This document shows, piece after piece, positions 1-64,000 of a stretch of 64,000 nucleotides of DNA. The position numbers and the translations under genes were made by a program. Every line of letters begins with the position of its first letter. Position 1 is the stretch's first letter. This DNA is from an uncultured Alphaproteobacteria bacterium (GTDB lineage: Bacteria > Pseudomonadota > Alphaproteobacteria > HIMB59), in the NCBI GenBank assembly GCA_902538085.1, contig CACBDV010000002.1:62001-126000 (forward strand), in the 5' to 3' direction. The notes below the pieces were generated by a model that ran no database searches, was not told where the DNA came from, and saw only the letters and a list, made by a program, of their open reading frames with translations.

Positions 1-372
<372 letters not shown>

Positions 373-390
373 TTATAAAATACCTTTCAA

Positions 391-681
391 TTACTTCTCA
401 ATAATTCCCATGATGTCTGACTCCTTCATAATTAAGAGTTCTTTACCATCAATTTTTACTTCTGTACCAGACCATTTACCAAACAAAATTCGGTCACCTT
501 TTTTTACATCTAAAGCAACTACTTGTCCGTTTTCATTTCTAGCACCACCACCTACGGATACAACTTTTCCTTCCATTGGCTTTTCTTGAGCAGTATCAGG
601 AATAATGATACCGCCTTTTGTACGATCTTCTTGTTCAACTCTCTCAACCAAGACTCTATCGTGTAAGGGTTTTAAATTCAT
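391..681 (-). CDS. groES: Co-chaperonin GroES
   Basis: This 96-residue protein has the normal length for GroES, the heptameric lid of GroEL. It starts [12 protein letters not shown] as the family does, and the mobile loop that contacts GroEL (about residues 17-33, containing KGGIIIP) and the roof region are present. An AGAGG Shine-Dalgarno sequence precedes the ATG at 681. It is the first gene of the groES-groEL operon, directly downstream of a perfect CIRCE operator. Confidence 0.98.
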
Positions 682-711
682 TTTTGTACCTCTATATCTA
701 AAATTTAATTT

Positions 712-738
712 TTAGCACTCACTTTTATAGAGTGCTAA
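712..738 (-). promoter_or_regulatory. CIRCE operator (HrcA binding site) of groESL
   Basis: A perfect inverted repeat TTAGCACTC-N9-GAGTGCTAA lies 30 nt upstream of groES. It matches the known CIRCE consensus at all 18 arm positions with the canonical 9-nt spacer. CIRCE is the operator of the heat-shock repressor HrcA, so groESL is inferred to be HrcA-repressed here. An hrcA gene is not in this window. Confidence 0.95.
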
Positions 739-920
739 GCTATATATGTAAATGGTAAATAAATTTCTGGTTTCAAGTTGAAATAGCAAAAAATCATTAA
801 AAATATTGAAATTTCTCTTTAATTGAATGATTATCCAAGTATGCAAAATAGCACAAATTTAAGCACTATTGTGATCATGTTCATGTTTCCAAATTTTTTT
901 GATAGATCGGCTGATTAATT

Positions 921-3077
921 TTGTTTGAAAATAATCTTATTAAACAACTGGTGCTTATAGGAGGTGGGCATGCAAATGTACAAATTTTAAAGAAATTATG
1001 CATGAACAGAATAAATGGATTGCATACAATTTTAATTAGTGAGCATTTTGAAGCTACTTACTCAGGTATGACACCTGGATATATCCATAAAGATTTTAGC
1101 AAAGAAGAAATAAGCATTGATCTTCAAAGACTCTGCTTTAATGCAGGTGCAACTTTTATAAAAGATAAAGTAATTAAATTAGAAACTAAACATAAAAAAG
1201 TAGTATTAAAAAATTTTCCATCAATTAACTATAATTTATTATCAATTAATACTGGTTCGGTCTCAAATACAAAAGGAATAAAAATAGAAAAATTATCTAA
1301 ATGTTTTTTTGCAAAACCCATTAGCTCACTAGTAAATAACTTGAGTCAGATTGATCAAATTATAAGTAACAAAAAAAATAGAATTTCAATTATTGGTGGA
1401 GGTGTAGCATCTTATGAATTGGCTTTCAGCTTATTAAGAAGATATGAAAATAATTTAGAAATAACTATTTTTGGAAAAAATATTTTAAAGGAAAAAAATC
1501 TAAATCAGAAAACAAAAAAAAACCTAAAAAAAATTTCATCCGATTTAGGTATTAAAGAATATTTAGGAGAAGTTGTTTCGATAACTGAAACTCATTTAGT
1601 CCTAAATAGTGGTGAAAAATTTGATAGTGATTTAAATTTACTTTCTTCTGGTGCTAATATTGAAACATGGCTCTCAGAGAGTAATCTAGATAAAGATAAA
1701 AATGGATTTATAGTTGTAGATAATAATCTTCTGTCTACAAGTGATAAAAATATATTTGTTACAGGTGATGCCTGTACAGTTGAGGATAATTTTAGACCTA
1801 AATCAGGTGTGATGGCAGTTCGTCAAGGACAAGTTTTAAAAGAAAATGTGTTCTCAAAATTAACTGGTAAGCCCCTAATAACATTTAAAGCACAAAAAAA
1901 CTGGTTATATTTAATTGGCACTCATAAAAATAAAGCATTATTGAATTATTTTTTCTTATCTTTTCATGGTCTATGGTGCTGGAAACTAAAAGAGTGGATT
2001 GATAGAGGTTTTATTAACAAATTTAAATTTACTTACAATTCAAAGATGTCTTTTAGAAATTTTGAATTAAAAAAGCCAACAGACATTAAGATGTATTGCC
2101 AGGGTTGTGGCTCTAAAGTATCAAAAAACACTTTAATTAATTATTTAAATGAGGAAGACTCAAACAATGATTTACCTGACTCGTCAATAATAAATACTAA
2201 TTCTTCGTCTTTATTACAAAGTATAGATCACATAAAGTTATTTACATCACTCAACCCTTTTGATTTTGGAATTATTAGCTATCTGCATTCTCAAAATGAT
2301 ATTTTGTCAAGTGGGGGTTCTGTAAAAACTATAAGTGTTTCACAAGCCCTACCGTTCTCTGATGGCATTATAGAAAGTTTTTTTATGGAATATTTTATGA
2401 GAGGTATTAAATCAGAAGCCATAAAAGATGGTTCAATTATTGCATCAGGACACAGCTATCAATCAAAAGAACCTGGTATTACAATTACAATGAATGGCTC
2501 ATATGAAAAACAAATTACAAAAAGCCAAGCACAAGAAAGTGAACTAATATACCTTTCAAAACCTTTAGGCACAGGATATCTCTTGGCTGCTTATTTTAAT
2601 AATTCAGAACTTTTATCAAGTTTTGATTTTCAAAAATTGATGACTTGGATGAAAAAAGGAAATAAAAAAATATCAGAAATATCAAAAAATTTTAATAGCA
2701 AAATTACAACAGATATAAGTGGTTTTGGATTAGCATCACATTTATCAGATATTTGTAAATCTTCAGGTTTATCTGCTGAAATAAAACTCAATGAAGAAAT
2801 ACTAATTAATAAAAATATTGAGATTTTAAATAAATTTAAAAGCACAGGTTTTGAAAATAATTATTTATCGTCAGCAAATGAAATCTCAATATCTGATAAT
2901 AATAAATTACAAAACATACTTTATGATCCTCAAACAAATGGGCCACTTTTGATATCTATTGAGAAAGAAGATCAAATTAAATTTGAAAAAGATTTTCAAT
3001 CAGTAATTGGTTTTAGTCCTATATTAGTTGGACAGTTTAAAAAGTTCAAAAATAAGTTAATTAATGTAATAGATTAA
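921..3077 (+). CDS. selD: Fusion of NADH-dehydrogenase-like FAD oxidoreductase and selenide, water dikinase (SelD)
   Basis: This 718-residue protein has two domains. Residues 1 to about 380 are a pyridine-nucleotide-disulfide/NDH-2-like flavoprotein, with an FAD dinucleotide motif (LIGGGHAN near residues 12-19), a second Rossmann GGG motif near residue 158 and a TGDA FAD motif near residue 285. From about residue 388 a SelD domain follows: CQGCGSK at 393-399 holds the catalytic Cys and Lys positions (Cys, not selenocysteine). Later TDISGFG and DPQTNGP match the TDVTGFG and DPQTSGG motifs of E. coli SelD. SelD makes selenophosphate from selenide and ATP, and such fusions are known in other bacteria. 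The start codon is TTG with no clear Shine-Dalgarno. No selA, selB or tRNA-Sec is visible, so the product may feed tRNA selenouridine. The metal-binding Asp pair is only partly retained. Confidence 0.88.
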   Translation: MFENNLIKQLVLIGGGHANVQILKKLCMNRINGLHTILISEHFEATYSGMTPGYIHKDFSKEEISIDLQRLCFNAGATFIKDKVIKLETKHKKVVLKNFPSINYNLLSINTGSVSNTKGIKIEKLSKCFFAKPISSLVNNLSQIDQIISNKKNRISIIGGGVASYELAFSLLRRYENNLEITIFGKNILKEKNLNQKTKKNLKKISSDLGIKEYLGEVVSITETHLVLNSGEKFDSDLNLLSSGANIETWLSESNLDKDKNGFIVVDNNLLSTSDKNIFVTGDACTVEDNFRPKSGVMAVRQGQVLKENVFSKLTGKPLITFKAQKNWLYLIGTHKNKALLNYFFLSFHGLWCWKLKEWIDRGFINKFKFTYNSKMSFRNFELKKPTDIKMYCQGCGSKVSKNTLINYLNEEDSNNDLPDSSIINTNSSSLLQSIDHIKLFTSLNPFDFGIISYLHSQNDILSSGGSVKTISVSQALPFSDGIIESFFMEYFMRGIKSEAIKDGSIIASGHSYQSKEPGITITMNGSYEKQITKSQAQESELIYLSKPLGTGYLLAAYFNNSELLSSFDFQKLMTWMKKGNKKISEISKNFNSKITTDISGFGLASHLSDICKSSGLSAEIKLNEEILINKNIEILNKFKSTGFENNYLSSANEISISDNNKLQNILYDPQTNGPLLISIEKEDQIKFEKDFQSVIGFSPILVGQFKKFKNKLINVID

Positions 3078-3084
3078 TTGAAGT

Positions 3085-3780
3085 TTACTTTTTAAATTTT
3101 TTTTTGAATAAAATAATCATAATTATTAGAAAAGCAATAAAACTTAGGGGAATTAAGTATTCTGGCTGAACTATTAGAGAAAAATTTAACTCTGTTTTAT
3201 TTATGAATATTTCTTCTAACCCTTGGCCAATACTCCCGAAGATAAATGACCATGGGGCTAGTCCAAACAATGTAGTAAAAAAAAACTTTTTATTGTTTGC
3301 GCCAAGACCTGCTAAAATGAGGTTTTGTATGAAAAAAGGAGTTCCAGGAACAATACGAATTAATATCATTAACTCTAAATCATTTTTATTGAAATAATTT
3401 TCTATATTAGAGTATTTATTTAAAAATTTATTTTTAATAAATTCTGAGAAAAAAAATTTTGCTATTATAAAAATTCCAAAGGCACCAAGTGTACCACCAA
3501 TTAAAGATATAGCACCACCTATCCATGTTCCAAATAAGAAACCATTTATCATTGATAATAAGGAAGCAAATGGGAAATTACATAAAATTAAAAAGCTATA
3601 TAAAGTTAAAAATGTGAATATTGATAATAAGTAGTTCTGAGATATGAATTTTTGAATAAATTCCAAATTAGAGAAAAAGGTTTCGAGTTGAAAAAAGTCT
3701 TTATTTAAAAAATATGTAATCCATAAAATTACAAAAAATATTAACAAAAATAAAATTGATATTTTTTTTGATAGTTTCAC
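3085..3780 (-). CDS. TVP38/TMEM64 (VTT/DedA-like) family membrane protein
   Basis: This 231-residue integral membrane protein has about five to six hydrophobic segments. It carries the family hallmarks: a glycine-rich FGTWIGGAISLIGGTLGAFG re-entrant stretch near residues 86-105 and an R-x-V-P-G-T-PF motif near residues 141-149. VTT-domain proteins are implicated in lipid scrambling and envelope homeostasis, but the substrate here is unknown. It starts with GTG, and the overlap TAGTG with the stop of the ccdA-like gene shows translational coupling. Confidence 0.85.
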   Translation of the reverse strand: MKLSKKISILFLLIFFVILWITYFLNKDFFQLETFFSNLEFIQKFISQNYLLSIFTFLTLYSFLILCNFPFASLLSMINGFLFGTWIGGAISLIGGTLGAFGIFIIAKFFFSEFIKNKFLNKYSNIENYFNKNDLELMILIRIVPGTPFFIQNLILAGLGANNKKFFFTTLFGLAPWSFIFGSIGQGLEEIFINKTELNFSLIVQPEYLIPLSFIAFLIIMIILFKKKFKK

Positions 3781-4508
3781 TAAATAAGTAGCATTTCTAG
3801 TGATGGTAAAATTGAATTTAATTGAAATCCTAAAGATTGAATAGAACCATTAAAGATTAAAATACCTGTTAGTAGTAAAATAATACCAGTGATAAATTGA
3901 AAATAACGAATGTATTTATTTAAAAAACTAGTCATGATTAATATTTTACTCATCATTAATCCAACAATTATAAAAGGAACTGCCAAACCAATTGAGTAAA
4001 AAGACAATAATATAATTCCGTTAACACTATCCTTGATAGCAACAGCTAATACTGATCCTAAAATTGGTCCAATGCATGGACTCCAGCCAAATGCAAAAGC
4101 AACTCCAATTAAAAATGGAAAAAAATGATTATTTTGAAAACCTTGTAAATGGAACTTACGCTCAAAATCTAAAAAAGGAATTTTAATTATTCCAATAAAA
4201 TATAGTCCCAAAATTACTATTAATAATCCTGATATGAAATTTAATTGTTTTTTAAAATCAAAAAAAATGTCACTTAAAAAATCAATAGAAGCACCCATGA
4301 TTATAAAGACAAAAGAAAAACCTAGAGTAAATAAAAGAACATGAGGTAATAGCTTTAGTGTGTTCACCGCTGATGAATTTTGTAAATCTGCAAAAGATTT
4401 GCCAACAATATATGATATAAATCCTGGAACAATGGGTAGAACACAAGGTGAGAGAAAACTGAGAATACCAGCTAAAAAAGCTATAGTTAGAGGGATATCT
4501 TGAACCAT
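3780..4508 (-). CDS. ccdA: Cytochrome c biogenesis protein CcdA
   Basis: This 242-residue, six-helix membrane protein passes electrons from thioredoxin to periplasmic acceptors for cytochrome c maturation. Both characteristic Cys-Pro segments are visible: SPCVLPIVPG near residues 20-29 and SPCIGPILG near residues 142-150. The length is typical of the short CcdA form, which lacks the periplasmic domains of DsbD. It is followed with a 1-nt overlap by the VTT membrane protein. Confidence 0.93.
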   Translation of the reverse strand: MVQDIPLTIAFLAGILSFLSPCVLPIVPGFISYIVGKSFADLQNSSAVNTLKLLPHVLLFTLGFSFVFIIMGASIDFLSDIFFDFKKQLNFISGLLIVILGLYFIGIIKIPFLDFERKFHLQGFQNNHFFPFLIGVAFAFGWSPCIGPILGSVLAVAIKDSVNGIILLSFYSIGLAVPFIIVGLMMSKILIMTSFLNKYIRYFQFITGIILLLTGILIFNGSIQSLGFQLNSILPSLEMLLI

Positions 4509-4548
4509 GAAATTATTGTAACATTATACTATCCATACAATAACACAG

Positions 4549-5166
4549 ATGTTTGATCGCCAAATTCAAAATTTCACCCAAAAGCCATTAATAATAATAG
4601 CTAAACTTTTTTTAAAGTTTTTAAAACCTAATCAAATGACAATATTAGGTTTCATATTAGGTTTTTTTATGTGTATTTTAATTTTTTTTCAATTCTATTT
4701 TGCTGCACTAGCACTTTTATTTTTGAACAGATTTTGTGATGGCTTAGATGGAACAATGGCCAGACTAACAACCCCCACTCCTTTGGGTGGATACTTAGAT
4801 ATTGTCAGTGACTTCACAATTTATTCTGGGTTTGTTTTAGCATTTGGGTTTAGTAATAGTAGTTACACAACTTTATCAATGATTTTACTTTTTTTGTACA
4901 TAGGTACGGGTACAACATTTCTTGCAAAAGCTGCAATTCAAACTCAATTAGATAAAATCTCAGAGACAAATGATGCAATTGAAGGATTACCAAAAAGTTT
5001 TCATTACACATCCGGATTAGTTGAAGGTACAGAAACAATAATTTTCATGGTTTTGTGTCTCTTATTTCCAAATTTTTTTATTTTAATATCTATTATTTTT
5101 GGGATTTTATGTTTTATAACTTTTATTTCTAGGGTTATTGTTTGTTACGTTGAATTTAATTTATAA
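4549..5166 (+). CDS. CDP-alcohol phosphatidyltransferase family protein
   Basis: This 205-residue membrane enzyme of the CDP-alcohol phosphotransferase family exchanges the CMP of a CDP-linked lipid or alcohol for another alcohol. The full signature D-x2-DG-x2-AR-x8-G-x3-D-x3-D is present starting at about residue 64 (CDGLDGTMAR, then GGYLDIVSD). Several transmembrane segments follow. The specific alcohol cannot be read from sequence. It is transcribed divergently from ccdA with a gap of only 40 nt and ends 11 nt inside the convergent membrane-protein gene. Confidence 0.88.
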   Translation: MFDRQIQNFTQKPLIIIAKLFLKFLKPNQMTILGFILGFFMCILIFFQFYFAALALLFLNRFCDGLDGTMARLTTPTPLGGYLDIVSDFTIYSGFVLAFGFSNSSYTTLSMILLFLYIGTGTTFLAKAAIQTQLDKISETNDAIEGLPKSFHYTSGLVEGTETIIFMVLCLLFPNFFILISIIFGILCFITFISRVIVCYVEFNL

Positions 5167-5512
5167 AAGTTAAATAAGCTTCCATAAACATTTTTGATAT
5201 AATCATAGTAATTATAAAAAAAGATAATTTTAACAAAATTCTTATTATTCTTCCAAGTTCAAGACCTGCATAATAAGCTTCAAATATATCAAAGTTATTG
5301 AAAAACCTCTTATTTACAAAGTTTTTAAGTAAAAAGAAAAATTTTGCTAATGGTCTTACGACTACGAAATTTCCAATTATAGAAAATACGATAACAATTA
5401 CTAAACTTACATTCATTGCAAAGGACCAAATAATTAGTGACCCAATCCAGTATCCTAAAAATAGTAACCTCTCCTTTTGCTGAGGGTGAGTATAAATTTG
5501 AAAGAAATTCAT
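5156..5512 (-). CDS. Small membrane protein of unknown function
   Basis: This 118-residue protein is not recognised. It has two clear hydrophobic segments near residues 18-52 (WIGSLIIWSF onwards) and one near 93-112, joined by a basic loop. It begins 1 nt after the stop of the amino-acid dehydrogenase gene and is the last gene of that leftward operon. Its 3' end overlaps the convergent CDP-alcohol transferase gene by 11 nt. Confidence 0.7.
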   Translation of the reverse strand: MNFFQIYTHPQQKERLLFLGYWIGSLIIWSFAMNVSLVIVIVFSIIGNFVVVRPLAKFFFLLKNFVNKRFFNNFDIFEAYYAGLELGRIIRILLKLSFFIITMIISKMFMEAYLTFIN

Positions 5513-5513
5513 T

Positions 5514-6545
5514 TTATTTTAATCCATCTAAAGCCATTTCACTTGCAATATTGGATGCTAAAATCAAGTCTTTTTGGGATTTTTCTAAGATAAATTTTGT
5601 ACGTGATTTTATTTTTTTTAGAAGGTCATCTACAATTTTGTCATCTGGTTCGAGATCTTCTTTAATACTAATTCTTGAACCTAATATAATTACGCCACCA
5701 GCGTTGGCACAATAATCAGGACAATATAATATACCTTTGTTATATAATTCTTCTTCTATATCAATATTATCAAGTTGATTATTTGCAGATCCAGTAATCA
5801 TTAATATTTTATTATTTGCAAAATTTAAAAACTCCGTATTCAAATCACCTCCTCCTGCACAAGGAGAGTAAATATCAATTTTTTCAAAGGATGTATCTTG
5901 GAGTTGACTACAAAATTTATAACCATCTCTCTCAATCAAATCTTTTTTATGCTCTAAGTCAGAAATTTCAATATTTGCACCGTCTTTTTTACACAAAGAA
6001 GCAATTCTAGATCCAGTCTTACCATATCCTTTGATAAATATATTTTTATTTACTAATGAGTCTTGTCCGAATTTAAATTCGACACATCCTAACATTGAGT
6101 AATAAACACCTAATGCGGTACCTAATCCGGAGTCAGAACCTATAGGGTTACAAACATGATCTGAGTATTCTCTAAATCCTCTTAAGTCCTCATCGACCGT
6201 TCCCATATCTCCAGCTGTTATATAAGTACCATTTAGTTTGTTTAAAACTTCTCCAAATAAACTATATGCATCTTTTTTATTTATTTTAGAATGAATAGTA
6301 GCCTTCCCACCACCAAATGGAAGTTCAGCCAAAGAATTCTTAAATGTCATTGCTTCAGCTAATTTTAAAACATCTTCTTCTTGCTTATTAAAATCCTGAT
6401 AATTGAAATATCTACATCCACCCAAGGCAGGGCCTCTTTTAGTATTATGAATAGCAATTACTGAGTAAAAATTAAATTTATCCTCCTCAGCATAAACAAC
6501 TCTTTCAAATCCGTCTTTTGGTTTATCTTTAATATATAAAGTCAT
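5514..6545 (-). CDS. Glu/Leu/Phe/Val dehydrogenase family protein (leucine-dehydrogenase-like)
   Basis: This 343-residue NAD(P)-dependent amino-acid dehydrogenase catalyses reversible oxidative deamination to a 2-oxo acid and ammonia. Family motifs are present: GGCRYF near residues 42-47, the active-site loop LPFGGGKA near residues 75-82, TAGDMGT near residue 110, and a Rossmann motif GYGKTGS near residue 173. Length and the GGCRYF form favour leucine dehydrogenase over the longer glutamate enzymes; substrate choice is inference. The ATG at 6545 overlaps the NUDIX gene by 17 nt. Confidence 0.85.
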   Translation of the reverse strand: MTLYIKDKPKDGFERVVYAEEDKFNFYSVIAIHNTKRGPALGGCRYFNYQDFNKQEEDVLKLAEAMTFKNSLAELPFGGGKATIHSKINKKDAYSLFGEVLNKLNGTYITAGDMGTVDEDLRGFREYSDHVCNPIGSDSGLGTALGVYYSMLGCVEFKFGQDSLVNKNIFIKGYGKTGSRIASLCKKDGANIEISDLEHKKDLIERDGYKFCSQLQDTSFEKIDIYSPCAGGGDLNTEFLNFANNKILMITGSANNQLDNIDIEEELYNKGILYCPDYCANAGGVIILGSRISIKEDLEPDDKIVDDLLKKIKSRTKFILEKSQKDLILASNIASEMALDGLK

Positions 6546-6939
6546 TACTACTTATATGGTCAATTATTTTTTGGTCTCCTTCTAAAAAATCATATTCACG
6601 AATATCCTTGATTTCAATCCATTTTAGTTCTTTATGAAAATTATTTAAAACCTTACCACTGAAATTATTGACTAAATAAAAATATATGAATACCTGTTTT
6701 TTCAAGTCTTTATAATCAAAATTATAACTGATCAGTTCCTCATAATTTAATATGTTAATTGATAACTCTTCATTTATTTCTCTAATTAAGGCCTCTTCAT
6801 TAGTCTCATCATTTTTAATTTTACCTCCAGGAAATTCCCATTTTAATGGATGATCCTTAAATTTTGGTCTTTGACATATTAAAAGTTTATCATTTTGAAG
6901 TATTAAGCCTGCTACAACTTTTATTTGTTCAATTTTCAT
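6529..6939 (-). CDS. NUDIX hydrolase, MutT-like (8-oxo-dGTP diphosphatase type)
   Basis: This NUDIX hydrolase is of MutT length (136 residues from the chosen ATG at 6939). The NUDIX box G-x5-E-x7-REUxEE is complete near residues 38-58 (FPGGK just before it, REINEEL at its end), with Ser in place of the usual late Gly. MutT-type enzymes remove oxidised dGTP or related nucleotides. A TTG start at 6966 is also open but would overlap the preceding EamA gene by 38 nt. The ATG at 6939 gives an 11-nt overlap and a more usual N-terminus (MKIEQIKVVAGLIL). Confidence 0.85.
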   Translation of the reverse strand: MKIEQIKVVAGLILQNDKLLICQRPKFKDHPLKWEFPGGKIKNDETNEEALIREINEELSINILNYEELISYNFDYKDLKKQVFIYFYLVNNFSGKVLNNFHKELKWIEIKDIREYDFLEGDQKIIDHISSNDFIY

Positions 6940-7804
6940 ATTTTGTTTTAGCAATGTAAATCCCAATCAGGATTAATGTACTTCCAAAAAATTGGATCAA
7001 TGTTAATTTTTCTTGGAAAAAAAGGTACGCCAATAAGGTTGCAGCAATGGGTTGTATCAAAAGACTCAAAGATGATAAGGATGCAGATAAAAATGCTAGA
7101 GAGTAAGCTATAAAAGATTGTCCAATGAATTGGCATACAAAACCTAATAAAAATAATATTGCTATCGCATAAAAAGACTTTGGCACTAAACTTTGTTCAA
7201 AAAATATCGCGACTAAAAGTAAAATAATTGCACTTACACATCCTGAAAAAAACATAATCGTACTTGAATTTAAATTTTTTCTTAATTGGCTAATAGTAAG
7301 AATATAACAACCATACCAAATTGCAGTTAGAACACCTAAAAGATCTCCCAAAAATTGTGATTTATAAAATTGAAAACTCTCACCTAATAACAAGGTCATA
7401 CCACTCATCGAAATAAATATGGCAATAAAAAAAAACTTAGAAAATTTTTCTTTAAGAAATATTAAAGAAAATAAAATTACAACAATTGGCGCTAAATTAG
7501 ATAAAAATGTTGCCTTAGAAACTGTGGTAAGTTTGATAGACAAATGCCAACAAATTAAATCTAATGAAAAAAAGATACCTGAAATAAAAATAATTAAAAA
7601 TTTATCTTTTAAAACAGGAAAGTTTACTTTTTCAATAATTTTCAGTGACCCAAACATTAAAAAAAAGGGAAGGCTCACGAATATTCTAAAAAAAGCTGTC
7701 ATTATTGGATCAACCTCTGAAAGTCGAACAAATATAGGAGAAAAAGCAATACTTACTGCGCCAATAATCAGTATAAGAAAAGGATTAATTTTTAAATTAG
7801 GCAA
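6929..7804 (-). CDS. EamA/DMT-family transporter
   Basis: This 291-residue protein of the drug/metabolite transporter superfamily has ten predicted helices arranged as two EamA repeats (the second begins near residue 150). It is an inner-membrane exporter or importer of small metabolites; the substrate cannot be inferred. It overlaps the upstream MFS gene by 8 nt and the downstream NUDIX gene by 11 nt, within a tightly packed leftward operon. Confidence 0.85.
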   Translation of the reverse strand: MPNLKINPFLILIIGAVSIAFSPIFVRLSEVDPIMTAFFRIFVSLPFFLMFGSLKIIEKVNFPVLKDKFLIIFISGIFFSLDLICWHLSIKLTTVSKATFLSNLAPIVVILFSLIFLKEKFSKFFFIAIFISMSGMTLLLGESFQFYKSQFLGDLLGVLTAIWYGCYILTISQLRKNLNSSTIMFFSGCVSAIILLLVAIFFEQSLVPKSFYAIAILFLLGFVCQFIGQSFIAYSLAFLSASLSSLSLLIQPIAATLLAYLFFQEKLTLIQFFGSTLILIGIYIAKTKYEN

Positions 7805-8993
7805 AAACTTCTTCAGATTTTTCTTTTTCTATAATTGGAAAATGGATGATTGCAGAAAACAGAGAAATTACTATCGCCATTATCCAGGCTATATCGAGTG
7901 AACCATAAATATCTATAACTAAACCACCAATAAAAGAGCCAAGAAATGCTCCTGCTTGATGGGAAACCATTACAATCCCAAATAAGGTCGAAAGGTATCT
8001 TGTGCCAAATCTATTTGAAACAATTCCTGAAGTCGGTGGGACAGTTGATAACCATAAAAGACCAATACAACAACTGAAGGCTATAATTGTGAAATTGTTA
8101 GTAGGCAAAATTAATAATAAAAAAATTACTATGCTTCTTACAAAATAAATAAACGATAATATATATTTTTTTTTAATAATGCCTGAAACCTTTCCTGAAA
8201 TTAAAGTACCAATCATATTAAATAACCCAATTAAAGTAAGACCTGTTGCAGCTATAGTAGTTTCTAAACCTTTAATTTTTGCAAAAACTGGAAGATAGTT
8301 TGAAATTAAAGCAACATGTAAGCCACAAACAAAAAATCCTAAAATAAGATAGTTATAGCTTTTATCCTTAAAGGCTTTTTTTATGACATCTGATATTTTT
8401 CTTTTTGTAAATTCTTTTTTATCTTTTTTTTGTGGCTTAGGTAAAAGGAATATAAGTGAAAGAGGTATGATGAACAAAAAAAACATAGATGTAATTTGAA
8501 AAGAAAAACTCCATTTAAAGGTTGTAACTAAAAATTGGTTAATAGGTGTAAATATAAACATCCCTGTAGCAGCAAGAGACATAAGTATACCTGTAACTGT
8601 GCTTTGTGTTTTATCATCGTCGAAATATTTTGAGACTCCACCAATTATAACTGGTACAGAAATAACACCAGCTGAAATACCTCCAATTATGCCAATACCA
8701 AATAAAAAATGTAAAGGGTGTATCGCTGAAGAAGCGACATAGAAACTAAGAGATACACCAAAGAAGCCAAAACAAAGAGTTTTTACATAACCCTTTTGTT
8801 CAGCAAATGCACCTGCAATGGGTGACATAGCTCCCCAAAGCAAATTAAAAAGACCATATGTTAGACCTATAATTGAAGCACTAAAAACTGTGGAACTTAA
8901 AAGATCTGGGACATATATCCCTAGAGACATTCTAAATCCATTTCCAACTGACAGTATTAATCCAGCAACTAAAACTAATAGAATTGTTCTCAT
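7797..8993 (-). CDS. Major facilitator superfamily transporter
   Basis: This 398-residue protein has twelve hydrophobic segments in two six-helix halves separated by a charged loop near residues 185-205 (PKPQKKDKKEFTKRK). It is an MFS permease; oxalate/formate-antiporter-like or monocarboxylate-type relatives are plausible, but the substrate is not readable. It is the first gene of the leftward operon MFS-EamA-NUDIX-dehydrogenase-membrane protein. Confidence 0.85.
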   Translation of the reverse strand: MRTILLVLVAGLILSVGNGFRMSLGIYVPDLLSSTVFSASIIGLTYGLFNLLWGAMSPIAGAFAEQKGYVKTLCFGFFGVSLSFYVASSAIHPLHFLFGIGIIGGISAGVISVPVIIGGVSKYFDDDKTQSTVTGILMSLAATGMFIFTPINQFLVTTFKWSFSFQITSMFFLFIIPLSLIFLLPKPQKKDKKEFTKRKISDVIKKAFKDKSYNYLILGFFVCGLHVALISNYLPVFAKIKGLETTIAATGLTLIGLFNMIGTLISGKVSGIIKKKYILSFIYFVRSIVIFLLLILPTNNFTIIAFSCCIGLLWLSTVPPTSGIVSNRFGTRYLSTLFGIVMVSHQAGAFLGSFIGGLVIDIYGSLDIAWIMAIVISLFSAIIHFPIIEKEKSEEVFA

Positions 8994-9065
8994 TTGCTTA
9001 AAATATATGAATCATATCAAAAAAATATGTTTATTTTTGAGGTTAAATATCTATTATACGCCGTC

Positions 9066-9149
9066 ATGGGTTATCCTAAAAAACACAGAGGCAGAAGAAA
9101 AATCGGTTCACGAAAAAGAAGAGCTAAAAGAAGAGCTAAAAAGAAATAG
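9066..9149 (+). CDS. 27-residue Arg/Lys-rich micro-protein (candidate ribosome- or RNA-associated)
   Basis: This short ORF encodes 27 residues, starting MGYPKKHRGRRKIGSRK and ending in RRAKRRAKKK. More than half of its residues are Lys or Arg. Its composition resembles very small ribosomal or COX24/AURKAIP1-like basic proteins, but I cannot assign it to one. A possible -10 (TATTAT, 9052-9057) lies 8 nt before the ATG, so the message could be nearly leaderless; no Shine-Dalgarno is seen. The 3' end contains a tandem AGAAGAGCTAAA repeat. It sits in a 191-nt gap between divergent MFS and msrB genes. Confidence 0.6.
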   Translation: MGYPKKHRGRRKIGSRKRRAKRRAKKK

Positions 9150-9184
9150 TATTTTTAATTATTATAAATTAACCCTGATATTTT

Positions 9185-9652
9185 ATGGTTGTTTTAAACA
9201 GAAGAAGATTTATATCAATACTTATTGGGGGATGTTTTGTTGGGTATAAACCTTTAGTTGCGATGGAAAAATTAATTCTTTCAGATGAGGAATGGAAATT
9301 GAGATTATCAGAAGAGGAGTATTATATTTTGAGACAGCATGGAACTGAACGACCCGGGTTTAGCGTGCTTAACAATGAAAAAAGAAAAGGTACCTACCAT
9401 TGTGCAGGATGTGAATTGCCACTATTTTCTTCGGATATGAAATATGATAGCGGAACTGGCTGGCCTTCATTTTTTGATTATCTTCCTAATGCTTTGGGGT
9501 TTAAAACAGATTTTAAATTGGTTTTTCCACGAAAAGAATATCACTGTGCTAAATGTGGCGGGCATCATGGACACGTCTTCAAAGATGGTCCAGAACCTAC
9601 AGGTTTAAGATACTGTAATAACGGTATAGCTTTAAACTTTATACCAGATTAA
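9185..9652 (+). CDS. msrB: Peptide-methionine (R)-S-oxide reductase MsrB
   Basis: This 155-residue enzyme reduces the R form of methionine sulfoxide. Zn ligands C73, C76, C121 and C124, the substrate-site GTGWPSF at 90-96, and the catalytic C144 in RYCNN are all visible; the family usually has RYC(I/V)N. The N-terminus carries NRRRFISILIGG, a twin-Arg-like signal followed by a hydrophobic stretch, suggesting export or membrane tethering and repair of envelope proteins. Its stop overlaps the convergent bioY gene by 4 nt. Confidence 0.93.
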   Translation: MVVLNRRRFISILIGGCFVGYKPLVAMEKLILSDEEWKLRLSEEEYYILRQHGTERPGFSVLNNEKRKGTYHCAGCELPLFSSDMKYDSGTGWPSFFDYLPNALGFKTDFKLVFPRKEYHCAKCGGHHGHVFKDGPEPTGLRYCNNGIALNFIPD

Positions 9653-10194
9653 TTTTTTTTAATTAGTAAATACGTTAAAGAAATAGCAAGTGCTATCTTT
9701 AAAAGTTCACTATAAATAAATGGGTATAAACCTGCTTTTATAGATTTCTCTATTCCTATGAAGCCAGATAAGTGGGCAATACCACAAACAAAAATAATTA
9801 ACGCTCCTATAAAAATAGATAAAACGATTTTTATTAAATTTTTATTGAAAAGATTTTTTGAGAAATATGCTATTGCAAAAGAAGCTAAAATCATTCCATA
9901 AAGAAATCCAAATGTTGGAGACATGACATAACCAAAACCTCCACCAGCAGCAAAGATGGGAAGACCAATGAGTCCGAGAATTACGTATGAAACAGTTGCA
10001 TAAAAACCAACCATACCCATTGAGGCAGCAATAAAATATACAACAAAGGTTTGTAATGTCATCGGCACAGGATAGAAAGGAATACTAATTTTACTAGAAA
10101 CTGATAAGAGAATAATTCCCAAAAGAGAAAATACTATTTTTGATAAGTTACTATGTGCGTACTGACTTAAAATTGTTATATTTTTATTTTCCAT
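9649..10194 (-). CDS. bioY: Biotin transporter BioY (ECF substrate-specific component)
   Basis: This 181-residue membrane protein of the BioY family is the biotin-binding S component of energy-coupling-factor transporters and can work alone in many proteobacteria. Family signatures include SIPFYPVPMTLQTF near residues 37-50 and GGGFGYVMSPTFGFLYG near residues 83-99, within about six hydrophobic segments. No bioM or bioN is nearby. It follows the transaldolase gene by about 40 nt. Confidence 0.92.
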   Translation of the reverse strand: MENKNITILSQYAHSNLSKIVFSLLGIILLSVSSKISIPFYPVPMTLQTFVVYFIAASMGMVGFYATVSYVILGLIGLPIFAAGGGFGYVMSPTFGFLYGMILASFAIAYFSKNLFNKNLIKIVLSIFIGALIIFVCGIAHLSGFIGIEKSIKAGLYPFIYSELLKIALAISLTYLLIKKN

Positions 10195-10232
10195 ATTAAT
10201 TATTTATAATTTTGAAGTGATTTGTGCAATAA

Positions 10233-11192
10233 TTATAATTGCTCTCTAATCAATTCTTTTAACTTCAATAAATCCTTATTAAATAATCTAATACCCTCAG
10301 CTAATTTAAAAGATGCCATCTGATTTTCATTTAAATGCCAACGAAATGAGCTCTCATTCACATTAATTCTTTCAATATCTAATGAAGATGAGTTTTCTTT
10401 TGATAATTTAAGTTTAATTTCATCGTCGTTTTGGCTTAACTCTTCTAAAAGAGTTGGGCTGATAGTTAATTTATCACATCCAGCTAAATTAATTATTTCA
10501 TCCTTATTTCTAAATGATGCTGCCATAACAATAGTGTTATAATTAAATTTTTTAAAATAATTAAAAATCTTCTCTACACTCTCAACACCTGGATCATTTG
10601 ATGAGTCATAATCTTTTTGTGTATTTGATTTAAACCAGTCAAGTATCCTTCCCACAAATGGTGAAATTAAAAATGCTCCTGCTTCAGCACAAGCTATTGC
10701 TTGTGTTAAAGAAAAAATGAGTGTGCAATTACAAGATATTCCCTCTGCCTCTAATTTTTTTACTGCTTGTATACCTTCCCATGTGCCTGCAATTTTAATT
10801 AATATTCTATTCTTAGGGACGCCTGATTGCTCATAGCTATTGATTATTTGCTTTGCCTTTTCAACAGTAGCTTCAGTATTAAATGATAAATCAGAGTCGA
10901 CCTCGGTAGAAACATATCCTGGCACGATTTTTGTTAATTCTATCCCAAAAGCAATAGTTAGTTGATCAGCTATGTAATCAACTTGATCATCAGTTTGAGA
11001 AAATTTTCTACTTTTTGAATTACTTATTACTTCATCAACTAGTTTTTTGTATTTGTTTGATTGAACAGCTTTAAATATCAAAGATGGATTGGTAGTACAG
11101 TCATCTGGGTTAAATTTTTGAATACTGTCAATATCTCCCGTATCTGCAACAACTGATGAAAATTTTTTAAGACTATCTAATTGAGATACCAT
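10233..11192 (-). CDS. tal: Transaldolase
   Basis: This 319-residue transaldolase of the TalB length class moves a dihydroxyacetone unit between sugar phosphates in the non-oxidative pentose phosphate pathway. The Schiff-base lysine is K133 in RILIKIAGTWEG. DTGD at 17-20, TTNPSL at 33-38 and SPFVGRI in the second half also match the family. The C-terminal helix (LKLKELI) is complete. Confidence 0.95.
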   Translation of the reverse strand: MVSQLDSLKKFSSVVADTGDIDSIQKFNPDDCTTNPSLIFKAVQSNKYKKLVDEVISNSKSRKFSQTDDQVDYIADQLTIAFGIELTKIVPGYVSTEVDSDLSFNTEATVEKAKQIINSYEQSGVPKNRILIKIAGTWEGIQAVKKLEAEGISCNCTLIFSLTQAIACAEAGAFLISPFVGRILDWFKSNTQKDYDSSNDPGVESVEKIFNYFKKFNYNTIVMAASFRNKDEIINLAGCDKLTISPTLLEELSQNDDEIKLKLSKENSSSLDIERINVNESSFRWHLNENQMASFKLAEGIRLFNKDLLKLKELIREQL

Positions 11193-11248
11193 GAAAATAA
11201 ATATTCTTTCTTAACGATTATTTAAGCTATATATTAATTGAACTTCTT

Positions 11249-11755
11249 ATGCAAAAAAAAATAATTATTTGTGGATTAGCAGATATCCAAGAGTGTGTTG
11301 ATAAATTCAGTCCAGATAAAATGCTTACCATCATTAATAAAAATTTTGAGCCTGAAACCCCATCAGGTATGGATAAAAATAGACATTTGAAAATGTTAAT
11401 TGATGATATTTCTGAGCCAAGAGAGGGATTTATATTACCTGAGAAACATCATACTCAAGAATTATTAGATTTCACAGATGATTGGGATAAAACTAAACCT
11501 ATTTTAGTCCATTGTCATATGGGTATAAGTCGATCTACTGCAACAAGTTTAGGCATAGCGGCAAAATACTCTCCTGAAAATATTGAGCTTATAATTGAAA
11601 ACTTAAAAGAAATTGCACCACACGCTAGCCCTAATAAGATTATGATGAGATATTATGATGAAATATTGGGTTTAGATAACAGACTTTATGGGTCAGTTCC
11701 ATACTTTGACCCTGAGCCGATAGAAGAAAGTAGAATAGTAGAGTTAAATTTTTAG
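11249..11755 (+). CDS. Tyrosine/dual-specificity phosphatase-like protein
   Basis: This 168-residue protein has the Cys-based phosphatase P-loop H-C-x5-R-S (HCHMGISRS, catalytic C89 and R95). The P-loop is followed by a helix as in cysteine phosphatases. An upstream Asp that could act as general acid is plausible (DDW near residues 77-79). The substrate is unknown. It is followed after 9 nt by a small Cys4 protein, suggesting co-expression. Confidence 0.8.
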   Translation: MQKKIIICGLADIQECVDKFSPDKMLTIINKNFEPETPSGMDKNRHLKMLIDDISEPREGFILPEKHHTQELLDFTDDWDKTKPILVHCHMGISRSTATSLGIAAKYSPENIELIIENLKEIAPHASPNKIMMRYYDEILGLDNRLYGSVPYFDPEPIEESRIVELNF

Positions 11756-11764
11756 GATAATTAA

Positions 11765-11923
11765 ATGAATCATAGTTGTGAAGTATGTAGAAAAAAGATT
11801 GTGGAGCCTTTATATTGGGCTGATCCTAAGTTTTATGATATCCCAAAAAAAGTATTTTTTTGTGATGCCAAATGTTCACTAATTTATTACAAGAAAATTA
11901 AAAAATTATTTAAAAATCAATAA
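11765..11923 (+). CDS. 52-residue Cys4 zinc-ribbon-like micro-protein
   Basis: This short ORF carries two knuckle-like pairs: CEVC at residues 5-8 and CDAKC at 33-37, with a basic, Lys-rich tail. The pattern suggests a single structural zinc site. It is not recognised as a named family. It starts 9 nt after the phosphatase stop and is likely in the same transcript. The palindrome at 11936-11960 lies just downstream and may end that transcript. Confidence 0.65.
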   Translation: MNHSCEVCRKKIVEPLYWADPKFYDIPKKVFFCDAKCSLIYYKKIKKLFKNQ

Positions 11924-11935
11924 ATTCAATACATT

Positions 11936-11960
11936 TAGCTGTGCAAAATTTGCACAGCTA
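11936..11960. repeat. Perfect 12-bp inverted repeat (hairpin after the Cys4 gene)
   Basis: The arms TAGCTGTGCAAA and TTTGCACAGCTA are separated by a single A. The hairpin lies 13 nt after the stop of the Cys4 micro-protein gene and 19 nt upstream of a strong promoter. It lacks a following T-run on the plus strand, so it is a Rho-dependent or processing hairpin, or an operator for the downstream promoter, rather than a textbook terminator. Confidence 0.7.
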
Positions 11961-11978
11961 AGTTCTATTATCTGCAAT

Positions 11979-12006
11979 TTGACTTTAGAAAAAAAATTAG
12001 TATAAA
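11979..12006 (+). promoter_or_regulatory. Strong sigma70-type promoter for a candidate small RNA
   Basis: TTGACT (11979-11984) and TATAAA (12001-12006) are separated by 16 bp, five of six consensus bases in each box. The expected start is near 12013. The nearest downstream gene begins 128 nt later, and a 12-bp stem with a 30-nt loop begins immediately after the predicted start. Confidence 0.65.
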
Positions 12007-12012
12007 TCACCA

Positions 12013-12072
12013 ATCAAAAACTAGCTCCATCCTTATTCCTATCCTTACTTATTCCTCCGGGGCTAGTTTTAT
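12013..12072 (+). ncRNA. Candidate small RNA with pyrimidine-rich hairpin loop
   Basis: The predicted transcript folds into one long hairpin. The arm AAAACTAGCTCC (12017-12028) pairs with GGGGCTAGTTTT (12059-12070), 12 bp with one G-U pair. The 30-nt loop (12029-12058) is almost purine-free and repeats the unit ATCCTTA...TTCCT twice, ending in CCTCC. Such UCCU/CCUCC tracts are complementary to Shine-Dalgarno sequences. The 3' arm ends in TTTT, which may serve as the terminator tail. No ORF covers it. Function is inferred only from structure and promoter. Confidence 0.5.
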
Positions 12073-12140
12073 ATAATCTCTCAAAATAACAAATTAAACT
12101 TAAACTTTATTATAATATTTAATTGATATAATTTTTTAAT

Positions 12141-13568
12141 ATGAGTGATCATTATATTTTCTGGGATCTCGAAACAACAGGTCGTAATGATAAATTTAAT
12201 CAAATAACACAAGTTGGTGCTGTTTTAACTAATAATAAATTTGAAATTAAAGACAAATTAGAAATACATAGTAAGTTAAGAGAGGGAAAATGGTTCGAGC
12301 CAGGTGCTTTAATAACAACTGGGGTAGATCCAACTAGTTTAATACAAAATAATTACCCTAATTATTATGAAGCTAGTGCTCAATTGTATGAAACATTTCA
12401 ACAATGGTCATCCTCATCAGCCATTTTTGTAGGTTTCAATAATATAAATTTTGATGAACCCTTTTTACGACAGGCACTTTATCAAAACTTATTACCTGAT
12501 ATTTATATGACTGTGACTAACAATAATGTGCGTATGGATGTTTTTGATATATTAAGATTAGTTTCAGTTTATAGCCCTGAACATATTAAATTTAATACTG
12601 ACGATCAAGAGTATCCAATACTTAAATTAGATGAAATTTCAAAACTAAATAATATTTCAATAAACTATGATGCAGGTCCTCATGATGCTGTTTTCGACAG
12701 CTTAATCACATTGGAGCTTAATAAGATATTAAATATAAGGTGTCCAAAGATTTGGAACTCTGCATATGAATTTCGACATAGAGACACTCCTAAGAGATTC
12801 ATGCTAGATAATTTAGTTTTTACAAACACGACCTTTTGGGGAAGAAGACCCACAATCAAAGCTCAAACTTTAATTGGAGGCATTCCATCAAGAAATCATC
12901 ACTATTTAGTTTATAATTTGCTTTTTGATCCTGTTAAAATCATAGAATTAGAAGATAAAGATTTAATTAAGAAAATGAATGATGGGGCTAAAAGAATTTG
13001 TGAAGTTTTTGATGGGTCAAAGTCGAAAACACTTTTAAATGAAAGTTATTCATTCAAAGATAATAAATATGCAGAAATAGGAGTAGATGAGCTAAGAAAA
13101 AGAGCAAATTTTATTAAAAAAAATGAGGAGTTTTGCTCTCGTCTTATTAAACTTCATCTTTCAAATCAAAAAGAATGGCCTGAACCATTTAATGTTGAAG
13201 ATAGAATATTTGAGAGTTTCCCATCACATCAAGATAAGAAATTAATGATTGATTTTCATATCGCGCCTAACGATAAGAAATATGAAATTGCAAAACAATT
13301 CAAAGATGACCGATATAAAGAGATAGCTGTGCGAATTTTATATGAAATAGCCCCCCACACTCTGCCTGAAAATGACAAAAGAAATTATGAATTTGAAATA
13401 AAAGAGCGTTTTAATGATGATGACAAATCTAAATGGAATTCTAAAAATAAAATTCTTTCTAGTTTAGAGACCGACCTAGATAAAATGATTATAGACGAAG
13501 ATGAAAAAATTCAATTTAAACAAAAAGTTATAACATTTTTAAATAATGAATCTGCCAAATGGAATTAA
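12141..13568 (+). CDS. sbcB: Exodeoxyribonuclease I (SbcB)
   Basis: This 475-residue DEDDh-family 3'-5' single-strand DNA exonuclease acts in recombination and mismatch repair. The first catalytic pair is D9 and E11 in FWDLETTG, GFNNINFDEPFLRQAL matches motif II, and HDAVFDS is the last His/Asp motif. The rest corresponds to the SH3-like and C-terminal helical domains of E. coli ExoI; length is the usual 470-480. Confidence 0.94.
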   Translation: MSDHYIFWDLETTGRNDKFNQITQVGAVLTNNKFEIKDKLEIHSKLREGKWFEPGALITTGVDPTSLIQNNYPNYYEASAQLYETFQQWSSSSAIFVGFNNINFDEPFLRQALYQNLLPDIYMTVTNNNVRMDVFDILRLVSVYSPEHIKFNTDDQEYPILKLDEISKLNNISINYDAGPHDAVFDSLITLELNKILNIRCPKIWNSAYEFRHRDTPKRFMLDNLVFTNTTFWGRRPTIKAQTLIGGIPSRNHHYLVYNLLFDPVKIIELEDKDLIKKMNDGAKRICEVFDGSKSKTLLNESYSFKDNKYAEIGVDELRKRANFIKKNEEFCSRLIKLHLSNQKEWPEPFNVEDRIFESFPSHQDKKLMIDFHIAPNDKKYEIAKQFKDDRYKEIAVRILYEIAPHTLPENDKRNYEFEIKERFNDDDKSKWNSKNKILSSLETDLDKMIIDEDEKIQFKQKVITFLNNESAKWN

Positions 13569-13570
13569 GA

Positions 13571-14452
13571 TTAATTTCGAGTTAGATATTCTTTGATATA
13601 TTGTCCATAATCAGACTTGATTAATTTTTCTGCAATATCATTTAAATTACTTTTTTTTATAAAACCTTGTTCGTAAGATGCTATTTCATAAGAGCCAATT
13701 TTAACATCGTTATTTTGTTCATATAATTTTACTTTTTGTGCTGCCTCTAGAAGAGCCTTTGCATTACCAGTATCATGCCAAACAATTGAGTCATCTAAAA
13801 TTTCTAAAGCAAGTTTTTTTTCAGATAAATATATCTTTATTAAATCAGTTATTTCTAATTCGCCTCTGTTTGATGGTTTGAGTTTTTTTGCAAATTTTGA
13901 AGCATCGGAATCAAAAAAATATAAACCAGGAATAATCAAATTACTTTTAGGTTTTGATGGTTTTTCTTCAATACCAACAATATTTTTATTGTTATCTAAT
14001 TCAATAACACCAAATTTTTCTGGATCTGGAACTGGCAATCCAAATACACTTCCGCCGTTCTCTTGCATCTTAAGAAGAGCAGAATTTGCATAGTCAAAAT
14101 AATTTTTTCCAAGAAAAACATTATCACTTAATGCTAATACAGATGGGCTGCCGTCTAAAAATTTTTCAGCAATAAAGTAAGCATCTGCTATACCCCTTTG
14201 AATTTTTTGAACTTCATATGAAAAATTAAGACCAACCACTGATCCTGTTCCAAATGTTTTTTTGAATATTGAAAGGTCGTCCTCTTGAACAATAAATAAT
14301 ATATCTTTAATTCCTAATCTTACTAAAGTCTCGAGTGGGTAATAAATCATAGGTTTATCGTAAAGAGGTAACAAAGGTTTTGAGGCAGGTATTGTTGCAG
14401 GCATTAATCTTGTACCCTTACCAGCAGCAAGAATAATACCTTTAGTTTTCAT
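13571..14452 (-). CDS. Nucleotide-sugar pyrophosphorylase, RmlA-like (glucose-1-phosphate thymidylyltransferase)
   Basis: This 293-residue nucleotidyltransferase joins a sugar 1-phosphate to a nucleoside triphosphate. The GxGTRL pyrophosphorylase loop is at residues 8-17. LPLYDKPMIYYPLETL is the RmlA-type segment, ALSDNVF carries the metal-binding Asp, and EEKP the sugar-site Glu. The YDKPMIYYPL form favours RmlA over GalU. No rmlB, rmlC or rmlD is nearby. It overlaps the CBS-domain gene by 4 nt, so the two are coupled. Confidence 0.8.
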   Translation of the reverse strand: MKTKGIILAAGKGTRLMPATIPASKPLLPLYDKPMIYYPLETLVRLGIKDILFIVQEDDLSIFKKTFGTGSVVGLNFSYEVQKIQRGIADAYFIAEKFLDGSPSVLALSDNVFLGKNYFDYANSALLKMQENGGSVFGLPVPDPEKFGVIELDNNKNIVGIEEKPSKPKSNLIIPGLYFFDSDASKFAKKLKPSNRGELEITDLIKIYLSEKKLALEILDDSIVWHDTGNAKALLEAAQKVKLYEQNNDVKIGSYEIASYEQGFIKKSNLNDIAEKLIKSDYGQYIKEYLTRN

Positions 14453-14925
14453 ATCCAGCCAAATGACTTAACTAAAAAAACTATCGGAATAATCATACAT
14501 ATAAATGTAATTAAAATTATATTTAGTTTTGTGCTATCTCTAACAGAGCTTATAAGGTCTCGATGAGAAATAAAATTTATTAATTTATTTTGATCATCTA
14601 CTACCGGTAGGTGCCTTATATTATTTTCCCCCATAATTTTTATTGCGATTTCTGAGGAGGTTTTTAAGTCCACAGTTATAATTTCAGATGTCATAATATC
14701 TGATGCTGTGACCAAATCTGGATCTCTACCGTCTTTGACACATTTTCTAACGATGTCTCTTTCTGAAACAACACCAAGTAATATTTTTTGTTCATTCAGT
14801 ATAGGAACAGCCCCTATATTATTTATATCCATACTATCTGCAATTTCACTTACTATGGACTCAGGACCAAAAAATATATACTCATCATTAAGCTTAATCT
14901 TTTTAATGTCCTTAATACTTGCCAT
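14449..14925 (-). CDS. CBS-domain protein with C-terminal membrane anchor
   Basis: This 158-residue protein has two CBS motifs (about residues 14-70 and 78-130, the first containing GVVSERDIVRK). They are followed by a single hydrophobic segment at about residues 135-153 that would anchor it in the membrane. CBS pairs bind adenine nucleotides and act as energy sensors. The 4-nt overlap with the RmlA-like gene suggests a regulatory link to sugar-nucleotide synthesis, an inference. Confidence 0.8.
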   Translation of the reverse strand: MASIKDIKKIKLNDEYIFFGPESIVSEIADSMDINNIGAVPILNEQKILLGVVSERDIVRKCVKDGRDPDLVTASDIMTSEIITVDLKTSSEIAIKIMGENNIRHLPVVDDQNKLINFISHRDLISSVRDSTKLNIILITFICMIIPIVFLVKSFGWI

Positions 14926-15028
14926 GAGATCATTATATAGGTATAGGAGGATTTAAATAAATTAAGCGTATTGAAGCACTTTTAAGTCTTCAAAAACTTT
15001 AATTTTTCAATTATTGTTGCAAAATAAA

Positions 15029-16024
15029 ATGTTTAGATTTTTTAACTCAAAAAAATGGTTTCTATGGGCATGGGCAGGGTCAGCTGCCATATTAGGTAGT
15101 CTTTGGGTGCAAGTAGAAATTGATGTCAGGATTAATGAGTGGTTTGGTACTTTCTATGACATGATTCAAAAAGCTCTTGCTGAGCCAAATTCAATTACAA
15201 TTGAAGAATATTGGGCGGGCTTACTATCCTTTATAACACTTGCAGGCATATATGTGGCTATTGCAGTTTTGGTAAGTTTTTTCACTGCACATTTCTTATT
15301 TAGATGGAGAACCGCTATGGTCGAGTGGTATCATAGTGTTTATAACTATGCCCGTACAATCGAAGGTGCTGCTCAAAGAGTTCAAGAGGACACTATTAAG
15401 TTTGGCAGAATTATGGAAGGTCTTGGAACAAGCTTAATTGAGTCGGTGATGATTATTGTTCAATTCCTTCCAATCTTATTAGGACTTAGCGCTGGTATTC
15501 CAATATTCTTTTTTGGTGATTGGGAGTATGGTTTAGTTGTTGGTGCATTAATTTGGTCAGTTGGTGGAACAGTTTTTTTAATACTCCTTGGAATTATTCT
15601 CAGACTTGTTGGTGTAGAATATGATTTACAAAAACAAGAGGCAGCTTATAGAAAAGTTTTAGTTATTGCCGAAGATGACGAAACTATTCGTCCAAAGACA
15701 ATAGAAGAATTGTTTGATGATGTAAGAAAAATTCATTTTCTCTCATATATTCGGTACTTGTACTTTAATATTGGAAGAATTGCTTATTTGCAGGCTAATG
15801 TTTTAAGTGCTTATGTATTTTTAGCTCCTGCAATTGTTGCAGGTATTATTACCCTAGGTGTTATGCAACAAATTATTCGTGCTTTTGGCAGGGTTGAGGG
15901 GTCAATGCAGTACTTGTTAAAATCATGGCCAACAATTATTGAGCTTGCAAGTGTTTACAAAAGACTAAGAGAATTTGAGAGAAAGCTTAAGTCTACGACA
16001 GATACTGCCAAGGTGTCTGAATAA
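15029..16024 (+). CDS. SbmA/BacA-family peptide transporter
   Basis: This membrane protein of the SbmA/BacA family has the characteristic EGAAQRVQEDTIKFGRIMEGLG signature (about residues 110-131) and about seven to eight hydrophobic segments. Family members import antimicrobial peptides and bleomycin-like compounds using the proton gradient, and BacA is needed for envelope integrity in alphaproteobacteria. I chose the ATG at 15029 (331 residues); an in-frame TTG at 15014 would add five residues. No ATPase domain is present, as expected for the SbmA branch. Confidence 0.88.
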   Translation: MFRFFNSKKWFLWAWAGSAAILGSLWVQVEIDVRINEWFGTFYDMIQKALAEPNSITIEEYWAGLLSFITLAGIYVAIAVLVSFFTAHFLFRWRTAMVEWYHSVYNYARTIEGAAQRVQEDTIKFGRIMEGLGTSLIESVMIIVQFLPILLGLSAGIPIFFFGDWEYGLVVGALIWSVGGTVFLILLGIILRLVGVEYDLQKQEAAYRKVLVIAEDDETIRPKTIEELFDDVRKIHFLSYIRYLYFNIGRIAYLQANVLSAYVFLAPAIVAGIITLGVMQQIIRAFGRVEGSMQYLLKSWPTIIELASVYKRLREFERKLKSTTDTAKVSE

Positions 16025-16133
16025 ATATTTTAGACATCACATAGATAGAACTCAAAGTAATTAAAACAATGATAATCCAAACCCATCTATTGTTCTTATC
16101 GTAGTTTTCGCCATTTTTATTTGGATCAACCAT
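15993..16133 (-). CDS. 46-residue single-pass membrane micro-protein (tentative)
   Basis: This short ORF on the minus strand has a polar N-terminus (MVDPNKNGENYDKNNR) followed by a transmembrane-like segment WVWIIIVLITLSSIYVMS and a short tail. Its last 32 nt overlap the convergent 3' end of the SbmA-like gene. It is not recognised. The well-formed polar-then-hydrophobic layout, filling an otherwise empty 140-nt gap, is the only support. Confidence 0.4.
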   Translation of the reverse strand: MVDPNKNGENYDKNNRWVWIIIVLITLSSIYVMSKIFIQTPWQYLS

Positions 16134-16164
16134 AATATTTAAATATAATAATTATTTATCAAAA

Positions 16165-16596
16165 TCAAATATGCTTTTTTAAGTATCTTGTTCTGTTGAC
16201 AACAGCATAATTTTTAAAAAGTTTCTGAGCGAGTAAGTTACTTTTTTCTACACCTTTGATTATCAAATCAAGATTTTTTTCTTTTGCTATTTCTTCAATT
16301 TTGTTCATTAATGCTCTAGCAACACCAATTTTTCTAAAATCTTGTAAAACATACAAAACGTCTAACACTATATTCTTCTCGTAATAAGTTTCGTTGATTT
16401 TAGCTACGACAATTCCCATGAATTTATCCTCGTTTTTTGCAGCAAACGCAAAATAATCATCTTGAAATATGCATGACCAAAACAAACCAAAGTTTACCTC
16501 TTGAAATTGAAAAGAATTTGATGATGCACTTTCATTAATGATTTCTTTCCAACTATTCAGGTGAATTTCTTTAGGTTTTTCAATGGTGAACATCAA
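16165..16596 (-). CDS. GNAT-family N-acetyltransferase
   Basis: This 143-residue GNAT acetyltransferase has the acetyl-CoA motif A, seen as VLDVLYVLQDFRKIGVARALMNKIEEIA with the R-x-x-G-x-A loop near residues 93-98. The conserved late segment NLLAQKLFKNYAV is also present. Acceptor substrate is unknown. It is transcribed divergently from the cysE-like gene. Confidence 0.8.
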   Translation of the reverse strand: MMFTIEKPKEIHLNSWKEIINESASSNSFQFQEVNFGLFWSCIFQDDYFAFAAKNEDKFMGIVVAKINETYYEKNIVLDVLYVLQDFRKIGVARALMNKIEEIAKEKNLDLIIKGVEKSNLLAQKLFKNYAVVNRTRYLKKHI

Positions 16597-16683
16597 CTAT
16601 TAATCTAACAATTAATTTCAATCATTTACATAATTATTCAATAAAAGCTTGATCTTAGGTGGATAAGTCTTATCTGTATATTA

Positions 16684-17268
16684 ATGTTTGAAAAATTAAT
16701 GAAGTATTTTGAGTCAGTAAAGGCTAGAGATCCTGCTGCAACTTCACTGTTACTAGTGATATTAACCTATCCTGGTGTAAAAGCTGTTTTCTTCCATCGT
16801 ATAGCAAATTTTATCTGGTCACTAAATTTGAAATTATTAGGAAGAATGATCTCTCAATTATCAAGATTTTTAACTGGTATTGAAATTCATCCTGCTGCAA
16901 AAATAGGAAAAAATTTTTTTATTGATCATGGAATGGGAGTTGTTATCGGAGAAACTGCCGAGATTGGAGATAATGTAACTATTTATCATGGTGTCACATT
17001 GGGAGGTATCATGCCTGCTGTTAAATCATCAGAACAAGTTGGTGTGAAGCGCCATCCTACTCTTGAAGATGATGTGATTGTTGGCTCTGGGGCACAGATA
17101 TTAGGACCAATAATTATAAAAAGTTGTGCTCGAATTGGAGCTAATGCTGTTGTAACTAAAGATGTCCCAAAAGGGGGAATAATGGTTGGTATACCTGCAA
17201 AAAATATTCAATCTAAATCCAAAAAAACAGATAAGACTTTTGCGCCATATGCCGTTACAAAAAAGTAA
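16684..17268 (+). CDS. cysE: Serine O-acetyltransferase
   Basis: This 194-residue trimeric left-handed beta-helix acetyltransferase makes O-acetylserine, the carbon skeleton for cysteine. Typical hexapeptide repeats occur from about residue 68, with [17 protein letters not shown] and [22 protein letters not shown], including the catalytic His region. It is of the shorter SAT type without the long N-terminal domain of E. coli CysE. No cysK is adjacent. Confidence 0.92.
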
Positions 17269-17380
17269 CTATTTATATATTCAAAATTAATTTGCATGAT
17301 TATGTTTCAAATGTTTAAATAATTAATTCTTGGAAGGTTGAGTATTTATATAAATAATAAAATATCTTTAAAATTTAAAT

Positions 17381-18403
17381 ATGTCTGAAACAAAAATTCA
17401 AATTAAAAAGTTATATAAAATTTTTGGTAAAAACCCAAAGTCTGCGTTAGAGCAAGTAAATGATGGTGTCAATAAAGATGAACTTTTAGAAAAGCATAAT
17501 CATGTTCTAGGTCTAAAAGATATTAATTTGGATATTAAAGAAAAATCAATTCAAGTTGTAATGGGCCTTTCTGGTTCAGGTAAGTCTACATTAATAAGAC
17601 ATATCAATAGATTAATAGAACCTACAGACGGCAGTGTGGTTGTTGATGGTGAAGATGTTTTAAAAATGAATGATGAAAGTTTAAGAAATTTCAGAAGAAC
17701 AAAAACTGCTATGGTATTCCAGCGTTTTGCTTTGTTGCCTCATAAGACGGTATTAGAAAATACACTGTTTGGTCTTCATATTCAAAATGTTGATGAAAAG
17801 GAGGCAAATACCAGAGCACGAAGATGGATTGATCGTGTTGGATTATCTGGATATGAGGAAAAATATCCTCAACATTTATCTGGTGGCATGCAGCAACGTG
17901 TTGGACTCGCAAGGGCTCTTACTAACGATGGGGAGATCTTACTTATGGATGAAGCTTTTAGCGCTCTTGACCCTCTAATTAGAAAAGATATGCAAGATAT
18001 TTTGTTGGAGCTACAAGACGAACTTCATAAAACAGTAGTATTTATTACTCATGACCTAGATGAAGCTTTAAAAATTGGAGATCGTATAGCAATATTAAAA
18101 GATGGCATAATGGATCAAGAGGGTATCCCCGCAGATATTTTATTAAGTCCAAAGACACAATATGTAAAAGATTTTGTTGAGGATGTTAATAGAGCTAGGG
18201 TTATTAAAGCAAAACACATAATGTCAAAATTAAACGGGCAAGACAGAGATAACGCTATGTTTGTAGATCAAGATGATTTTATTGATAGATTTATTGATAA
18301 AGTTATTTCTGATAAGCCAAGTTGCCTGATTGTCAAAAATAAGAGTAATGACGAAATAGGTTATTTGTCTACAAAAAGACTCTCTGAAATACTAAAACGA
18401 TAG
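17381..18403 (+). CDS. Betaine/proline-type ABC transporter ATP-binding protein (ProV/OpuAA-like)
   Basis: This 340-residue ATPase is of the quaternary-amine uptake type. Walker A GLSGSGKST is at 62-70, the ABC signature LSGGMQQR at 166-173, and Walker B LLMDE at 187-191. The N-terminal extension with YKIFGKNPK and the long C-terminal regulatory region after residue 265 match ProV/OpuAA. It is the first gene of ATPase-binding protein-permease. Likely cargo is glycine betaine, DMSP, TMAO or related onium compounds; the sequence cannot separate these. Confidence 0.92.
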   Translation: MSETKIQIKKLYKIFGKNPKSALEQVNDGVNKDELLEKHNHVLGLKDINLDIKEKSIQVVMGLSGSGKSTLIRHINRLIEPTDGSVVVDGEDVLKMNDESLRNFRRTKTAMVFQRFALLPHKTVLENTLFGLHIQNVDEKEANTRARRWIDRVGLSGYEEKYPQHLSGGMQQRVGLARALTNDGEILLMDEAFSALDPLIRKDMQDILLELQDELHKTVVFITHDLDEALKIGDRIAILKDGIMDQEGIPADILLSPKTQYVKDFVEDVNRARVIKAKHIMSKLNGQDRDNAMFVDQDDFIDRFIDKVISDKPSCLIVKNKSNDEIGYLSTKRLSEILKR

Positions 18404-18506
18404 ATAAATAAGCAATTTTCGGCTTTTTTGCGTCAAATAGCATCCATTTTCAAGATTTTTTCACTGTTAATGCAATACAGGAATGTTATCTTAGATTTTT
18501 ATATCA

Positions 18507-18512
18507 GGGAGG
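18507..18512 (+). promoter_or_regulatory. Strong Shine-Dalgarno fixing the start of the ProX-like gene
   Basis: GGGAGG lies 5 nt upstream of the ATG at 18518. This start gives a clean Sec signal peptide, whereas an upstream in-frame start at 18428 would place 30 unrelated residues before it. Confidence 0.8.
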
Positions 18513-18517
18513 ATGTA

Positions 18518-19510
18518 ATGAACTCTATTAAAAAAATACTTCTGAGCTCAGTTCTATTATTTGGAATTAACTCAGTTGCAAAGGCTGATTGTGGGACAAT
18601 CACAATCGCTGAAATGAACTGGGCATCCGCCGAAATGTTTGCCCACGTTGATAAACTTATCCTTGAAGAGGGATATGGATGTGATGTTGAACTAGTTCCA
18701 GGTGATACTATGCCAACAGCTACATCAATGATGGAAAAAGGTGAGCCAGATGTCGCTCCAGAATTATGGATTAATTCCGTTCGTATTGCTTTAGATGCTG
18801 CTGTAGATGAAGGAAGACTTCACTACGCCGCTGAAGTTTTGTCTGATACTGGTGAAGAAGGATGGTGGATACCTCAATACTTAGCTGATGCAAACCCAGA
18901 CATCGTAACTGTTGAAGATGCTCTAGCAAGACCAGAATTATTTCCTCACCCAGAGGGTGATGGGGCAGCACTTTATACTTGTCCATCTGGATGGAACTGT
19001 CAAATCAGTACAGGAAACCTTTTCCAAGCATATGATGCTGAGTCAAAAGGATTTAATCTTGTAGATCCAGGCTCTGGTGGAGCATTAGCTGGTTCAATTG
19101 CTGAAGCTTACGAAAAAGGTGAAGGTTGGCTAGGTTATTACTGGGCACCAACAGCTATTCTAGGTAAGTATCCAATGAAAAAATTAGACTTTGGAGTACC
19201 TCATGACTTTGACGAGTGGAGTACTTGTACCTCTCAAGAAGGTTGTGCAGATCCACAGAAAAATTCATGGGTTGTATCATCAGTCTTTACTGTTGTAACT
19301 GATAATTTCATGAACTCTACTGGACCAGGAATGGACTACATTTCAAAAAGAGCACTTCCTAACTCAACTGTTAATGCGCTTTTAGCTTGGAAGGACGACA
19401 ACCAGGCAACAGGTGAAGACACAGCAATTTATTTCTTACAAAATTACTCAGAGTGGAAAAGCTGGGTAGACTTTGAAACAATGCTTGCTGTTGAGGCTGC
19501 AATAGACTAA
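18518..19510 (+). CDS. Betaine/onium ABC transporter substrate-binding protein (ProX-like)
   Basis: This 330-residue periplasmic binding protein starts with a signal peptide cleaved near VAKA/DCG (residue 23). The mature part begins with TITIAEMNWASAEM and contains several tryptophans (such as PELWIN, EGWWIP and YYWAP) suitable for an aromatic box around a quaternary ammonium or sulfonium group. It lies between the ATPase and permease genes. A hairpin follows the stop codon and may raise its level relative to the permease. Confidence 0.9.
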   Translation: MNSIKKILLSSVLLFGINSVAKADCGTITIAEMNWASAEMFAHVDKLILEEGYGCDVELVPGDTMPTATSMMEKGEPDVAPELWINSVRIALDAAVDEGRLHYAAEVLSDTGEEGWWIPQYLADANPDIVTVEDALARPELFPHPEGDGAALYTCPSGWNCQISTGNLFQAYDAESKGFNLVDPGSGGALAGSIAEAYEKGEGWLGYYWAPTAILGKYPMKKLDFGVPHDFDEWSTCTSQEGCADPQKNSWVVSSVFTVVTDNFMNSTGPGMDYISKRALPNSTVNALLAWKDDNQATGEDTAIYFLQNYSEWKSWVDFETMLAVEAAID

Positions 19511-19527
19511 TCATCAATATTATTAAA

Positions 19528-19552
19528 AGAGGTGGGCTTAAAGCCCGCCTCT
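19528..19552 (+). repeat. Intercistronic hairpin between ProX-like and ProW-like genes
   Basis: AGAGGTGGGC and GCCCGCCTCT form a 10-bp stem (one G-U pair) around a TTAAA loop. There is no T-run after it, so it is more likely an mRNA-stabilising or attenuating hairpin than a full terminator. It lies 17 nt after the binding-protein stop and 13 nt before the permease start, a position typical of hairpins that let binding protein be made in excess. Confidence 0.75.
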
Positions 19553-19565
19553 AATTATCAATTAA

Positions 19566-20456
19566 ATGGAAGATTTCTTATCAGAGTTTCCGGAACTTAG
19601 CAGAGAAACACTTAGATTTATCAAAAAAGGTTTTGATGCATCTTATCGAGCTTTTTCAAGAGAATATGGTGATGCAATAGAAGCAGTATTTGATCCTGTC
19701 TTATATTTCCTAGTTTGGTTTGAAAAATTATTACAAAATTCACCTTGGCCAATTGTATTAATATGTTTTTTGGCTGTAATTTATTTTGGTAGTAGAAAAG
19801 TATCTGTAACCATTGGCTCATTATTTGCCTTTTTGCTTATAGGAATATTTGGGATGTGGGAAGACACAATGTCTACGGTGAGTATTATTGGAGTTTGCAC
19901 CATGCTTTCTATTGGAATTGGAATACCTGTTGGTGTACTTATGGCAAAATCAGAACGTGCTCAAAGAATTTGCACACCAATTCTAGACGTCATGCAAACA
20001 ATGCCAAGCTTCGTATATTTAATACCCGTAGTTATGTTATTGGGTATAGGAAAAATTCCCGGGCTTCTAGCTGTGGTAATATATGCGATACCACCTATTA
20101 TTAGACTTACAAACTTAGGTATAAGAGAGGTTGATAAAGAAGTTTTGGAAGCTGCTGATGCTTTTGGTGCTAATCCAAGACAAAAATTGTTTCAAGTACA
20201 ATTACCTTTAGCACTTCCAACAATATTTGCAGGAATTAATCAAACAATCATGATGGCTTTGGCAATGGTTGTGATTGCCTCAATGATTGGAGTTAAGGGA
20301 CTTGGTCAACCCGTTTTAAAAGCAATTACTAATCAATACTTTGCTATGGGTTTATTTAATGGTTTAGCAATTGTTGCATTGGCTATTATTTTTGACAGAG
20401 TTTCCCAATCATTTGGTCATCGTATTCAGCAACATAGAAGTGGTTCAAGAGAATAA
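19566..20456 (+). CDS. Betaine/onium ABC transporter permease (ProW-like)
   Basis: This 296-residue inner-membrane permease is of the ProW/OpuAB type. It has an amphipathic N-terminal region and then about six helices. The EAA loop for ATPase docking is seen as EAADAFGANPRQKLFQVQLPLALPTI (about residues 196-221), and QTMPSFVYLIPVVMLLGIGKIPG matches the family core. It completes the three-gene importer. Confidence 0.93.
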   Translation: MEDFLSEFPELSRETLRFIKKGFDASYRAFSREYGDAIEAVFDPVLYFLVWFEKLLQNSPWPIVLICFLAVIYFGSRKVSVTIGSLFAFLLIGIFGMWEDTMSTVSIIGVCTMLSIGIGIPVGVLMAKSERAQRICTPILDVMQTMPSFVYLIPVVMLLGIGKIPGLLAVVIYAIPPIIRLTNLGIREVDKEVLEAADAFGANPRQKLFQVQLPLALPTIFAGINQTIMMALAMVVIASMIGVKGLGQPVLKAITNQYFAMGLFNGLAIVALAIIFDRVSQSFGHRIQQHRSGSRE

Positions 20457-20512
20457 ATTAGAAATTAAGTTATTACCTATAAAAACTTTAACTTCTATTT
20501 TAATTAATCAAT

Positions 20513-21571
20513 ATGCTCAATAAAAGTTTAATTGGTGTATTTTTCATAACTTTTATTTACCTACTAGCGATATTTTTAAAGCAACCCCTAGAATATGTCT
20601 TTAACCTACCATTATTACCATTAAGTCTTCTATCACTCATTTTGGGAATATTTTTTTTTAATATATTCACCATATCTTCTAATATTGTTGAAGGTCGAGA
20701 ATTTATTAAGAAAAATATACTTCAATTAGCAATTGTTTTATTAGGTATTAAGATAAGTTTGACTCAGTTATGGAGAGTCAGTATAGAGTCTATATTTGTC
20801 ATAATAATTACAATATTATCCATTTTTCTGACATATTTTTTTATTAAAAAATTTTGGCCAACTCAAACAGGCATATCAAAATTATTAGCAATCGGTACAT
20901 CCATTTGTGGTGTCACAGCTATTATGGCTTCCTCAACTATATTAAAATCAAAGGATCAAGAAGTAGCCGTGGCTATACTAATTGTGGTTTTATGGGGAAG
21001 TATAGCTGTATTAACATATCCTTTTTTTGTGGAGCTATTTTTTTTGACAGACTTAGCTAAAGGCATTTTTTTAGGCGTTAGTATTCACGATACAAGTCAA
21101 GTTTTAGCAGCTGCTATGGTTCATAGTGATTTACATCCAAATCAAAAGACTTTAGAAATCGCTACAATAACAAAAATAATTAGAAATTTATTTCTGTTAG
21201 CTTTGATACCGATATTAATTTTTTTTAATAAAAGTTCGAAAAATAATAAAAATAAAAGTCAATCTATCTTTGTTAGAATATTTAATTCAATTCCGCTTTT
21301 TGTAGTGGGTTTTATTTTATTTGCAACCTTTCGCTCATTTATGGACTTATACTTTTTTGATAATGAGAAATGGATAGAATTTTTAGTAATACTTGAAAAA
21401 TTAATTTCAATTCTATTTGGCCTAGCTCTTACAGCCCTTGGAGCCTCTATTGATTTGAGAAAAATCTTTAATCAAGGGTATGCTGCTATATTAATTGGTA
21501 TGACTTTTAGCTTTGTATCTTTTGTATCAGTAACATTCTTAATATTTATTTTAGGGCTAAATGTCTTATAG
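20513..21571 (+). CDS. YeiH/UPF0324-family putative sulfate exporter
   Basis: This 352-residue membrane protein has about ten hydrophobic segments. It carries the family motifs ICGVTAIMASS near residues 132-142, GVSIHDTSQVLAAA near residues 186-199 and a final ALGASIDLRKI. The family is annotated as putative sulfate or anion exporters, with limited experimental proof. It lies between the onium importer and the DmdA homologue, so a role in disposing of sulfur oxyanions from organosulfur catabolism is a reasonable inference. Confidence 0.82.
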   Translation: MLNKSLIGVFFITFIYLLAIFLKQPLEYVFNLPLLPLSLLSLILGIFFFNIFTISSNIVEGREFIKKNILQLAIVLLGIKISLTQLWRVSIESIFVIIITILSIFLTYFFIKKFWPTQTGISKLLAIGTSICGVTAIMASSTILKSKDQEVAVAILIVVLWGSIAVLTYPFFVELFFLTDLAKGIFLGVSIHDTSQVLAAAMVHSDLHPNQKTLEIATITKIIRNLFLLALIPILIFFNKSSKNNKNKSQSIFVRIFNSIPLFVVGFILFATFRSFMDLYFFDNEKWIEFLVILEKLISILFGLALTALGASIDLRKIFNQGYAAILIGMTFSFVSFVSVTFLIFILGLNVL

Positions 21572-21623
21572 AAATAATATCATTGCTTTGTAGCAAGAAT
21601 ACATATTAACTACACTGAATTTT

Positions 21624-22727
21624 ATGACCCACTTAATTGCTAAAAGTGCGAGACTTCGCTCTACCCCTTACACCAAAAGAATTGAGGAATATGGCGTACA
21701 ATCATACACAGTTTATAATCACATGCTTTTACCTGCATCTTTTAAAGGTATAGAGGAAGATAGTAGGCACCTAAAAAAAAATGTTCAACTTTGGGATGTA
21801 TCTGGCGAGAGACAAGTTCAAATTCATGGACCTGATGCAGCTAAACTTACACAATTAATTACGTGTAGAGATTTATCTGAGGCAAAAGATTATCTTTGCT
21901 ATTACGCTCCAATTATTGATGACAAAGGTAAAATTATTAATGATCCACTGATAATGAAAGTTGCTGAAAAAACATGGTGGCTATCAATAGCAGATACAGA
22001 TGTGCTTCTTTATGCAAAAGGAATTGCAATTGGTATGAACCTTGACGTTGAGATTACTGAACCCAATGTTAACATTCTTGCAGTTCAGGGGCCAAAATCA
22101 TTTGAGCTTATGTCAAGAGTGTTTAAAGACATAGATAAATTAAAATTTTTCAATTTCAAAAGATTTGATTTTCAAAATCATAAATTTTTAATTGCAAGAT
22201 CAGGTTGGTCCAAACAGGGTGGATTTGAAATTTATGTAGATCATGATGAAATCGGCTTAGATCTTTATGATACCCTTATGTCTAAAGGTGAAGATTTGGA
22301 TGTAAGACCCGGTTGTCCAAATTTAATTGAAAGGATAGAGGGTGGTCTATTATCATTTGGAAATGATATGAATATGAATGATACACCACTAGAATGTGGT
22401 TTGGGTTCTTTTGTTTCTTTCAATCCTAAGATAGATTATTTAGGAAAAGCTGAGCTAGAAAAACAGTACAAAGAGGGAGTTAAAAGATCTTTAGTTGGTT
22501 TAAAACTTAAACTGGATAAAATTGAAATTACAAAAGCGTTACCTTTAAAAATTGGTACTAATATTATAGGTGAACTAAGAGCCGCATGCTTTAGTCCAGA
22601 TTTTGGATGTTGTCTTGGAATATCGATGGTACAAACCCAATATCAAAGTTTAGAAAAAAAACAAACACTTCTTGTTGATGGCGAAGAGGTTGAGTCTGTA
22701 ATGACGAACCTGCCCTTCAATAAATAA
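21624..22727 (+). CDS. dmdA: DMSP demethylase-like aminomethyltransferase-fold protein (DmdA)
   Basis: This 367-residue protein has the GcvT/aminomethyltransferase fold. The segments YTVYNHMLLPASF, LWDVSGERQVQIHGPDA, ITCRDLSEAKDYLCYYAPIIDDKGKI (read in parts), ARSGWSKQGGFEIYV and CPNLIERIEGGLLSFGNDM match what I know of DmdA rather than the glycine-cleavage T protein. DmdA transfers a methyl group of dimethylsulfoniopropionate to tetrahydrofolate, giving methylmercaptopropionate. The nearby onium ABC importer supports this. A paralogue acting on another methylated substrate cannot be excluded. No dmdB, dmdC or dmdD is in the window. Confidence 0.8.
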   Translation: MTHLIAKSARLRSTPYTKRIEEYGVQSYTVYNHMLLPASFKGIEEDSRHLKKNVQLWDVSGERQVQIHGPDAAKLTQLITCRDLSEAKDYLCYYAPIIDDKGKIINDPLIMKVAEKTWWLSIADTDVLLYAKGIAIGMNLDVEITEPNVNILAVQGPKSFELMSRVFKDIDKLKFFNFKRFDFQNHKFLIARSGWSKQGGFEIYVDHDEIGLDLYDTLMSKGEDLDVRPGCPNLIERIEGGLLSFGNDMNMNDTPLECGLGSFVSFNPKIDYLGKAELEKQYKEGVKRSLVGLKLKLDKIEITKALPLKIGTNIIGELRAACFSPDFGCCLGISMVQTQYQSLEKKQTLLVDGEEVESVMTNLPFNK

Positions 22728-22765
22728 TAATTGCTTTTTTAAACTAAAAGTTTAAATAGTCTCGG

Positions 22766-24019
22766 GTGTTAAATATCGTTTATAGTTCTTGGGCTCTATT
22801 TACAGGTTTTGGATTCATTATGCTTGCACATTCTTTGCAAGGAACCTTGTTAAATATTAATGCCGTATTATTTAATTTTTCCGATTTTGAAATTGGATAC
22901 GTCTTTACAGGTTATTTTATGGGTTATTTAGTAAGCTCATATATTTGTCCGAAAATTATCAAAAATGTAGGACATATAAGAGTATTTGCAGCATTCGCAT
23001 CCATTGCTTCCATTACAATTTTATTTCATTGGATTTATGTTCAACCGTATTTTTGGTTTTTTTTAAGATTCCTCACAGGGTTTTCATTGGCAGCAATATA
23101 TATCGTTTGTGAAAGTTGGCTAAATGATCGTGCTGATAATAGAACAAGGGGGAAGCTCATAGGATTTTACATGGTGATATTATACTTCTCAACTAGTGGG
23201 GGTGGTTTGCTAATAAATCTAAAAGAGACTACTGAGGCACACTTATATATTCTAACATCTTTATTAATTTCTTTTGCTTTAGTTCCAATTTTGCTTACTA
23301 AAAAATCAGCACCAGAATTTTCTACACCTAAGTTCATATCTTTAAAAGATCTATATAAAAATTCTCCCATGTCTTTTATCGGTTCTTTTGGTATTGGTAT
23401 GATATATGGAGCATCATTTGGATTAATTGCAGTCTTTGGAGCTAAGTTAGGCTTAAGTATTTTTCAAATTTCTATACTTGTTTTTATAAATACTTTCATT
23501 GGAGCTTTATTTCAGTATCCGGTTGGTAAACTATCGGATACATTTGATAGAAGAATAATTTTACTGATATTAAATATCATTGCTTTGGTCTCATCTATTT
23601 GTGTAATTATTTTCGGATCTTTTTCATTTAATATTCTTTTATTATTTGTTGGAATACATTCAGCTGTATCTCTTCCTTACTATGCAGTTGTTATTTCTCA
23701 TCTCAATGATTTTTTAGAAAAGGATGAGGTTGTTTCTGCTAGTTCAACTCTGACATTAGTTAATGCATTAGGTTTAGTTTTAGGGCCAATTATCGTCTCT
23801 GGATTTATGTCTTATTTTGATGCCTATGGATTGTTTTATTATTGTGCAATAGTTTATGTTTTTCTGGCACTATTTACCTATCAAAGAGTAAGAGTTGGAA
23901 GAACTAGTGAAATTTATGATGAGAATACACCATCTATGATTGTGCCTCGCACCGCTTCCGCAATAGGAATGCAAACTGCTACTGAACAAATGATTAGTAA
24001 AATTGATAAAAAAGAGTAA
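22766..24019 (+). CDS. Major facilitator superfamily transporter (YcaD-like)
   Basis: This 417-residue, twelve-helix MFS permease has a GTG start at 22766. The MFS loop 2-3 motif is weak, but VCESWLNDRADNRTRGKLIGFYMV and GKLSDTFDRR match the YcaD-like branch. It ends in a short soluble tail. The substrate is unknown. It lies 38 nt after dmdA and just before the RidA gene, so it is probably in the same transcript. Confidence 0.82.
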   Translation: MLNIVYSSWALFTGFGFIMLAHSLQGTLLNINAVLFNFSDFEIGYVFTGYFMGYLVSSYICPKIIKNVGHIRVFAAFASIASITILFHWIYVQPYFWFFLRFLTGFSLAAIYIVCESWLNDRADNRTRGKLIGFYMVILYFSTSGGGLLINLKETTEAHLYILTSLLISFALVPILLTKKSAPEFSTPKFISLKDLYKNSPMSFIGSFGIGMIYGASFGLIAVFGAKLGLSIFQISILVFINTFIGALFQYPVGKLSDTFDRRIILLILNIIALVSSICVIIFGSFSFNILLLFVGIHSAVSLPYYAVVISHLNDFLEKDEVVSASSTLTLVNALGLVLGPIIVSGFMSYFDAYGLFYYCAIVYVFLALFTYQRVRVGRTSEIYDENTPSMIVPRTASAIGMQTATEQMISKIDKKE

Positions 24020-24029
24020 TTTTTTATTG

Positions 24030-24491
24030 ATGGATTTCGAAGCCAAGATAGCTGAATTAGGTCTTTTAATAACAAAACCTGCAAAACCTGCAGGGAGTTA
24101 TAAACCCTGCGTTATTGTTGATAATATTGCATATATATCTGGTCAAGGCCCATTACTTGAGGATGGGTCTTTTGCAAAAGGAAAAGTTGGGGCTGATGTT
24201 GATTTAGAGACAGCTCAAAATCACGCTAGGCTATGTGGATTAGCTATCTTATCTGCTTTAAAAAATGAAATAGGATCAATTAATAAAGTAGATCAATTAA
24301 TAAAACTGACAGGTTTTGTAAATTGTATTGAGAGCTTCACACAGCAGCCTTTAGTAATCAATGGTTGTTCAAATATGATGGAAGATATTTTTGGCGAGAC
24401 TGGTGTTCATGCTCGAGCTGCAGTAGGAGTTAATTCTTTGCCTCTAGGTTTTACAGTAGAAATTGAGGCAATGTTTAAAATCAAGAGTTAA
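24030..24491 (+). CDS. RidA/YjgF-family protein
   Basis: This 153-residue protein is of the RidA/YjgF/YER057c family, which hydrolyses reactive enamine/imine intermediates or related compounds. NIAYISGQGPLLEDG, the central ARLCGLAILSAL helix and the C-terminal GVNSLPLGFTVEIEAMF are characteristic. I chose the ATG at 24030; TTG codons upstream at 24003 and 24027 are in frame but would overlap the MFS gene. The C-terminus lacks the catalytic Arg-containing motif of the RidA subgroup in the usual place, so it may belong to another YjgF subgroup. Confidence 0.82.
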   Translation: MDFEAKIAELGLLITKPAKPAGSYKPCVIVDNIAYISGQGPLLEDGSFAKGKVGADVDLETAQNHARLCGLAILSALKNEIGSINKVDQLIKLTGFVNCIESFTQQPLVINGCSNMMEDIFGETGVHARAAVGVNSLPLGFTVEIEAMFKIKS

Positions 24492-24556
24492 TTTCTTAAT
24501 TGACAATTAATTAAATTTAGCAAAATATTAATTTATTGATGCTTGGAGTTTGAATT

Positions 24557-25681
24557 ATGGATTTTCATTTTGAAAACAATACTATTAAGATAATTCATCA
24601 AAATAAGACATTTCATTTGCATCCCATTTGGTTAAGAGAGAGACTACCGGGTGAAAAATATTTTGATTTAGATACTAATCAAAGATTATATGAGCCATCC
24701 TCTATTGACTTAAAGTTGAAAATTGAAAATTGTAAATTAACAAATAACAAACTTGATGTTGAATTTAATGATGGGGCACAAGGTCAATATCGTTTAGATG
24801 ATCTTTTGATTGAAATGGATGAAGAAAAAAATAAAAGAGGGCCCTTACCAAAAAGAATTTTATGGAATTCTCAACTAGAAGATTTACCTGAAGCTATTTT
24901 TGAAGTAGATATGGTTGAACAAGAATCTATGTATAATCTTCTTATAGATTTTTATAAATATGGATTTGTTATTATTAAAAATGTACCAACTGAGAGTAAG
25001 TATATTTTAAAATTTGTAAATTCAATCGGCCCAGTTAAGGTCACAAATTTTGGAGAGTTTTTTGATGTAATGTCTAAACCAAATCCAAATGACTTAGCCT
25101 ATAAACCTATTGCATTACCGCCTCATACTGATAACCCTTACAGAAAACCAGAAGCACCCGGGATACAGTTTTTGCATTGTTTAAAAAATGAAGTGAGTGG
25201 TGGTTTTTCTACTCTTGTTGATGGTTTTTCAGTTGCAGAATATATCAAATTAAATGAGCCAGAAGCATTTGAGTCTTTAACAAAAACAAATTTACGTTAC
25301 CGATTTCAAGATAAAGATATAATTTTAGAAAATTGGGGAGAGTTAATTGAATTAGACAAGGATGGCGACTATAAGCAAGTCAGGTATAGTACTAGAGTTG
25401 ATTACGTGCCACCTTTAGAAAATGAAAAATTAGAGAGTTTTTACAAAGCGAGAAAATTATTAGGAGATTTATACACTTCATCTGACTTCGAGATAAAATT
25501 TAAGCTCTCACCTGGAGATGTCATGATGTTTGATAACCACAGACTTCTCCATGGAAGAACCTCTTATGACTCGAGTGAGGGAGCTAGACATTTACAAGGT
25601 TGTTATCTAGAATTTGATTCAACTGATGGAAAATTGAGACATTTACATGAAAAATATCGTCTAAGTGAGACAAATTTATGA
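24557..25681 (+). CDS. Fe(II)/2-oxoglutarate dioxygenase, gamma-butyrobetaine-hydroxylase-like (TmpA-like candidate)
   Basis: This 374-residue protein has an N-terminal DUF971/GBBH-type domain (residues 1 to about 95) and a TauD-type dioxygenase domain. The iron ligands are H190 and D192 (PPHTDNPYR) and H332 (LLHGR), with R344 as the likely 2-oxoglutarate anchor. The N-terminal Cys zinc ligands of human GBBH are absent. The family normally hydroxylates gamma-butyrobetaine to carnitine. However, the 4-nt overlap with an HD-domain oxygenase-like gene is the arrangement of TmpA/TmpB, where TmpA hydroxylates 2-(trimethylamino)ethylphosphonate. I favour TmpA-like; a true GBBH or PhnY-like role remains possible. 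Confidence 0.75.
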   Translation: MDFHFENNTIKIIHQNKTFHLHPIWLRERLPGEKYFDLDTNQRLYEPSSIDLKLKIENCKLTNNKLDVEFNDGAQGQYRLDDLLIEMDEEKNKRGPLPKRILWNSQLEDLPEAIFEVDMVEQESMYNLLIDFYKYGFVIIKNVPTESKYILKFVNSIGPVKVTNFGEFFDVMSKPNPNDLAYKPIALPPHTDNPYRKPEAPGIQFLHCLKNEVSGGFSTLVDGFSVAEYIKLNEPEAFESLTKTNLRYRFQDKDIILENWGELIELDKDGDYKQVRYSTRVDYVPPLENEKLESFYKARKLLGDLYTSSDFEIKFKLSPGDVMMFDNHRLLHGRTSYDSSEGARHLQGCYLEFDSTDGKLRHLHEKYRLSETNL

Positions 25682-26283
25682 CTGAGAAAAATGTAAAATT
25701 TAAACATATGAAAGATGGAGATAAAGAAGATTATCTATTGCTCCAAAAATATGAGGAAAAGTATGTTTCTTTGACATATGAAAGAATAATCGAAGAACTT
25801 ACAAGACAAGGAAAAAATACTATGGAGGGTTACAAGATAACAAGATTAGATCATGGTCTACAATCAGCTACTAGAGCTTATAATGATGGAGCTGACATTG
25901 ATTGGATTGTTGGTGCCTTACTTCATGATATTGGAGATGGGCTTGCCCCTCAAAATCACGATAGGTTTTCTGCTGAAGTTGTAAGACCTTATGTAAGAGA
26001 CGAAATAACATGGGTGATTGAGCATCATGGAATTTTTCAAATGATCTACTATGCTCATCATTATGGATGGGATAAAAATGCTAGAGATAAATTTAAAGAT
26101 AATATTTATTTCCAAACTTGCGCAGATTTCTGTGAAAGATGGGATCAAAAATCTTTTGATCCCGAATATAAAAATAAAGATCTAGATTTTTTTAAACCCT
26201 TGATTAAAGAGGTATTTAGCAGACCTCCCTATAAAGATGAATACATCAAAAAAAATGAAGTTTTAGGTTTACCAAAAGTTTAA
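25678..26283 (+). CDS. HD-domain protein, PhnZ/TmpB-like oxygenase candidate
   Basis: This 201-residue HD-domain protein has metal-ligand candidates H59 (RLDHGLQ), H83-D84 (LLHDIGD), H94 (PQNHDRF), H117 (IEHHGIFQ) and D156 (CERWDQKSFDP). This six-ligand pattern with EHHG and a late Asp matches the mixed-valent di-iron oxygenase subgroup (PhnZ, TmpB, MIOX) more than HD phosphatases. TmpB converts the hydroxylated trimethylaminoethylphosphonate to glycine betaine and phosphate. The ATG overlaps the dioxygenase stop by 4 nt (ATGA), giving coupled translation. The PhnZ lid Tyr/Glu cannot be confirmed by eye. Confidence 0.72.
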   Translation: MTEKNVKFKHMKDGDKEDYLLLQKYEEKYVSLTYERIIEELTRQGKNTMEGYKITRLDHGLQSATRAYNDGADIDWIVGALLHDIGDGLAPQNHDRFSAEVVRPYVRDEITWVIEHHGIFQMIYYAHHYGWDKNARDKFKDNIYFQTCADFCERWDQKSFDPEYKNKDLDFFKPLIKEVFSRPPYKDEYIKKNEVLGLPKV

Positions 26284-26323
26284 ATCTATAAATCCAGATA
26301 ATTTAAAGTAAGTATATATTGTC

Positions 26324-26848
26324 ATGAGAATTTTCTTGATAACTTTGAGTATTTTACTCACAAGCATAGGGAGCATTATGGCGAAAAACTTATATAACTT
26401 TAGTATTCAAGATATTGATGGAAATACAGTTAATCTTGATAAATTTAAAGGTAAACCCATTCTTCTTGTTAATACGGCTAGTAGATGTGGTTTCACAAAA
26501 CAATACGCTAATCTATCCAATCTTCATCGTGAGTATTTTGAAAAGAATTTAGTAATTATTGGAACTCCTTCTAATAGTTTTCATCAAGAGCTGAGTAATA
26601 ATGAGGAAGTTAAAGAATTTTGTTTAGTTAATTATGAAACCAAATTTATTATATCAGAAATTATTAGTGTTGTTGGTGAAAATGCCCATCCGATATACAG
26701 TTGGATGACATCAGAATATAACGAAACTCCAAAGTGGAATTTTTATAAGTATCTCTTTGATGGGGAAGGTCGTTTAGTTAAAAGTTGGTCCTCTATTACT
26801 AAGCCGGACAGCTCTAAAATAACCAAGAAAATTGATACGCTTTTATAA
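26324..26848 (+). CDS. Glutathione peroxidase family protein (Cys type, exported)
   Basis: This 174-residue thiol peroxidase of the GPx family has catalytic C55 in NTASRCGFT (Cys in place of selenocysteine). Gln and Trp tetrad partners are seen at GTPSNSF (an unusual variant of the usual FPCNQF) and WNFYKYLFD. An N-terminal hydrophobic signal (about residues 1-20, ending IMA/KNL) suggests periplasmic location. The GTPSNSF variant loses the resolving Cys and the Gln, which is odd for the family and may alter reductant use. Confidence 0.82.
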   Translation: MRIFLITLSILLTSIGSIMAKNLYNFSIQDIDGNTVNLDKFKGKPILLVNTASRCGFTKQYANLSNLHREYFEKNLVIIGTPSNSFHQELSNNEEVKEFCLVNYETKFIISEIISVVGENAHPIYSWMTSEYNETPKWNFYKYLFDGEGRLVKSWSSITKPDSSKITKKIDTLL

Positions 26849-26892
26849 ATTCTTATCTAGTTAATAGAACTGTATATTGATATAAATAATAT

Positions 26893-27747
26893 TTGTACAA
26901 ATTAAATGAGTATTTCTATCTTTTCAAAATTAGCCATTTAATAAAAAATTTACTAATTTTTTTACCGATAATTGCAGCTCATAGCTATAGTAACACTGTA
27001 ATCTATGATTATATTATATACTTTTTGAATATTTCAGTAACTTCTGTACTTGTATATCTTTTAAATAATATAAATGATTATAAAGATGATTTAATCAATA
27101 AAACACTCAGATATAAGATTAATTTGGAAAAAAAAAGTTATTATTATTTTTTTGCAACAGCTATTTTTTTTATTCAGTCAACAATTTTAATTTATATAGA
27201 TTTTTATATATTCATAATATGTGCATCATATCTCATATTATCTATAACATATAATTTATTTCTAAAATTTATAAGATATATAGATATCTTTACGATAGGT
27301 TTATTTCACATGATAAGAATTTATTATGGAGCATATGTTTTCGATGTTGAATTAAGTCAGTATTTTTTGATTTTTTGTTTATCAATTTTTCTAATGATAG
27401 GGTCAAATAAAAGATTGATTGAGATTAAACTAAATTATAACAACAGACCTTACACGAAAATCTTTCAAAACAGGATTGAATTTATTCAATTTTTTTTTGC
27501 AGTAATAGCTATATTTACTTTTTTTCTTTATATAATAGATCCATCAAAGAATATTTTATTTACTAATCATATATTTCTCTATGTAAATTTAGTTATAGTC
27601 GCACTAATGATTATTAATTTTTTATATTTTAATACAAAAAAAGAACAAGACGTAATATCTTTTGTTTATAAAAATAAGACTAATTGTATTTTGACAATTA
27701 TATTTTTTGTAGCATTCTTTTGGAATTCACTTTTTTTTTTAAAATAA
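26893..27747 (+). CDS. UbiA-family prenyltransferase-like membrane protein
   Basis: This 284-residue, very AT-rich membrane protein has about eight hydrophobic segments. It has NNINDYKDDLINKTLRYK near residues 58-75 in the place of the first N-D-x2-D-x4 UbiA motif, and YIDIFTIGLFHMIRIYYGA resembles decaprenyl-phosphate phosphoribosyltransferase-like proteins. It likely transfers a group to or from a polyprenyl phosphate. It has a TTG start and no clear Shine-Dalgarno. Its 3' end overlaps the convergent methyltransferase gene by 50 nt. Confidence 0.7.
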   Translation: MYKLNEYFYLFKISHLIKNLLIFLPIIAAHSYSNTVIYDYIIYFLNISVTSVLVYLLNNINDYKDDLINKTLRYKINLEKKSYYYFFATAIFFIQSTILIYIDFYIFIICASYLILSITYNLFLKFIRYIDIFTIGLFHMIRIYYGAYVFDVELSQYFLIFCLSIFLMIGSNKRLIEIKLNYNNRPYTKIFQNRIEFIQFFFAVIAIFTFFLYIIDPSKNILFTNHIFLYVNLVIVALMIINFLYFNTKKEQDVISFVYKNKTNCILTIIFFVAFFWNSLFFLK

Positions 27748-28354
27748 AAAAATAATGGTCATATAAAAATATTCTTTCATGAAATCCTGCAATCTTAATA
27801 ATTTCTAAATTCAATTTTCTTTCAAATAAACTAAATTTAAAATAATTTGGCTTTTGCTTAGAAATTAATAAGTCATGCATATTGTTCCAAAAAGAGAAAA
27901 TAATATTTCTTGGATTGATGTCTTTTATTATTATTAAATCCTCAGATTTTGTTGACTCAATTAGCTTACTCAATAATAGTATTTGCTCTTTTTCATTTAA
28001 ATGATGCAAAAGGTCAATAAGTATGAATGTGTTAAAGGAGCTTAAGTCTTTATTTATAAAATTGATACAATTGTCTTTAATAAAAGTAATTTTTTCTTTG
28101 GGATCATTTAATTCGATATTTAAATCTACACCGGTATATGACTCAAAATCTCTAATGTGATTTGACAAAATGCCTTTACCGCAACCTAAGTCAAGTATGG
28201 ATGCATTTTTAGGTATAAACTTAATAATTGTCTTTATGGGTAATATAAGTGGTCTTAATTTGAAATAAATTTTTTTAGGTATTTCCATTTTTTTTTGTAA
28301 AAAATAATTATTGAAATATACAATAAGTTTAATGATACGAGCCAGTAAATCCAA
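27698..28354 (-). CDS. Class I SAM-dependent methyltransferase
   Basis: This 218-residue protein has the Rossmann SAM motif ILDLGCGKG (about residues 55-63), an acidic motif TGVDLN and FILIDLLHHL as post-motif II. The target is unknown. The start is uncertain: a TTG at 28354 is preceded by GGGAG at 6 nt spacing but overlaps the upstream gene by 100 nt, while an ATG at 28288 overlaps by 34 nt but has no Shine-Dalgarno. It overlaps the convergent UbiA-like gene by 50 nt. Confidence 0.78.
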   Translation of the reverse strand: MDLLARIIKLIVYFNNYFLQKKMEIPKKIYFKLRPLILPIKTIIKFIPKNASILDLGCGKGILSNHIRDFESYTGVDLNIELNDPKEKITFIKDNCINFINKDLSSFNTFILIDLLHHLNEKEQILLLSKLIESTKSEDLIIIKDINPRNIIFSFWNNMHDLLISKQKPNYFKFSLFERKLNLEIIKIAGFHERIFLYDHYFFILKKKVNSKRMLQKI

Positions 28355-30138
28355 TAATATCTCCCATTTTCATCAAAATAAAATAAAGTTAGATACTGAG
28401 TAACTAATATTGTTTTTAAATAAAAATTAAGTTTCGGTATAAAAATCATTAACAAAAATAAAAAATTTATAGAAATAATCTTATCTAGATAAAAATTAAA
28501 ACCTAATGCTGACTTATCATACATTGGATCATCATCCGGATGAAGTTCAGCAAAACTTAACATTTTCTGTCCATAATAGGTAAAGAGTGTAAAAGAATCA
28601 CCAAAATATAAATTATGAAATAATGGGAATAAATAAATTAATGATATTAAGAAAAGAAAAAACAAAATTTTTATTTCAAAAATATTAATTTTTTCTTTCC
28701 ACATTTTTATTAAAACAATAAATATCACAGATAACACTAAATTAGGTCTTATAATGACTGATAGGGCAAAAAGGAAATTCATTTTGAGAAAGTTTTTTTT
28801 AAAATCAGTAAAAAATATAGAAAGACCGGCAATAAAAAAAATATAACCTAGAGGTTCAGGGTATAATCTATAAGAATGCCTAATAAATTGGTAATAACTA
28901 AATCCTAAGTGATGCAGCACTGGGAATAGTAAAAAGGATATAATTGCAAAATATCCAATTTTTTCTCCGAGAAAAATTTTTATATATCTAAAAACTACTT
29001 TTGGTATAAAAAATAATATAAATAAATAAAAATAATAAAAATCACCTGAAAAAATTTGACTCAGTAGTAAAAAGTATCTCAAACCGGGGGTAAAATTAAA
29101 TATATCCTCTGCTCCCCTTACAACCTCGCTATAGTTGAAGTCTAAAAAATTAACAAACATTAGATTAGCAAAATTAATGTATTTATTCCCATCGCCTCCC
29201 TCAAATCCAAAGAAGTAAAATGTAAATAAATCAAAAACCTCAAACCAACTATCAAATCGAGAAATGTAAAAAATTATGAATAAACTTATTAATACGGGAA
29301 TTAATAATTTAATATCTTTTTTTAAATAATGCTTGTTAATATTAAAAACTAAAAATAATAAAAATAAAATTATTATCGTTTCATCAAAATATTTACCGAA
29401 ACCAGATGAATAAGATTTAACTTCTAAATTGAAACCAGGTAGGTTAAAACCCACAAATTTTTCAATAGGTTTATCAATACAATCTATATTATCATTTACT
29501 ATTTCTTTTTTTTCTCCACTTTTGAATTCTACAAAAGCTATACCTTTAAAGCACAGGTGATCTAAATGATCAATTTTTTGATACTTTACATAATAAGGGG
29601 TATTTAATTTGTTAATTTTATTATAATTAATGTTACTTGACTCGTAATTTATAAAGCCAAACCTTGCATCAGCTAAACCAGAAAATTTTATTGAATTTAC
29701 TTTCCTAGAAATTTTTTTATTAACAGTAAAAAAAAGTTGGTCTGGGGATATGTAGTTTTTTTCTATTTCATTATCTTGAAAACAGTTCAAAATATTTTCA
29801 TAGCAATATGGTAATTGCTTGACATAGTAGGGTTTAATGAAAGAAATTTCTTGTAAACCTAAAATGTTTTTATAAATACTTTCACTTAATTTAGATAATT
29901 TTAAAGGTGATGATATTTCTTCAATATTTTTTTTTTCATCTAATACAGTGAATGTTAAAATTAAAGTTATTATTATTGTAAATTTTAGGAAATTTAAATA
30001 ATTCTGTTTTGAATATATCAGTATTGTACTAATTATTATAAATACAATTCCTTTAAAAATTAGATCTGCATCAACAAATCTAAATAGTATAAAAAAAAGG
30101 ATAATCATTAATATGTTAGGATTGAACGATCTAAGCAT
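28255..30138 (-). CDS. Large membrane protein, possible GT-C-type glycosyltransferase
   Basis: This 627-residue protein has about four N-terminal hydrophobic segments, a large soluble loop (about residues 70-245), and then roughly eight to ten membrane helices. Segments such as FRYIKIFLGEKIGYF and HSYRLYPEPLGYIFFIAGLSIFFTDF have the look of GT-C/PMT-type glycosyltransferases, which use polyprenyl-linked donors. No decisive catalytic motif is visible. It sits beside a UbiA-family protein and a methyltransferase, and its codon use is more AT-rich than its neighbours, consistent with an envelope-polysaccharide patch. Confidence 0.6.
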   Translation of the reverse strand: MLRSFNPNILMIILFFILFRFVDADLIFKGIVFIIISTILIYSKQNYLNFLKFTIIITLILTFTVLDEKKNIEEISSPLKLSKLSESIYKNILGLQEISFIKPYYVKQLPYCYENILNCFQDNEIEKNYISPDQLFFTVNKKISRKVNSIKFSGLADARFGFINYESSNINYNKINKLNTPYYVKYQKIDHLDHLCFKGIAFVEFKSGEKKEIVNDNIDCIDKPIEKFVGFNLPGFNLEVKSYSSGFGKYFDETIIILFLLFLVFNINKHYLKKDIKLLIPVLISLFIIFYISRFDSWFEVFDLFTFYFFGFEGGDGNKYINFANLMFVNFLDFNYSEVVRGAEDIFNFTPGLRYFLLLSQIFSGDFYYFYLFILFFIPKVVFRYIKIFLGEKIGYFAIISFLLFPVLHHLGFSYYQFIRHSYRLYPEPLGYIFFIAGLSIFFTDFKKNFLKMNFLFALSVIIRPNLVLSVIFIVLIKMWKEKINIFEIKILFFLFLISLIYLFPLFHNLYFGDSFTLFTYYGQKMLSFAELHPDDDPMYDKSALGFNFYLDKIISINFLFLLMIFIPKLNFYLKTILVTQYLTLFYFDENGRYYWIYWLVSLNLLYISIIIFYKKKWKYLKKFISN

Positions 30139-30210
30139 TTTTTTGACTTTCTATTAGAATTATATGGAGTTTTTAAAATTAAATTAATAATAATCTGGAG
30201 GTCTAATAAA

Positions 30211-30240
30211 AAAAAAGGGCGCATCATGCGCCCTTTTTTT
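30211..30240 (-). terminator. Intrinsic terminator of glnK-amtB
   Basis: GGGCGCA-TCA-TGCGCCC is flanked by an A-run on one side and a T-run on the other, so it reads as an intrinsic terminator on either strand. It lies 20 nt after the amtB stop; the neighbouring upstream gene on the left is also leftward, so its main job is to end glnK-amtB. Confidence 0.92.
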
Positions 30241-30260
30241 AATAAATATTTTAAAAAGAA

Positions 30261-31541
30261 TTACTTAAATTCTGGGTAAGCTACTGTTGTTAACTCAGCG
30301 CTATCCAAACCAGAAGCTTCGGTCTCTTCAGATACTCTTAAGCCAACAGTGCCTTTTAAGATATAAAAGAAAATACCGCTTAATGGTACAACTAAGACAG
30401 CTGCAGCAACAATACCAATTAACTGTACTAAGAAGTCACCGCTACCAAAAATACCAACAGCCAATGTTCCCCAAATACCTGCAACTAAATGTGCTGATAT
30501 TGCACCGACAACATCATCTATTTTCATTTTGTCGAGCATTGGGATAGCGATAGTACAAAGAATACCACCTATTGCACCAACAATCATAGATAAGAAGTGG
30601 TTGCTTAAATCTGGACCTGCTGTAATAGCAACAAGACCTGCAATAGCACCGTTCAATGCAATAGATAGATCAATTTTTTTATACAATAGCTGTGATAAAA
30701 TAATTGCAGCCACGACACCGCCACATGCAGCGATATTTGTGTTTACAACGACAATTGACATTGCAGAAGCATCAGCGGCACTACCAAGTGCTAGTTGAGA
30801 TCCACCGTTAAATCCAAACCATCCAAACCAAAGGATGAAGGTTCCTAGACATGCTAAAGGCATGTTCGCACCAGCGATTGGAGAAATCTTTCCATCTGAT
30901 CCATATTTTCCAGCTCTAGGACCAAGAATTAAACAGCCAGTTAAAGCTGCCCATCCGCCGACTGAATGAACAATAGTAGAACCAGCAAAATCAGAAAAGC
31001 CCATTTCTGTGAGCCATCCACCGCCCCAGGTCCAAGAACCATAGATTGGGTAAATAATTCCTGTCATAAATGCTGCAAATATCATAAATGGCCATACTTT
31101 AATTCTTTCAGCACATGCACCAGATACTATTGAAATTGCTGTAGCACAGAACACCATTTGGAAGAACCAATCTGATGCTAAAGAGTAGCCACCCTCTTCA
31201 GTTGCAGCTGTTAAATCATCAGCAGTATCGTAAAACATACCACCTAATGAACCTATCCAACCTGATACATCTACATACATTAAACTGTAACCGATTAGAT
31301 AAAACATTATTCCTGCAATTGAGTATAAAGCTATATTTTTTAATAAAATTGCTGATGTGTTTTTTTTACGAACAAATCCAGCTTCTAACATGGCAAAACC
31401 TAATGCCATGAACATCACTAAGACTCCACTAAAAACAAATAAAAATGTATTAAATACAAAGGCTGTTTCAGCAGATACTTCCGCACTTGCAACTCCAGAG
31501 AAAAGCAAAGTAGGGATTAAGAAAGTTAATATTTTTTTCAT
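30261..31541 (-). CDS. amtB: Ammonium transporter AmtB
   Basis: This 426-residue, eleven-helix ammonium channel has a signal-like N-terminus (cleaved near residue 20) and is the usual length. Family motifs include AERIKVWPFMIFAAF, STIVHSVGGWAALTGCLILGPR with the first pore His, and ISAHLVAGIWGTLAVG with the second pore His. AAGGAGAT lies just before the ATG. It lies 9 nt after glnK, and the PII protein gates the channel according to nitrogen status. Confidence 0.97.
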   Translation of the reverse strand: MKKILTFLIPTLLFSGVASAEVSAETAFVFNTFLFVFSGVLVMFMALGFAMLEAGFVRKKNTSAILLKNIALYSIAGIMFYLIGYSLMYVDVSGWIGSLGGMFYDTADDLTAATEEGGYSLASDWFFQMVFCATAISIVSGACAERIKVWPFMIFAAFMTGIIYPIYGSWTWGGGWLTEMGFSDFAGSTIVHSVGGWAALTGCLILGPRAGKYGSDGKISPIAGANMPLACLGTFILWFGWFGFNGGSQLALGSAADASAMSIVVVNTNIAACGGVVAAIILSQLLYKKIDLSIALNGAIAGLVAITAGPDLSNHFLSMIVGAIGGILCTIAIPMLDKMKIDDVVGAISAHLVAGIWGTLAVGIFGSGDFLVQLIGIVAAAVLVVPLSGIFFYILKGTVGLRVSEETEASGLDSAELTTVAYPEFK

Positions 31542-31550
31542 TGGATCTCC

Positions 31551-31892
31551 TTATTTAATTGCCTCAGCGCCTCGTTCTCCTGTACGTATTCGGACAACTT
31601 CTTGCACTTCAGTTACAAAAATTTTGCCATCTCCAATTTTTCCCGATTTTACTGCTTCAGAAATTGTTGTGATGACTTTTTCGACGTCTGCAGAATCTAC
31701 TAAAACCTCCGCTCGAGATTTAGGAAGAAAATGTACCTCATATTCTGCGCCTCGGTACAGTTCGGTATGACCCTTCTGGCGCCCATATCCTTTAGCCTCA
31801 ACAATAGTTAAACCTTGGATGTCCACACCTGTGAGTGCTTGTCTCAAAGCTTCAACTTTATCGGGCTTGATAATTGCTGTTATTAGTTTCAT
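31551..31892 (-). CDS. glnK: Nitrogen regulatory protein P-II (GlnK/GlnB)
   Basis: This 113-residue trimeric PII signalling protein binds ATP/ADP and 2-oxoglutarate. The T-loop GRQKGHTELYRGAEY contains the uridylylation site Y51, and the B and C loops (SGKIGDGKIFV, then RIRTGERG) are intact. It heads the glnK-amtB operon, the common arrangement for reversible block of AmtB. No clear sigma54 promoter was seen in the 210-nt upstream gap. Confidence 0.96.
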   Translation of the reverse strand: MKLITAIIKPDKVEALRQALTGVDIQGLTIVEAKGYGRQKGHTELYRGAEYEVHFLPKSRAEVLVDSADVEKVITTISEAVKSGKIGDGKIFVTEVQEVVRIRTGERGAEAIK

Positions 31893-32102
31893 AAATACCT
31901 CTCTTATTTTTGAGTTGAGAAACTTATAAATACTGAATCAAAAAAAAAATAATGCTAAGAAGTTAATGAAACTATGCAACTAGTGAATATCCCAGATTGT
32001 CCAATAAAATCAGTCATATTGGTAAAAGAACATCAATAAATATGATTTAAATTATTTAAAGAGTAAGACTAAATCTTAAATCAATAAGCAAGTGTTTGTG
32101 AC

Positions 32103-32657
32103 TTAAAGAGGATTCTTCCAATCAACTCTATAAATTGCTTCATTCCTTCTAAGATTAGGCAATGTAAACGGACCATCGTAAGTAGCTTTAATAGCGGGTC
32201 CAATTACTTCAATATTATCAGTAATTAACTCACTTTTTAAAACATCATGGTGTTTATAAAAATTTTTATCTGAAGCAAAACCAGAATATCTAATTACTGC
32301 AAAATAACCTGGCTCAATTGAAGAAATTTTTACAGAATTATCTGATGGTAAAGGTATTTCATTTGGTTTGTATTTACTTGGTAAATAAAATTGCATAACG
32401 TACTCGTTTTCAATTTGAGTAACATTCACTGGTGTGGTCATTGAAATTTTTTCACTTTGTTTATTATTGCCAGAAATATAATTAAAAAGTTTTCGAAATC
32501 CATTATTTTGATTAGTGTATTGGGTTTGAACTACTAGACGCTCCTCATAAAATCTAATTTCATACTTATCAGTCTGATGTACTACTTTATAAGGCGATTC
32601 ATTATAGGCCATCAAGTCTTGTAACACGAGTAATGTAAATAGTAAGTATTTAATCAT
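32103..32657 (-). CDS. SOUL-family heme-binding-like protein
   Basis: This 184-residue protein starts with a signal peptide and the SOUL domain motifs YKVVHQTDKYEIRFYEERLVVQT, KISMTTPVNVT and a C-terminal YDGPFTLPNLRRNEAIYRV. SOUL proteins bind heme or other tetrapyrroles. The location is probably periplasmic. It overlaps the preceding SH3-domain gene by 8 nt and ends a leftward group with GMC oxidoreductase and photolyase. Confidence 0.85.
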   Translation of the reverse strand: MIKYLLFTLLVLQDLMAYNESPYKVVHQTDKYEIRFYEERLVVQTQYTNQNNGFRKLFNYISGNNKQSEKISMTTPVNVTQIENEYVMQFYLPSKYKPNEIPLPSDNSVKISSIEPGYFAVIRYSGFASDKNFYKHHDVLKSELITDNIEVIGPAIKATYDGPFTLPNLRRNEAIYRVDWKNPL

Positions 32658-33210
32658 TTAAAATTTGCGTTTCTTTATCAGAGACTCCCCATAATCTGTT
32701 ATCTATGGGTATCCATCCTTTAATAGAGGATTTATTGCCCTCAGGTATACTTACTTTGACCATTGTTTCTTTTACCTCTAACAAATTTACAATTTTTGGT
32801 GCAAGTATTACTCCTTTTTGAATAGTCATCCAAGACTCAGGGTCATAAGATTTCAATGCATACAACTCAATATCCTCTAGTATTAGCAAGGTTCTTTTTT
32901 TAGATAACTGATTGTGAGCAATCCAACCTTGTATTCCATTAAATAATTCAATGCGGTACCAGTCTGTATAAGAACTCCAACTATTTCTAAACTCTTCAAT
33001 AACCTTTACGGGCATATTTTCCTCTGTAAGGAAAAACTTCTCAGTTTGTTTATTCAAATCTTGATTTTCTGGATAGTGACGTAGCCAAGACTCATCATGA
33101 GCAAGAGATTTAAAATATGGAATATGTTTATCAGAATATGCAGTTAATGGGAGTGCTAGAAACAAAAGCACTAACCTGATCATTAATTTTATCTTTGTGA
33201 ATTTTGCCAA
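32650..33210 (-). CDS. Exported bacterial SH3-domain protein
   Basis: This 186-residue protein has a signal peptide (hydrophobic IRLVLLFLALPLTA, then a cleavage region near SDK). Two SH3-like modules follow, with WYRIELFNGIQGWIAHNQL in the first and KSSIKGWIPIDNRLWGV in the second. This architecture matches small exported SH3 proteins of alphaproteobacteria thought to bind cell-wall peptides. A second ATG at 33183 would remove the 22-nt overlap with the GMC gene and still keep the signal peptide. Confidence 0.8.
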   Translation of the reverse strand: MAKFTKIKLMIRLVLLFLALPLTAYSDKHIPYFKSLAHDESWLRHYPENQDLNKQTEKFFLTEENMPVKVIEEFRNSWSSYTDWYRIELFNGIQGWIAHNQLSKKRTLLILEDIELYALKSYDPESWMTIQKGVILAPKIVNLLEVKETMVKVSIPEGNKSSIKGWIPIDNRLWGVSDKETQILND

Positions 33211-34847
33211 TTTGGATGGGTATAAGGTTGTAGATTTGATGGTGCTAAAAGAGGTTTTCCCAAGATATGATCTGAAGCTTTCTCACCCGTCATTATAGAT
33301 GGAGCATTAAGATTGCCATTACATATCTGAGGAAAAATTGATGAGTCTGCAAGAAATAAATTTGAAAAACCCTTTACTTTGCAATCATTTAGAACGACAG
33401 AAGATGGGTCATCTTCTTTTCCAATCTTGCAGGTACCACATGGATGATAAGCACTTTCACAATTATTTTTTATAAATTCGTCGAGACCTTCATCCGAAAC
33501 AACGTCGTCACCAGGTTGAATTTCATCTCCTTTAAAAGGAACTAGGGCCTCTTGACTTAGTATCTCTCTACTAAGTCTAAGTGATTTTCTAAAGTTTGGA
33601 AAATCATCTTCATGAGACATGTAATTAAATTTTATAGTTGGTGAATCAAATGGGTCACTAGATTTTAATTTTACAAAACCTCTAGATTTTGAACGCATTG
33701 GCCCTACATGCAATTGAAAACCGTGACCTTCGCTAGGCGCCTTTCCGTCATATCTAATGGCGACTGGAAGAAAATGAAATTGTATATCAGGATATTGTAT
33801 GTTTTTATCAGAGCGAATGAAACCAAGAGTTTCAAATTGGTTTGTTGCACCTGGTCCGCTTTTAAGAAACATCCATTGCATGCCGATAAGTAATTTAGAA
33901 AAAGGATTTAAATATTTATTAAGTGTTACTGGTTGTAAACATTTGACTTGAAAATAAACTTCTAAATGATCTTGTAAGTTTTTACCAACGCCTGGTAAGT
34001 TTTTAATAACTTTGATCCCCAAACTATTTAAATCATTGCCTTCTCCAATGCCCGATCTCTGAAGAATTGTTGGACTATTGATAGCGCCAGCTGATAAAAT
34101 TACACCAATATTTGCACTAAAGGTTTTTTTTTGGCCCTGATGAAATACTTCAACTCCCTTAGCTTTGTCTTCATGAAAAATTATTTTATCGACTAGGACC
34201 TTTGTTATAAGTTGTACATTTTTTTTTGCTAATGCTGGTTTTAAGTAAGCTTTTGCGGTTGAAAAACGTGAGCCTTTCCAAACAGTCATATCAGCTGGTC
34301 CAAAACCCTCCTGTCGAAAGCCATTGTAGTCATCAGTGTAGGTGTATCCCGCCTGCTCGGTAGCTTTTACAAAAGCATTGTGTAATGGGTTATCTCTTTT
34401 GCCATGAGTTATGTTTAGAGGGCCTGATTTTCCTCTAAACTCTGAATTGCCTCCATGGCTTGCTTCCATTCTTTGAAAATATGGAAGGACATCGGGATAA
34501 TCCCAACCTTTTGCACCACTTTCTGCCCATTGATTATAATCACCAGCATTACCCCTAACATAAATCATTCCGTTAATTGACGAAGACCCTCCTATAACTT
34601 TACCTCTAGGGCAAACGAGAGACCTACCATTTAAAGTAGGCTCGGGTTCTGCTTTATAGCCCCAATCGAATTTATTCATATTCATTGGGTATGAGAGTGC
34701 TGCAGGCATTTGTATAAAAGGACTATTGTCATTGCCGCCAAATTCTAATACTAGAATTTTTAATTGAGGGTTTTCCCCAAGTCTGTAAGCAATTGTAGAT
34801 CCTGCTGATCCAGAACCAATTACGATATAATCAGGTTTTTCAAACAT
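33189..34847 (-). CDS. GMC-family oxidoreductase (choline-dehydrogenase-like)
   Basis: This 552-residue FAD-dependent oxidoreductase has the GSGSAG dinucleotide motif (about residues 11-16), the GMC signature PRGKVIGGSSSINGMIYVRG near residues 80-99 (read in parts), and the active-site YHPCGTCKIG near residues 468-477. It is close to BetA, which oxidises choline to betaine aldehyde, but GMC specificity is hard to read and other alcohols are possible. No betB is nearby. It lies 8 nt after the photolyase gene. Confidence 0.85.
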   Translation of the reverse strand: MFEKPDYIVIGSGSAGSTIAYRLGENPQLKILVLEFGGNDNSPFIQMPAALSYPMNMNKFDWGYKAEPEPTLNGRSLVCPRGKVIGGSSSINGMIYVRGNAGDYNQWAESGAKGWDYPDVLPYFQRMEASHGGNSEFRGKSGPLNITHGKRDNPLHNAFVKATEQAGYTYTDDYNGFRQEGFGPADMTVWKGSRFSTAKAYLKPALAKKNVQLITKVLVDKIIFHEDKAKGVEVFHQGQKKTFSANIGVILSAGAINSPTILQRSGIGEGNDLNSLGIKVIKNLPGVGKNLQDHLEVYFQVKCLQPVTLNKYLNPFSKLLIGMQWMFLKSGPGATNQFETLGFIRSDKNIQYPDIQFHFLPVAIRYDGKAPSEGHGFQLHVGPMRSKSRGFVKLKSSDPFDSPTIKFNYMSHEDDFPNFRKSLRLSREILSQEALVPFKGDEIQPGDDVVSDEGLDEFIKNNCESAYHPCGTCKIGKEDDPSSVVLNDCKVKGFSNLFLADSSIFPQICNGNLNAPSIMTGEKASDHILGKPLLAPSNLQPYTHPNWQNSQR

Positions 34848-34855
34848 AGATTAGT

Positions 34856-36289
34856 TCAATTTCTTCCTCTACTACCATGTTTTAAATAAACATTTTTTGC
34901 AAGTATTTTATGTTCTTGTGATTTGCGAATATCAAAAATTTTTTTTCTAGCATACTGAGCAGTTTCTTTAACATTTATTATTTCTTTTTGAAACTCATTA
35001 TCGAACAAATTTACGTTCAAACTTTTTTTTGGGGGATTATGAAAAAAAGCAGGTGGGAAATTTTTTACTTCAGGAATTTGTGACTTAATAAATTTACCGA
35101 GAGGATCTTGATCCATAGCTTGCTTATAAGGATTATACATTCTAATAGTATTAATACCGGTTGTACCTGATTGCATTTGTATTTGACTGTAATGAATTCC
35201 AGGTTCAAAGTCTGTAAACAATGCTGCCAAGCGTGGAGCAAAGTATCTCCAATCAAGCCATAAATTATAAGAAGCAAATGAAGCTAACATTGCTCTCATT
35301 CTAAAATTAATCCATCCATGATTTCTTAAATAAATCATACATGCATCGATAAAATGAACTCCGGTCTTACCTTCAATCCAAGCCTCTAATTTCTCTTCAT
35401 CTTTATCACGTATTTGATCATACACAGGAATAAAGCTTGCATGTTCAATTGATGGCTGATCCTCTAATTTTTGAATAAAATGCGATCTCCAATGTAACCT
35501 AGATAAAAATGAATTTATAGATTTAGCAAAATTTTTATTGATATGCTTTATTAGATCTCTTTTTTTTGCGGCCTCTTGAAAAATTGTGCGGTGTGATATT
35601 GTACCGTATGTCAAATGAGTTGATAATCTTGAGCAGCTTTTTTCAGCAGTTATTGGGCTAGACATCTCAAATTGGTAATTTTCACCTCTTTTATTTAAAA
35701 AAGAATGAAGCAATTTTTCTGCTTCGGCAGATCCACCCTTTTGCCTATATGGACATGGTGTTGAATCATAAAAAAATTTTGGTAATTCATGGTTTGATAA
35801 TTCTAAATTAACTGATTGTTTTATGATGGGCAAATTAGACTTTTTAATAATTTCGTTTCTAAAATTTTTAGCCCATAGGTTTCTATCATGTTGTCCTCTT
35901 TTAACACCTGGGTAAGAGCACTCAATCCAATCAATTTTATTTTGAAAAAAAAATTTTTTTAATTTTTTATCTCTTTGGTAAGTCCATTGAATACCTGTTT
36001 CTTGTTCGCTAATTACACTTGAAAAGCTATGTTTATCTTTTAAAAACTTGAATATTTCTAATGCATCACCAAAAAAGATATTTAAATGTAAATTATTTCT
36101 GAGTAATTGTCGTTTAAGCTCATTTACACTCTCTAATGTAAATTGCCACTGCCTTAAAGACATATCTTTTTGCTTCCACAGATCAGGTTCAATTATGTAA
36201 ATTAATATAGATCTTTTATTTTCATCAATAAGAATTTCATTGTCCTTGTATCTTAAATTCTTTTTAAACCAGACGATCCTATTTGACAT
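34856..36289 (-). CDS. Cryptochrome/DNA photolyase family flavoprotein
   Basis: This 477-residue protein has an N-terminal antenna domain beginning IVWFKKNLRYKDN and a C-terminal FAD domain with CSRLSTHLTYGTIS, FLSRLHWRSHFIQ and MIYLRNHGWINFRMRAMLASF. These are class I photolyase/cryptochrome motifs. The C-terminal part (QSGTTGINTIRMYNPYKQ) matches the bacterial photolyase-like group with NTIRMYNP. It either repairs UV dimers with blue light or acts as a light sensor. It is the first gene of a group with GMC, SH3 and SOUL genes. Confidence 0.87.
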   Translation of the reverse strand: MSNRIVWFKKNLRYKDNEILIDENKRSILIYIIEPDLWKQKDMSLRQWQFTLESVNELKRQLLRNNLHLNIFFGDALEIFKFLKDKHSFSSVISEQETGIQWTYQRDKKLKKFFFQNKIDWIECSYPGVKRGQHDRNLWAKNFRNEIIKKSNLPIIKQSVNLELSNHELPKFFYDSTPCPYRQKGGSAEAEKLLHSFLNKRGENYQFEMSSPITAEKSCSRLSTHLTYGTISHRTIFQEAAKKRDLIKHINKNFAKSINSFLSRLHWRSHFIQKLEDQPSIEHASFIPVYDQIRDKDEEKLEAWIEGKTGVHFIDACMIYLRNHGWINFRMRAMLASFASYNLWLDWRYFAPRLAALFTDFEPGIHYSQIQMQSGTTGINTIRMYNPYKQAMDQDPLGKFIKSQIPEVKNFPPAFFHNPPKKSLNVNLFDNEFQKEIINVKETAQYARKKIFDIRKSQEHKILAKNVYLKHGSRGRN

Positions 36290-36295
36290 CTGTTT

Positions 36296-37057
36296 CTAAT
36301 CTTTAATTTTGAAGCCTTTTGAAAAAATATAAATAATTGCAGAAATATTTAAAATTAAAAATGTAAATATCATAATCAAACTTGTTGTAATACTCACATC
36401 AGCCATTTCATAAAAGCTCCATCTAAAACCACTAACTAAGTAAAGAACTGGATTTACCAAAGAAACGTTTTGCCAAAACTCTGGTAACCAGTTTATTGAA
36501 TATAGCGATCCACCAAGAAATACGAGTGGAGATAAAATTAGTGTTGGAAATATTGATAGCTCCTCCCAATTTGATGACAACATCCCTATAAGAAAACCAA
36601 GTAAGCTAAAAGTTAAAGATGTTAAAACGAGCATTAAAATCATTGTAAAAGGATGCATAATATATATTTCAACAAAAAATAACCCTGTTGCTAATATTAA
36701 GCTTCCTAAAATTATTGATTTTGTAGTGGCCGCACCAACAAAACCAATAACAATCTCTGTTGTTGATAGTGGGGCAGCATATATTTCATTTATAGTTCCA
36801 AGAAACTTTGGAAAAAAAATACCTGAGGAAGCGTTTGAGACACTTTGTGTAAGTAAAGCTAACATTATCATACCAGGTACTATGAAAGAACCATAAGAAA
36901 TATCTTCAATCACAGGGATGCGACTTCCTATTGCAGCACCGAAGACAACAAAATAAAGAGAGGATGATATCACAGGAGAAAATATACTTTGAACAGTTGT
37001 TCTTCTCATTCGATCCATTTCATGCAAGTAAATTGCCATTATGCCTGTCCAGTTCAT
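36296..37057 (-). CDS. ABC-2 type transporter permease
   Basis: This 253-residue protein has six hydrophobic segments and the ABC-2 core pattern, including FPKFLGTINEIYAAPLSTTEIVIGFV and PLVFLGGSLYSINWLPEFWQ. It exports drugs, lipids or polysaccharide. It overlaps the ATPase gene by 4 nt and both form a two-component exporter. The cargo is unknown. Confidence 0.87.
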   Translation of the reverse strand: MNWTGIMAIYLHEMDRMRRTTVQSIFSPVISSSLYFVVFGAAIGSRIPVIEDISYGSFIVPGMIMLALLTQSVSNASSGIFFPKFLGTINEIYAAPLSTTEIVIGFVGAATTKSIILGSLILATGLFFVEIYIMHPFTMILMLVLTSLTFSLLGFLIGMLSSNWEELSIFPTLILSPLVFLGGSLYSINWLPEFWQNVSLVNPVLYLVSGFRWSFYEMADVSITTSLIMIFTFLILNISAIIYIFSKGFKIKD

Positions 37058-37983
37058 ACACTCTCCTCCAAAAGTTTTTCAAATATCGTCTCCAACGATG
37101 TCTGGGAGGAATTTAAATCTTTTAATTTTAGACCAGCCGACTTTATGTCTTGAAGAAGTGCGGTAATACCAGTCGAAGATCCGTGAGAGTCATATGAATA
37201 TGTTAGAGAATTATTACTATTCATTTTTAAGTTATAAGACTCTAAAGTAGATGGGATATGACTAAAAGGCTCTTGAAATTCTATAGTTAAATTCTTTTGG
37301 CCCATTTTTCGCATTAAATCATTCTTATTATCAGTAATTATGATCTCGCCATTATTGATTACAGATACTCGATCAGAAATAGCCTCAGCTTCTTCGATAT
37401 AATGAGTAGTAAGAATAATTGTTACTCCATTTTCTTTGAGTTCTTTCACTGCTCTCCACATATCTCTTCGCAAATTAATATCGACACCTGCAGTAGGCTC
37501 GTCTAGAAAAAGTATTTTTGGTTCATGGCTCAATGCTTTTGCAATTAATGCTCTTTTCTTCATACCTCCAGAAAGCTCACGAAGCTTACTATCCTTTTTA
37601 TCCCAAAGGCTGAGATCTTTAAGAATTTTTTCTATGTATGCAGGATCTTTTTTCTTACCATATAGGCCTCTAGTGTAAGAGACATTTTGAAAAACTTTTT
37701 CAAAGGCTTCTAAATGTAGTTCTTGAGGCACAAGACCAATCATCGATCGAGTTTTTCGGTAATCTTTAACAACATCATATCCATCAACTGAAATGGTTCC
37801 TGATGTAGGTAAGACTATCCCACATATGGCATTAATAAGTGTTGTTTTTCCAGCACCATTTGGACCAAGAAGTGCAAGAATTTCACCTCTTTGAATTTCT
37901 AAATTGACTCCTTTAAGGGCTTCTAAACCTCCTTGAAAAGTTTTTTTTAAATTATCAATTTTAATTAAGATATCTGCTGACAT
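37054..37983 (-). CDS. ABC-2 type transporter ATP-binding protein
   Basis: This 309-residue ATPase has Walker A GPNGAGKTT near residues 39-47, signature LSGGMKKR near residues 138-145 and Walker B ILFLDEPTAGVD near residues 157-168. A C-terminal regulatory region follows, as in DrrA/NodI-type exporters. It is paired with the 4-nt-overlapping permease. Confidence 0.92.
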   Translation of the reverse strand: MSADILIKIDNLKKTFQGGLEALKGVNLEIQRGEILALLGPNGAGKTTLINAICGIVLPTSGTISVDGYDVVKDYRKTRSMIGLVPQELHLEAFEKVFQNVSYTRGLYGKKKDPAYIEKILKDLSLWDKKDSKLRELSGGMKKRALIAKALSHEPKILFLDEPTAGVDINLRRDMWRAVKELKENGVTIILTTHYIEEAEAISDRVSVINNGEIIITDNKNDLMRKMGQKNLTIEFQEPFSHIPSTLESYNLKMNSNNSLTYSYDSHGSSTGITALLQDIKSAGLKLKDLNSSQTSLETIFEKLLEESV

Positions 37984-38020
37984 AATTAGATTGCGTACAG
38001 TATATTATAAGCAAATAACA

Positions 38021-38920
38021 TCAAGATAGTTTATCAGTAATCTTATTTTTTTTACTTTTTTCAATTAAGTAAGTGCTTATTAAAACAGCAATAAGGGCAA
38101 CAATAATTTTATAAGTTATTTTTTCGTTTAAAAAAAGATATCCAAATATCAAACCAAAAATTGGAATGATGTAAGCAACTTGTGATTGAAAAACTAAGCC
38201 GTTATTTTTAAGAATATAAAATCTCATTAACCAAGCTATCGCTGTCGCAACAATACCAAGATACAGAAGAGAAATTGTAGCATTAAGAGAGGGTCTCAAT
38301 TCTGTTGGATTTTCAAAAATGAACATAATTGGTAATAAAAGAATAACTGCCCAAATTAAAATACTTGATGTAAGTACTTCATTTTTTATATGTTTTAGCT
38401 TGAGTGAAAATAGTCCACCTATGGTGTAACAAACTGGACCCAAGATTACCATAAAAGCATAAAAGATATTTGACTGATTGATTAGAATATTATCTGAAAA
38501 TAAATAAACGATACCAAGAAAGCCTATTAATATTCCAACAAATTTTAAAAGATTAATTTTTTCATTTTGAATAAATAAATGCCCTAAGATTGTTGCTGCA
38601 ATAGGTGCCGTGGACATCAAGATTGCTGCTAGATTACTTTGAACCTTTAATATGCCGAATGAAATAAAAAAAAAGGGGAGAACTAAATTCACAAATCCTA
38701 TAGTTGCGTACCATAACCAATTCTCTCCAAATGCTTCAATTGAAATTTTTCTTATCCAACAGTAAACAAGCATTACTATTGCAGCAAAAAAAATTCTACC
38801 AAAGGCAAGTGCCATTGGTGTATAGCTTTCTGAGGCAATTTTGATGTTAAAGAACGCACTTCCCCATATACCAGCTAATAAAAATAAAAGTAAAAAATCT
38901 TTAAAAGATGCTTTGTGCAT
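38021..38920 (-). CDS. EamA/DMT-family transporter
   Basis: This 299-residue membrane protein has ten hydrophobic segments in two EamA repeats and ends with a basic tail. It starts exactly on the last base of the AlaX-like gene. Substrate not readable. It is only distantly similar to the other EamA protein in the window. Confidence 0.84.
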   Translation of the reverse strand: MHKASFKDFLLLFLLAGIWGSAFFNIKIASESYTPMALAFGRIFFAAIVMLVYCWIRKISIEAFGENWLWYATIGFVNLVLPFFFISFGILKVQSNLAAILMSTAPIAATILGHLFIQNEKINLLKFVGILIGFLGIVYLFSDNILINQSNIFYAFMVILGPVCYTIGGLFSLKLKHIKNEVLTSSILIWAVILLLPIMFIFENPTELRPSLNATISLLYLGIVATAIAWLMRFYILKNNGLVFQSQVAYIIPIFGLIFGYLFLNEKITYKIIVALIAVLISTYLIEKSKKNKITDKLS

Positions 38921-39603
38921 TATATGAGAGTAAACTGAACACGTTTATTCATTTTTCCTTTACTCTCATACTTCATAAATTTGAATTCGCCAATTTCATT
39001 TGTATTTGCTACGTGAGTTCCCCCACACGGTTGTAAATCAATATCTCCTATTTTAACAAGGCGAATTTTATCATTTGTTCTTGGCGGTTTAACTGACAAG
39101 GTTCGCACTAGCTCAGGTTTTTGATCTAGCTCATCATTCGTTATCCACTGATAAGAAATAGAATGAGATTGTTGAATAAATTCATTAATGATTTTATTTA
39201 AAGTTTCAAATTCAAATGTTTCTTCACCTAAATCAAAATCAATCCTACTTTTTTCTAAACCAATTGATCCTCCTGTAACATAATAAGGTAATGCTGCACA
39301 CATTAAGTGCATTGTGGTGTGCATTTTCATTAAGCGATATCGATGATCCCAATCAATATGGCCATTTATTTGCCCAGATAGATTTAGATTTTCTGAGTCA
39401 ACAACATGGGCAATACCTAACTCATGTTTAACTGTGTTGATAACATTGAATTTTTTATCATTAATTTCAAGTACTCCCTTGTCTCCGGGTTGCCCACCAC
39501 TTTGAGCATAAAAAGAACTATCTTTAGTAATGATTTTGTCACCCTCGACTAATAAAATTTTTTCTTCAAAACTCTTTGTATAACTATCTTTGAGATAAAT
39601 CAT
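38920..39603 (-). CDS. Alanyl-tRNA editing protein (AlaX-like)
   Basis: This 227-residue free-standing editing domain hydrolyses Ser- or Gly-tRNA(Ala). Zn ligands are H95 and H99 (HTTMH) and C193 and H197 (CGGTH), as in the AlaRS editing domain. Early segments SFYAQSGGQPGDKG are typical. The ATG overlaps the stop of the 57-residue micro-protein gene by 4 nt (ATGA), and its own stop overlaps the EamA start by 1 nt. Confidence 0.9.
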   Translation of the reverse strand: MIYLKDSYTKSFEEKILLVEGDKIITKDSSFYAQSGGQPGDKGVLEINDKKFNVINTVKHELGIAHVVDSENLNLSGQINGHIDWDHRYRLMKMHTTMHLMCAALPYYVTGGSIGLEKSRIDFDLGEETFEFETLNKIINEFIQQSHSISYQWITNDELDQKPELVRTLSVKPPRTNDKIRLVKIGDIDLQPCGGTHVANTNEIGEFKFMKYESKGKMNKRVQFTLI

Positions 39604-39773
39604 TTTTTTGCTTCCTCTATCATAAAATCAACACAAGACTCTATACCTCCTTGAGTGTTGCTTTGTTTTTCACATTCCTCATAATATTCATGGTATTCAA
39701 ATGTCGAAGAAATATATAGGCCTAAACCTATAATGCCAAAGACTGCAATACTATATAATATTTTTTTACCCAT
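39600..39773 (-). CDS. 57-residue single-pass membrane micro-protein, translationally coupled to AlaX
   Basis: This short ORF has one hydrophobic segment (KKILYSIAVFGIIGLGLYI), then an acidic, Tyr-rich tail with two cysteines (residues 34 and 47). It is not recognised. It begins 1 nt after the helicase stop and its TGA overlaps the AlaX ATG, so the leftward genes pncC, helicase, this protein, AlaX and EamA form one continuous string. The clean junctions on both sides are good evidence that it is translated. Confidence 0.65.
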   Translation of the reverse strand: MGKKILYSIAVFGIIGLGLYISSTFEYHEYYEECEKQSNTQGGIESCVDFMIEEAKK

Positions 39774-39774
39774 C

Positions 39775-41076
39775 TTAAATTAATCTGTCTTGGAAACCTA
39801 TCAATTGATTGTTAACAATGATATCTGATTTTTTAATAGGTCTTAGCAGTTCTATACCTTCCAAACTTATACATCTACTTAGTGCAACATAAAGTTGTCC
39901 TGGAGCAAAAGAACCTTGACTCATATCTATAATAACTTTTTCAAATGTTTGTCCCTGGCTTTTATGAATTGTAATTGCCCAAGCTAATCTCATTGGATAC
40001 TGTTTGAAAGATCCTGTTATTTCCTCTTGAACTTCTTGTTGATCATCATCATAGGTATATTGAATACGATCCCATTTTTCTTTTTTAACCTCATATATTT
40101 TATTATTGATTTTTACTTTTATTTTTTTTTGAGCGATATCATGAATTATACCAATGGATCCATTAACCCACCTTTTTTCAGGATCATTTTTAATCATAAT
40201 TACTTGGGCTCCTTTTTTTAATTTTAAGATTTCATCGGTGGGAAATAATTCTTTATAAAATTGACCAGTTGCTTGTCCCCTGTAAGAAAACTCATCCTGA
40301 TTTAGCTGGCTTAAATATTTTTGATTAATGCTACTCGCTCGAGCATTAGTTGTAGTAAGTATGATTTTACCTTCATCCATCTCAATGTGATCAGTTAAAG
40401 AGTCATTTATATTCTCGATCTGCGTGTGAGTAATTGAGCCATCTCTTACAGAGTTAAGCAAATGAATAAAATGGTCATCTTTTTGTCGATAAATATTATG
40501 TAGTTCAAGTGTTTTAAATTGTGCGTCTTGGAAAATATTTGAGTGAAAGAAGAAGTGACCTTTAGGATAAATGCGCTGTAGAAGTCCTGACTCATCCATA
40601 TTCACAACTGGTGGTAGTTGAAATAAATCCCCAAAAACTATTAACTGAACTCCGCCAAATGGTTGTGTAAGTTTTTTTCTGTGAACACGAAGGCTATAAT
40701 CAATCGCATCAAAAACATCAGCACGAACCATAGATATCTCATCAATAATTAATGTTTCCAAATTTTGAAGAATTTCGATTTGTCTTACTTTTTTTATATG
40801 TCGTGTTTGAATAACCTTTGGTGGAAAACCAAAAAATGAGTGAATAGTTTGTCCTTTAACTCGAATTGCAGCAACTCCTGTTGGAGCAAGAACAACTGTA
40901 TTCTTCTTTGTTATAGATCGAAAGTAGGCTAATAGTGTAGACTTACCACTACCTGCTTTACCAGTAATATAAAAATGATCTTTTGTACTTTCTAGTTGCT
41001 CAATGATATTTTCAAATTCTTTACTGAGCTCGAAATCATCAGGTAGTAAACTATTATAATTTCGCTTATAGCTCAT
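39775..41076 (-). CDS. PIF1-like AAA ATPase/helicase
   Basis: This 433-residue SF1B helicase has P-loop GKAGSGKST at 39-47, then VLAPTGVAAI (motif Ia), LIIDEISMV (motif II), GVQLIVFGDLFQLPPV (motif III) and RLAWAITIHKSQGQTFEKVIID (motif V), with a final YVALSRCISLEGIELL motif VI. The family unwinds DNA with 5'-3' polarity; bacterial PIF1-like proteins are variably distributed. It overlaps the CinA/PncC gene by 11 nt. Confidence 0.9.
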   Translation of the reverse strand: MSYKRNYNSLLPDDFELSKEFENIIEQLESTKDHFYITGKAGSGKSTLLAYFRSITKKNTVVLAPTGVAAIRVKGQTIHSFFGFPPKVIQTRHIKKVRQIEILQNLETLIIDEISMVRADVFDAIDYSLRVHRKKLTQPFGGVQLIVFGDLFQLPPVVNMDESGLLQRIYPKGHFFFHSNIFQDAQFKTLELHNIYRQKDDHFIHLLNSVRDGSITHTQIENINDSLTDHIEMDEGKIILTTTNARASSINQKYLSQLNQDEFSYRGQATGQFYKELFPTDEILKLKKGAQVIMIKNDPEKRWVNGSIGIIHDIAQKKIKVKINNKIYEVKKEKWDRIQYTYDDDQQEVQEEITGSFKQYPMRLAWAITIHKSQGQTFEKVIIDMSQGSFAPGQLYVALSRCISLEGIELLRPIKKSDIIVNNQLIGFQDRLI

Positions 41077-41545
41077 CTATAATATTATTTAACATGTGAA
41101 AACATTCTTTCACTGTACCTTTTTGAATTTGAATTCTAGAAAGTTTTGGATTGAAATTTAATCGTTCGATATAAATATTTTTTTTAAAATATAATCCGAT
41201 AAAAACTAAACCTACAGGTTTTAATTTAGTACCTCCGTTTGGACCAGCTACACCTGTTGTTGAAAATGTTAGCTGACTTTTGGAAATCTTGTGTAAATGT
41301 AAACACATTTGAGCACATACTTGACGGCTGACTGCACCGTACCTTTTGATAGTACTTGGTTTGACTTTGAGATTTTTAATTTTTGAGTCATTTGAATATG
41401 TTATCAAACCAGTTTTATAAATTTTAGATATACCAGACACAGCTGTAAATTCTGCTGCAAGCAAACCACCAGTACATGATTCTGCTGTTGAAACTGATAT
41501 ATTTTTATCGAGTAAATATTTGATTGTTTTCGAAACGACGCTCAT
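41066..41545 (-). CDS. pncC: Nicotinamide-nucleotide amidohydrolase, CinA C-terminal family (PncC)
   Basis: This 159-residue protein matches the CinA C-terminal domain that deamidates NMN to nicotinate mononucleotide in pyridine-nucleotide recycling. TAESCTGGLLAAEFTAVSG (about residues 19-37) carries the catalytic Ser and SxxCTGG motif. TGVAGPNGGTKLKPVGLVFIG is the second signature. It is the stand-alone form. Confidence 0.92.
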   Translation of the reverse strand: MSVVSKTIKYLLDKNISVSTAESCTGGLLAAEFTAVSGISKIYKTGLITYSNDSKIKNLKVKPSTIKRYGAVSRQVCAQMCLHLHKISKSQLTFSTTGVAGPNGGTKLKPVGLVFIGLYFKKNIYIERLNFNPKLSRIQIQKGTVKECFHMLNNIIDEL

Positions 41546-41669
41546 AAGCTAGTTATACTTATTATAAGGACGAAGAAATAACAATGGTGCTTATTGGTAT
41601 AAAAAAAATGCATAATTAATCCCCATAATTCACAATAAATGTGGATAAATTAACAAAATTTGCCTATAC

Positions 41670-41688
41670 ATATGCAAATATTGCATAT
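41670..41688. promoter_or_regulatory. Inverted repeat upstream of the micro-protein/aminotransferase genes (candidate operator)
   Basis: ATATGCAA-ATA-TTGCATAT is a perfect 8-bp inverted repeat with a 3-nt spacer, 47 nt upstream of the 27-residue micro-protein start. It resembles an operator for a dimeric regulator in the promoter zone, but I cannot assign the regulator. Confidence 0.45.
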
Positions 41689-41734
41689 TATTATGAAATC
41701 CTATAACCTTATTAAAGGAATCATGGAGGTTTAA

Positions 41735-41818
41735 ATGGCAGATATGTTTACAGGACACTACCCCTTTATAGTTATGATTATTTGGTTCATAGCAGGTTTC
41801 ATCGGATCAAAAATGTGA
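41735..41818 (+). CDS. 27-residue membrane micro-protein
   Basis: MADMFTGHY is followed by a single hydrophobic helix (PFIVMIIWFIAGFIG) and a short SKM end. A strong Shine-Dalgarno GGAGG lies 6 nt upstream of the ATG (41725-41729), unusual in this window and good evidence for translation. It precedes a class III aminotransferase gene by 115 nt with a hairpin in between. Function unknown; very small one-helix proteins often modulate a larger membrane complex. Confidence 0.6.
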   Translation: MADMFTGHYPFIVMIIWFIAGFIGSKM

Positions 41819-41827
41819 TTTTGTGAT

Positions 41828-41849
41828 GAGGGCAGTCCACGCTGCCCTC
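41828..41849 (+). repeat. Hairpin between micro-protein and aminotransferase genes
   Basis: GAGGGCAG and CTGCCCTC form a perfect 8-bp GC-rich stem around TCCACG, 9 nt after the micro-protein stop. No T-run follows, so it may attenuate or protect the message rather than end it fully. Intercistronic hairpins of this form also occur at 19528-19552. Confidence 0.65.
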
Positions 41850-41933
41850 TCCCTACCCTGAAAGATGACATTATTACCCTTGCTGAAGCAATTGTGAGGG
41901 AATAATGTATCTTTATTAAAATCAGGAGAGAAA

Positions 41934-43247
41934 ATGAATAAGCCAAATAATTTAGAACCGTTGTGGATGCCTTTCACTCCTAACAAAGTATTTAAGAAAG
42001 ATCCAAGAATTATAGTCGGTGCTAAAGATATGCATTTTATTAGTGACGATAATCGAGAAATTTTAGATGGCACTGCAGGGCTATGGTGTGTAAACGCTGG
42101 TCATGGTAGAAAAAAAATTCAAGAAGCTGTAAATAAGCAAATTGAAAATCTTGATTACTCTCCACCTTTTCAATTTGGACATCCAAAACAATTTGAACTA
42201 GCTAATCGTTTAGCAGAGATTTTTCCTGAAGGAATGAATCATGTTTTCTTTTCTAATTCAGGATCTGAAGCAGTAGATAGTGCATTGAAAATTGCGCTAG
42301 CTTATCAACGTGCACGCGGACATTCATCTAAAACTAGATTAATAGGTCGCGAAAGAGGTTATCATGGTGTGGGCTTTGGAGGAATAAGCGTAGGTGGTAT
42401 GGTAAAAAATAGAATGTACTTCGGATCAATGCTAAATGGTGTTGACCATTTACGCCATACCCACAATTTAAAATTAAATGCTTTTTCAAAAGGTGAACCT
42501 GAACATGGAGCAGAACTTGCCGATGATTTAGAGCGTCTTGTTCAATTGCATGATGCATCAACTATTGCAGCTGTAATTGTTGAGCCAATTGCTGGATCAA
42601 CTGGTGCGCTGCCTCCGCCTAAAGGATACTTAAAAAGATTAAGAGAGCTCTGCACAAAACATGACATTTTATTAATTTTTGATGAAGTCGTAACTGCTTT
42701 TGGCCGTATGGGAAAAGCAACTGGATCTGAGTTTTTTGGTGTAACACCAGATATTATTTCATGTGCAAAAGGCATTACAAATGCCACAATCCCTATGGGT
42801 GCAACCATAGTTCAAGACTTTATTTATGAGTCAATGATGGAAAATGCGGATGCTCCAATAGAATTATTTCATGGATATACTTACTCTGGTCATCCTGTTG
42901 CTTGCGCTGCAGCCTTGGCAACACTAGATATTTATCAAGAAGAGGGATTATTTGATAATGCCGCTCATATGGCGCCTATTATTGAGGAAGCCGCTCATAG
43001 CCTAAAGGGCACAAAACATATAATCGATATTAGAAATTTAGGAGTGATTGCTGCACTCGAATTAGAGCCTAAAGGTAACGCTGTTGGTGCAAGAGGGTTT
43101 GAAGCTATGAAAAAAGCTTGGGATCTTGGCTTAATGGTAAGAGCTAACGGAGATACGCTTGCTTTTTCTCCACCTTTAATAATTAAAGAAAATCAGGTCG
43201 ATGAAATGTTTACGAAAGTAAAAAAAGCCCTGGAACAATTAGACTAA
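41934..43247 (+). CDS. Class III aminotransferase (omega-amino acid:pyruvate type)
   Basis: This 437-residue PLP enzyme has Schiff-base lysine K279 in ISCAKGITN, Asp in LLIFDEVVTAFGR, and phosphate-binding SNSGSEAVD near residues 107-115. WMPFTPNKVFKKDPRII at the start matches the beta-alanine/omega-amino-acid:pyruvate aminotransferase group. The amino donor (beta-alanine, taurine, hypotaurine or similar) cannot be fixed from sequence. AGGAGAG precedes the ATG. Confidence 0.88.
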   Translation: MNKPNNLEPLWMPFTPNKVFKKDPRIIVGAKDMHFISDDNREILDGTAGLWCVNAGHGRKKIQEAVNKQIENLDYSPPFQFGHPKQFELANRLAEIFPEGMNHVFFSNSGSEAVDSALKIALAYQRARGHSSKTRLIGRERGYHGVGFGGISVGGMVKNRMYFGSMLNGVDHLRHTHNLKLNAFSKGEPEHGAELADDLERLVQLHDASTIAAVIVEPIAGSTGALPPPKGYLKRLRELCTKHDILLIFDEVVTAFGRMGKATGSEFFGVTPDIISCAKGITNATIPMGATIVQDFIYESMMENADAPIELFHGYTYSGHPVACAAALATLDIYQEEGLFDNAAHMAPIIEEAAHSLKGTKHIIDIRNLGVIAALELEPKGNAVGARGFEAMKKAWDLGLMVRANGDTLAFSPPLIIKENQVDEMFTKVKKALEQLD

Positions 43248-43515
43248 AAACGTCCCCACTACAACCATACCCTGTTTCAAAAACGCCGCTTGGTTGGTAA
43301 AAACCACATAACATTACCCATCTATATAAAAAGACAATTCCAGGAACTAAAATAATCGCATTAATAAGAAAAAGAGCTGTAGAAATAACTACCCTCATTG
43401 GTAGCTTTGTATTCATATACTGTTTATAAAAAATACGAATTATCAAACCAGTGGTTACAGCAGATAGCAATAGAAATGGTGCATCAAGGTATGTAACTAA
43501 AAATTCATAATACAT
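43210..43515 (-). CDS. Small membrane protein of unknown function
   Basis: This 101-residue protein from the ATG at 43515 (a TTG at 43533 adds six residues) has three hydrophobic stretches (about residues 9-26, 40-62 and the C-terminal end). A loop contains two cysteines near CGFYQPSGVFETGYGC. It is convergent with the aminotransferase gene and overlaps its last 38 nt. It is not recognised; the membrane layout and lack of any other gene in this gap are the support. Confidence 0.5.
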   Translation of the reverse strand: MYYEFLVTYLDAPFLLLSAVTTGLIIRIFYKQYMNTKLPMRVVISTALFLINAIILVPGIVFLYRWVMLCGFYQPSGVFETGYGCSGDVFSLIVPGLFLLS

Positions 43516-43554
43516 TTCTTTAAAACTTAGCAATGATACATTAAGACTTTAAAA

Positions 43555-44199
43555 ATGCAAAAATACATATCTGAATTTATAGGCACATTTATTTTACTAG
43601 TATCAATTGTTGGATCTGGCATAGCAGGACAGCAATATACGAATGATCAAATGGTAATTTTATTTAGTCATTCTGTTGTAATAGGTTTCACACTAATTTT
43701 TATAATTAGAATATTTGCAAATTTTTCTGGAGCTCATTTTAATCCTATTGTTTCAATTATATTTTTCTTACAAAAAGAATTGAGTTCTAGGGATTTATTT
43801 CTTTATATACTAATACAAATCATTGCAGCTATACTAGGCACACTTTTTGCTAATTATATTTTTGGATTAAATGTAATTGAGATTTCTTCAAATATAAGAA
43901 GTGGGGCAAATATATATATTTCCGAATTTTTTGCTGCAACTGGATTGTTATTGGTCATACTTTTATCGAGAGCAGATGGTAAAAATGTAGTTTCATTTAA
44001 TGTTGGTATTTATATTACAGCAGCTCTTATATTTACTTCATCTACAAGTTTTGCAAATCCGGCTGTAACAATTGCTAGAATGTTTACTGAGTCATTTACG
44101 GGTATCAATCCCTCCACTGTAATATTTTTTATTAGTTGTCAAGTTATTGGAATGTTTGCTGCCTACATTTTGTATAACCAGTTCTTTAAAAGCAAATAA
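43555..44199 (+). CDS. MIP-family aquaporin/glycerol channel-like protein
   Basis: This 214-residue channel has six helices and two half-helix motifs: an unusual NPI at 63-65 (HFNPIVS) and a canonical NPA at 168-170 (FANPAVTIAR). The arginine of the selectivity filter follows the second motif. The NPI replacement may widen or shift selectivity, as seen in some bacterial MIP proteins linked to small metabolites. Substrate not known. Confidence 0.85.
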   Translation: MQKYISEFIGTFILLVSIVGSGIAGQQYTNDQMVILFSHSVVIGFTLIFIIRIFANFSGAHFNPIVSIIFFLQKELSSRDLFLYILIQIIAAILGTLFANYIFGLNVIEISSNIRSGANIYISEFFAATGLLLVILLSRADGKNVVSFNVGIYITAALIFTSSTSFANPAVTIARMFTESFTGINPSTVIFFISCQVIGMFAAYILYNQFFKSK

Positions 44200-44230
44200 T
44201 TTCAAGGATTTTTGTAAATTATTAACAGAG

Positions 44231-44271
44231 ACAATTCGTATTGTTGACTTACTTACAGGTTAAATTTTAAT
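44231..44271 (+). promoter_or_regulatory. katG promoter with an overlapping inverted repeat
   Basis: TTGACT (44244-44249) and TTTAAT (44266-44271) with 16-bp spacing form a good sigma70-type promoter 32 nt upstream of katG. ACAAT-TCGT-ATTGT (44231-44244) abuts the -35 box and could be a regulator site; it does not match the OxyR consensus. Confidence 0.55.
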
Positions 44272-44293
44272 GATTTCAATATTAATTAAGTAG

Positions 44294-46456
<2,163 letters not shown>

Positions 46457-46459
46457 TTA

Positions 46460-47122
46460 ATGTTCAATTATGGTAATATCCAACTTAAAGTTTGTGGTAT
46501 TACAGATCAAAAATCTTTAGAAGTAATTCAAAAATACTCTGTAAGTAGGGTGGGCCTTGTAAGTGATTACTTATATGGCCCAAATACACTTAGTACTAAA
46601 GAAATTCAAGAACTGACTATTGCATCCTACAATTTAAAATTAAATCCAATTTTATTGATTGGAAATATACAGATACAAGAAGTAATTAGTATCGTAAATG
46701 ATGTAGCAATAAAAGAGGTTTGCATATCTAATCAATATAAAAATGAAGAAATTGAATTGCTGAATAATAAAACAGATGCAAAAATTTCAATTTCTATAAA
46801 TTATGAGAATTTTGACTATAATTTCTTTGAAGAGATTTTAAATAATATAAGTAGTTTTTATTATGATTTAAATATTTACAGAAAAGATACTATTGAAAAA
46901 AAATCTCTTGTGGAATGTGAAAAACAAATCAATCAATTAAAGATCTTTGCGAAACCTCTCTACCTTGGTGGGGGAATAAATATAGATAACATAAAAGAGG
47001 CAATTAAAACAATATCTCCTCATGGAATTGATATTTCAACAGGCTTAAAACAATCTAATAGTGTGGATGAGGAAAAGCTTAAAAAAATCCTTGATAATCT
47101 TGGGTTTGACGAGATTTCTTAA
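46460..47122 (+). CDS. Phosphoribosylanthranilate isomerase-like protein (divergent TrpF)
   Basis: This 220-residue protein keeps the two ends of the TrpF barrel: LKVCGITD (residues 9-16, with the catalytic Cys position) and YLGGGINIDNIKEAI...GIDISTGL near residues 168-195, the phosphate-binding loops. The middle is divergent; a possible catalytic Asp lies in YYDLNIY. No other trp gene is in the window. It begins 3 nt after katG. It may be a working but fast-evolving TrpF, or a barrel protein with another role. Confidence 0.6.
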   Translation: MFNYGNIQLKVCGITDQKSLEVIQKYSVSRVGLVSDYLYGPNTLSTKEIQELTIASYNLKLNPILLIGNIQIQEVISIVNDVAIKEVCISNQYKNEEIELLNNKTDAKISISINYENFDYNFFEEILNNISSFYYDLNIYRKDTIEKKSLVECEKQINQLKIFAKPLYLGGGINIDNIKEAIKTISPHGIDISTGLKQSNSVDEEKLKKILDNLGFDEIS

Positions 47123-47606
47123 TAATAAATCGTTCCTCTAAGTTATTTATGAGTCTTTTGTAAGTATATTGGGTTTTTAAATCAATAAAATTAGGATTGA
47201 GGTCTAATACTGGCTGTATAACAAAATCTCTTAAATGTGAGGAAGGATGAGGAATTGATATTAAATGATTTTTAACTTTCAAGTTTTCGAATTGAATAAG
47301 ATCTAAATCAATTCTTCTTGGCCCATTCTCTAGAAGTTTATTTTTTTTTATCAGCTTTTCTACAGCGTTCATTTTTATAAATAGCTCATTAAAAAATAAA
47401 TTAGTGAGAAATAAAAAGGCAGCATTATGAAAATATTTTTGGGCGGTTAAACCAAAAGGCTTGGTAAAATAAACTCTACTAACCTTTTTAACATGACCAA
47501 ATTTATTCATTAAATTTAATGCACTGTTAAAATTACTTCTCCAATTGCCTATATTTGATCCGATAGCAATATATGATTTATATCGATACGCTAACTTTTT
47601 TTGCAT
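47079..47606 (-). CDS. folK: 2-amino-4-hydroxy-6-hydroxymethyldihydropteridine diphosphokinase (HPPK)
   Basis: HPPK transfers diphosphate from ATP to hydroxymethyldihydropterin in folate synthesis. SYIAIGSNIGNW, VSRVYFTKPFG, NGPRRIDLDLIQF and ISIPHPSSHLRDFVIQPV are the signature segments. I chose the ATG at 47606 (175 residues), which still overlaps folB by 29 nt; a start at 47627 adds seven residues. The 3' end overlaps the convergent TrpF-like gene by 44 nt. It is the last gene of the folate operon. Confidence 0.92.
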   Translation of the reverse strand: MQKKLAYRYKSYIAIGSNIGNWRSNFNSALNLMNKFGHVKKVSRVYFTKPFGLTAQKYFHNAAFLFLTNLFFNELFIKMNAVEKLIKKNKLLENGPRRIDLDLIQFENLKVKNHLISIPHPSSHLRDFVIQPVLDLNPNFIDLKTQYTYKRLINNLEERFIIKKSRQTQDYQGFF

Positions 47607-47925
47607 TGTATTTTTTAGCAATCTCAATTTTATTTATTTCTAATTTTTCTATTTGAATTGGAAACTTATCATCTAGTTGTTTTTTAAGATCTGTAATTAA
47701 TTTTTCCAATGTTTTATATTGAGAGGCTGAAACAAATTTAATTATTTCATTTTTGATATCTGAATAACTTGTAACATTTTCAATATTGTCAAGATCTTGA
47801 TTATGATCAATGTCTAACTGGCATTTTATACTTATTAATATAGTTTGGGGTTTTAACCTTTCTTCTTCGAACACCCCAATAATTGTGTCGACTTTTAGCT
47901 CTTCTATTTCGATAAAAAATTTCAT
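47578..47925 (-). CDS. folB: Dihydroneopterin aldolase family protein
   Basis: This 115-residue FolB-type protein releases hydroxymethyldihydropterin from dihydroneopterin. EELKVDTIIGVFEEERLKPQTILI is the N-terminal signature. The usual catalytic Glu and Lys positions fit (E20-E21 region; Lys late in the chain). It overlaps folP by 4 nt and folK by 29 nt. Confidence 0.87.
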   Translation of the reverse strand: MKFFIEIEELKVDTIIGVFEEERLKPQTILISIKCQLDIDHNQDLDNIENVTSYSDIKNEIIKFVSASQYKTLEKLITDLKKQLDDKFPIQIEKLEINKIEIAKKYNAKKVSVSI

Positions 47926-48737
47926 TTATTTAATGCTTTCAAAACTTTTATCATTTGATTTGTCTCTTTGACATCATGAATTCTATATGTGTGAATATTT
48001 TGTTTGAGAGCATGCGCCACAGAAGCTAAAGATCCTCCAATCCTTTCATCAGCATTTGATGGATCAATATGATTTATCCAACTTTTTCGTGAGGATCCCA
48101 ATAATACTTGGATATTTGCACTACTGAATTTCTTCAAAGATTTCATTAATTGTAAATTTTGATTTAGTGTTTTGCCAAATCCTATACCAGGATCAAACCA
48201 TACCTTTTTGAGATTAATCTTCATTTTATTAAGTATTTTCAATCTTTTTTTAATAAAATAATCAAATTCTCTTACCATATTTACTCTGGAATTAAGTTTT
48301 TTTTGCATTTCCTTTGGTGTTCCTCTTTTGTGCATTAAGAAAAGTCCTGCGTTATATTTCTTTATAAGTTTAAATAGCTCTTCTGATCCTCCATTAATAT
48401 CATTAATGATATGGGCACCTTTTTTCAGTGCATACTCTTGGGACTCAATTTTATACGAGTCCACAGAGACAAGGTATTTCTTATAGTTTAAATATGGTAA
48501 GATTTTGGATAAACGATTTATTTCTTCAATATATGTAATTGGCTCGCTATTTGGTCTAGTGCTTTCAGCACCAATATCAATAATTTGTGCACCATCTTTA
48601 ACCATTGCATTTATATGTTTCAATGCAGTAGATCGTGAAAATGTTTTTCCCCCATCACTAAATGAGTCAGGTGTAAAATTACATATACCTACTAGTAAAG
48701 GCTTTTTCAAAGCAAAGGAATGTTGACTAAATTTCAT
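47922..48737 (-). CDS. folP: Dihydropteroate synthase
   Basis: This 271-residue TIM-barrel enzyme joins p-aminobenzoate to the pterin diphosphate and is the target of sulfonamides. GICNFTPDSFSDGGKTF, IIDIGAESTRPNSEPI, LVSVDSYK, HIINDINGG, LFLMHKRGTPKEMQ, FDPGIGFGKT and the last LLGSSRKSW are family motifs in the right order. It overlaps folB by 4 nt and the aminotransferase-IV gene by 11 nt. Confidence 0.96.
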   Translation of the reverse strand: MKFSQHSFALKKPLLVGICNFTPDSFSDGGKTFSRSTALKHINAMVKDGAQIIDIGAESTRPNSEPITYIEEINRLSKILPYLNYKKYLVSVDSYKIESQEYALKKGAHIINDINGGSEELFKLIKKYNAGLFLMHKRGTPKEMQKKLNSRVNMVREFDYFIKKRLKILNKMKINLKKVWFDPGIGFGKTLNQNLQLMKSLKKFSSANIQVLLGSSRKSWINHIDPSNADERIGGSLASVAHALKQNIHTYRIHDVKETNQMIKVLKALNK

Positions 48738-49506
48738 AATAATTCCTTTTTATCATAGTTTCATAATCTTTTTTTAATTTTTGAAAATATTTTGTAGACG
48801 CTCTCTTCCATAAAACACTTTGAATTTTTTTTATTGAGGTAATACCTCTACCAGAGCCAATCGATAATATCTCACTGTATTCTTTTAGATCCTCTAATAA
48901 AATTTTTCTTTTAATAAATTTCGATTTTGATATTTCTTCAATAAGCTTCAAAGTATTTCCATGATAATACCCTGTTTTGGGAATATAAATTTTATCTCTC
49001 TTTACAAAAACTAAATTTGTGACTGCTCCTTCTGTAATTTCATCGTCTCTTAGTAATATAATTTCATTTTCAGAGTAATTTATTTCACTCATGAATTTTA
49101 ATAATTTTTTGTAAAATAAGTTTTTATTTTTAAAGTCTCTTCTTTTGTATTTTTTTATAAATCCAATGACACTGTCTTTAGTTGTTGTTCTCTTTCTAAA
49201 CGAAATTGATAATGTTGTTCCATTAGTTGCTATTCTCAATAAGTGATTAAAATTTTTGATTTTCTTTAAATCCGCTCCTACTAAACTTCTGATAATGTTT
49301 AAATCTATTTTGGTAGCAAATTTATAATCCCGACATGTTGTGTTAAAAGTTCTCAAATATTTATTTAAACCTATTAACCTTGGTGTTTTTCCAATTACAG
49401 GTATGGATGTAAAAACACCTTTTTGACCCCACAGTGGCTTAAATTGTGAGGAGTAATATGAATTATTTTTTATATTGAATGATTTTTCGAATAAATTGTT
49501 TGCCAT
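48727..49506 (-). CDS. pabC: Aminodeoxychorismate lyase-like (class IV aminotransferase fold)
   Basis: This 259-residue PLP fold-type IV protein is placed between pabA and folP, as expected for the lyase that forms p-aminobenzoate. LLRDDEITEGAVTNLVFVKRDKIYIPKTGYYHGNTLKLI has the conserved Glu and Asn, and a Lys is available in YKFATKID. The ATG overlaps pabA by 44 nt, so its N-terminus is uncertain. A role as ADC lyase follows from both fold and neighbours. Confidence 0.82.
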   Translation of the reverse strand: MANNLFEKSFNIKNNSYYSSQFKPLWGQKGVFTSIPVIGKTPRLIGLNKYLRTFNTTCRDYKFATKIDLNIIRSLVGADLKKIKNFNHLLRIATNGTTLSISFRKRTTTKDSVIGFIKKYKRRDFKNKNLFYKKLLKFMSEINYSENEIILLRDDEITEGAVTNLVFVKRDKIYIPKTGYYHGNTLKLIEEISKSKFIKRKILLEDLKEYSEILSIGSGRGITSIKKIQSVLWKRASTKYFQKLKKDYETMIKRNYYEI

Positions 49507-50029
49507 TTGGAGTCAAAAACGAGTCTGGGTGAAATTGTAAACCACAAATATCATATTTATGACTTTCCAAACACATTGCAACATTAGTTTCTTCACATCT
49601 CATTGTAATATGCATTGAAGAGGAATTAAATGGCTCTTTTAGTTTTAAAGAATGGTATCTACCTACTTGATATAAAGCATTATTAGGAAATCTTAAACTT
49701 TTTGAATTCGTTCTAATATAAGTCTGATAACCATGAAATATTTTTTCTTGCTTAGAAATAGTTCCGCCCTCTCCATTAGCAATAAGTTGAAAACCAAGAC
49801 AAATACCAATTATTTTTTTCTTTGATTTATAATTATTATAAATATCAAGTGATACTGGGTAATCTGAGGGCTTCCCTGGTCCTGGAGAAAAAATAATGAT
49901 GTCAGATTTTTTTATAGATTTTTCTTTAATGTCATAAAAATTTTTTACTTCTAAATTACCAAATCCTGACAACAAATGTGCCAGGTTATAAGTAAAGGAG
50001 TCTTCGTGGTCAATTAAAAGTAAGTTCAT
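49463..50029 (-). CDS. pabA: Aminodeoxychorismate synthase, glutamine amidotransferase subunit
   Basis: This 188-residue class I glutaminase supplies ammonia to PabB. The nucleophile is C77 in GICLGFQLIAN and the His is H167 in GLQFHPDSFLT. The third residue of the triad is usually Glu (HPES); here it is D169. FSPGPGKPSDYP is the oxyanion region. The 4-nt overlap with pabB and position in a folate operon favour PabA over TrpG. Confidence 0.9.
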   Translation of the reverse strand: MNLLLIDHEDSFTYNLAHLLSGFGNLEVKNFYDIKEKSIKKSDIIIFSPGPGKPSDYPVSLDIYNNYKSKKKIIGICLGFQLIANGEGGTISKQEKIFHGYQTYIRTNSKSLRFPNNALYQVGRYHSLKLKEPFNSSSMHITMRCEETNVAMCLESHKYDICGLQFHPDSFLTPNGKQFIRKIIQYKK

Positions 50030-51237
50030 TTTAATAAATCCAATAACGATTTAGCTTTTAAGTAATTTTCATGGTATTCATTTTTTGCAGTACTATCTAA
50101 AATCACACCACTAGCAGCAAATACCTCATTATTTTTTTGAAAATTTAAAATAGATCTAATTATTATGTTAAAACTCATATCCTGTTTAGAGCGATAGTAA
50201 CCAAAAGAACCAGTATAAATTCTTCTTGGTTCTTTCTCCTCTTTATTGAGTAATTTTAAAGTATTAATTTTTGGACAACCTATAACTGAGCCACCGGGCA
50301 TCATCGCCTTAATCACTGCAGATAACCTTACATTATCAAGAAGTGTTCCTGAAATTTCAGAGACATTGTGGAAAATATATTGGTATTTTTGAACAAATTT
50401 TAAATTTTGAATTTTGACAGTGTTTGCCTTAGTTATACGACTTAAATCATTTCTTTCTAAGTCAACAATCATATTATGTTCTTTGTCCTCTTTTTGATTA
50501 TTTTCAAAAAACTTTCTAGCCTCTTTTGTTGATTTTACCTTATCTCTACTTACTGTTCCTGCTATTGGGGAGGTGATGATTTTTTTTCCTTTTACCTTAA
50601 AAAGGTTTTCAGGAGAGCAACTAATGATATTAAAATCATTTGTTCTAACACAAAAAGACTCTGGACTAAGATTTTTCTTCATCAAATTGAAAAATAAATT
50701 CACTACATCTAACTCTTTTTTGTTCGAATATTTCTGAGCAATTTTAATTTGATAGGTTTCACCAGCCCTTATATTTTTTTTAAATTTATTAAAGATTTTT
50801 TCATATACTTGGACGTTTGGACTTACAGATATTTTATTGCTATTTGAAGAAGTAGTTTTATTTAAAGCTTTAAGGTCTTTTAGTAATTTTGATTTAGATT
50901 TGGTTATAATTTTAACTTGTTTATCTAAAATTATTTTAGTTTGTGGTCGAAAAAAAACTCCCTCAGGAAAAGATGAATTATCTTTATTTACTTTTAAATT
51001 AATATTCTTACAAAGTAATTCATAACCGAAGAAGCCAATATAACAATCATAGGGTTTATTTGATTTAAATCGCTCTAATTTATTTAAAAACTTATCTAAA
51101 TTATCTATATTTAAATTAATTTTTTCAGCAAAATCCGTATATATTTCGAAATTATTTTTATCTGAGTTTCTATAAATTATTAATTCTTTATCAGAATTTA
51201 ATAAAACACTGAGTATTTCAAAATTATTCATAAGCAA
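50026..51237 (-). CDS. pabB: Aminodeoxychorismate synthase component I
   Basis: This 403-residue chorismate-binding enzyme converts chorismate to 4-amino-4-deoxychorismate with PabA. ETYQIKIAQ, TSPIAGTVSRDK, DLERNDLSRI, VSEISGTL and AVIKAMMPGGSVIGCPKI are conserved. PIAGT is the anthranilate/ADC-synthase loop, and PabB usually has a Lys there (PIKGT). This form has Ala as in anthranilate synthase TrpE, so assignment to PabB rests mainly on the operon. It is the first gene of the leftward folate operon. Confidence 0.82.
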   Translation of the reverse strand: MLMNNFEILSVLLNSDKELIIYRNSDKNNFEIYTDFAEKINLNIDNLDKFLNKLERFKSNKPYDCYIGFFGYELLCKNINLKVNKDNSSFPEGVFFRPQTKIILDKQVKIITKSKSKLLKDLKALNKTTSSNSNKISVSPNVQVYEKIFNKFKKNIRAGETYQIKIAQKYSNKKELDVVNLFFNLMKKNLSPESFCVRTNDFNIISCSPENLFKVKGKKIITSPIAGTVSRDKVKSTKEARKFFENNQKEDKEHNMIVDLERNDLSRITKANTVKIQNLKFVQKYQYIFHNVSEISGTLLDNVRLSAVIKAMMPGGSVIGCPKINTLKLLNKEEKEPRRIYTGSFGYYRSKQDMSFNIIIRSILNFQKNNEVFAASGVILDSTAKNEYHENYLKAKSLLDLLK

Positions 51238-51299
51238 ATTTTAGTTATAAAGATTATTTATTCAACTGAAGCGATTGCTACAATTTCACATTCATTTAT

Positions 51300-51329
51300 A
51301 AAAAATGCACCCTAACCAATGGGGTGCAT
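51300..51329 (-). terminator. Intrinsic terminator of the iron-binding ABC protein gene
   Basis: Read on the minus strand, ATGCACCC and GGGTGCAT form an 8-bp stem with a 9-nt loop, followed by a T-run. It lies 45 nt after the stop of the leftward binding-protein gene. Confidence 0.85.
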
Positions 51330-51373
51330 CGGGCCTATTTGAAGCGACCAACCTTTAAAATATAAAAAATCTA

Positions 51374-52375
51374 CTACTCGTCGTAATTTATTTTATTTAA
51401 AATATTAACAACAGCTTTTCGATTTTCAGCTATTTTTAATAAATCAATATTGTCAAACTCAGCACCTCCTGCTAATTCATTAACACCATCTGATAATGGT
51501 ACTTCGGGTGAAACAGGAAATTCATTATTGTCATTTGCGTATATGCCCTGGGCTTTTTGACTAACTAAGAAATCCAAAAGTTTTTCAGATTTTTCTCTAG
51601 AACTTTCTTTAAGTAAAGCTATACCAGAAATATTAACATGAGTTCCTCTATCCTTTTGGTTAGGAAAAACAATTGTTGCTTTCTCGAGCCATATCTTTTG
51701 TTCTTCATTATTGAGCATCTTGAAATAATAATAATGGTTGCCGATACTTAGATCACAAACCCCTGCATATATTGCTTTGACTTGGTCTCTGTCGTTACCC
51801 TGAGGTTTTCTAGCTAAATTTGCCTTTAAATTAATCAAATAATTCTCTAACCACTCCTCACCATGATGAGCCATCAAAGATGCAAACAATGAAACATTAT
51901 ATGGGTGAAAACCTGATCTTGTACATATTCTTTCTTTATATTTTTCAGATACTAAATCCTCATAAGTAATATCATTAAGACCTAAATCTTTATTTACGTA
52001 TATAATCCTTGCTCTTTGAGTTAGGCCTATCCAATTATCACTTTGAAGATGAGAGGGCACAGCAGAAGAATTATTAATTTTAATAGAGGCTCCTGCTTCA
52101 GCTACATCAATTAATCTTGATATATCTGATGCTAAGAATACGTCAGCTACAGGTTTATCTTTTTCTAAAATAATTTTTTGAACTAAGCCTTTTTTGGAAT
52201 ATATCCATTCAACATCAATACCAGTTTGACTCTCAAATTCACTTAAAAGAGGTTCAATTAACATTGGTTGTCTTTCTGAGTAAATTTTTAATACATCATC
52301 CGCATTTGCACCACTAAAACCAATAAAGAAATTAATTACTAAAATCTTTACTAAAAAAGAAATTAAATTTTTCAT
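51374..52375 (-). CDS. Ferric-iron ABC transporter substrate-binding protein (FbpA/FutA-like)
   Basis: This 333-residue periplasmic binding protein has a signal peptide (cleaved near GANA/DDV). YSERQPMLIEPLLSEFESQTGI starts the mature domain. The tyrosine cluster IGNHYYYFKML near residues 225-235 is the iron site of the FbpA family. No permease or ATPase is beside it. It lies between the folate operon and an Irr-like regulator, which fits iron-dependent control. Confidence 0.87.
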   Translation of the reverse strand: MKNLISFLVKILVINFFIGFSGANADDVLKIYSERQPMLIEPLLSEFESQTGIDVEWIYSKKGLVQKIILEKDKPVADVFLASDISRLIDVAEAGASIKINNSSAVPSHLQSDNWIGLTQRARIIYVNKDLGLNDITYEDLVSEKYKERICTRSGFHPYNVSLFASLMAHHGEEWLENYLINLKANLARKPQGNDRDQVKAIYAGVCDLSIGNHYYYFKMLNNEEQKIWLEKATIVFPNQKDRGTHVNISGIALLKESSREKSEKLLDFLVSQKAQGIYANDNNEFPVSPEVPLSDGVNELAGGAEFDNIDLLKIAENRKAVVNILNKINYDE

Positions 52376-52480
52376 ATCATATTACTAATCTCAAATTGAA
52401 AAAATCTAAATACAAAAAAAAATGAATGCTACAAATGAATAAAAAAAAACTATTTCTGAAATGAACTACAGATTAAAAAT

Positions 52481-52897
52481 TTACTTTTTTTTTAAATTTA
52501 TAACTAGTGAGTATTCTTCAAGAAGTGATAAGCAAGCTGGTATTGGAAGATCTTTGTGAAGCTCTTTGCAATCGTCATAATCATAGATTCGGTTTTCTTC
52601 TTGATTATAAACATGTATATGATCGGTAGTATTAGTGTCGTAAAATGATTGTTTATCAACAACGATTTGTTTTAAATATCCTTTATCAACAAGGGTATTT
52701 AGATTTTCATAAAGAGTAGTCAGAGAAAAATAACTTCTATTGTCTTTTAGAATTTCATTAATTTGATTAATAGAAAAATGTTTATGATTGCCATCAAAAA
52801 TTGACTTTAAAAGCACCACTCTCTGTTTGGTCTGTCTCCAGCCACAATTTTCTAAGACCACATCAATATCTTTTTTACAAGCGTTTGATAAGTTCAT
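52481..52897 (-). CDS. Fur-family regulator, Irr-like
   Basis: This 138-residue winged-helix regulator has a Fur DNA-binding region including RQTKQRVVLLKSIF, LTTLYENLNTLVDKGYLK, and the metal/heme region DTNTTDHIHVYNQEENRIYDY. The Cys-x2-Cys zinc pairs of Fur and Zur are absent, and DTNTTDHIH matches the Irr branch of alphaproteobacteria, which senses heme/iron and regulates iron genes. A role in controlling the adjacent iron-binding protein gene is inferred from context. Confidence 0.8.
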   Translation of the reverse strand: MNLSNACKKDIDVVLENCGWRQTKQRVVLLKSIFDGNHKHFSINQINEILKDNRSYFSLTTLYENLNTLVDKGYLKQIVVDKQSFYDTNTTDHIHVYNQEENRIYDYDDCKELHKDLPIPACLSLLEEYSLVINLKKK

Positions 52898-53275
52898 CAG
52901 ATTTAAACTATGTTAAATTTCATTATTTATCAATACTTTCAGGATAAAAATTAAAGACAAAATAGCACTATTAGATTGAAATGGGTTTTAAATAACTTTG
53001 TTTAGTTAGCTGTATCAAGGCTTACTCATGTTAGTGACATTCACTTTATTTTTTTTTTGAGAGTTCAATTGATACATAACATTTACTCTATCAATAAATG
53101 ATATTGGATAATATTTTTCCTCGACGATTCTTTTAATTTTAAAATTACAAACTTTATTTTTAATTTTTCTCATAGGCATATAAAATGCCTATAAGAAAGA
53201 TATGTAAATTAGTTTTTTTTTAACCTTTAAGTTTCTTTAATTATAAAAATTTTTTGAAACTTATTTCAAATTTTA
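52898..53275. other. 378-nt gap between irr-like and znuA genes
   Basis: No long gene lies here. It holds a 54-codon leftward ORF (53015-53179, listed separately with low confidence), an 8-bp inverted repeat at 53172-53192 (ATAGGCAT-ATAAA-ATGCCTAT) and long A/T-runs. I see no tRNA or known RNA fold. Confidence 0.6.
53015..53179 (-). CDS. Possible 54-residue basic small protein (weak)
   Basis: This leftward ORF begins MPMRKIKNKVCNFKIKRI and continues with YYPISFIDRVNVMYQLNS. The composition looks protein-like, but there is no Shine-Dalgarno, and the start lies inside an inverted repeat. An ATG at 53173 would be an alternative start. It may be chance in AT-rich DNA. Confidence 0.25.
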   Translation of the reverse strand: MPMRKIKNKVCNFKIKRIVEEKYYPISFIDRVNVMYQLNSQKKNKVNVTNMSKP

Positions 53276-54313
53276 TCAGTGACAATCCTTAATTGAATTT
53301 GCAATTCCATTAATTAATTCACTATACATTGAAGGTCCAGCATCTATATAAGCTCCCAAAGGATCCATTACACCAGTAGAAATTTTCATATCATTCCCAA
53401 TAGTTTCAATTATTTTTGGATTATATTGAGGTTCAGAAAAAATACATTTAATACCTTTGTCATTTATAACATCTTGTATATCTGCTATTTGTTTAGCTCC
53501 TGGTAAAACATCTGGATTTAACGTCAATGCTCCAGCAGGAATTACTCCAAATCTTTTCTCAAAGTATTGGTAAGCGTCATGAAATACAATATAGCTAATA
53601 TCTTTTGATAATTCTTTTTCTACACTATTGATTAAATTATCTAGTTCCAATGTTGCCCCTGCAGTATTAACTGAATATTGTCTTTGACCATCTGGATCTA
53701 TTTTAATTAATTCATCTCGGATAATTTTAACCATTTCTTTGGCATTTTCTGGGTCTAGCCAAATGTGTGGATCAAACTCACCGTGTGCATGCGCATGTGG
53801 GTTCTTGTGATCGTCATCGTGACCTTCATGTTCATCTTCATGGCCATCATGATCATCATCGTGATCGTCGTCCTTGTGACCATGATCATCATCATCCTCA
53901 TGGCCTTCATGTTCATCTTCATGGCCATCATGATCATCAAAAATATTTTTTTCTCTAAATTTTAATTTTTCTATAGATGATAGCTCCATAAATGAAATAA
54001 CTTGTGCTTTCTCAGCAAGTGAGTCTAAAGGTTTTTCCATAAAAGCCTCTAAATCCTCGCCAATCCAAAAAATAATATCAGCTTCTTCAATCATTTTTGC
54101 ATGAGATGGTTTAAAAACAAATGTGTGAGGATTATTTGTACCTTCAATAATTAATTGAGGTTCTCCTCTTGTTTCCATAATTCTTGATATCAAAGAATGC
54201 AAAGGCTTTATTGTAGTGACTACTTTAATGTCCGTTTTCACATCTGCATGAGAATTAAAACTTAAAAGTAAAAAAGAAAGTCCGAAAAATATTGATCTTT
54301 TGAACAAATTCAT
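53276..54313 (-). CDS. znuA: Zinc ABC transporter substrate-binding protein ZnuA
   Basis: This 345-residue protein from the ATG at 54313 has a clean signal peptide (LFKRSIFFGLSFLLLSFNSHA) and is preceded by GAGGTGG. An upstream in-frame start at 54364 would fall inside the Zur boxes. Zinc ligands are seen in NPHTF, DPHIWLDP, VFHDAYQYF and late SEPQYNP. A His/Asp/Glu-rich loop of about 50 residues lies after the first domain and likely gathers zinc. The DNA of that loop contains a 35-bp perfect direct repeat with 81-bp period. Confidence 0.95.
   Translation of the reverse strand: MNLFKRSIFFGLSFLLLSFNSHADVKTDIKVVTTIKPLHSLISRIMETRGEPQLIIEGTNNPHTFVFKPSHAKMIEEADIIFWIGEDLEAFMEKPLDSLAEKAQVISFMELSSIEKLKFREKNIFDDHDGHEDEHEGHEDDDDHGHKDDDHDDDHDGHEDEHEGHDDDHKNPHAHAHGEFDPHIWLDPENAKEMVKIIRDELIKIDPDGQRQYSVNTAGATLELDNLINSVEKELSKDISYIVFHDAYQYFEKRFGVIPAGALTLNPDVLPGAKQIADIQDVINDKGIKCIFSEPQYNPKIIETIGNDMKISTGVMDPLGAYIDAGPSMYSELINGIANSIKDCH
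53823..53938. repeat. 35-bp direct repeat in the znuA His-rich loop
   Basis: The same 35 bp, beginning CCTTCATGTTCATCTTCATG, occurs at 53823-53857 and 53904-53938, 81 bp (27 codons) apart. It encodes the HDGHEDEHEGH unit twice. In-frame gain or loss by recombination or slippage would change the number of metal-binding residues without breaking the gene. Confidence 0.9.
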
Positions 54314-54331
54314 ATTAATTACCACCTCTAA

Positions 54332-54363
54332 TGTTATACTATTACATATGTAATAATATAACA
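54332..54363. promoter_or_regulatory. Two tandem Zur boxes between znuA and znuC
   Basis: TGTTATACTATTACA (54332-54346) and TGTAATAATATAACA (54349-54363) are near-perfect palindromes, each one mismatch away from the TGTTATAnTATAACA core of alphaproteobacterial Zur operators. They are separated by 2 bp in the 73-bp gap between the divergent znuA and znuCB-zur starts, so one site set can repress both directions when zinc is sufficient. Confidence 0.88.
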
Positions 54364-54386
54364 CTATTAATAAGTCAAATTAAAAA

Positions 54387-55139
54387 ATGAATAACAGTCT
54401 GGTTGAATTAAATAATTGTGGGGTCTTTAGAAATCAAAAATGGTTAGTGAGGGGTGTTTCCTTAAAAGTCTCACAAGGAGAAATTGTAACACTAATCGGA
54501 CCCAATGGGTCAGGTAAATCAACTACTGCTAAAATGTCTTTAGATATTTTAAAACCTGATGAAGGTACAAACACAATTAAAAAAGATATTAGAATTTCAT
54601 ATGTACCACAAAAAATTTCAATTGATTGGTCTTTACCCTTGAGGTCAATAGATTTTGTTAATTTAGTAACAAAACATAAAACTAGTGAAATCAATGATGC
54701 ACTTGGAATTACTGGTATCCAACATCTAATTAATGAAGATGTAAGAAATTTATCAGGAGGTGAATTTCAACGATTACTTATGGCCCGTGCCATAGCTAAA
54801 GAACCCCATTTTCTTGTATTAGATGAACCTGTTCAAGGGGTAGACTATTCTGGAGAGATTGCTTTATACAAAACAATCCAAGAAATTGTAAAAAAAATTA
54901 ATTGTGGCATTCTTTTGATATCGCATAACTTACATGTAGTTATGTCTCAAACTGATTATGTTATTTGTCTTAATGGGCATGTTTGCTGTTCTGGTATTCC
55001 CAGTTCAGTTATAAAAGATCAAGAATACATTAAGCTATTTGGTAGTAATATTGATCCTACTTTATCGCTGTATAAGCATAATCATGATCATCATCATTTA
55101 CCTGATGGAAGCATAAAAGAGGCGGATAAAAATAAATAA
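54387..55139 (+). CDS. znuC: Zinc ABC transporter ATP-binding protein ZnuC
   Basis: This 250-residue ATPase has Walker A GPNGSGKST near residues 38-46, signature LSGGEFQR near residues 127-134 and Walker B FLVLDEP. The C-terminus ends in a His-rich tail (HNHDHHH), common in ZnuC. The stop overlaps the znuB start by 1 nt. Confidence 0.95.
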   Translation: MNNSLVELNNCGVFRNQKWLVRGVSLKVSQGEIVTLIGPNGSGKSTTAKMSLDILKPDEGTNTIKKDIRISYVPQKISIDWSLPLRSIDFVNLVTKHKTSEINDALGITGIQHLINEDVRNLSGGEFQRLLMARAIAKEPHFLVLDEPVQGVDYSGEIALYKTIQEIVKKINCGILLISHNLHVVMSQTDYVICLNGHVCCSGIPSSVIKDQEYIKLFGSNIDPTLSLYKHNHDHHHLPDGSIKEADKNK

Positions 55140-55960
55140 TGTTTGATGATTTTATTATCAGAGCGTTTGTAGCAGGTATTGGTTTAGCATTAATTACAGG
55201 CCCACTTGGATGTTTTATTATTTGGAGGAGATTATCTTATTTTGGTGACACAATCGCCCACTCTGCATTGTTGGGTGTTGTTATCGCTTATGCAATGAAT
55301 TTTAATCTGATCATTGCAGTTTTTGCTGTTTCTTGCTTTATTGCTTTGTCACTACTTTTCTTACAAAAACGAACCAATCTACCTGATGATGCATTACTAG
55401 GTCTTTTAGCACATTCAGTTTTAGCAATTGGTTTAGTTTTATTAGGTATACTTTCGTTTATAAGAATTGATCTTATGGGTCTTCTTTTTGGTGATATTTT
55501 ATCAGTAAACATCACTGATGTTTTGTTTGTTTGGGTTGGTGGAAGCATTGTTTTGATAGTGTTAATACTAATTTGGAGGCCTCTATTTGCTGCAACTGTA
55601 AATTTAGAATTAGCTAAAGCAGAAGGTTTAAATGCTGATCTAGCTAATGCTATTTTTACAATTCTAATTGCCAGCGTAATAGCAATTTCAATTAAAATTG
55701 TTGGTATATTATTAATTACAGGTCTTCTAATAATACCTGCTGCTGCCTCTAGAAATTTATCATCTACCCCTATACAAATGGCAATAATTTCTTCAGTTAT
55801 AGGACTTGTTTCAGTTGTACTCGGATTACAAACTTCAATGATTTGGAATTCTCCGACAGGTCCAACTATACTAGCAATAGCCTTAGGTGTCTTTACCTTA
55901 AGTCTAATACCTCTGAAAAAATTGCTAATTTCAAAAAAAAAAATAGAATTGTCAAATTAA
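55139..55960 (+). CDS. znuB: Zinc ABC transporter permease ZnuB
   Basis: This 273-residue permease has about eight to nine helices. It has RLSYFGDTIAHSALLGV near the start, and LLIIPAAASRNLSSTP and the final FTLSLIPLKKLLI are typical of the ZnuB/metal ABC-3 family. It is followed after 1 nt by zur. Confidence 0.95.
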   Translation: MFDDFIIRAFVAGIGLALITGPLGCFIIWRRLSYFGDTIAHSALLGVVIAYAMNFNLIIAVFAVSCFIALSLLFLQKRTNLPDDALLGLLAHSVLAIGLVLLGILSFIRIDLMGLLFGDILSVNITDVLFVWVGGSIVLIVLILIWRPLFAATVNLELAKAEGLNADLANAIFTILIASVIAISIKIVGILLITGLLIIPAAASRNLSSTPIQMAIISSVIGLVSVVLGLQTSMIWNSPTGPTILAIALGVFTLSLIPLKKLLISKKKIELSN

Positions 55961-55961
55961 G

Positions 55962-56375
55962 ATGAGTTCAACACATACACATTCTAAAAAAAATCAAAGT
56001 TTGACCAAAAATCAAAGAATTGTTCTTGATCTCTTACAAAACAGTGGTGAGCCTTTAAAGGCATACTTTATATTAGACAGTCTGAAGAAAGAGGGTTTAA
56101 ACTCACCTCTTCAAGTTTACAGAGCTTTAGATAAATTGGTTGAATTAGGAAAAATTCACAAAATTGAGAGTATTAACTCGTTTATAATTTGTAATAACTC
56201 AAACTGTGCGAGCAATACCGCTTTTACCATTTGCGAGAGATGTGGAAAGGTAAAAGAGATTAAAAATAAATATTTAAAGGATAGTGTCAGTGATCTGGTT
56301 AAGGATAATCAATTAGAAATCACAAGGTATAACCTTGAATTTTATGTTTTGTGTAAGTCTTGCAAAATAAATTAA
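55962..56375 (+). CDS. zur: Zinc uptake regulator Zur
   Basis: This 137-residue Fur-family regulator lies directly after znuCB. NQRIVLDLLQ, LQVYRALDKLVELGKIHKI form the winged helix. Cys-x2-Cys pairs FTICERCGK and YVLCKSCK form the structural zinc site, with an extra NCASNTAF region for sensing. It starts with a His-rich MSSTHTHS. It is expected to repress its own operon through the tandem boxes. Confidence 0.92.
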   Translation: MSSTHTHSKKNQSLTKNQRIVLDLLQNSGEPLKAYFILDSLKKEGLNSPLQVYRALDKLVELGKIHKIESINSFIICNNSNCASNTAFTICERCGKVKEIKNKYLKDSVSDLVKDNQLEITRYNLEFYVLCKSCKIN

Positions 56376-56424
56376 TCAAAAACTAATCCTCAAATAAATC
56401 CCTATTTTATTGCATTTTTGACTA

Positions 56425-56452
56425 TTGACATAAATAAAGACCTATATATATT
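56425..56452 (+). promoter_or_regulatory. Promoter of rplU-rpmA
   Basis: TTGACA (56425-56430) and TATATT (56447-56452) with 16-bp spacing form a near-consensus sigma70-type promoter. The -10 ends 12 nt before the rplU ATG, so the leader would be very short. Confidence 0.7.
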
Positions 56453-56464
56453 GACCGACTTATT

Positions 56465-56989
56465 ATGTACGCAGTTCTTAAATCAGTTGGTAAACAATTT
56501 AAAGTGTCTCCTGGAGATGTTTTAAAGATTGATAAAATAGAGGGTAACGTTGGTGATACAATATCTTTTAAAGATATCGTTGCAGTTGGAAATGGAGATA
56601 AGTTTGAACTTGGTTCTCCAGCTGTAAAAGGTGCTGAAGTATCTGCAAAATTACTGTACCAGACAAGGGACGATAAGATTAGAGTTTTTAGAAAAAACAG
56701 AAGAAAACATTTTCAAAGAACTAAAGGTCATCGTCAATATATCTCTATATTAAAGGTCATGGCAATCAAGTCCGCCATTGGAGAAGAAAGCTTTAAAGAG
56801 CCAGCTAAGAAAGCTGCGCCAAAAGCAGAAACTCCAAAAAAAGTTGAAAAAAAGGCTGAAACTCCAAAAAAAACTGAAGTAAAAGCTACAGAAACAAAAA
56901 AAGTTGAAGCTAAAGCTGAAAAACCTAAAAAGGTCGAGGCTAAAGAAAAAAAGACTGTGAAAAAACAAACAACTGAGGTAAAAAAGTAG
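56465..56989 (+). CDS. rplU: Ribosomal protein bL21 with a long charged tail
   Basis: This 174-residue protein has a normal bL21 (residues 1 to about 103: [18 protein letters not shown] through [15 protein letters not shown]). A 70-residue extension follows that is almost only Lys, Ala, Glu, Pro and Thr, with repeated [12 protein letters not shown] units. The tail is likely disordered and exposed on the ribosome. Similar tails are known in some alphaproteobacterial L21. Confidence 0.95.
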
Positions 56990-56993
56990 AAAT

Positions 56994-57239
56994 ATGGCAA
57001 CAAAAAAAGCAGGTGGAAGTTCCAAAAACGGAAGAGACTCGGCTGGTAGAAGGCTTGGAGTTAAAAAGTTTGGTGGCGAACACGTAATTCCTGGAAATAT
57101 TATTGTTCGTCAGCGTGGTACAAAATTTTACCCGGGCGAAAATGTTGGGATTGGAAAAGATCATACTCTTTTCTCCTTAGTTGAAGGCAAAGTTCTGTTT
57201 AAAAAATCTAGAAACAGACAGTTTGTTTGCGTTAACTAA
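56994..57239 (+). CDS. rpmA: Ribosomal protein bL27
   Basis: This 81-residue protein starts [28 protein letters not shown], the bL27 N-terminus that reaches the peptidyl-transferase centre. It follows rplU by 4 nt. Confidence 0.97.
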
Positions 57240-57271
57240 ACCCACTTAAAAAAACTTCAAATTAAACTGTT

Positions 57272-58258
57272 ATGGCATTTATAGATAAAGCAAAAATATA
57301 TATTAAATCAGGAAATGGTGGACACGGCGCTCTTAGTTTTCGAAGAGAAAAATTTGTAGAGTACGGAGGCCCCAATGGTGGAAATGGTGGAAAAGGTGGT
57401 GATGTTATTTTTCGAGGAAATAAAGGAATCAACACTCTTCAAAGATATCGTTTTAACCAACATCATAATGCACAAAATGGTATGGGTGGTGCTGGTCAAT
57501 TAAAAACTGGCGCAAGCGGTAAAGATCTTATTTTAGACGTCCCTTGTGGAACTGAGATATACACCGAAGACATGAGTATTAAAATTCATGAGATTTTAAA
57601 AGATGATGAAACTTATCATTTTTTAAGAGGAGGTCAGGGAGGCAAAGGCAATGCTCACTTTAAAAGTTCTACTAATAGAGCACCTCGTAAGTTCCAACAA
57701 GGAGAAAAAGGACAAGAGTCAACTGTCAGATTAAAGCTGAAAATATTAGCTGATGTTGGTTTGGTGGGAATGCCAAATGCAGGTAAATCTTCAATTTTAA
57801 ATTTTGTAACGAATGCTAAGTCAAAAGTTGCTGATTATGCCTTTACAACACTTCATCCACACATCGGAATGGTTCAAAAAGAAGATCTTGAATTTGTATT
57901 AGCAGATATACCTGGACTCATAGAACATGCGAGCGATGGGAAAGGACTAGGTCATGATTTCTTATCACATGTTGAAAGGTGTAAAATTTTAATTCACGTC
58001 GTAGATATCACTGAAGAAAAACCTTTTGAAAATTATAAAGTTATTCGACAAGAACTTTTAAATTATGGGGGTAAAATAGAACAAAAAAAAGAAATTATTG
58101 CACTAAATAAGATTGAAATTGCTGATCAGAAAAGGGTTGAGGAAATTAAAAAAGAATTTGAGACTTTAAATCAAGAGGTTAAATTGATTTCAGCTGCAAC
58201 AGGCCATCAATTAGATCAATTAACAAATTTATGTTTAGAATATTTACAAGATGAATAA
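57272..58258 (+). CDS. obgE: GTPase ObgE/CgtA
   Basis: This 328-residue GTPase helps 50S ribosome assembly. The glycine-rich Obg fold covers residues 1 to about 158 (GGPNGGNGGKGGDV and others). The G domain follows, with GMPNAGKSS as the P-loop, DIPGLIEHASDGKGLGHDFLSHVERC as switch II, and NKIE as the base-specific loop. The optional C-terminal OCT domain is absent. It overlaps proB by 8 nt. Confidence 0.97.
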   Translation: MAFIDKAKIYIKSGNGGHGALSFRREKFVEYGGPNGGNGGKGGDVIFRGNKGINTLQRYRFNQHHNAQNGMGGAGQLKTGASGKDLILDVPCGTEIYTEDMSIKIHEILKDDETYHFLRGGQGGKGNAHFKSSTNRAPRKFQQGEKGQESTVRLKLKILADVGLVGMPNAGKSSILNFVTNAKSKVADYAFTTLHPHIGMVQKEDLEFVLADIPGLIEHASDGKGLGHDFLSHVERCKILIHVVDITEEKPFENYKVIRQELLNYGGKIEQKKEIIALNKIEIADQKRVEEIKKEFETLNQEVKLISAATGHQLDQLTNLCLEYLQDE

Positions 58259-59369
58259 AAAATTTTTAGAGTTAGCAAAAAAATCAAAAGTTATTGTCAT
58301 TAAAGTTGGCTCAAATATTTTAGTTAATGAAAAGCATGTGCTGAGGAGAAAATGGCTAAACTCCCTCATTGAAGATGTGAAAGAACTCCAAAAGAGAGGT
58401 TCTAAGATAGTAATTGTCTCATCTGGTGCAATCGCTTTAGGTAGGAATATACTCTCAAAAAAAAAGTTGACTAATTTGCATGAAAAACAGGCTGCTGCAT
58501 CAATAGGTCAAATACAACTCTCGCAACAATGGCAAAAAGCTTTTGCAAAATTAAATATTCAAAGTTCTCAAATTTTAATAACAGCTGAAGATTTAAACGA
58601 AAGAAGAAAATATTTGAACATCAGAAATACAATTTACTCCCTCATGGATTTAAATGTTATTCCAATAATTAATGAAAATGATACTACCTCGACAGAAGAA
58701 ATTCGTTTTGGAGATAATGATAAACTTTCAGCTATGATTGCAAATGCCCTTTCAGCTGAGTTATTAATTTTATTATCTGATGTCAATGGTCTGTATACTG
58801 CAAATCCTAAAAAATCATTGCAAGCTAAACTGATTACATCTGTTGAAGAGGTTGATCAACAAATAGAAAAATATATTGATAAAGATTTAAGTGAGTTTGG
58901 CTCAGGTGGGATGTTGGCAAAAATCAATGCTGCAAAACTCTGTATTCAATCCGGATCCACCATGATCATATCAAATGGTTTGGTGAATAATCCTTTGAGT
59001 AAGATTGATCCTCAATCTTCAACATGGTTTCATCCTTCCAAAAATATTCTGACAAGTCGCCAGCAATGGATTTGGAATAGACCAATACAAAAAGCAATTG
59101 TTCATATTGATGAAGGGGCCTCAAAAGCACTCAAGAAAAATTCAAGTCTGTTGGCAATCGGTGTAAAGTCAATCGATGGAAAGTTTTATCGTGGTGATAC
59201 TGTTTCGATTCATTACAATAGAAAAGAATTAGCTAGGGGTATGATTAATTATGATTTTCAGGAAATGGATAAAATAAAAGGTAAAAAATCATCAGAATTC
59301 AGTGAAATTCTTGGTTTTGTCCGAGAGGATGAGATAGTTCATAAAGATAACTTGGTGAGATCGAGATGA
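58251..59369 (+). CDS. proB: Glutamate 5-kinase
   Basis: This 372-residue enzyme makes the first phosphorylated intermediate of proline synthesis. The amino-acid kinase domain shows VIKVGSNIL and IVSSGAIALGRNIL, NENDTTSTEEIRFGDNDKLSAMIAN, and LLSDVNGLYTANP. The C-terminal PUA domain begins near residue 280. The ATG for proA overlaps the stop by 4 nt. Confidence 0.97.
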   Translation: MNKKFLELAKKSKVIVIKVGSNILVNEKHVLRRKWLNSLIEDVKELQKRGSKIVIVSSGAIALGRNILSKKKLTNLHEKQAAASIGQIQLSQQWQKAFAKLNIQSSQILITAEDLNERRKYLNIRNTIYSLMDLNVIPIINENDTTSTEEIRFGDNDKLSAMIANALSAELLILLSDVNGLYTANPKKSLQAKLITSVEEVDQQIEKYIDKDLSEFGSGGMLAKINAAKLCIQSGSTMIISNGLVNNPLSKIDPQSSTWFHPSKNILTSRQQWIWNRPIQKAIVHIDEGASKALKKNSSLLAIGVKSIDGKFYRGDTVSIHYNRKELARGMINYDFQEMDKIKGKKSSEFSEILGFVREDEIVHKDNLVRSR

Positions 59370-60619
59370 GTGACTATTTTCAAGAAATTTTAAACCATTC
59401 GAAGAGGGCATCGAGTGCCATGTCCAAACTATCTGCAGAGGATAGAAGTAGAATTTTAATGAATATTAGTGGTTTTCTATTATCTAATAAAAATGAAATT
59501 CTAAAAGCTAATCAAGCAGATGTAGAAAGAGCTAAATCTAATAATATTTCTGCACCTATGATTAATAGATTAGTTTTGACCTCAGAAAAAATAGACCAAC
59601 TATCTCGTGACGTAGAGAAAATAGCTCAAATGCAAGATCCACTTGATCAAACTTTAGAAAGTTGGACCAATGCCACTAATGGGTTGCAATTTACAAAAGT
59701 CTCAGTGCCTATTGGTGTGATTGGTATTATTTATGAGTCTCGACCTAATGTCACAATAGACGCTGCATGTCTTTGCCTTAGATCTGGAAATATTTCTATT
59801 CTTAGAGGCGGCTCTGAGTGTATCGAAACTAATAAAAAACTTTATGAGTGCATTCAAGATGCTTTAAAAGATTTAAATTTTGATACTCATCTTGTCTGTT
59901 TTATTCAAAATACTGATCGTAGTTTTGTTGAAGAGTTGTTAAAAGCTGAAGGAGATGTAGATGTGATTATCCCTCGTGGGGGAAAATCGTTAATTGAAAC
60001 AATTTCTAAAAATTCAAAAGTTCCTACAATTAAACATTTGGAAGGTTTGTGTCATACTTTTTGGGATGAAGGATATGATAAAGATAAAGCCATTGAGGTC
60101 ATCGCAAATGCCAAGCTGAGAAGACCTGAGATTTGTGGTGCAACAGAGACTTTACTTATACACTCTAATAATTCAGCAGCAGATATTTCGTCTGTTTTAG
60201 ATAATTTAAAATCACATGGATGTGAAATTATTGGATGTAGTAGCCTCAAAGATATTTATTCAATCGATAGAGACGCAACAGAAGAAGATTGGTCAACTGA
60301 ATATCTAGATAAGAAAATTACAGTAAAACTAGTTGATAATGTTGAAGAATGTGTAGAGCATATAAACAAATATTCTAGTGGACATACCGAGAGCTGTTTA
60401 AGTAACAATCAACAATCTATAGAGTATTTCTTTCAAAACTGTAAAAGTGCCATTTTAATGAATAATGCTTCCACTCAATTTGCTGATGGTGGAGAATTCG
60501 GATTTGGAGCAGAAATAGGTATTTCTACTGACAAGCTTCATGTGAGAGGGCCAGTAGGAGCAAAACACCTAACAACATTTAAATATCAAGTAATAGGCAA
60601 TCACACCACTAGGCCTTAA
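59366..60619 (+). CDS. proA: Glutamate-5-semialdehyde dehydrogenase
   Basis: This 417-residue NADPH-dependent reductase is the second step of proline synthesis. IGVIGIIYESRPNVTIDAA is the ALDH N-terminal signature; the catalytic Cys lies in RRPEICGATETLL, and the late NNASTQFADGGEFGFGAEIGIST is complete. Its stop overlaps the start of the next gene by 1 nt. Confidence 0.97.
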   Translation: MSDYFQEILNHSKRASSAMSKLSAEDRSRILMNISGFLLSNKNEILKANQADVERAKSNNISAPMINRLVLTSEKIDQLSRDVEKIAQMQDPLDQTLESWTNATNGLQFTKVSVPIGVIGIIYESRPNVTIDAACLCLRSGNISILRGGSECIETNKKLYECIQDALKDLNFDTHLVCFIQNTDRSFVEELLKAEGDVDVIIPRGGKSLIETISKNSKVPTIKHLEGLCHTFWDEGYDKDKAIEVIANAKLRRPEICGATETLLIHSNNSAADISSVLDNLKSHGCEIIGCSSLKDIYSIDRDATEEDWSTEYLDKKITVKLVDNVEECVEHINKYSSGHTESCLSNNQQSIEYFFQNCKSAILMNNASTQFADGGEFGFGAEIGISTDKLHVRGPVGAKHLTTFKYQVIGNHTTRP

Positions 60620-61032
60620 TGGAATTCCGTAATAATTTTCAAGAATTAAAATCTCAGATCGAATATCTTAGCTCTTTGAACAAAGAGGATGTTACTCATA
60701 TAATCAAATCTTCAATATATGAGTTAGAAAGTTTAAAATTTTTCAATGAAGAAGAATTAAATGAAATTAATAAAGTGACTCTTATAAGCGAGCCCTTTAA
60801 TAACCTTTTCTTTAAATATAACAAAGAGCGTTTGATAAACAAAGGTGTGGTTTACATAGAGGAAGAAAATGATTTGCAATTTATTATATCCTTATTTTAT
60901 TTTTTTAAACAAAGAGTGCCGATTTTATTTCTTACAAGTTCAAAATTACAATTACAATTTATAGATATTCTAAACAAATTCCTCGAGGAAAATGGTGTCT
61001 CTAAAAAATTTTTGAGGAAAATAGATGAATAG
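60619..61032 (+). CDS. Unknown 137-residue protein (possible remnant aldehyde-dehydrogenase half)
   Basis: It is not recognised directly. By eye its order of motifs follows the N-terminal part of the preceding ProA: LSSLNKEDVTHIIKSSIYELES matches MSKLSAEDRSRILMNISGFLLS, and KGVVYIEEENDLQFI...VPILFLTSSK falls where ProA has IGIIYESRPNVTID...ISILRGGSE. The catalytic half is missing. It is tightly coupled to proA (1-nt overlap) and nadD (8-nt overlap), so it is expressed and kept in frame. A repurposed or decaying ALDH fragment is the best idea, but similarity is weak. Confidence 0.6.
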   Translation: MEFRNNFQELKSQIEYLSSLNKEDVTHIIKSSIYELESLKFFNEEELNEINKVTLISEPFNNLFFKYNKERLINKGVVYIEEENDLQFIISLFYFFKQRVPILFLTSSKLQLQFIDILNKFLEENGVSKKFLRKIDE

Positions 61033-61582
61033 AAAGATTGGACTGTATGGTGGATTTTTTAATCCCTTACACGAGGGACACGTTCATGTAATAGAAAGTT
61101 CAATAAAAAGTTTAAATCTGAAAAAACTATTTATCCTTCCCACTTATCAAAATCCTCTTAAAGCTAATCAAAATTTAAACTCAATAAATTCTCAATTATC
61201 AAATATCCGATCAAAAATTAAAGAGCCGTTAGTAAAAGTTTCTGACTTTGAACATCGTTATAAAATGAAATGTACCTATGATGTGTTGCAAAAAATTAAG
61301 ACTAAATGTGACCTTAGCTCTTTTTATTTAATTATAGGTCTTGATCAGCTTGGTCATTTTCACAAATGGAAAGAATATGAGTGGATTTTAAAAAATATTA
61401 GTATTTGCGTTATTTATAGACCGAGATATGATGAATTTATTGAAAATTCAACAGTCCAAAAACAATTCTCCCATTTATTTATGCCTAATTTAAATAGTTT
61501 TATTAATTGCTCTACTCCTTGTTTCCATATTCTTGATAATATAGGTGTAGAAATGTCATCTAGTGAGTTACGAAATTCTTAA
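61025..61582 (+). CDS. nadD: Nicotinate-nucleotide adenylyltransferase NadD
   Basis: This 185-residue enzyme makes nicotinate adenine dinucleotide for NAD synthesis. GLYGGFFNPLHEGHVHV holds the nucleotidyltransferase HxGH motif. LIIGLDQLGHFHKWKEYEWILKN and the late VEMSSSELRNS (in place of ISSTxIR) match the family. It overlaps rsfS by 20 nt. Confidence 0.93.
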   Translation: MNRKIGLYGGFFNPLHEGHVHVIESSIKSLNLKKLFILPTYQNPLKANQNLNSINSQLSNIRSKIKEPLVKVSDFEHRYKMKCTYDVLQKIKTKCDLSSFYLIIGLDQLGHFHKWKEYEWILKNISICVIYRPRYDEFIENSTVQKQFSHLFMPNLNSFINCSTPCFHILDNIGVEMSSSELRNS

Positions 61583-61931
61583 TCACGACAAAGACCCCTC
61601 TGTTAAGGCTATAGTCGATAGTCTTGAAGACAATAAGGCTGAAAATATCTCAGTTATTTCTCTCAAAGGAAAGGCAGAATTTGCTGAGTTCATGATCGTT
61701 GCATCCGGGAGATCAAATAAGCATGTAGACTCAGTTTCAGATAAGGTTTACAGATACCTTAAGAAAAATAAACTTTATTGCAATAAACCAGAGGGAAAGC
61801 CCCTTTGCGACTGGACGGTCATTGATGCTGGACATGTTTTAGTGCATATTTTTAGAAATGAAGTCAGAGAAATATACGATTTGGAAAAACTATGGTCTGA
61901 AGACTTTAACACTATCAATACTGCCTCTTAA
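61563..61931 (+). CDS. rsfS: Ribosome silencing factor RsfS
   Basis: This 122-residue protein binds uL14 and blocks joining of ribosomal subunits when nutrients are low. ASGRSNKHVDSVSDKVYRYLKK, GKPLCDWTVIDAGHVLVHIFRNEVREIYDLEKLW are signature segments. The GTG start at 61563 gives a 20-nt overlap with nadD. No rlmH follows, unlike many relatives. Confidence 0.93.
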   Translation: MSYEILNHDKDPSVKAIVDSLEDNKAENISVISLKGKAEFAEFMIVASGRSNKHVDSVSDKVYRYLKKNKLYCNKPEGKPLCDWTVIDAGHVLVHIFRNEVREIYDLEKLWSEDFNTINTAS

Positions 61932-61941
61932 AAAATCAAAT

Positions 61942-63168
61942 ATGCTCAAAATATTTTATATTTTAATTTTAATCTTTTATGCGAATGTCAGTTTTTCTGA
62001 TACTAAAGAAACCTATAAACAATTAAGTATTTTCAACGAAGTTTATAACCGAGTAAAAAATCAATATGTTGAAGAGGTGACTGATAAAGAGTTAATTGAA
62101 AAAGCTTTGAATGGAATGCTACAGGCTCTTGATCCTCATTCAAGTTTTATGAGTGAAGAAATTTATAAAGAAATGCAGATGGACACGTCAGGTTCTTTTG
62201 GTGGATTAGGGATCGAAATCACAACAGATAAAGGGTTCATAAAAGTGGTTTCTCCAATTGACGATACCCCTGCCTATAAAGCTGGAATTTTAGCTGGAGA
62301 TTACATAACGCATTTAGATGGCACATCAGTAGTCGATATGACTTTAAAGGAAGCAATTGATATTATGAAAGGTGAACCAGGGACCACAATAACTTTAACA
62401 ATTTTTAGATCTTCCGAAGATCCATTCGATGTCGATATTAAAAGAGATATAATTAAAGTTGCATCTGTTAAACATCGTTTGATTAACGATGTAGGATACA
62501 TAAGAATAATTCAATTTAATGAGCAAACAACAACAGGATTAAAAAAAAGTATAAAAGAACTTGAAGATGGTACTGATGCTCCAATTGGTTATGTTCTGGA
62601 TTTAAGAAATAATCCAGGGGGATTATTAAATGAGTCTGTATCAGTTACAGATATGTTCCTTGATAAAGGAGAAATAGTTTCAATCAGAGGAAGAGAAAAG
62701 AGAGATGTTCAAGTTTACTCTGCTAAAAAAGGAGATCTAATTAATGGAAAACCATTGATTATATTAATCAATGAGGGTTCTGCTTCGGCATCTGAAATTG
62801 TTGCTGGTGCATTACAAGATCATGATAGAGCAGTAATTATGGGTATAAAGTCATTTGGAAAAGGTTCTGTGCAAACCATTATACCTATTGACAGCGGTGC
62901 AATCAGACTCACCATCGCAAAGTATTACACACCAAGTGGGGATTCAATACAAGCAGTTGGTATTGAGCCGGATGTTGTTGTGCCTAGAGCTGAACTAAAT
63001 GTGATTGATAGTAACTTTACGTTTAGAGAGTCAGATTATCGAGAAGCTTTAGATAATGAGACAAATGAAGAAAGTGAGGAGGAAGAGTCCACTGATGATA
63101 TTCTTGAAAGAGATTATCAGCTATCTCGTGCCATTGATGCAGTCAAAACCATAGCTGTATTAAATTAA
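61942..63168 (+). CDS. ctpA: Carboxy-terminal processing protease CtpA (S41 family)
   Basis: This 408-residue periplasmic serine protease from the ATG at 61942 has a signal peptide (MLKIFYILILIFYANVSFS). A longer frame from 61858 would run into rsfS. A PDZ domain (GSFGGLGIEITTDKGFIKVVSPIDDTPAYKAG, read in parts) is followed by the catalytic Ser in GSASASEIVAGAL and Lys in SFGKGSVQT. An acidic tail precedes the end. CtpA trims envelope proteins and cell-wall hydrolases. Its stop overlaps rppH by 1 nt. Confidence 0.95.
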   Translation: MLKIFYILILIFYANVSFSDTKETYKQLSIFNEVYNRVKNQYVEEVTDKELIEKALNGMLQALDPHSSFMSEEIYKEMQMDTSGSFGGLGIEITTDKGFIKVVSPIDDTPAYKAGILAGDYITHLDGTSVVDMTLKEAIDIMKGEPGTTITLTIFRSSEDPFDVDIKRDIIKVASVKHRLINDVGYIRIIQFNEQTTTGLKKSIKELEDGTDAPIGYVLDLRNNPGGLLNESVSVTDMFLDKGEIVSIRGREKRDVQVYSAKKGDLINGKPLIILINEGSASASEIVAGALQDHDRAVIMGIKSFGKGSVQTIIPIDSGAIRLTIAKYYTPSGDSIQAVGIEPDVVVPRAELNVIDSNFTFRESDYREALDNETNEESEEEESTDDILERDYQLSRAIDAVKTIAVLN

Positions 63169-63641
63169 TGAAAATAAACCCCAAAGATTATCGACCAAAT
63201 GTTGGTATGATGATTATTAATCAAAATAAAGAAATATTTGTTGGAAAAAGAATAGACCACCCTTCAGAATTTTGGCAAATGCCACAAGGTGGGATTGATC
63301 CCAAAGAAAAATCTGAAGTGGCAGCTCTTAGAGAAATGGAAGAAGAGGTTGGTATTAAAAAAAATAAAGTTAAATTAATCTCACAGAGCAAAGACTGGTA
63401 TTACTATTCTTTACCTAAAGACTTATCAAAAACTCTTTGGAAAGGTAAATTCAAAGGTCAGCGTCAAAAATGGTTCTTGTATGAATTTAAAGGCAGTGAG
63501 AAAGATATAAATATTGAAACATCTCACCCTGAATTTTCTGATTATAAATGGGTTAAACCAGATTTTTTAGTTCCCAACATAGTGCCTTTTAAAAAAGTAA
63601 TTTACGAAAAACTATTAAAAGAATTTAAAGACTATTTATAA
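63168..63641 (+). CDS. rppH: RNA pyrophosphohydrolase RppH
   Basis: This 157-residue NUDIX enzyme removes diphosphate from mRNA 5' ends to start decay. YRPNVGMMIINQNKEIFVGKR, WQMPQGGIDPKEK and the NUDIX box REMEEEVGI are complete, and the late HPEFSDYKWV fits RppH. It ends 10 nt inside the convergent atpC gene. Confidence 0.94.
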   Translation: MKINPKDYRPNVGMMIINQNKEIFVGKRIDHPSEFWQMPQGGIDPKEKSEVAALREMEEEVGIKKNKVKLISQSKDWYYYSLPKDLSKTLWKGKFKGQRQKWFLYEFKGSEKDINIETSHPEFSDYKWVKPDFLVPNIVPFKKVIYEKLLKEFKDYL

Positions 63642-63997
63642 GGCGGATTATTTACCACTTGTTCAAACGTACCCAAAGCAGTTTCATTACCCTCTAGTTC
63701 TTGATAGGTTTTAGATTGTTGGTAGTTAGAGCTATTAACATCAGACAATGGCTCTATTTGATCTACTAAGACCTCACAAACCTTTTCTTTAAGCATAACC
63801 AAACCACCTGACACAAAGAAACTCTCATCAACCTTGTTTGAAGACATAATTGCCATTTGACCAGGTCGCAAAGAACTGATGAACGGAGAATGATTAGGCA
63901 TTGCAGCAAAATCACCCTCTGCTCCTGGCAAAACTGCCATTTCAACTTCTTTTTCAAAAATCACTTTTTGAGGGGATACGACCTTCAAATTAATCAT
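63632..63997 (-). CDS. atpC: ATP synthase epsilon subunit
   Basis: This 121-residue F1 epsilon subunit starts INLKVVSPQKVIFEKEVEMAVLPGAEGDFAAMPNHSPFIS, the beta-sandwich signature. It is short at the C-terminus, with the inhibitory helices reduced, as in some alphaproteobacteria. It is the last gene of an atp operon that should continue past the right edge of the window. Confidence 0.94.
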   Translation of the reverse strand: MINLKVVSPQKVIFEKEVEMAVLPGAEGDFAAMPNHSPFISSLRPGQMAIMSSNKVDESFFVSGGLVMLKEKVCEVLVDQIEPLSDVNSSNYQQSKTYQELEGNETALGTFEQVVNNPPYK

Positions 63998-64000
63998 AAC

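What the first reader, a model, noticed from the sequence alone, without database searches (positions are those of the whole stretch)
24557..26283. Overlapping dioxygenase/HD-oxygenase pair that looks like TmpA-TmpB (organophosphonate to glycine betaine)
Seen: a gamma-butyrobetaine-hydroxylase-like 2-oxoglutarate dioxygenase (H190, D192, H332) overlaps by 4 nt a 201-residue HD protein with six metal-ligand candidates (H59, H83, D84, H94, H117, D156). Known: TmpA/TmpB oxidise 2-(trimethylamino)ethylphosphonate to glycine betaine and phosphate, and both are usually misannotated as GBBH and HD phosphohydrolase; PhnY/PhnZ is the parallel 2-aminoethylphosphonate system. Inference: a phosphorus- and betaine-yielding route in a streamlined marine bacterium, placed beside an onium importer. 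The substrate could be a related phosphonate not yet described.
Basis: partly seen in the sequence, partly recalled or inferred. Interest (0 to 1): 0.82.

Follow-up and report, generated by a model that had tools for sequence, protein, structure and literature searches.

The report
Sulfonium-acid oxygenase pair beside DMSP genes
Two overlapping genes in a tiny ocean bacterium look like the known phosphonate-splitting pair TmpA/TmpB but have lost most of its phosphonate-binding residues, sit in a gene run for importing and using the algal sulfur compound DMSP, and probably break down DMSP-like molecules instead.

Summary
In detail: a 374-aa 2OG dioxygenase (DIOX) overlaps by 4 nt a 201-aa HD protein with the H..HD..H..H..D set. 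The TmpA-TmpB reading is half right. DIOX lies in a clade sister to TmpA. At TmpA's phosphonate ligands N187/N287/R288 it has D/T/R, and it falls below the TmpA cut-off. HD has the PhnZ/TmpB oxygenase fold but belongs to a separate family without the YxxE loop and without three further residues invariant in TmpB. The pair ends a co-directional run with a DmpX-like DMSP importer (7 of 8 DMSP-pocket residues) and DmdA. Some HD relatives elsewhere follow the DMSP lyase DddP or sit beside choline genes. In the genus, 41 of 52 genomes have this DIOX; 31 of the 41 have HD, and the other 10 carry an enolase-superfamily protein in the same slot, which points to a carboxylate product. Best reading: a TmpA/TmpB-like module for oxidative chain-shortening of an onium carboxylate (DMSP or an analogue). 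The substrate is inferred, not shown; a PstS-like gene beside the pair in one distant lineage keeps a phosphonate alive. New variant of a known kind.

The parts
17381..18403 (+). ABC ATPase, ProV/ChoV-like (DmpV position)
   Evidence: TIGR01186 338 bits, over its cut-off 326.6
18512..19510 (+). DmpX-like DMSP substrate-binding protein (ORF listed from 18428; start 18512 chosen here)
   Evidence: PF04069; only PDB match at E<=1e-5 is 7YLE = RnDmpX with DMSP, E 3.5e-74; 7 of 8 DMSP-pocket residues identical
19566..20456 (+). ABC permease, ProW-like (DmpW position)
   Evidence: PF00528; best NCBIfam matches ProW and choline permease, below their cut-offs
20513..21571 (+). YeiH-like membrane protein
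   Evidence: PF03601; TIGR00698 below cut-off
21624..22727 (+). DmdA, DMSP demethylase
   Evidence: NF009133 485 bits, cut-off 410
22766..24019 (+). MFS transporter
   Evidence: PF07690
24033..24491 (+). Rid-family protein (ORF listed from 24003)
   Evidence: PF14588, PF01042; TIGR00004 below cut-off
24557..25681 (+). DIOX: 2OG-Fe dioxygenase of a clade sister to TmpA; D179, T279 and R280 stand at TmpA N187, N287 and R288
25678..26283 (+). HD: HD-domain protein with PhnZ/TmpB fold, HDIGD family; D87, Q121 and E153 stand at residues invariant as H, K and R in 10 TmpB proteins
26324..26848 (+). glutathione-peroxidase-like protein; downstream border of the HD/ENO slot
   Evidence: PF00255; seen beside the slot in 37 of 38 genus loci, the 38th (L282) being cut by a contig end

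Best explanation
The pair is a two-step oxygenase module that works like TmpA/TmpB on a carboxylate instead of a phosphonate. DIOX hydroxylates an onium carboxylate that the adjacent DmpX-like importer brings in, DMSP or a close analogue such as beta-alanine betaine. HD, as a diiron oxygenase, then splits the C-C bond at the new C-OH with O2 and without a cosubstrate: R-CH(OH)-COO- + O2 -> R-COO- + HCO3- (for DMSP: 2-hydroxy-DMSP -> dimethylsulfonioacetate + bicarbonate; for beta-alanine betaine: glycine betaine + bicarbonate). In sister strains the enolase-superfamily protein ENO takes the same hydroxy acid without O2, for example by alpha-proton abstraction and loss of the beta leaving group (for 2-hydroxy-DMSP: pyruvate + dimethyl sulfide). 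Shown: genes, fold, residue changes, gene order, HD/ENO exchange. Inferred: cofactors, substrate, both reactions.
For: Importer: only PDB match is RnDmpX/DMSP, 7 of 8 pocket residues kept. DmdA over its cut-off in the same run; ten genes on the + strand, gaps -4 to 108 nt. DmdA upstream of the pair in 24 of 24 named genus loci with full upstream reach. HD relatives: in 9 of 51 named loci L034-L084 HD directly follows a DddP homologue; the one tested scores 817 bits (cut-off 600). DIOX-HD-ChoX-choline dehydrogenase-ALDH on a Pseudomonas plasmid and HD-choline dehydrogenase-ChoX-ALDH in a Rhizobium. HD/ENO exchange in one slot: 31 HD and 10 ENO among 41 DIOX genomes of 52; 5 changes on the tree, at least 4 forced by well-supported branches. 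Lost phosphonate residues. Oxygenase fold.
Against: No substrate was tested. The importer gene lies within 8 kb upstream in only 15 of 24 named genus loci with full reach. DIOX D179 stands where TMLH Asp231 binds an alpha-ammonium, awkward for a plain carboxylate. In L192 and L194 a PstS-like gene (L192: 157 bits, cut-off 206.6) follows DIOX-HD, which hints at phosphorus. The two nearest HD relatives outside the genus (78%, L034/L035) have neither DddP nor DIOX beside them. Most of the HD family has no DIOX nearby: 0 of 51 named non-genus loci and 8 of 80 G-loci, two of those with an N-type DIOX. Onium genes other than DIOX are not clearly enriched around the family: 5 of 80 loci against 0 of 40 random stretches, p = 0.13. 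That ENO acts on the DIOX product is inferred from its position.
Confidence: 0.46

Rival explanations
1. Genuine phosphonate route: the pair oxidises TMAEP or a related onium phosphonate to a betaine and phosphate, as TmpA/TmpB do.
For: DIOX scores best on the TmpA model and is sister to the TmpA clade; R280 is kept at TmpA R288. HD fold nearest PhnZ/TmpB. A PstS-like gene follows DIOX-HD in L192 and L194.
Against: TmpA N187 and N287 changed to D and T; HD lacks the YxxE loop and has D, Q, E where 10 TmpB proteins have invariant H, K, R. No PhnE over cut-off in the own genome, about 86% complete. DMSP neighbourhood. ENO exchange. At least 5 genomes carry both a TmpB over its cut-off and this HD.
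Confidence: 0.18
2. Onium amino acid route: DIOX beta-hydroxylates a sulfonium or trimethylammonium alpha-amino acid (S-methylmethionine, trimethyllysine or similar), HD splits C2-C3 to an onium acid plus iminoacetate, and the Rid protein hydrolyses the imine.
For: DIOX D179 stands at the column of TMLH Asp231, which binds the alpha-ammonium; a protein over the TMLD cut-off, L322, also has D there. A Rid gene lies directly upstream in HD and ENO strains alike. ENO dehydration of a 3-hydroxy-2-amino acid would also give an imine (inference).
Against: Score on the TMLD model is low (196, cut-off 268). The second substrate-end residue differs from the TMLD-like rows (T, P, S or G against N). The importer looks like a DMSP importer, not an amino-acid one. 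Rid proteins are common (recalled).
Confidence: 0.18
3. Beta-hydroxy acid route: DIOX acts as a GBBH-like C3 hydroxylase and HD splits the carnitine- or gonyol-like product to a betaine or DMSP plus glycolate.
For: GBBH is the next best family (258 bits). Gonyol and dimethylsulfonioacetate are phytoplankton compounds (PMC7221440, search listing and start of abstract only).
Against: Far below the GBBH cut-off (258 against 415); BBOX N191 is changed to D. The own genome has a separate GBBH-like gene beside a 3-hydroxyacyl-CoA-dehydrogenase-like gene.
Confidence: 0.08
4. The HD protein is a phosphohydrolase and the neighbourhood is coincidental.
For: Dinuclear hydrolases also occur among HD proteins, for example YqeK (PMC8177086 passages).
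Against: The 10 Foldseek matches at E<=0.001 are PhnZ or TmpB; the next best match has E 0.42. 4-nt overlap with a dioxygenase and recurrence across the genus.
Confidence: 0.06

Closest known systems
TmpA/TmpB (TMAEP to glycine betaine + phosphate)
   Same: Architecture: GBBH-like 2OG dioxygenase plus HD oxygenase, same order; Fe triad; H..HD..H..H..D set; DIOX clade sister to the TmpA clade; HD fold.
   Different: Below both curated cut-offs; TmpA N187/N287 replaced; no YxxE loop; D, Q, E at three residues invariant as H, K, R in 10 TmpB proteins; DMSP neighbourhood; ENO can replace HD.
PhnY*/PhnZ (2-aminoethylphosphonate to glycine + phosphate)
   Same: HD fold about equally near to PhnZ and TmpB. 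Some members of this HD family pair with a PhyH-type dioxygenase, the superfamily of PhnY* (recalled).
   Different: HD matches PhnZ by sequence mainly over the first HD motif; DIOX here is of the GBBH/TmpA type.
GBBH/BBOX and TMLH
   Same: Same dioxygenase superfamily; aromatic residues kept at the BBOX cage columns (F165, F169, Y182; BBOX roles recalled); D at the TMLH Asp231 column.
   Different: Below both cut-offs (258/415, 196/268); GBBH-like rows fall outside the clade.
DmpXWV importer and DmdA, DMSP demethylation
   Same: Importer SBP and DmdA of the window belong here.
   Different: In Ruegeria pomeroyi dmpXWV is not beside known DMSP catabolic genes (PMC10030565 passages). No oxygenase pair is part of the DMSP routes known to me (recalled).

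Membership tests
TmpA | NCBIfam NF049936 curated cut-off 400 bits | tested here: not met
   336 bits; ten D-type or near-D-type relatives 320-398 bits (nine, one)
TmpA | Fe-binding HxD...H | tested here: met
   H190, D192, H332
TmpA | phosphonate ligands N187, N287, R288 (PMC9296572 passages) | tested here: not met
   D179, T279, R280 at these columns: 1 of 3 kept
TmpA | place inside the TmpA clade | tested here: not met
   13 D-type rows form one group (92/94), beside and not inside the TmpA clade; root at midpoint
TmpA | hydroxylates TMAEP | not testable with these tools
   needs an assay
TmpB | NCBIfam NF049941 curated cut-off 300 bits | tested here: not met
   26.6 bits, residues 40-87 only
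TmpB | YxxE substrate loop (PMC8177086 passages) | tested here: not met
   M49 and Y52 at the Y and E columns; Y52 invariant in 47 sequences
TmpB | His, Lys and Arg matching PhnZ H62, K108, R158 (phosphonate role recalled) | tested here: not met
   invariant in 10 TmpB proteins as H63, K108, R158; D87, Q121, E153 here, invariant in 47 sequences; E153 varies in some more distant relatives such as L106, L109, L114
HD-domain diiron oxygenase (MIOX/PhnZ/TmpB kind) | H...HD...H...H...D ligand set | tested here: met
   all six invariant in 47 sequences; paired with the TmpB set
HD-domain diiron oxygenase (MIOX/PhnZ/TmpB kind) | fold of PhnZ/TmpB | tested here: met
   AF2 pLDDT 86; top 10 matches PhnZ/TmpB, TM 0.58-0.68
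HD-domain diiron oxygenase (MIOX/PhnZ/TmpB kind) | mixed-valent Fe(II)/Fe(III) cofactor, four-electron oxidation | not testable with these tools
   needs EPR and O2 stoichiometry
GBBH | TIGR02409 cut-off 414.75 bits | tested here: not met
   258 bits
TMLD | TIGR02410 cut-off 268.3 bits | tested here: not met
   196 bits
DmpX | DMSP pocket W35, T64, W84, E113, W152, A153, Y200, W202 (PMC10030565 passages) | tested here: met
   7 of 8 identical, A153 is N; binding itself not tested
DmdA | NF009133 cut-off 410 bits | tested here: met
   485 bits

The most novel reading that the evidence does not exclude
The HDIGD family is an undescribed kind of HD diiron oxygenase: an O2-dependent oxidative decarboxylase of alpha-hydroxy onium acids. 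With its dioxygenase partner it forms an oxidative DMSP route beside demethylation and lysis. Family members in Labrenzia/Roseibium and Rhizobium are then candidates for the unidentified DMSHB decarboxylases of DMSP metabolism; PMC11306096 (passages) calls DsyGD the only known enzyme with this activity and the enzymes of L. aggregata and Rhizobium unidentified.
Probability: 0.15. Interest if true: 0.92.

Novelty: new variant of a known kind. Interest (0 to 1): 0.68.

Why it matters
If true, a small marine bacterium with many near relatives among AG-numbered genome records has an oxygen-dependent way of using DMSP-type compounds that annotation would hide as 'TmpA/GBBH' and 'HD phosphohydrolase'. 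It would matter for sulfur and betaine budgets, and it warns that counting such pairs as phosphonate genes overstates phosphonate use. The HD/ENO exchange gives two natural solutions for what looks like one intermediate, so one set of assays can identify the substrate.

Tried and rejected
Rejected: a fusion partner for HD in L188; the 821-aa frame is an out-of-frame overlap. Tried without gain: distant ENO relatives (34-38%, L304-L307) show no telling neighbours; PhnE in the own genome, none over cut-off; text searches for DddP or DmdA together with HD domain found 0 papers each. A random-stretch control did not show clear enrichment of onium genes around the HD family at large; this weakens any claim about the whole family.

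Limits of counts: the named loci (51) and G-loci (80) were chosen as HD carriers and the 40 random stretches lie in genomes of the G set. The comparison 11 of 12 (genomes with D-type DIOX that have HD) against 79 of 279 (Fisher 5e-6) takes handles up to G278 as the 279 genomes, uses a list of HD carriers (E<1e-20) that I transcribed, includes one outlying D-type protein (G159, L144), is not corrected for kinship, and the two genes are adjacent in only 6 of the 11; weaker dioxygenase hits (below about 300 bits) were only partly classified. G390, with a broken DIOX, was left out of the 41. One search looked at 38 loci from 35 of the 41 DIOX genomes; the 6 not fetched (G403, G404, G405, G407, G414, G424) have HD next to DIOX by their coordinates. 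The tree has 65 rows but 41 different ones, since several strains are present twice; its one row without a label is L282, whose HD lies across a contig break. Two dioxygenases near an HD gene are N-type, not D-type: L095 (divergent strand) and L169/L226 (about 0.9 kb away). Family labels of clustered neighbours (PhyH, Rieske, DddP) were tested on representatives, not on every locus.
Full report
CHECK OF THE OBSERVATION. The two ORFs are at 24557-25681 and 25678-26283, + strand, with a 4-nt ATGA overlap. The named residues are present. In the window they belong to a run of ten + strand genes with gaps of -4 to 108 nt: ABC ATPase, substrate-binding protein (SBP), permease, YeiH-like, DmdA, MFS, Rid, DIOX, HD, GPX. 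The window lies in a 1.25-Mb draft genome, about 86% complete, window G+C 30.8%. The nearest named relatives are records titled Pelagibacteraceae bacterium or uncultured Alphaproteobacteria bacterium, AG-numbered isolates.

DIOX. On NCBIfam it scores 336 bits on TmpA (cut-off 400), 258 on GBBH (415) and 196 on TMLD (268). In the PDB, TmpA (159 bits) is level with GBBH (155). A tree of 44 proteins puts it in a group of 13 D-type proteins (92/94) on the TmpA side (D-type and TmpA rows together 99/97) but outside the TmpA clade; the root is a midpoint one. TmpA holds the phosphonate with N187, N287 and R288 (PMC9296572, passages). At these columns the window has D179, T279 and R280. In the alignment every DIOX that lies directly upstream of this HD family has the D, followed by S/N-[TPS]-R/K-x-D; no protein of the TmpA clade does. 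Two dioxygenases that lie near an HD gene but less tightly (L095 on the other strand, L169/L226 about 0.9 kb away) have N instead. D is also what TMLH has (Asp231, equal to BBOX Asn191; alpha-ammonium binding; PMC7764450, passages), and what L322, which passes the TMLD cut-off, has.

HD. Sequence matches to PhnZ and TmpB are weak and mainly over the first HD motif. The AF2 model from 47 sequences (pLDDT 86) has 10 matches at E<=0.001, all PhnZ or TmpB; the next match has E 0.42. So it has the oxygenase fold. A profile alignment with 10 TmpB proteins pairs all six metal residues. But TmpB's Y25, E28, H63, K108 and R158, invariant in those 10, read M49, Y52, D87, Q121 and E153; the last four are invariant in 47 members of this family, though E153 varies in some more distant ones (L106, L109, L114). 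The YxxE loop is the substrate loop of PhnZ and TmpB (PMC8177086, passages); H62, K108 and R158 as PhnZ phosphonate residues are recalled. The two families coexist: 10 of 289 class genomes have a TmpB over the cut-off, and at least G022, G148, G154, G194 and G287 of these also have this HD. This HD family is wide: 128 of 385 class genomes have a match at E<=0.001, some of them weak and perhaps of other HD families, and 258 stretches in named genomes encode a relative, of which the best 80 were kept.

NEIGHBOURHOOD. The SBP has one PDB match at E<=1e-5, 7YLE (E 3.5e-74), which is RnDmpX with DMSP (PMC10030565, passages); 7 of the 8 DMSP-pocket residues are identical. DmdA passes its cut-off, 485 against 410. 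Among 24 named genus loci with full 8-kb upstream reach, DmdA is present in 24 and the SBP in 15, so the link to the importer is looser than that to DmdA. Among 51 named HD loci outside the genus, 9 (L037-L045, HD 70-72% identical) have a DddP homologue directly upstream of HD; the one tested, L038, scores 817 bits (cut-off 600). The two nearest, L034 and L035 (78%), instead have an amidotransferase-like, an FwdC-like and a GltB-like gene, all distant matches, tested in L034. Others have a PhyH-type dioxygenase upstream, tested in L053, L078 and L180. D-type DIOX with HD recurs in L102, L104, L108, L110, L112 and L154/L205. But most of the family has no DIOX nearby: 0 of the 51 named loci and 8 of the 80 G-loci. 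In L192/L194 a PstS-like gene follows the pair (L192: PF12849, TIGR02136 157 bits, cut-off 206.6); this is the best evidence for phosphorus. On the plasmid of Pseudomonas aeruginosa F045 the order is LysR, DIOX, HD, ChoX (458 bits, cut-off 379), choline dehydrogenase (PRK02106 756, cut-off 605; BetA equivalog 674, below 732), aldehyde dehydrogenase, and the DIOX is D-type. A Rhizobium plasmid has a GbcB-like gene (304, cut-off 500), HD, choline dehydrogenase (729 on PRK02106), ChoX (467) and an aldehyde dehydrogenase. Phaeobacter and Ruegeria plasmid copies of HD have no such neighbours. A control weakens a general claim: onium genes including DIOX occur in 12 of 80 G-loci with HD and 1 of 40 random stretches (p = 0.03); without DIOX 5 of 80 and 0 of 40 (p = 0.13).

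THE HD/ENO EXCHANGE. Of 52 genomes of the genus, 41 have the D-type DIOX (66-100% identical; one further genome has a broken copy) and 31 have HD, all among the 41. In the other 10 (G030, G385, G388, G389, G393, G395, G401, G409, G427, G431) the slot between DIOX and GPX holds an enolase-superfamily protein of about 382 aa (PF13378 and PF02746; PDB 4jhm E 8.5e-73). None of the 38 loci examined, from 35 of the 41 genomes, had both. G409, G427 and G431 have DIOX 95-98% identical to the window's, ENO 96% identical to that of G030, and GPX only 75-79% identical to the window's, which looks like recombination of the 3' part. The DIOX tree needs 5 changes between HD and ENO; well-supported branches force at least 4. 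Enolase-superfamily enzymes act by removing a proton next to a carboxylate (established knowledge). If ENO takes the DIOX product, that product is a carboxylate.

HOW IT MOST LIKELY WORKS. TMAEP, DMSP and beta-alanine betaine are isosteres apart from the acid group and the onium atom. A TmpA-like hydroxylation next to the acid and a PhnZ-type four-electron cleavage would give bicarbonate where TmpB gives phosphate. For DMSP the product would be dimethylsulfonioacetate, a compound known from phytoplankton (PMC7221440, search listing and start of abstract only); for beta-alanine betaine it would be glycine betaine, which fits the choline genes of the two plasmids. ENO on 2-hydroxy-DMSP could lose DMS and give pyruvate, by acid-sugar-dehydratase logic. 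These reactions are inference. D179 and the Rid gene keep an onium amino acid open; the PstS-like gene keeps a phosphonate open.

NOVELTY. Searches for the pair in a DMSP setting found nothing: DddP with HD domain and DMSP, 0 papers; DmdA with HD domain, dioxygenase and SAR11, 0 papers; of 40 papers holding three of DMSP, 2OG-dependent, dioxygenase and diiron, none of the 10 listed has a title on it. A 2024 paper calls DsyGD the only known enzyme with DMSHB decarboxylase activity, states that the enzymes of L. aggregata and Rhizobium are unidentified and that R. pomeroyi lacks the activity (PMC11306096, passages). This HD family is present in Labrenzia/Roseibium species and Rhizobium plasmids, which makes it a testable candidate and no more; its presence in L. 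aggregata itself and its absence from R. pomeroyi were not tested.

Noticed in passing
L258:10865-12013 (and the same slot in L276, L278, L288, L290, L293, L298-L301): Enolase-superfamily protein replaces the HD gene in 10 of 41 DIOX-bearing genomes of the genus, with signs of cassette recombination.
   Followed up: yes
L338:7926-13883 (Pseudomonas aeruginosa plasmid pF045_1): DIOX-HD pair beside a choline-binding protein, choline dehydrogenase and aldehyde dehydrogenase.
   Followed up: partly
L339:1337-10543 (Rhizobium sp. CB3060 plasmid): HD gene in a cluster with GbcB-like reductase, an unassigned 369-aa protein, choline dehydrogenase, ChoX and aldehyde dehydrogenase; no DIOX seen in the stretch.
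   Followed up: partly
L263:9738-11853 (own genome, contig C6): A second, GBBH-like dioxygenase beside a 3-hydroxyacyl-CoA-dehydrogenase-like gene, a possible separate carnitine route.
   Followed up: partly
L258:1570-6236: In G030 an aldehyde dehydrogenase, an M19 dipeptidase, a 551-aa protein without Pfam match and a DUF3726 protein lie between importer genes and DmdA.
   Followed up: no
L258:16157-17296: A second DmdA-like protein just below the DmdA cut-off (387 against 410 bits), about 33% identical to the window's DmdA.
   Followed up: no
L192:4691-5863 and L194:6619-7791: PstS-like substrate-binding protein directly downstream of a DIOX-HD pair, with LysR and a histidine kinase nearby.
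   Followed up: partly
L227, L230, L220: HD copies (tandem in L227 and L230) beside GbcA-like Rieske oxygenases and PhyH-type dioxygenases.
   Followed up: no
L053, L055, L060, L062, L078, L080, L084, L180, L197: Members of the HD family directly downstream of a PhyH-type dioxygenase (Kiloniella, Sulfitobacter, Nioella and others; three of them tested), a parallel of PhnY*-PhnZ.
   Followed up: no
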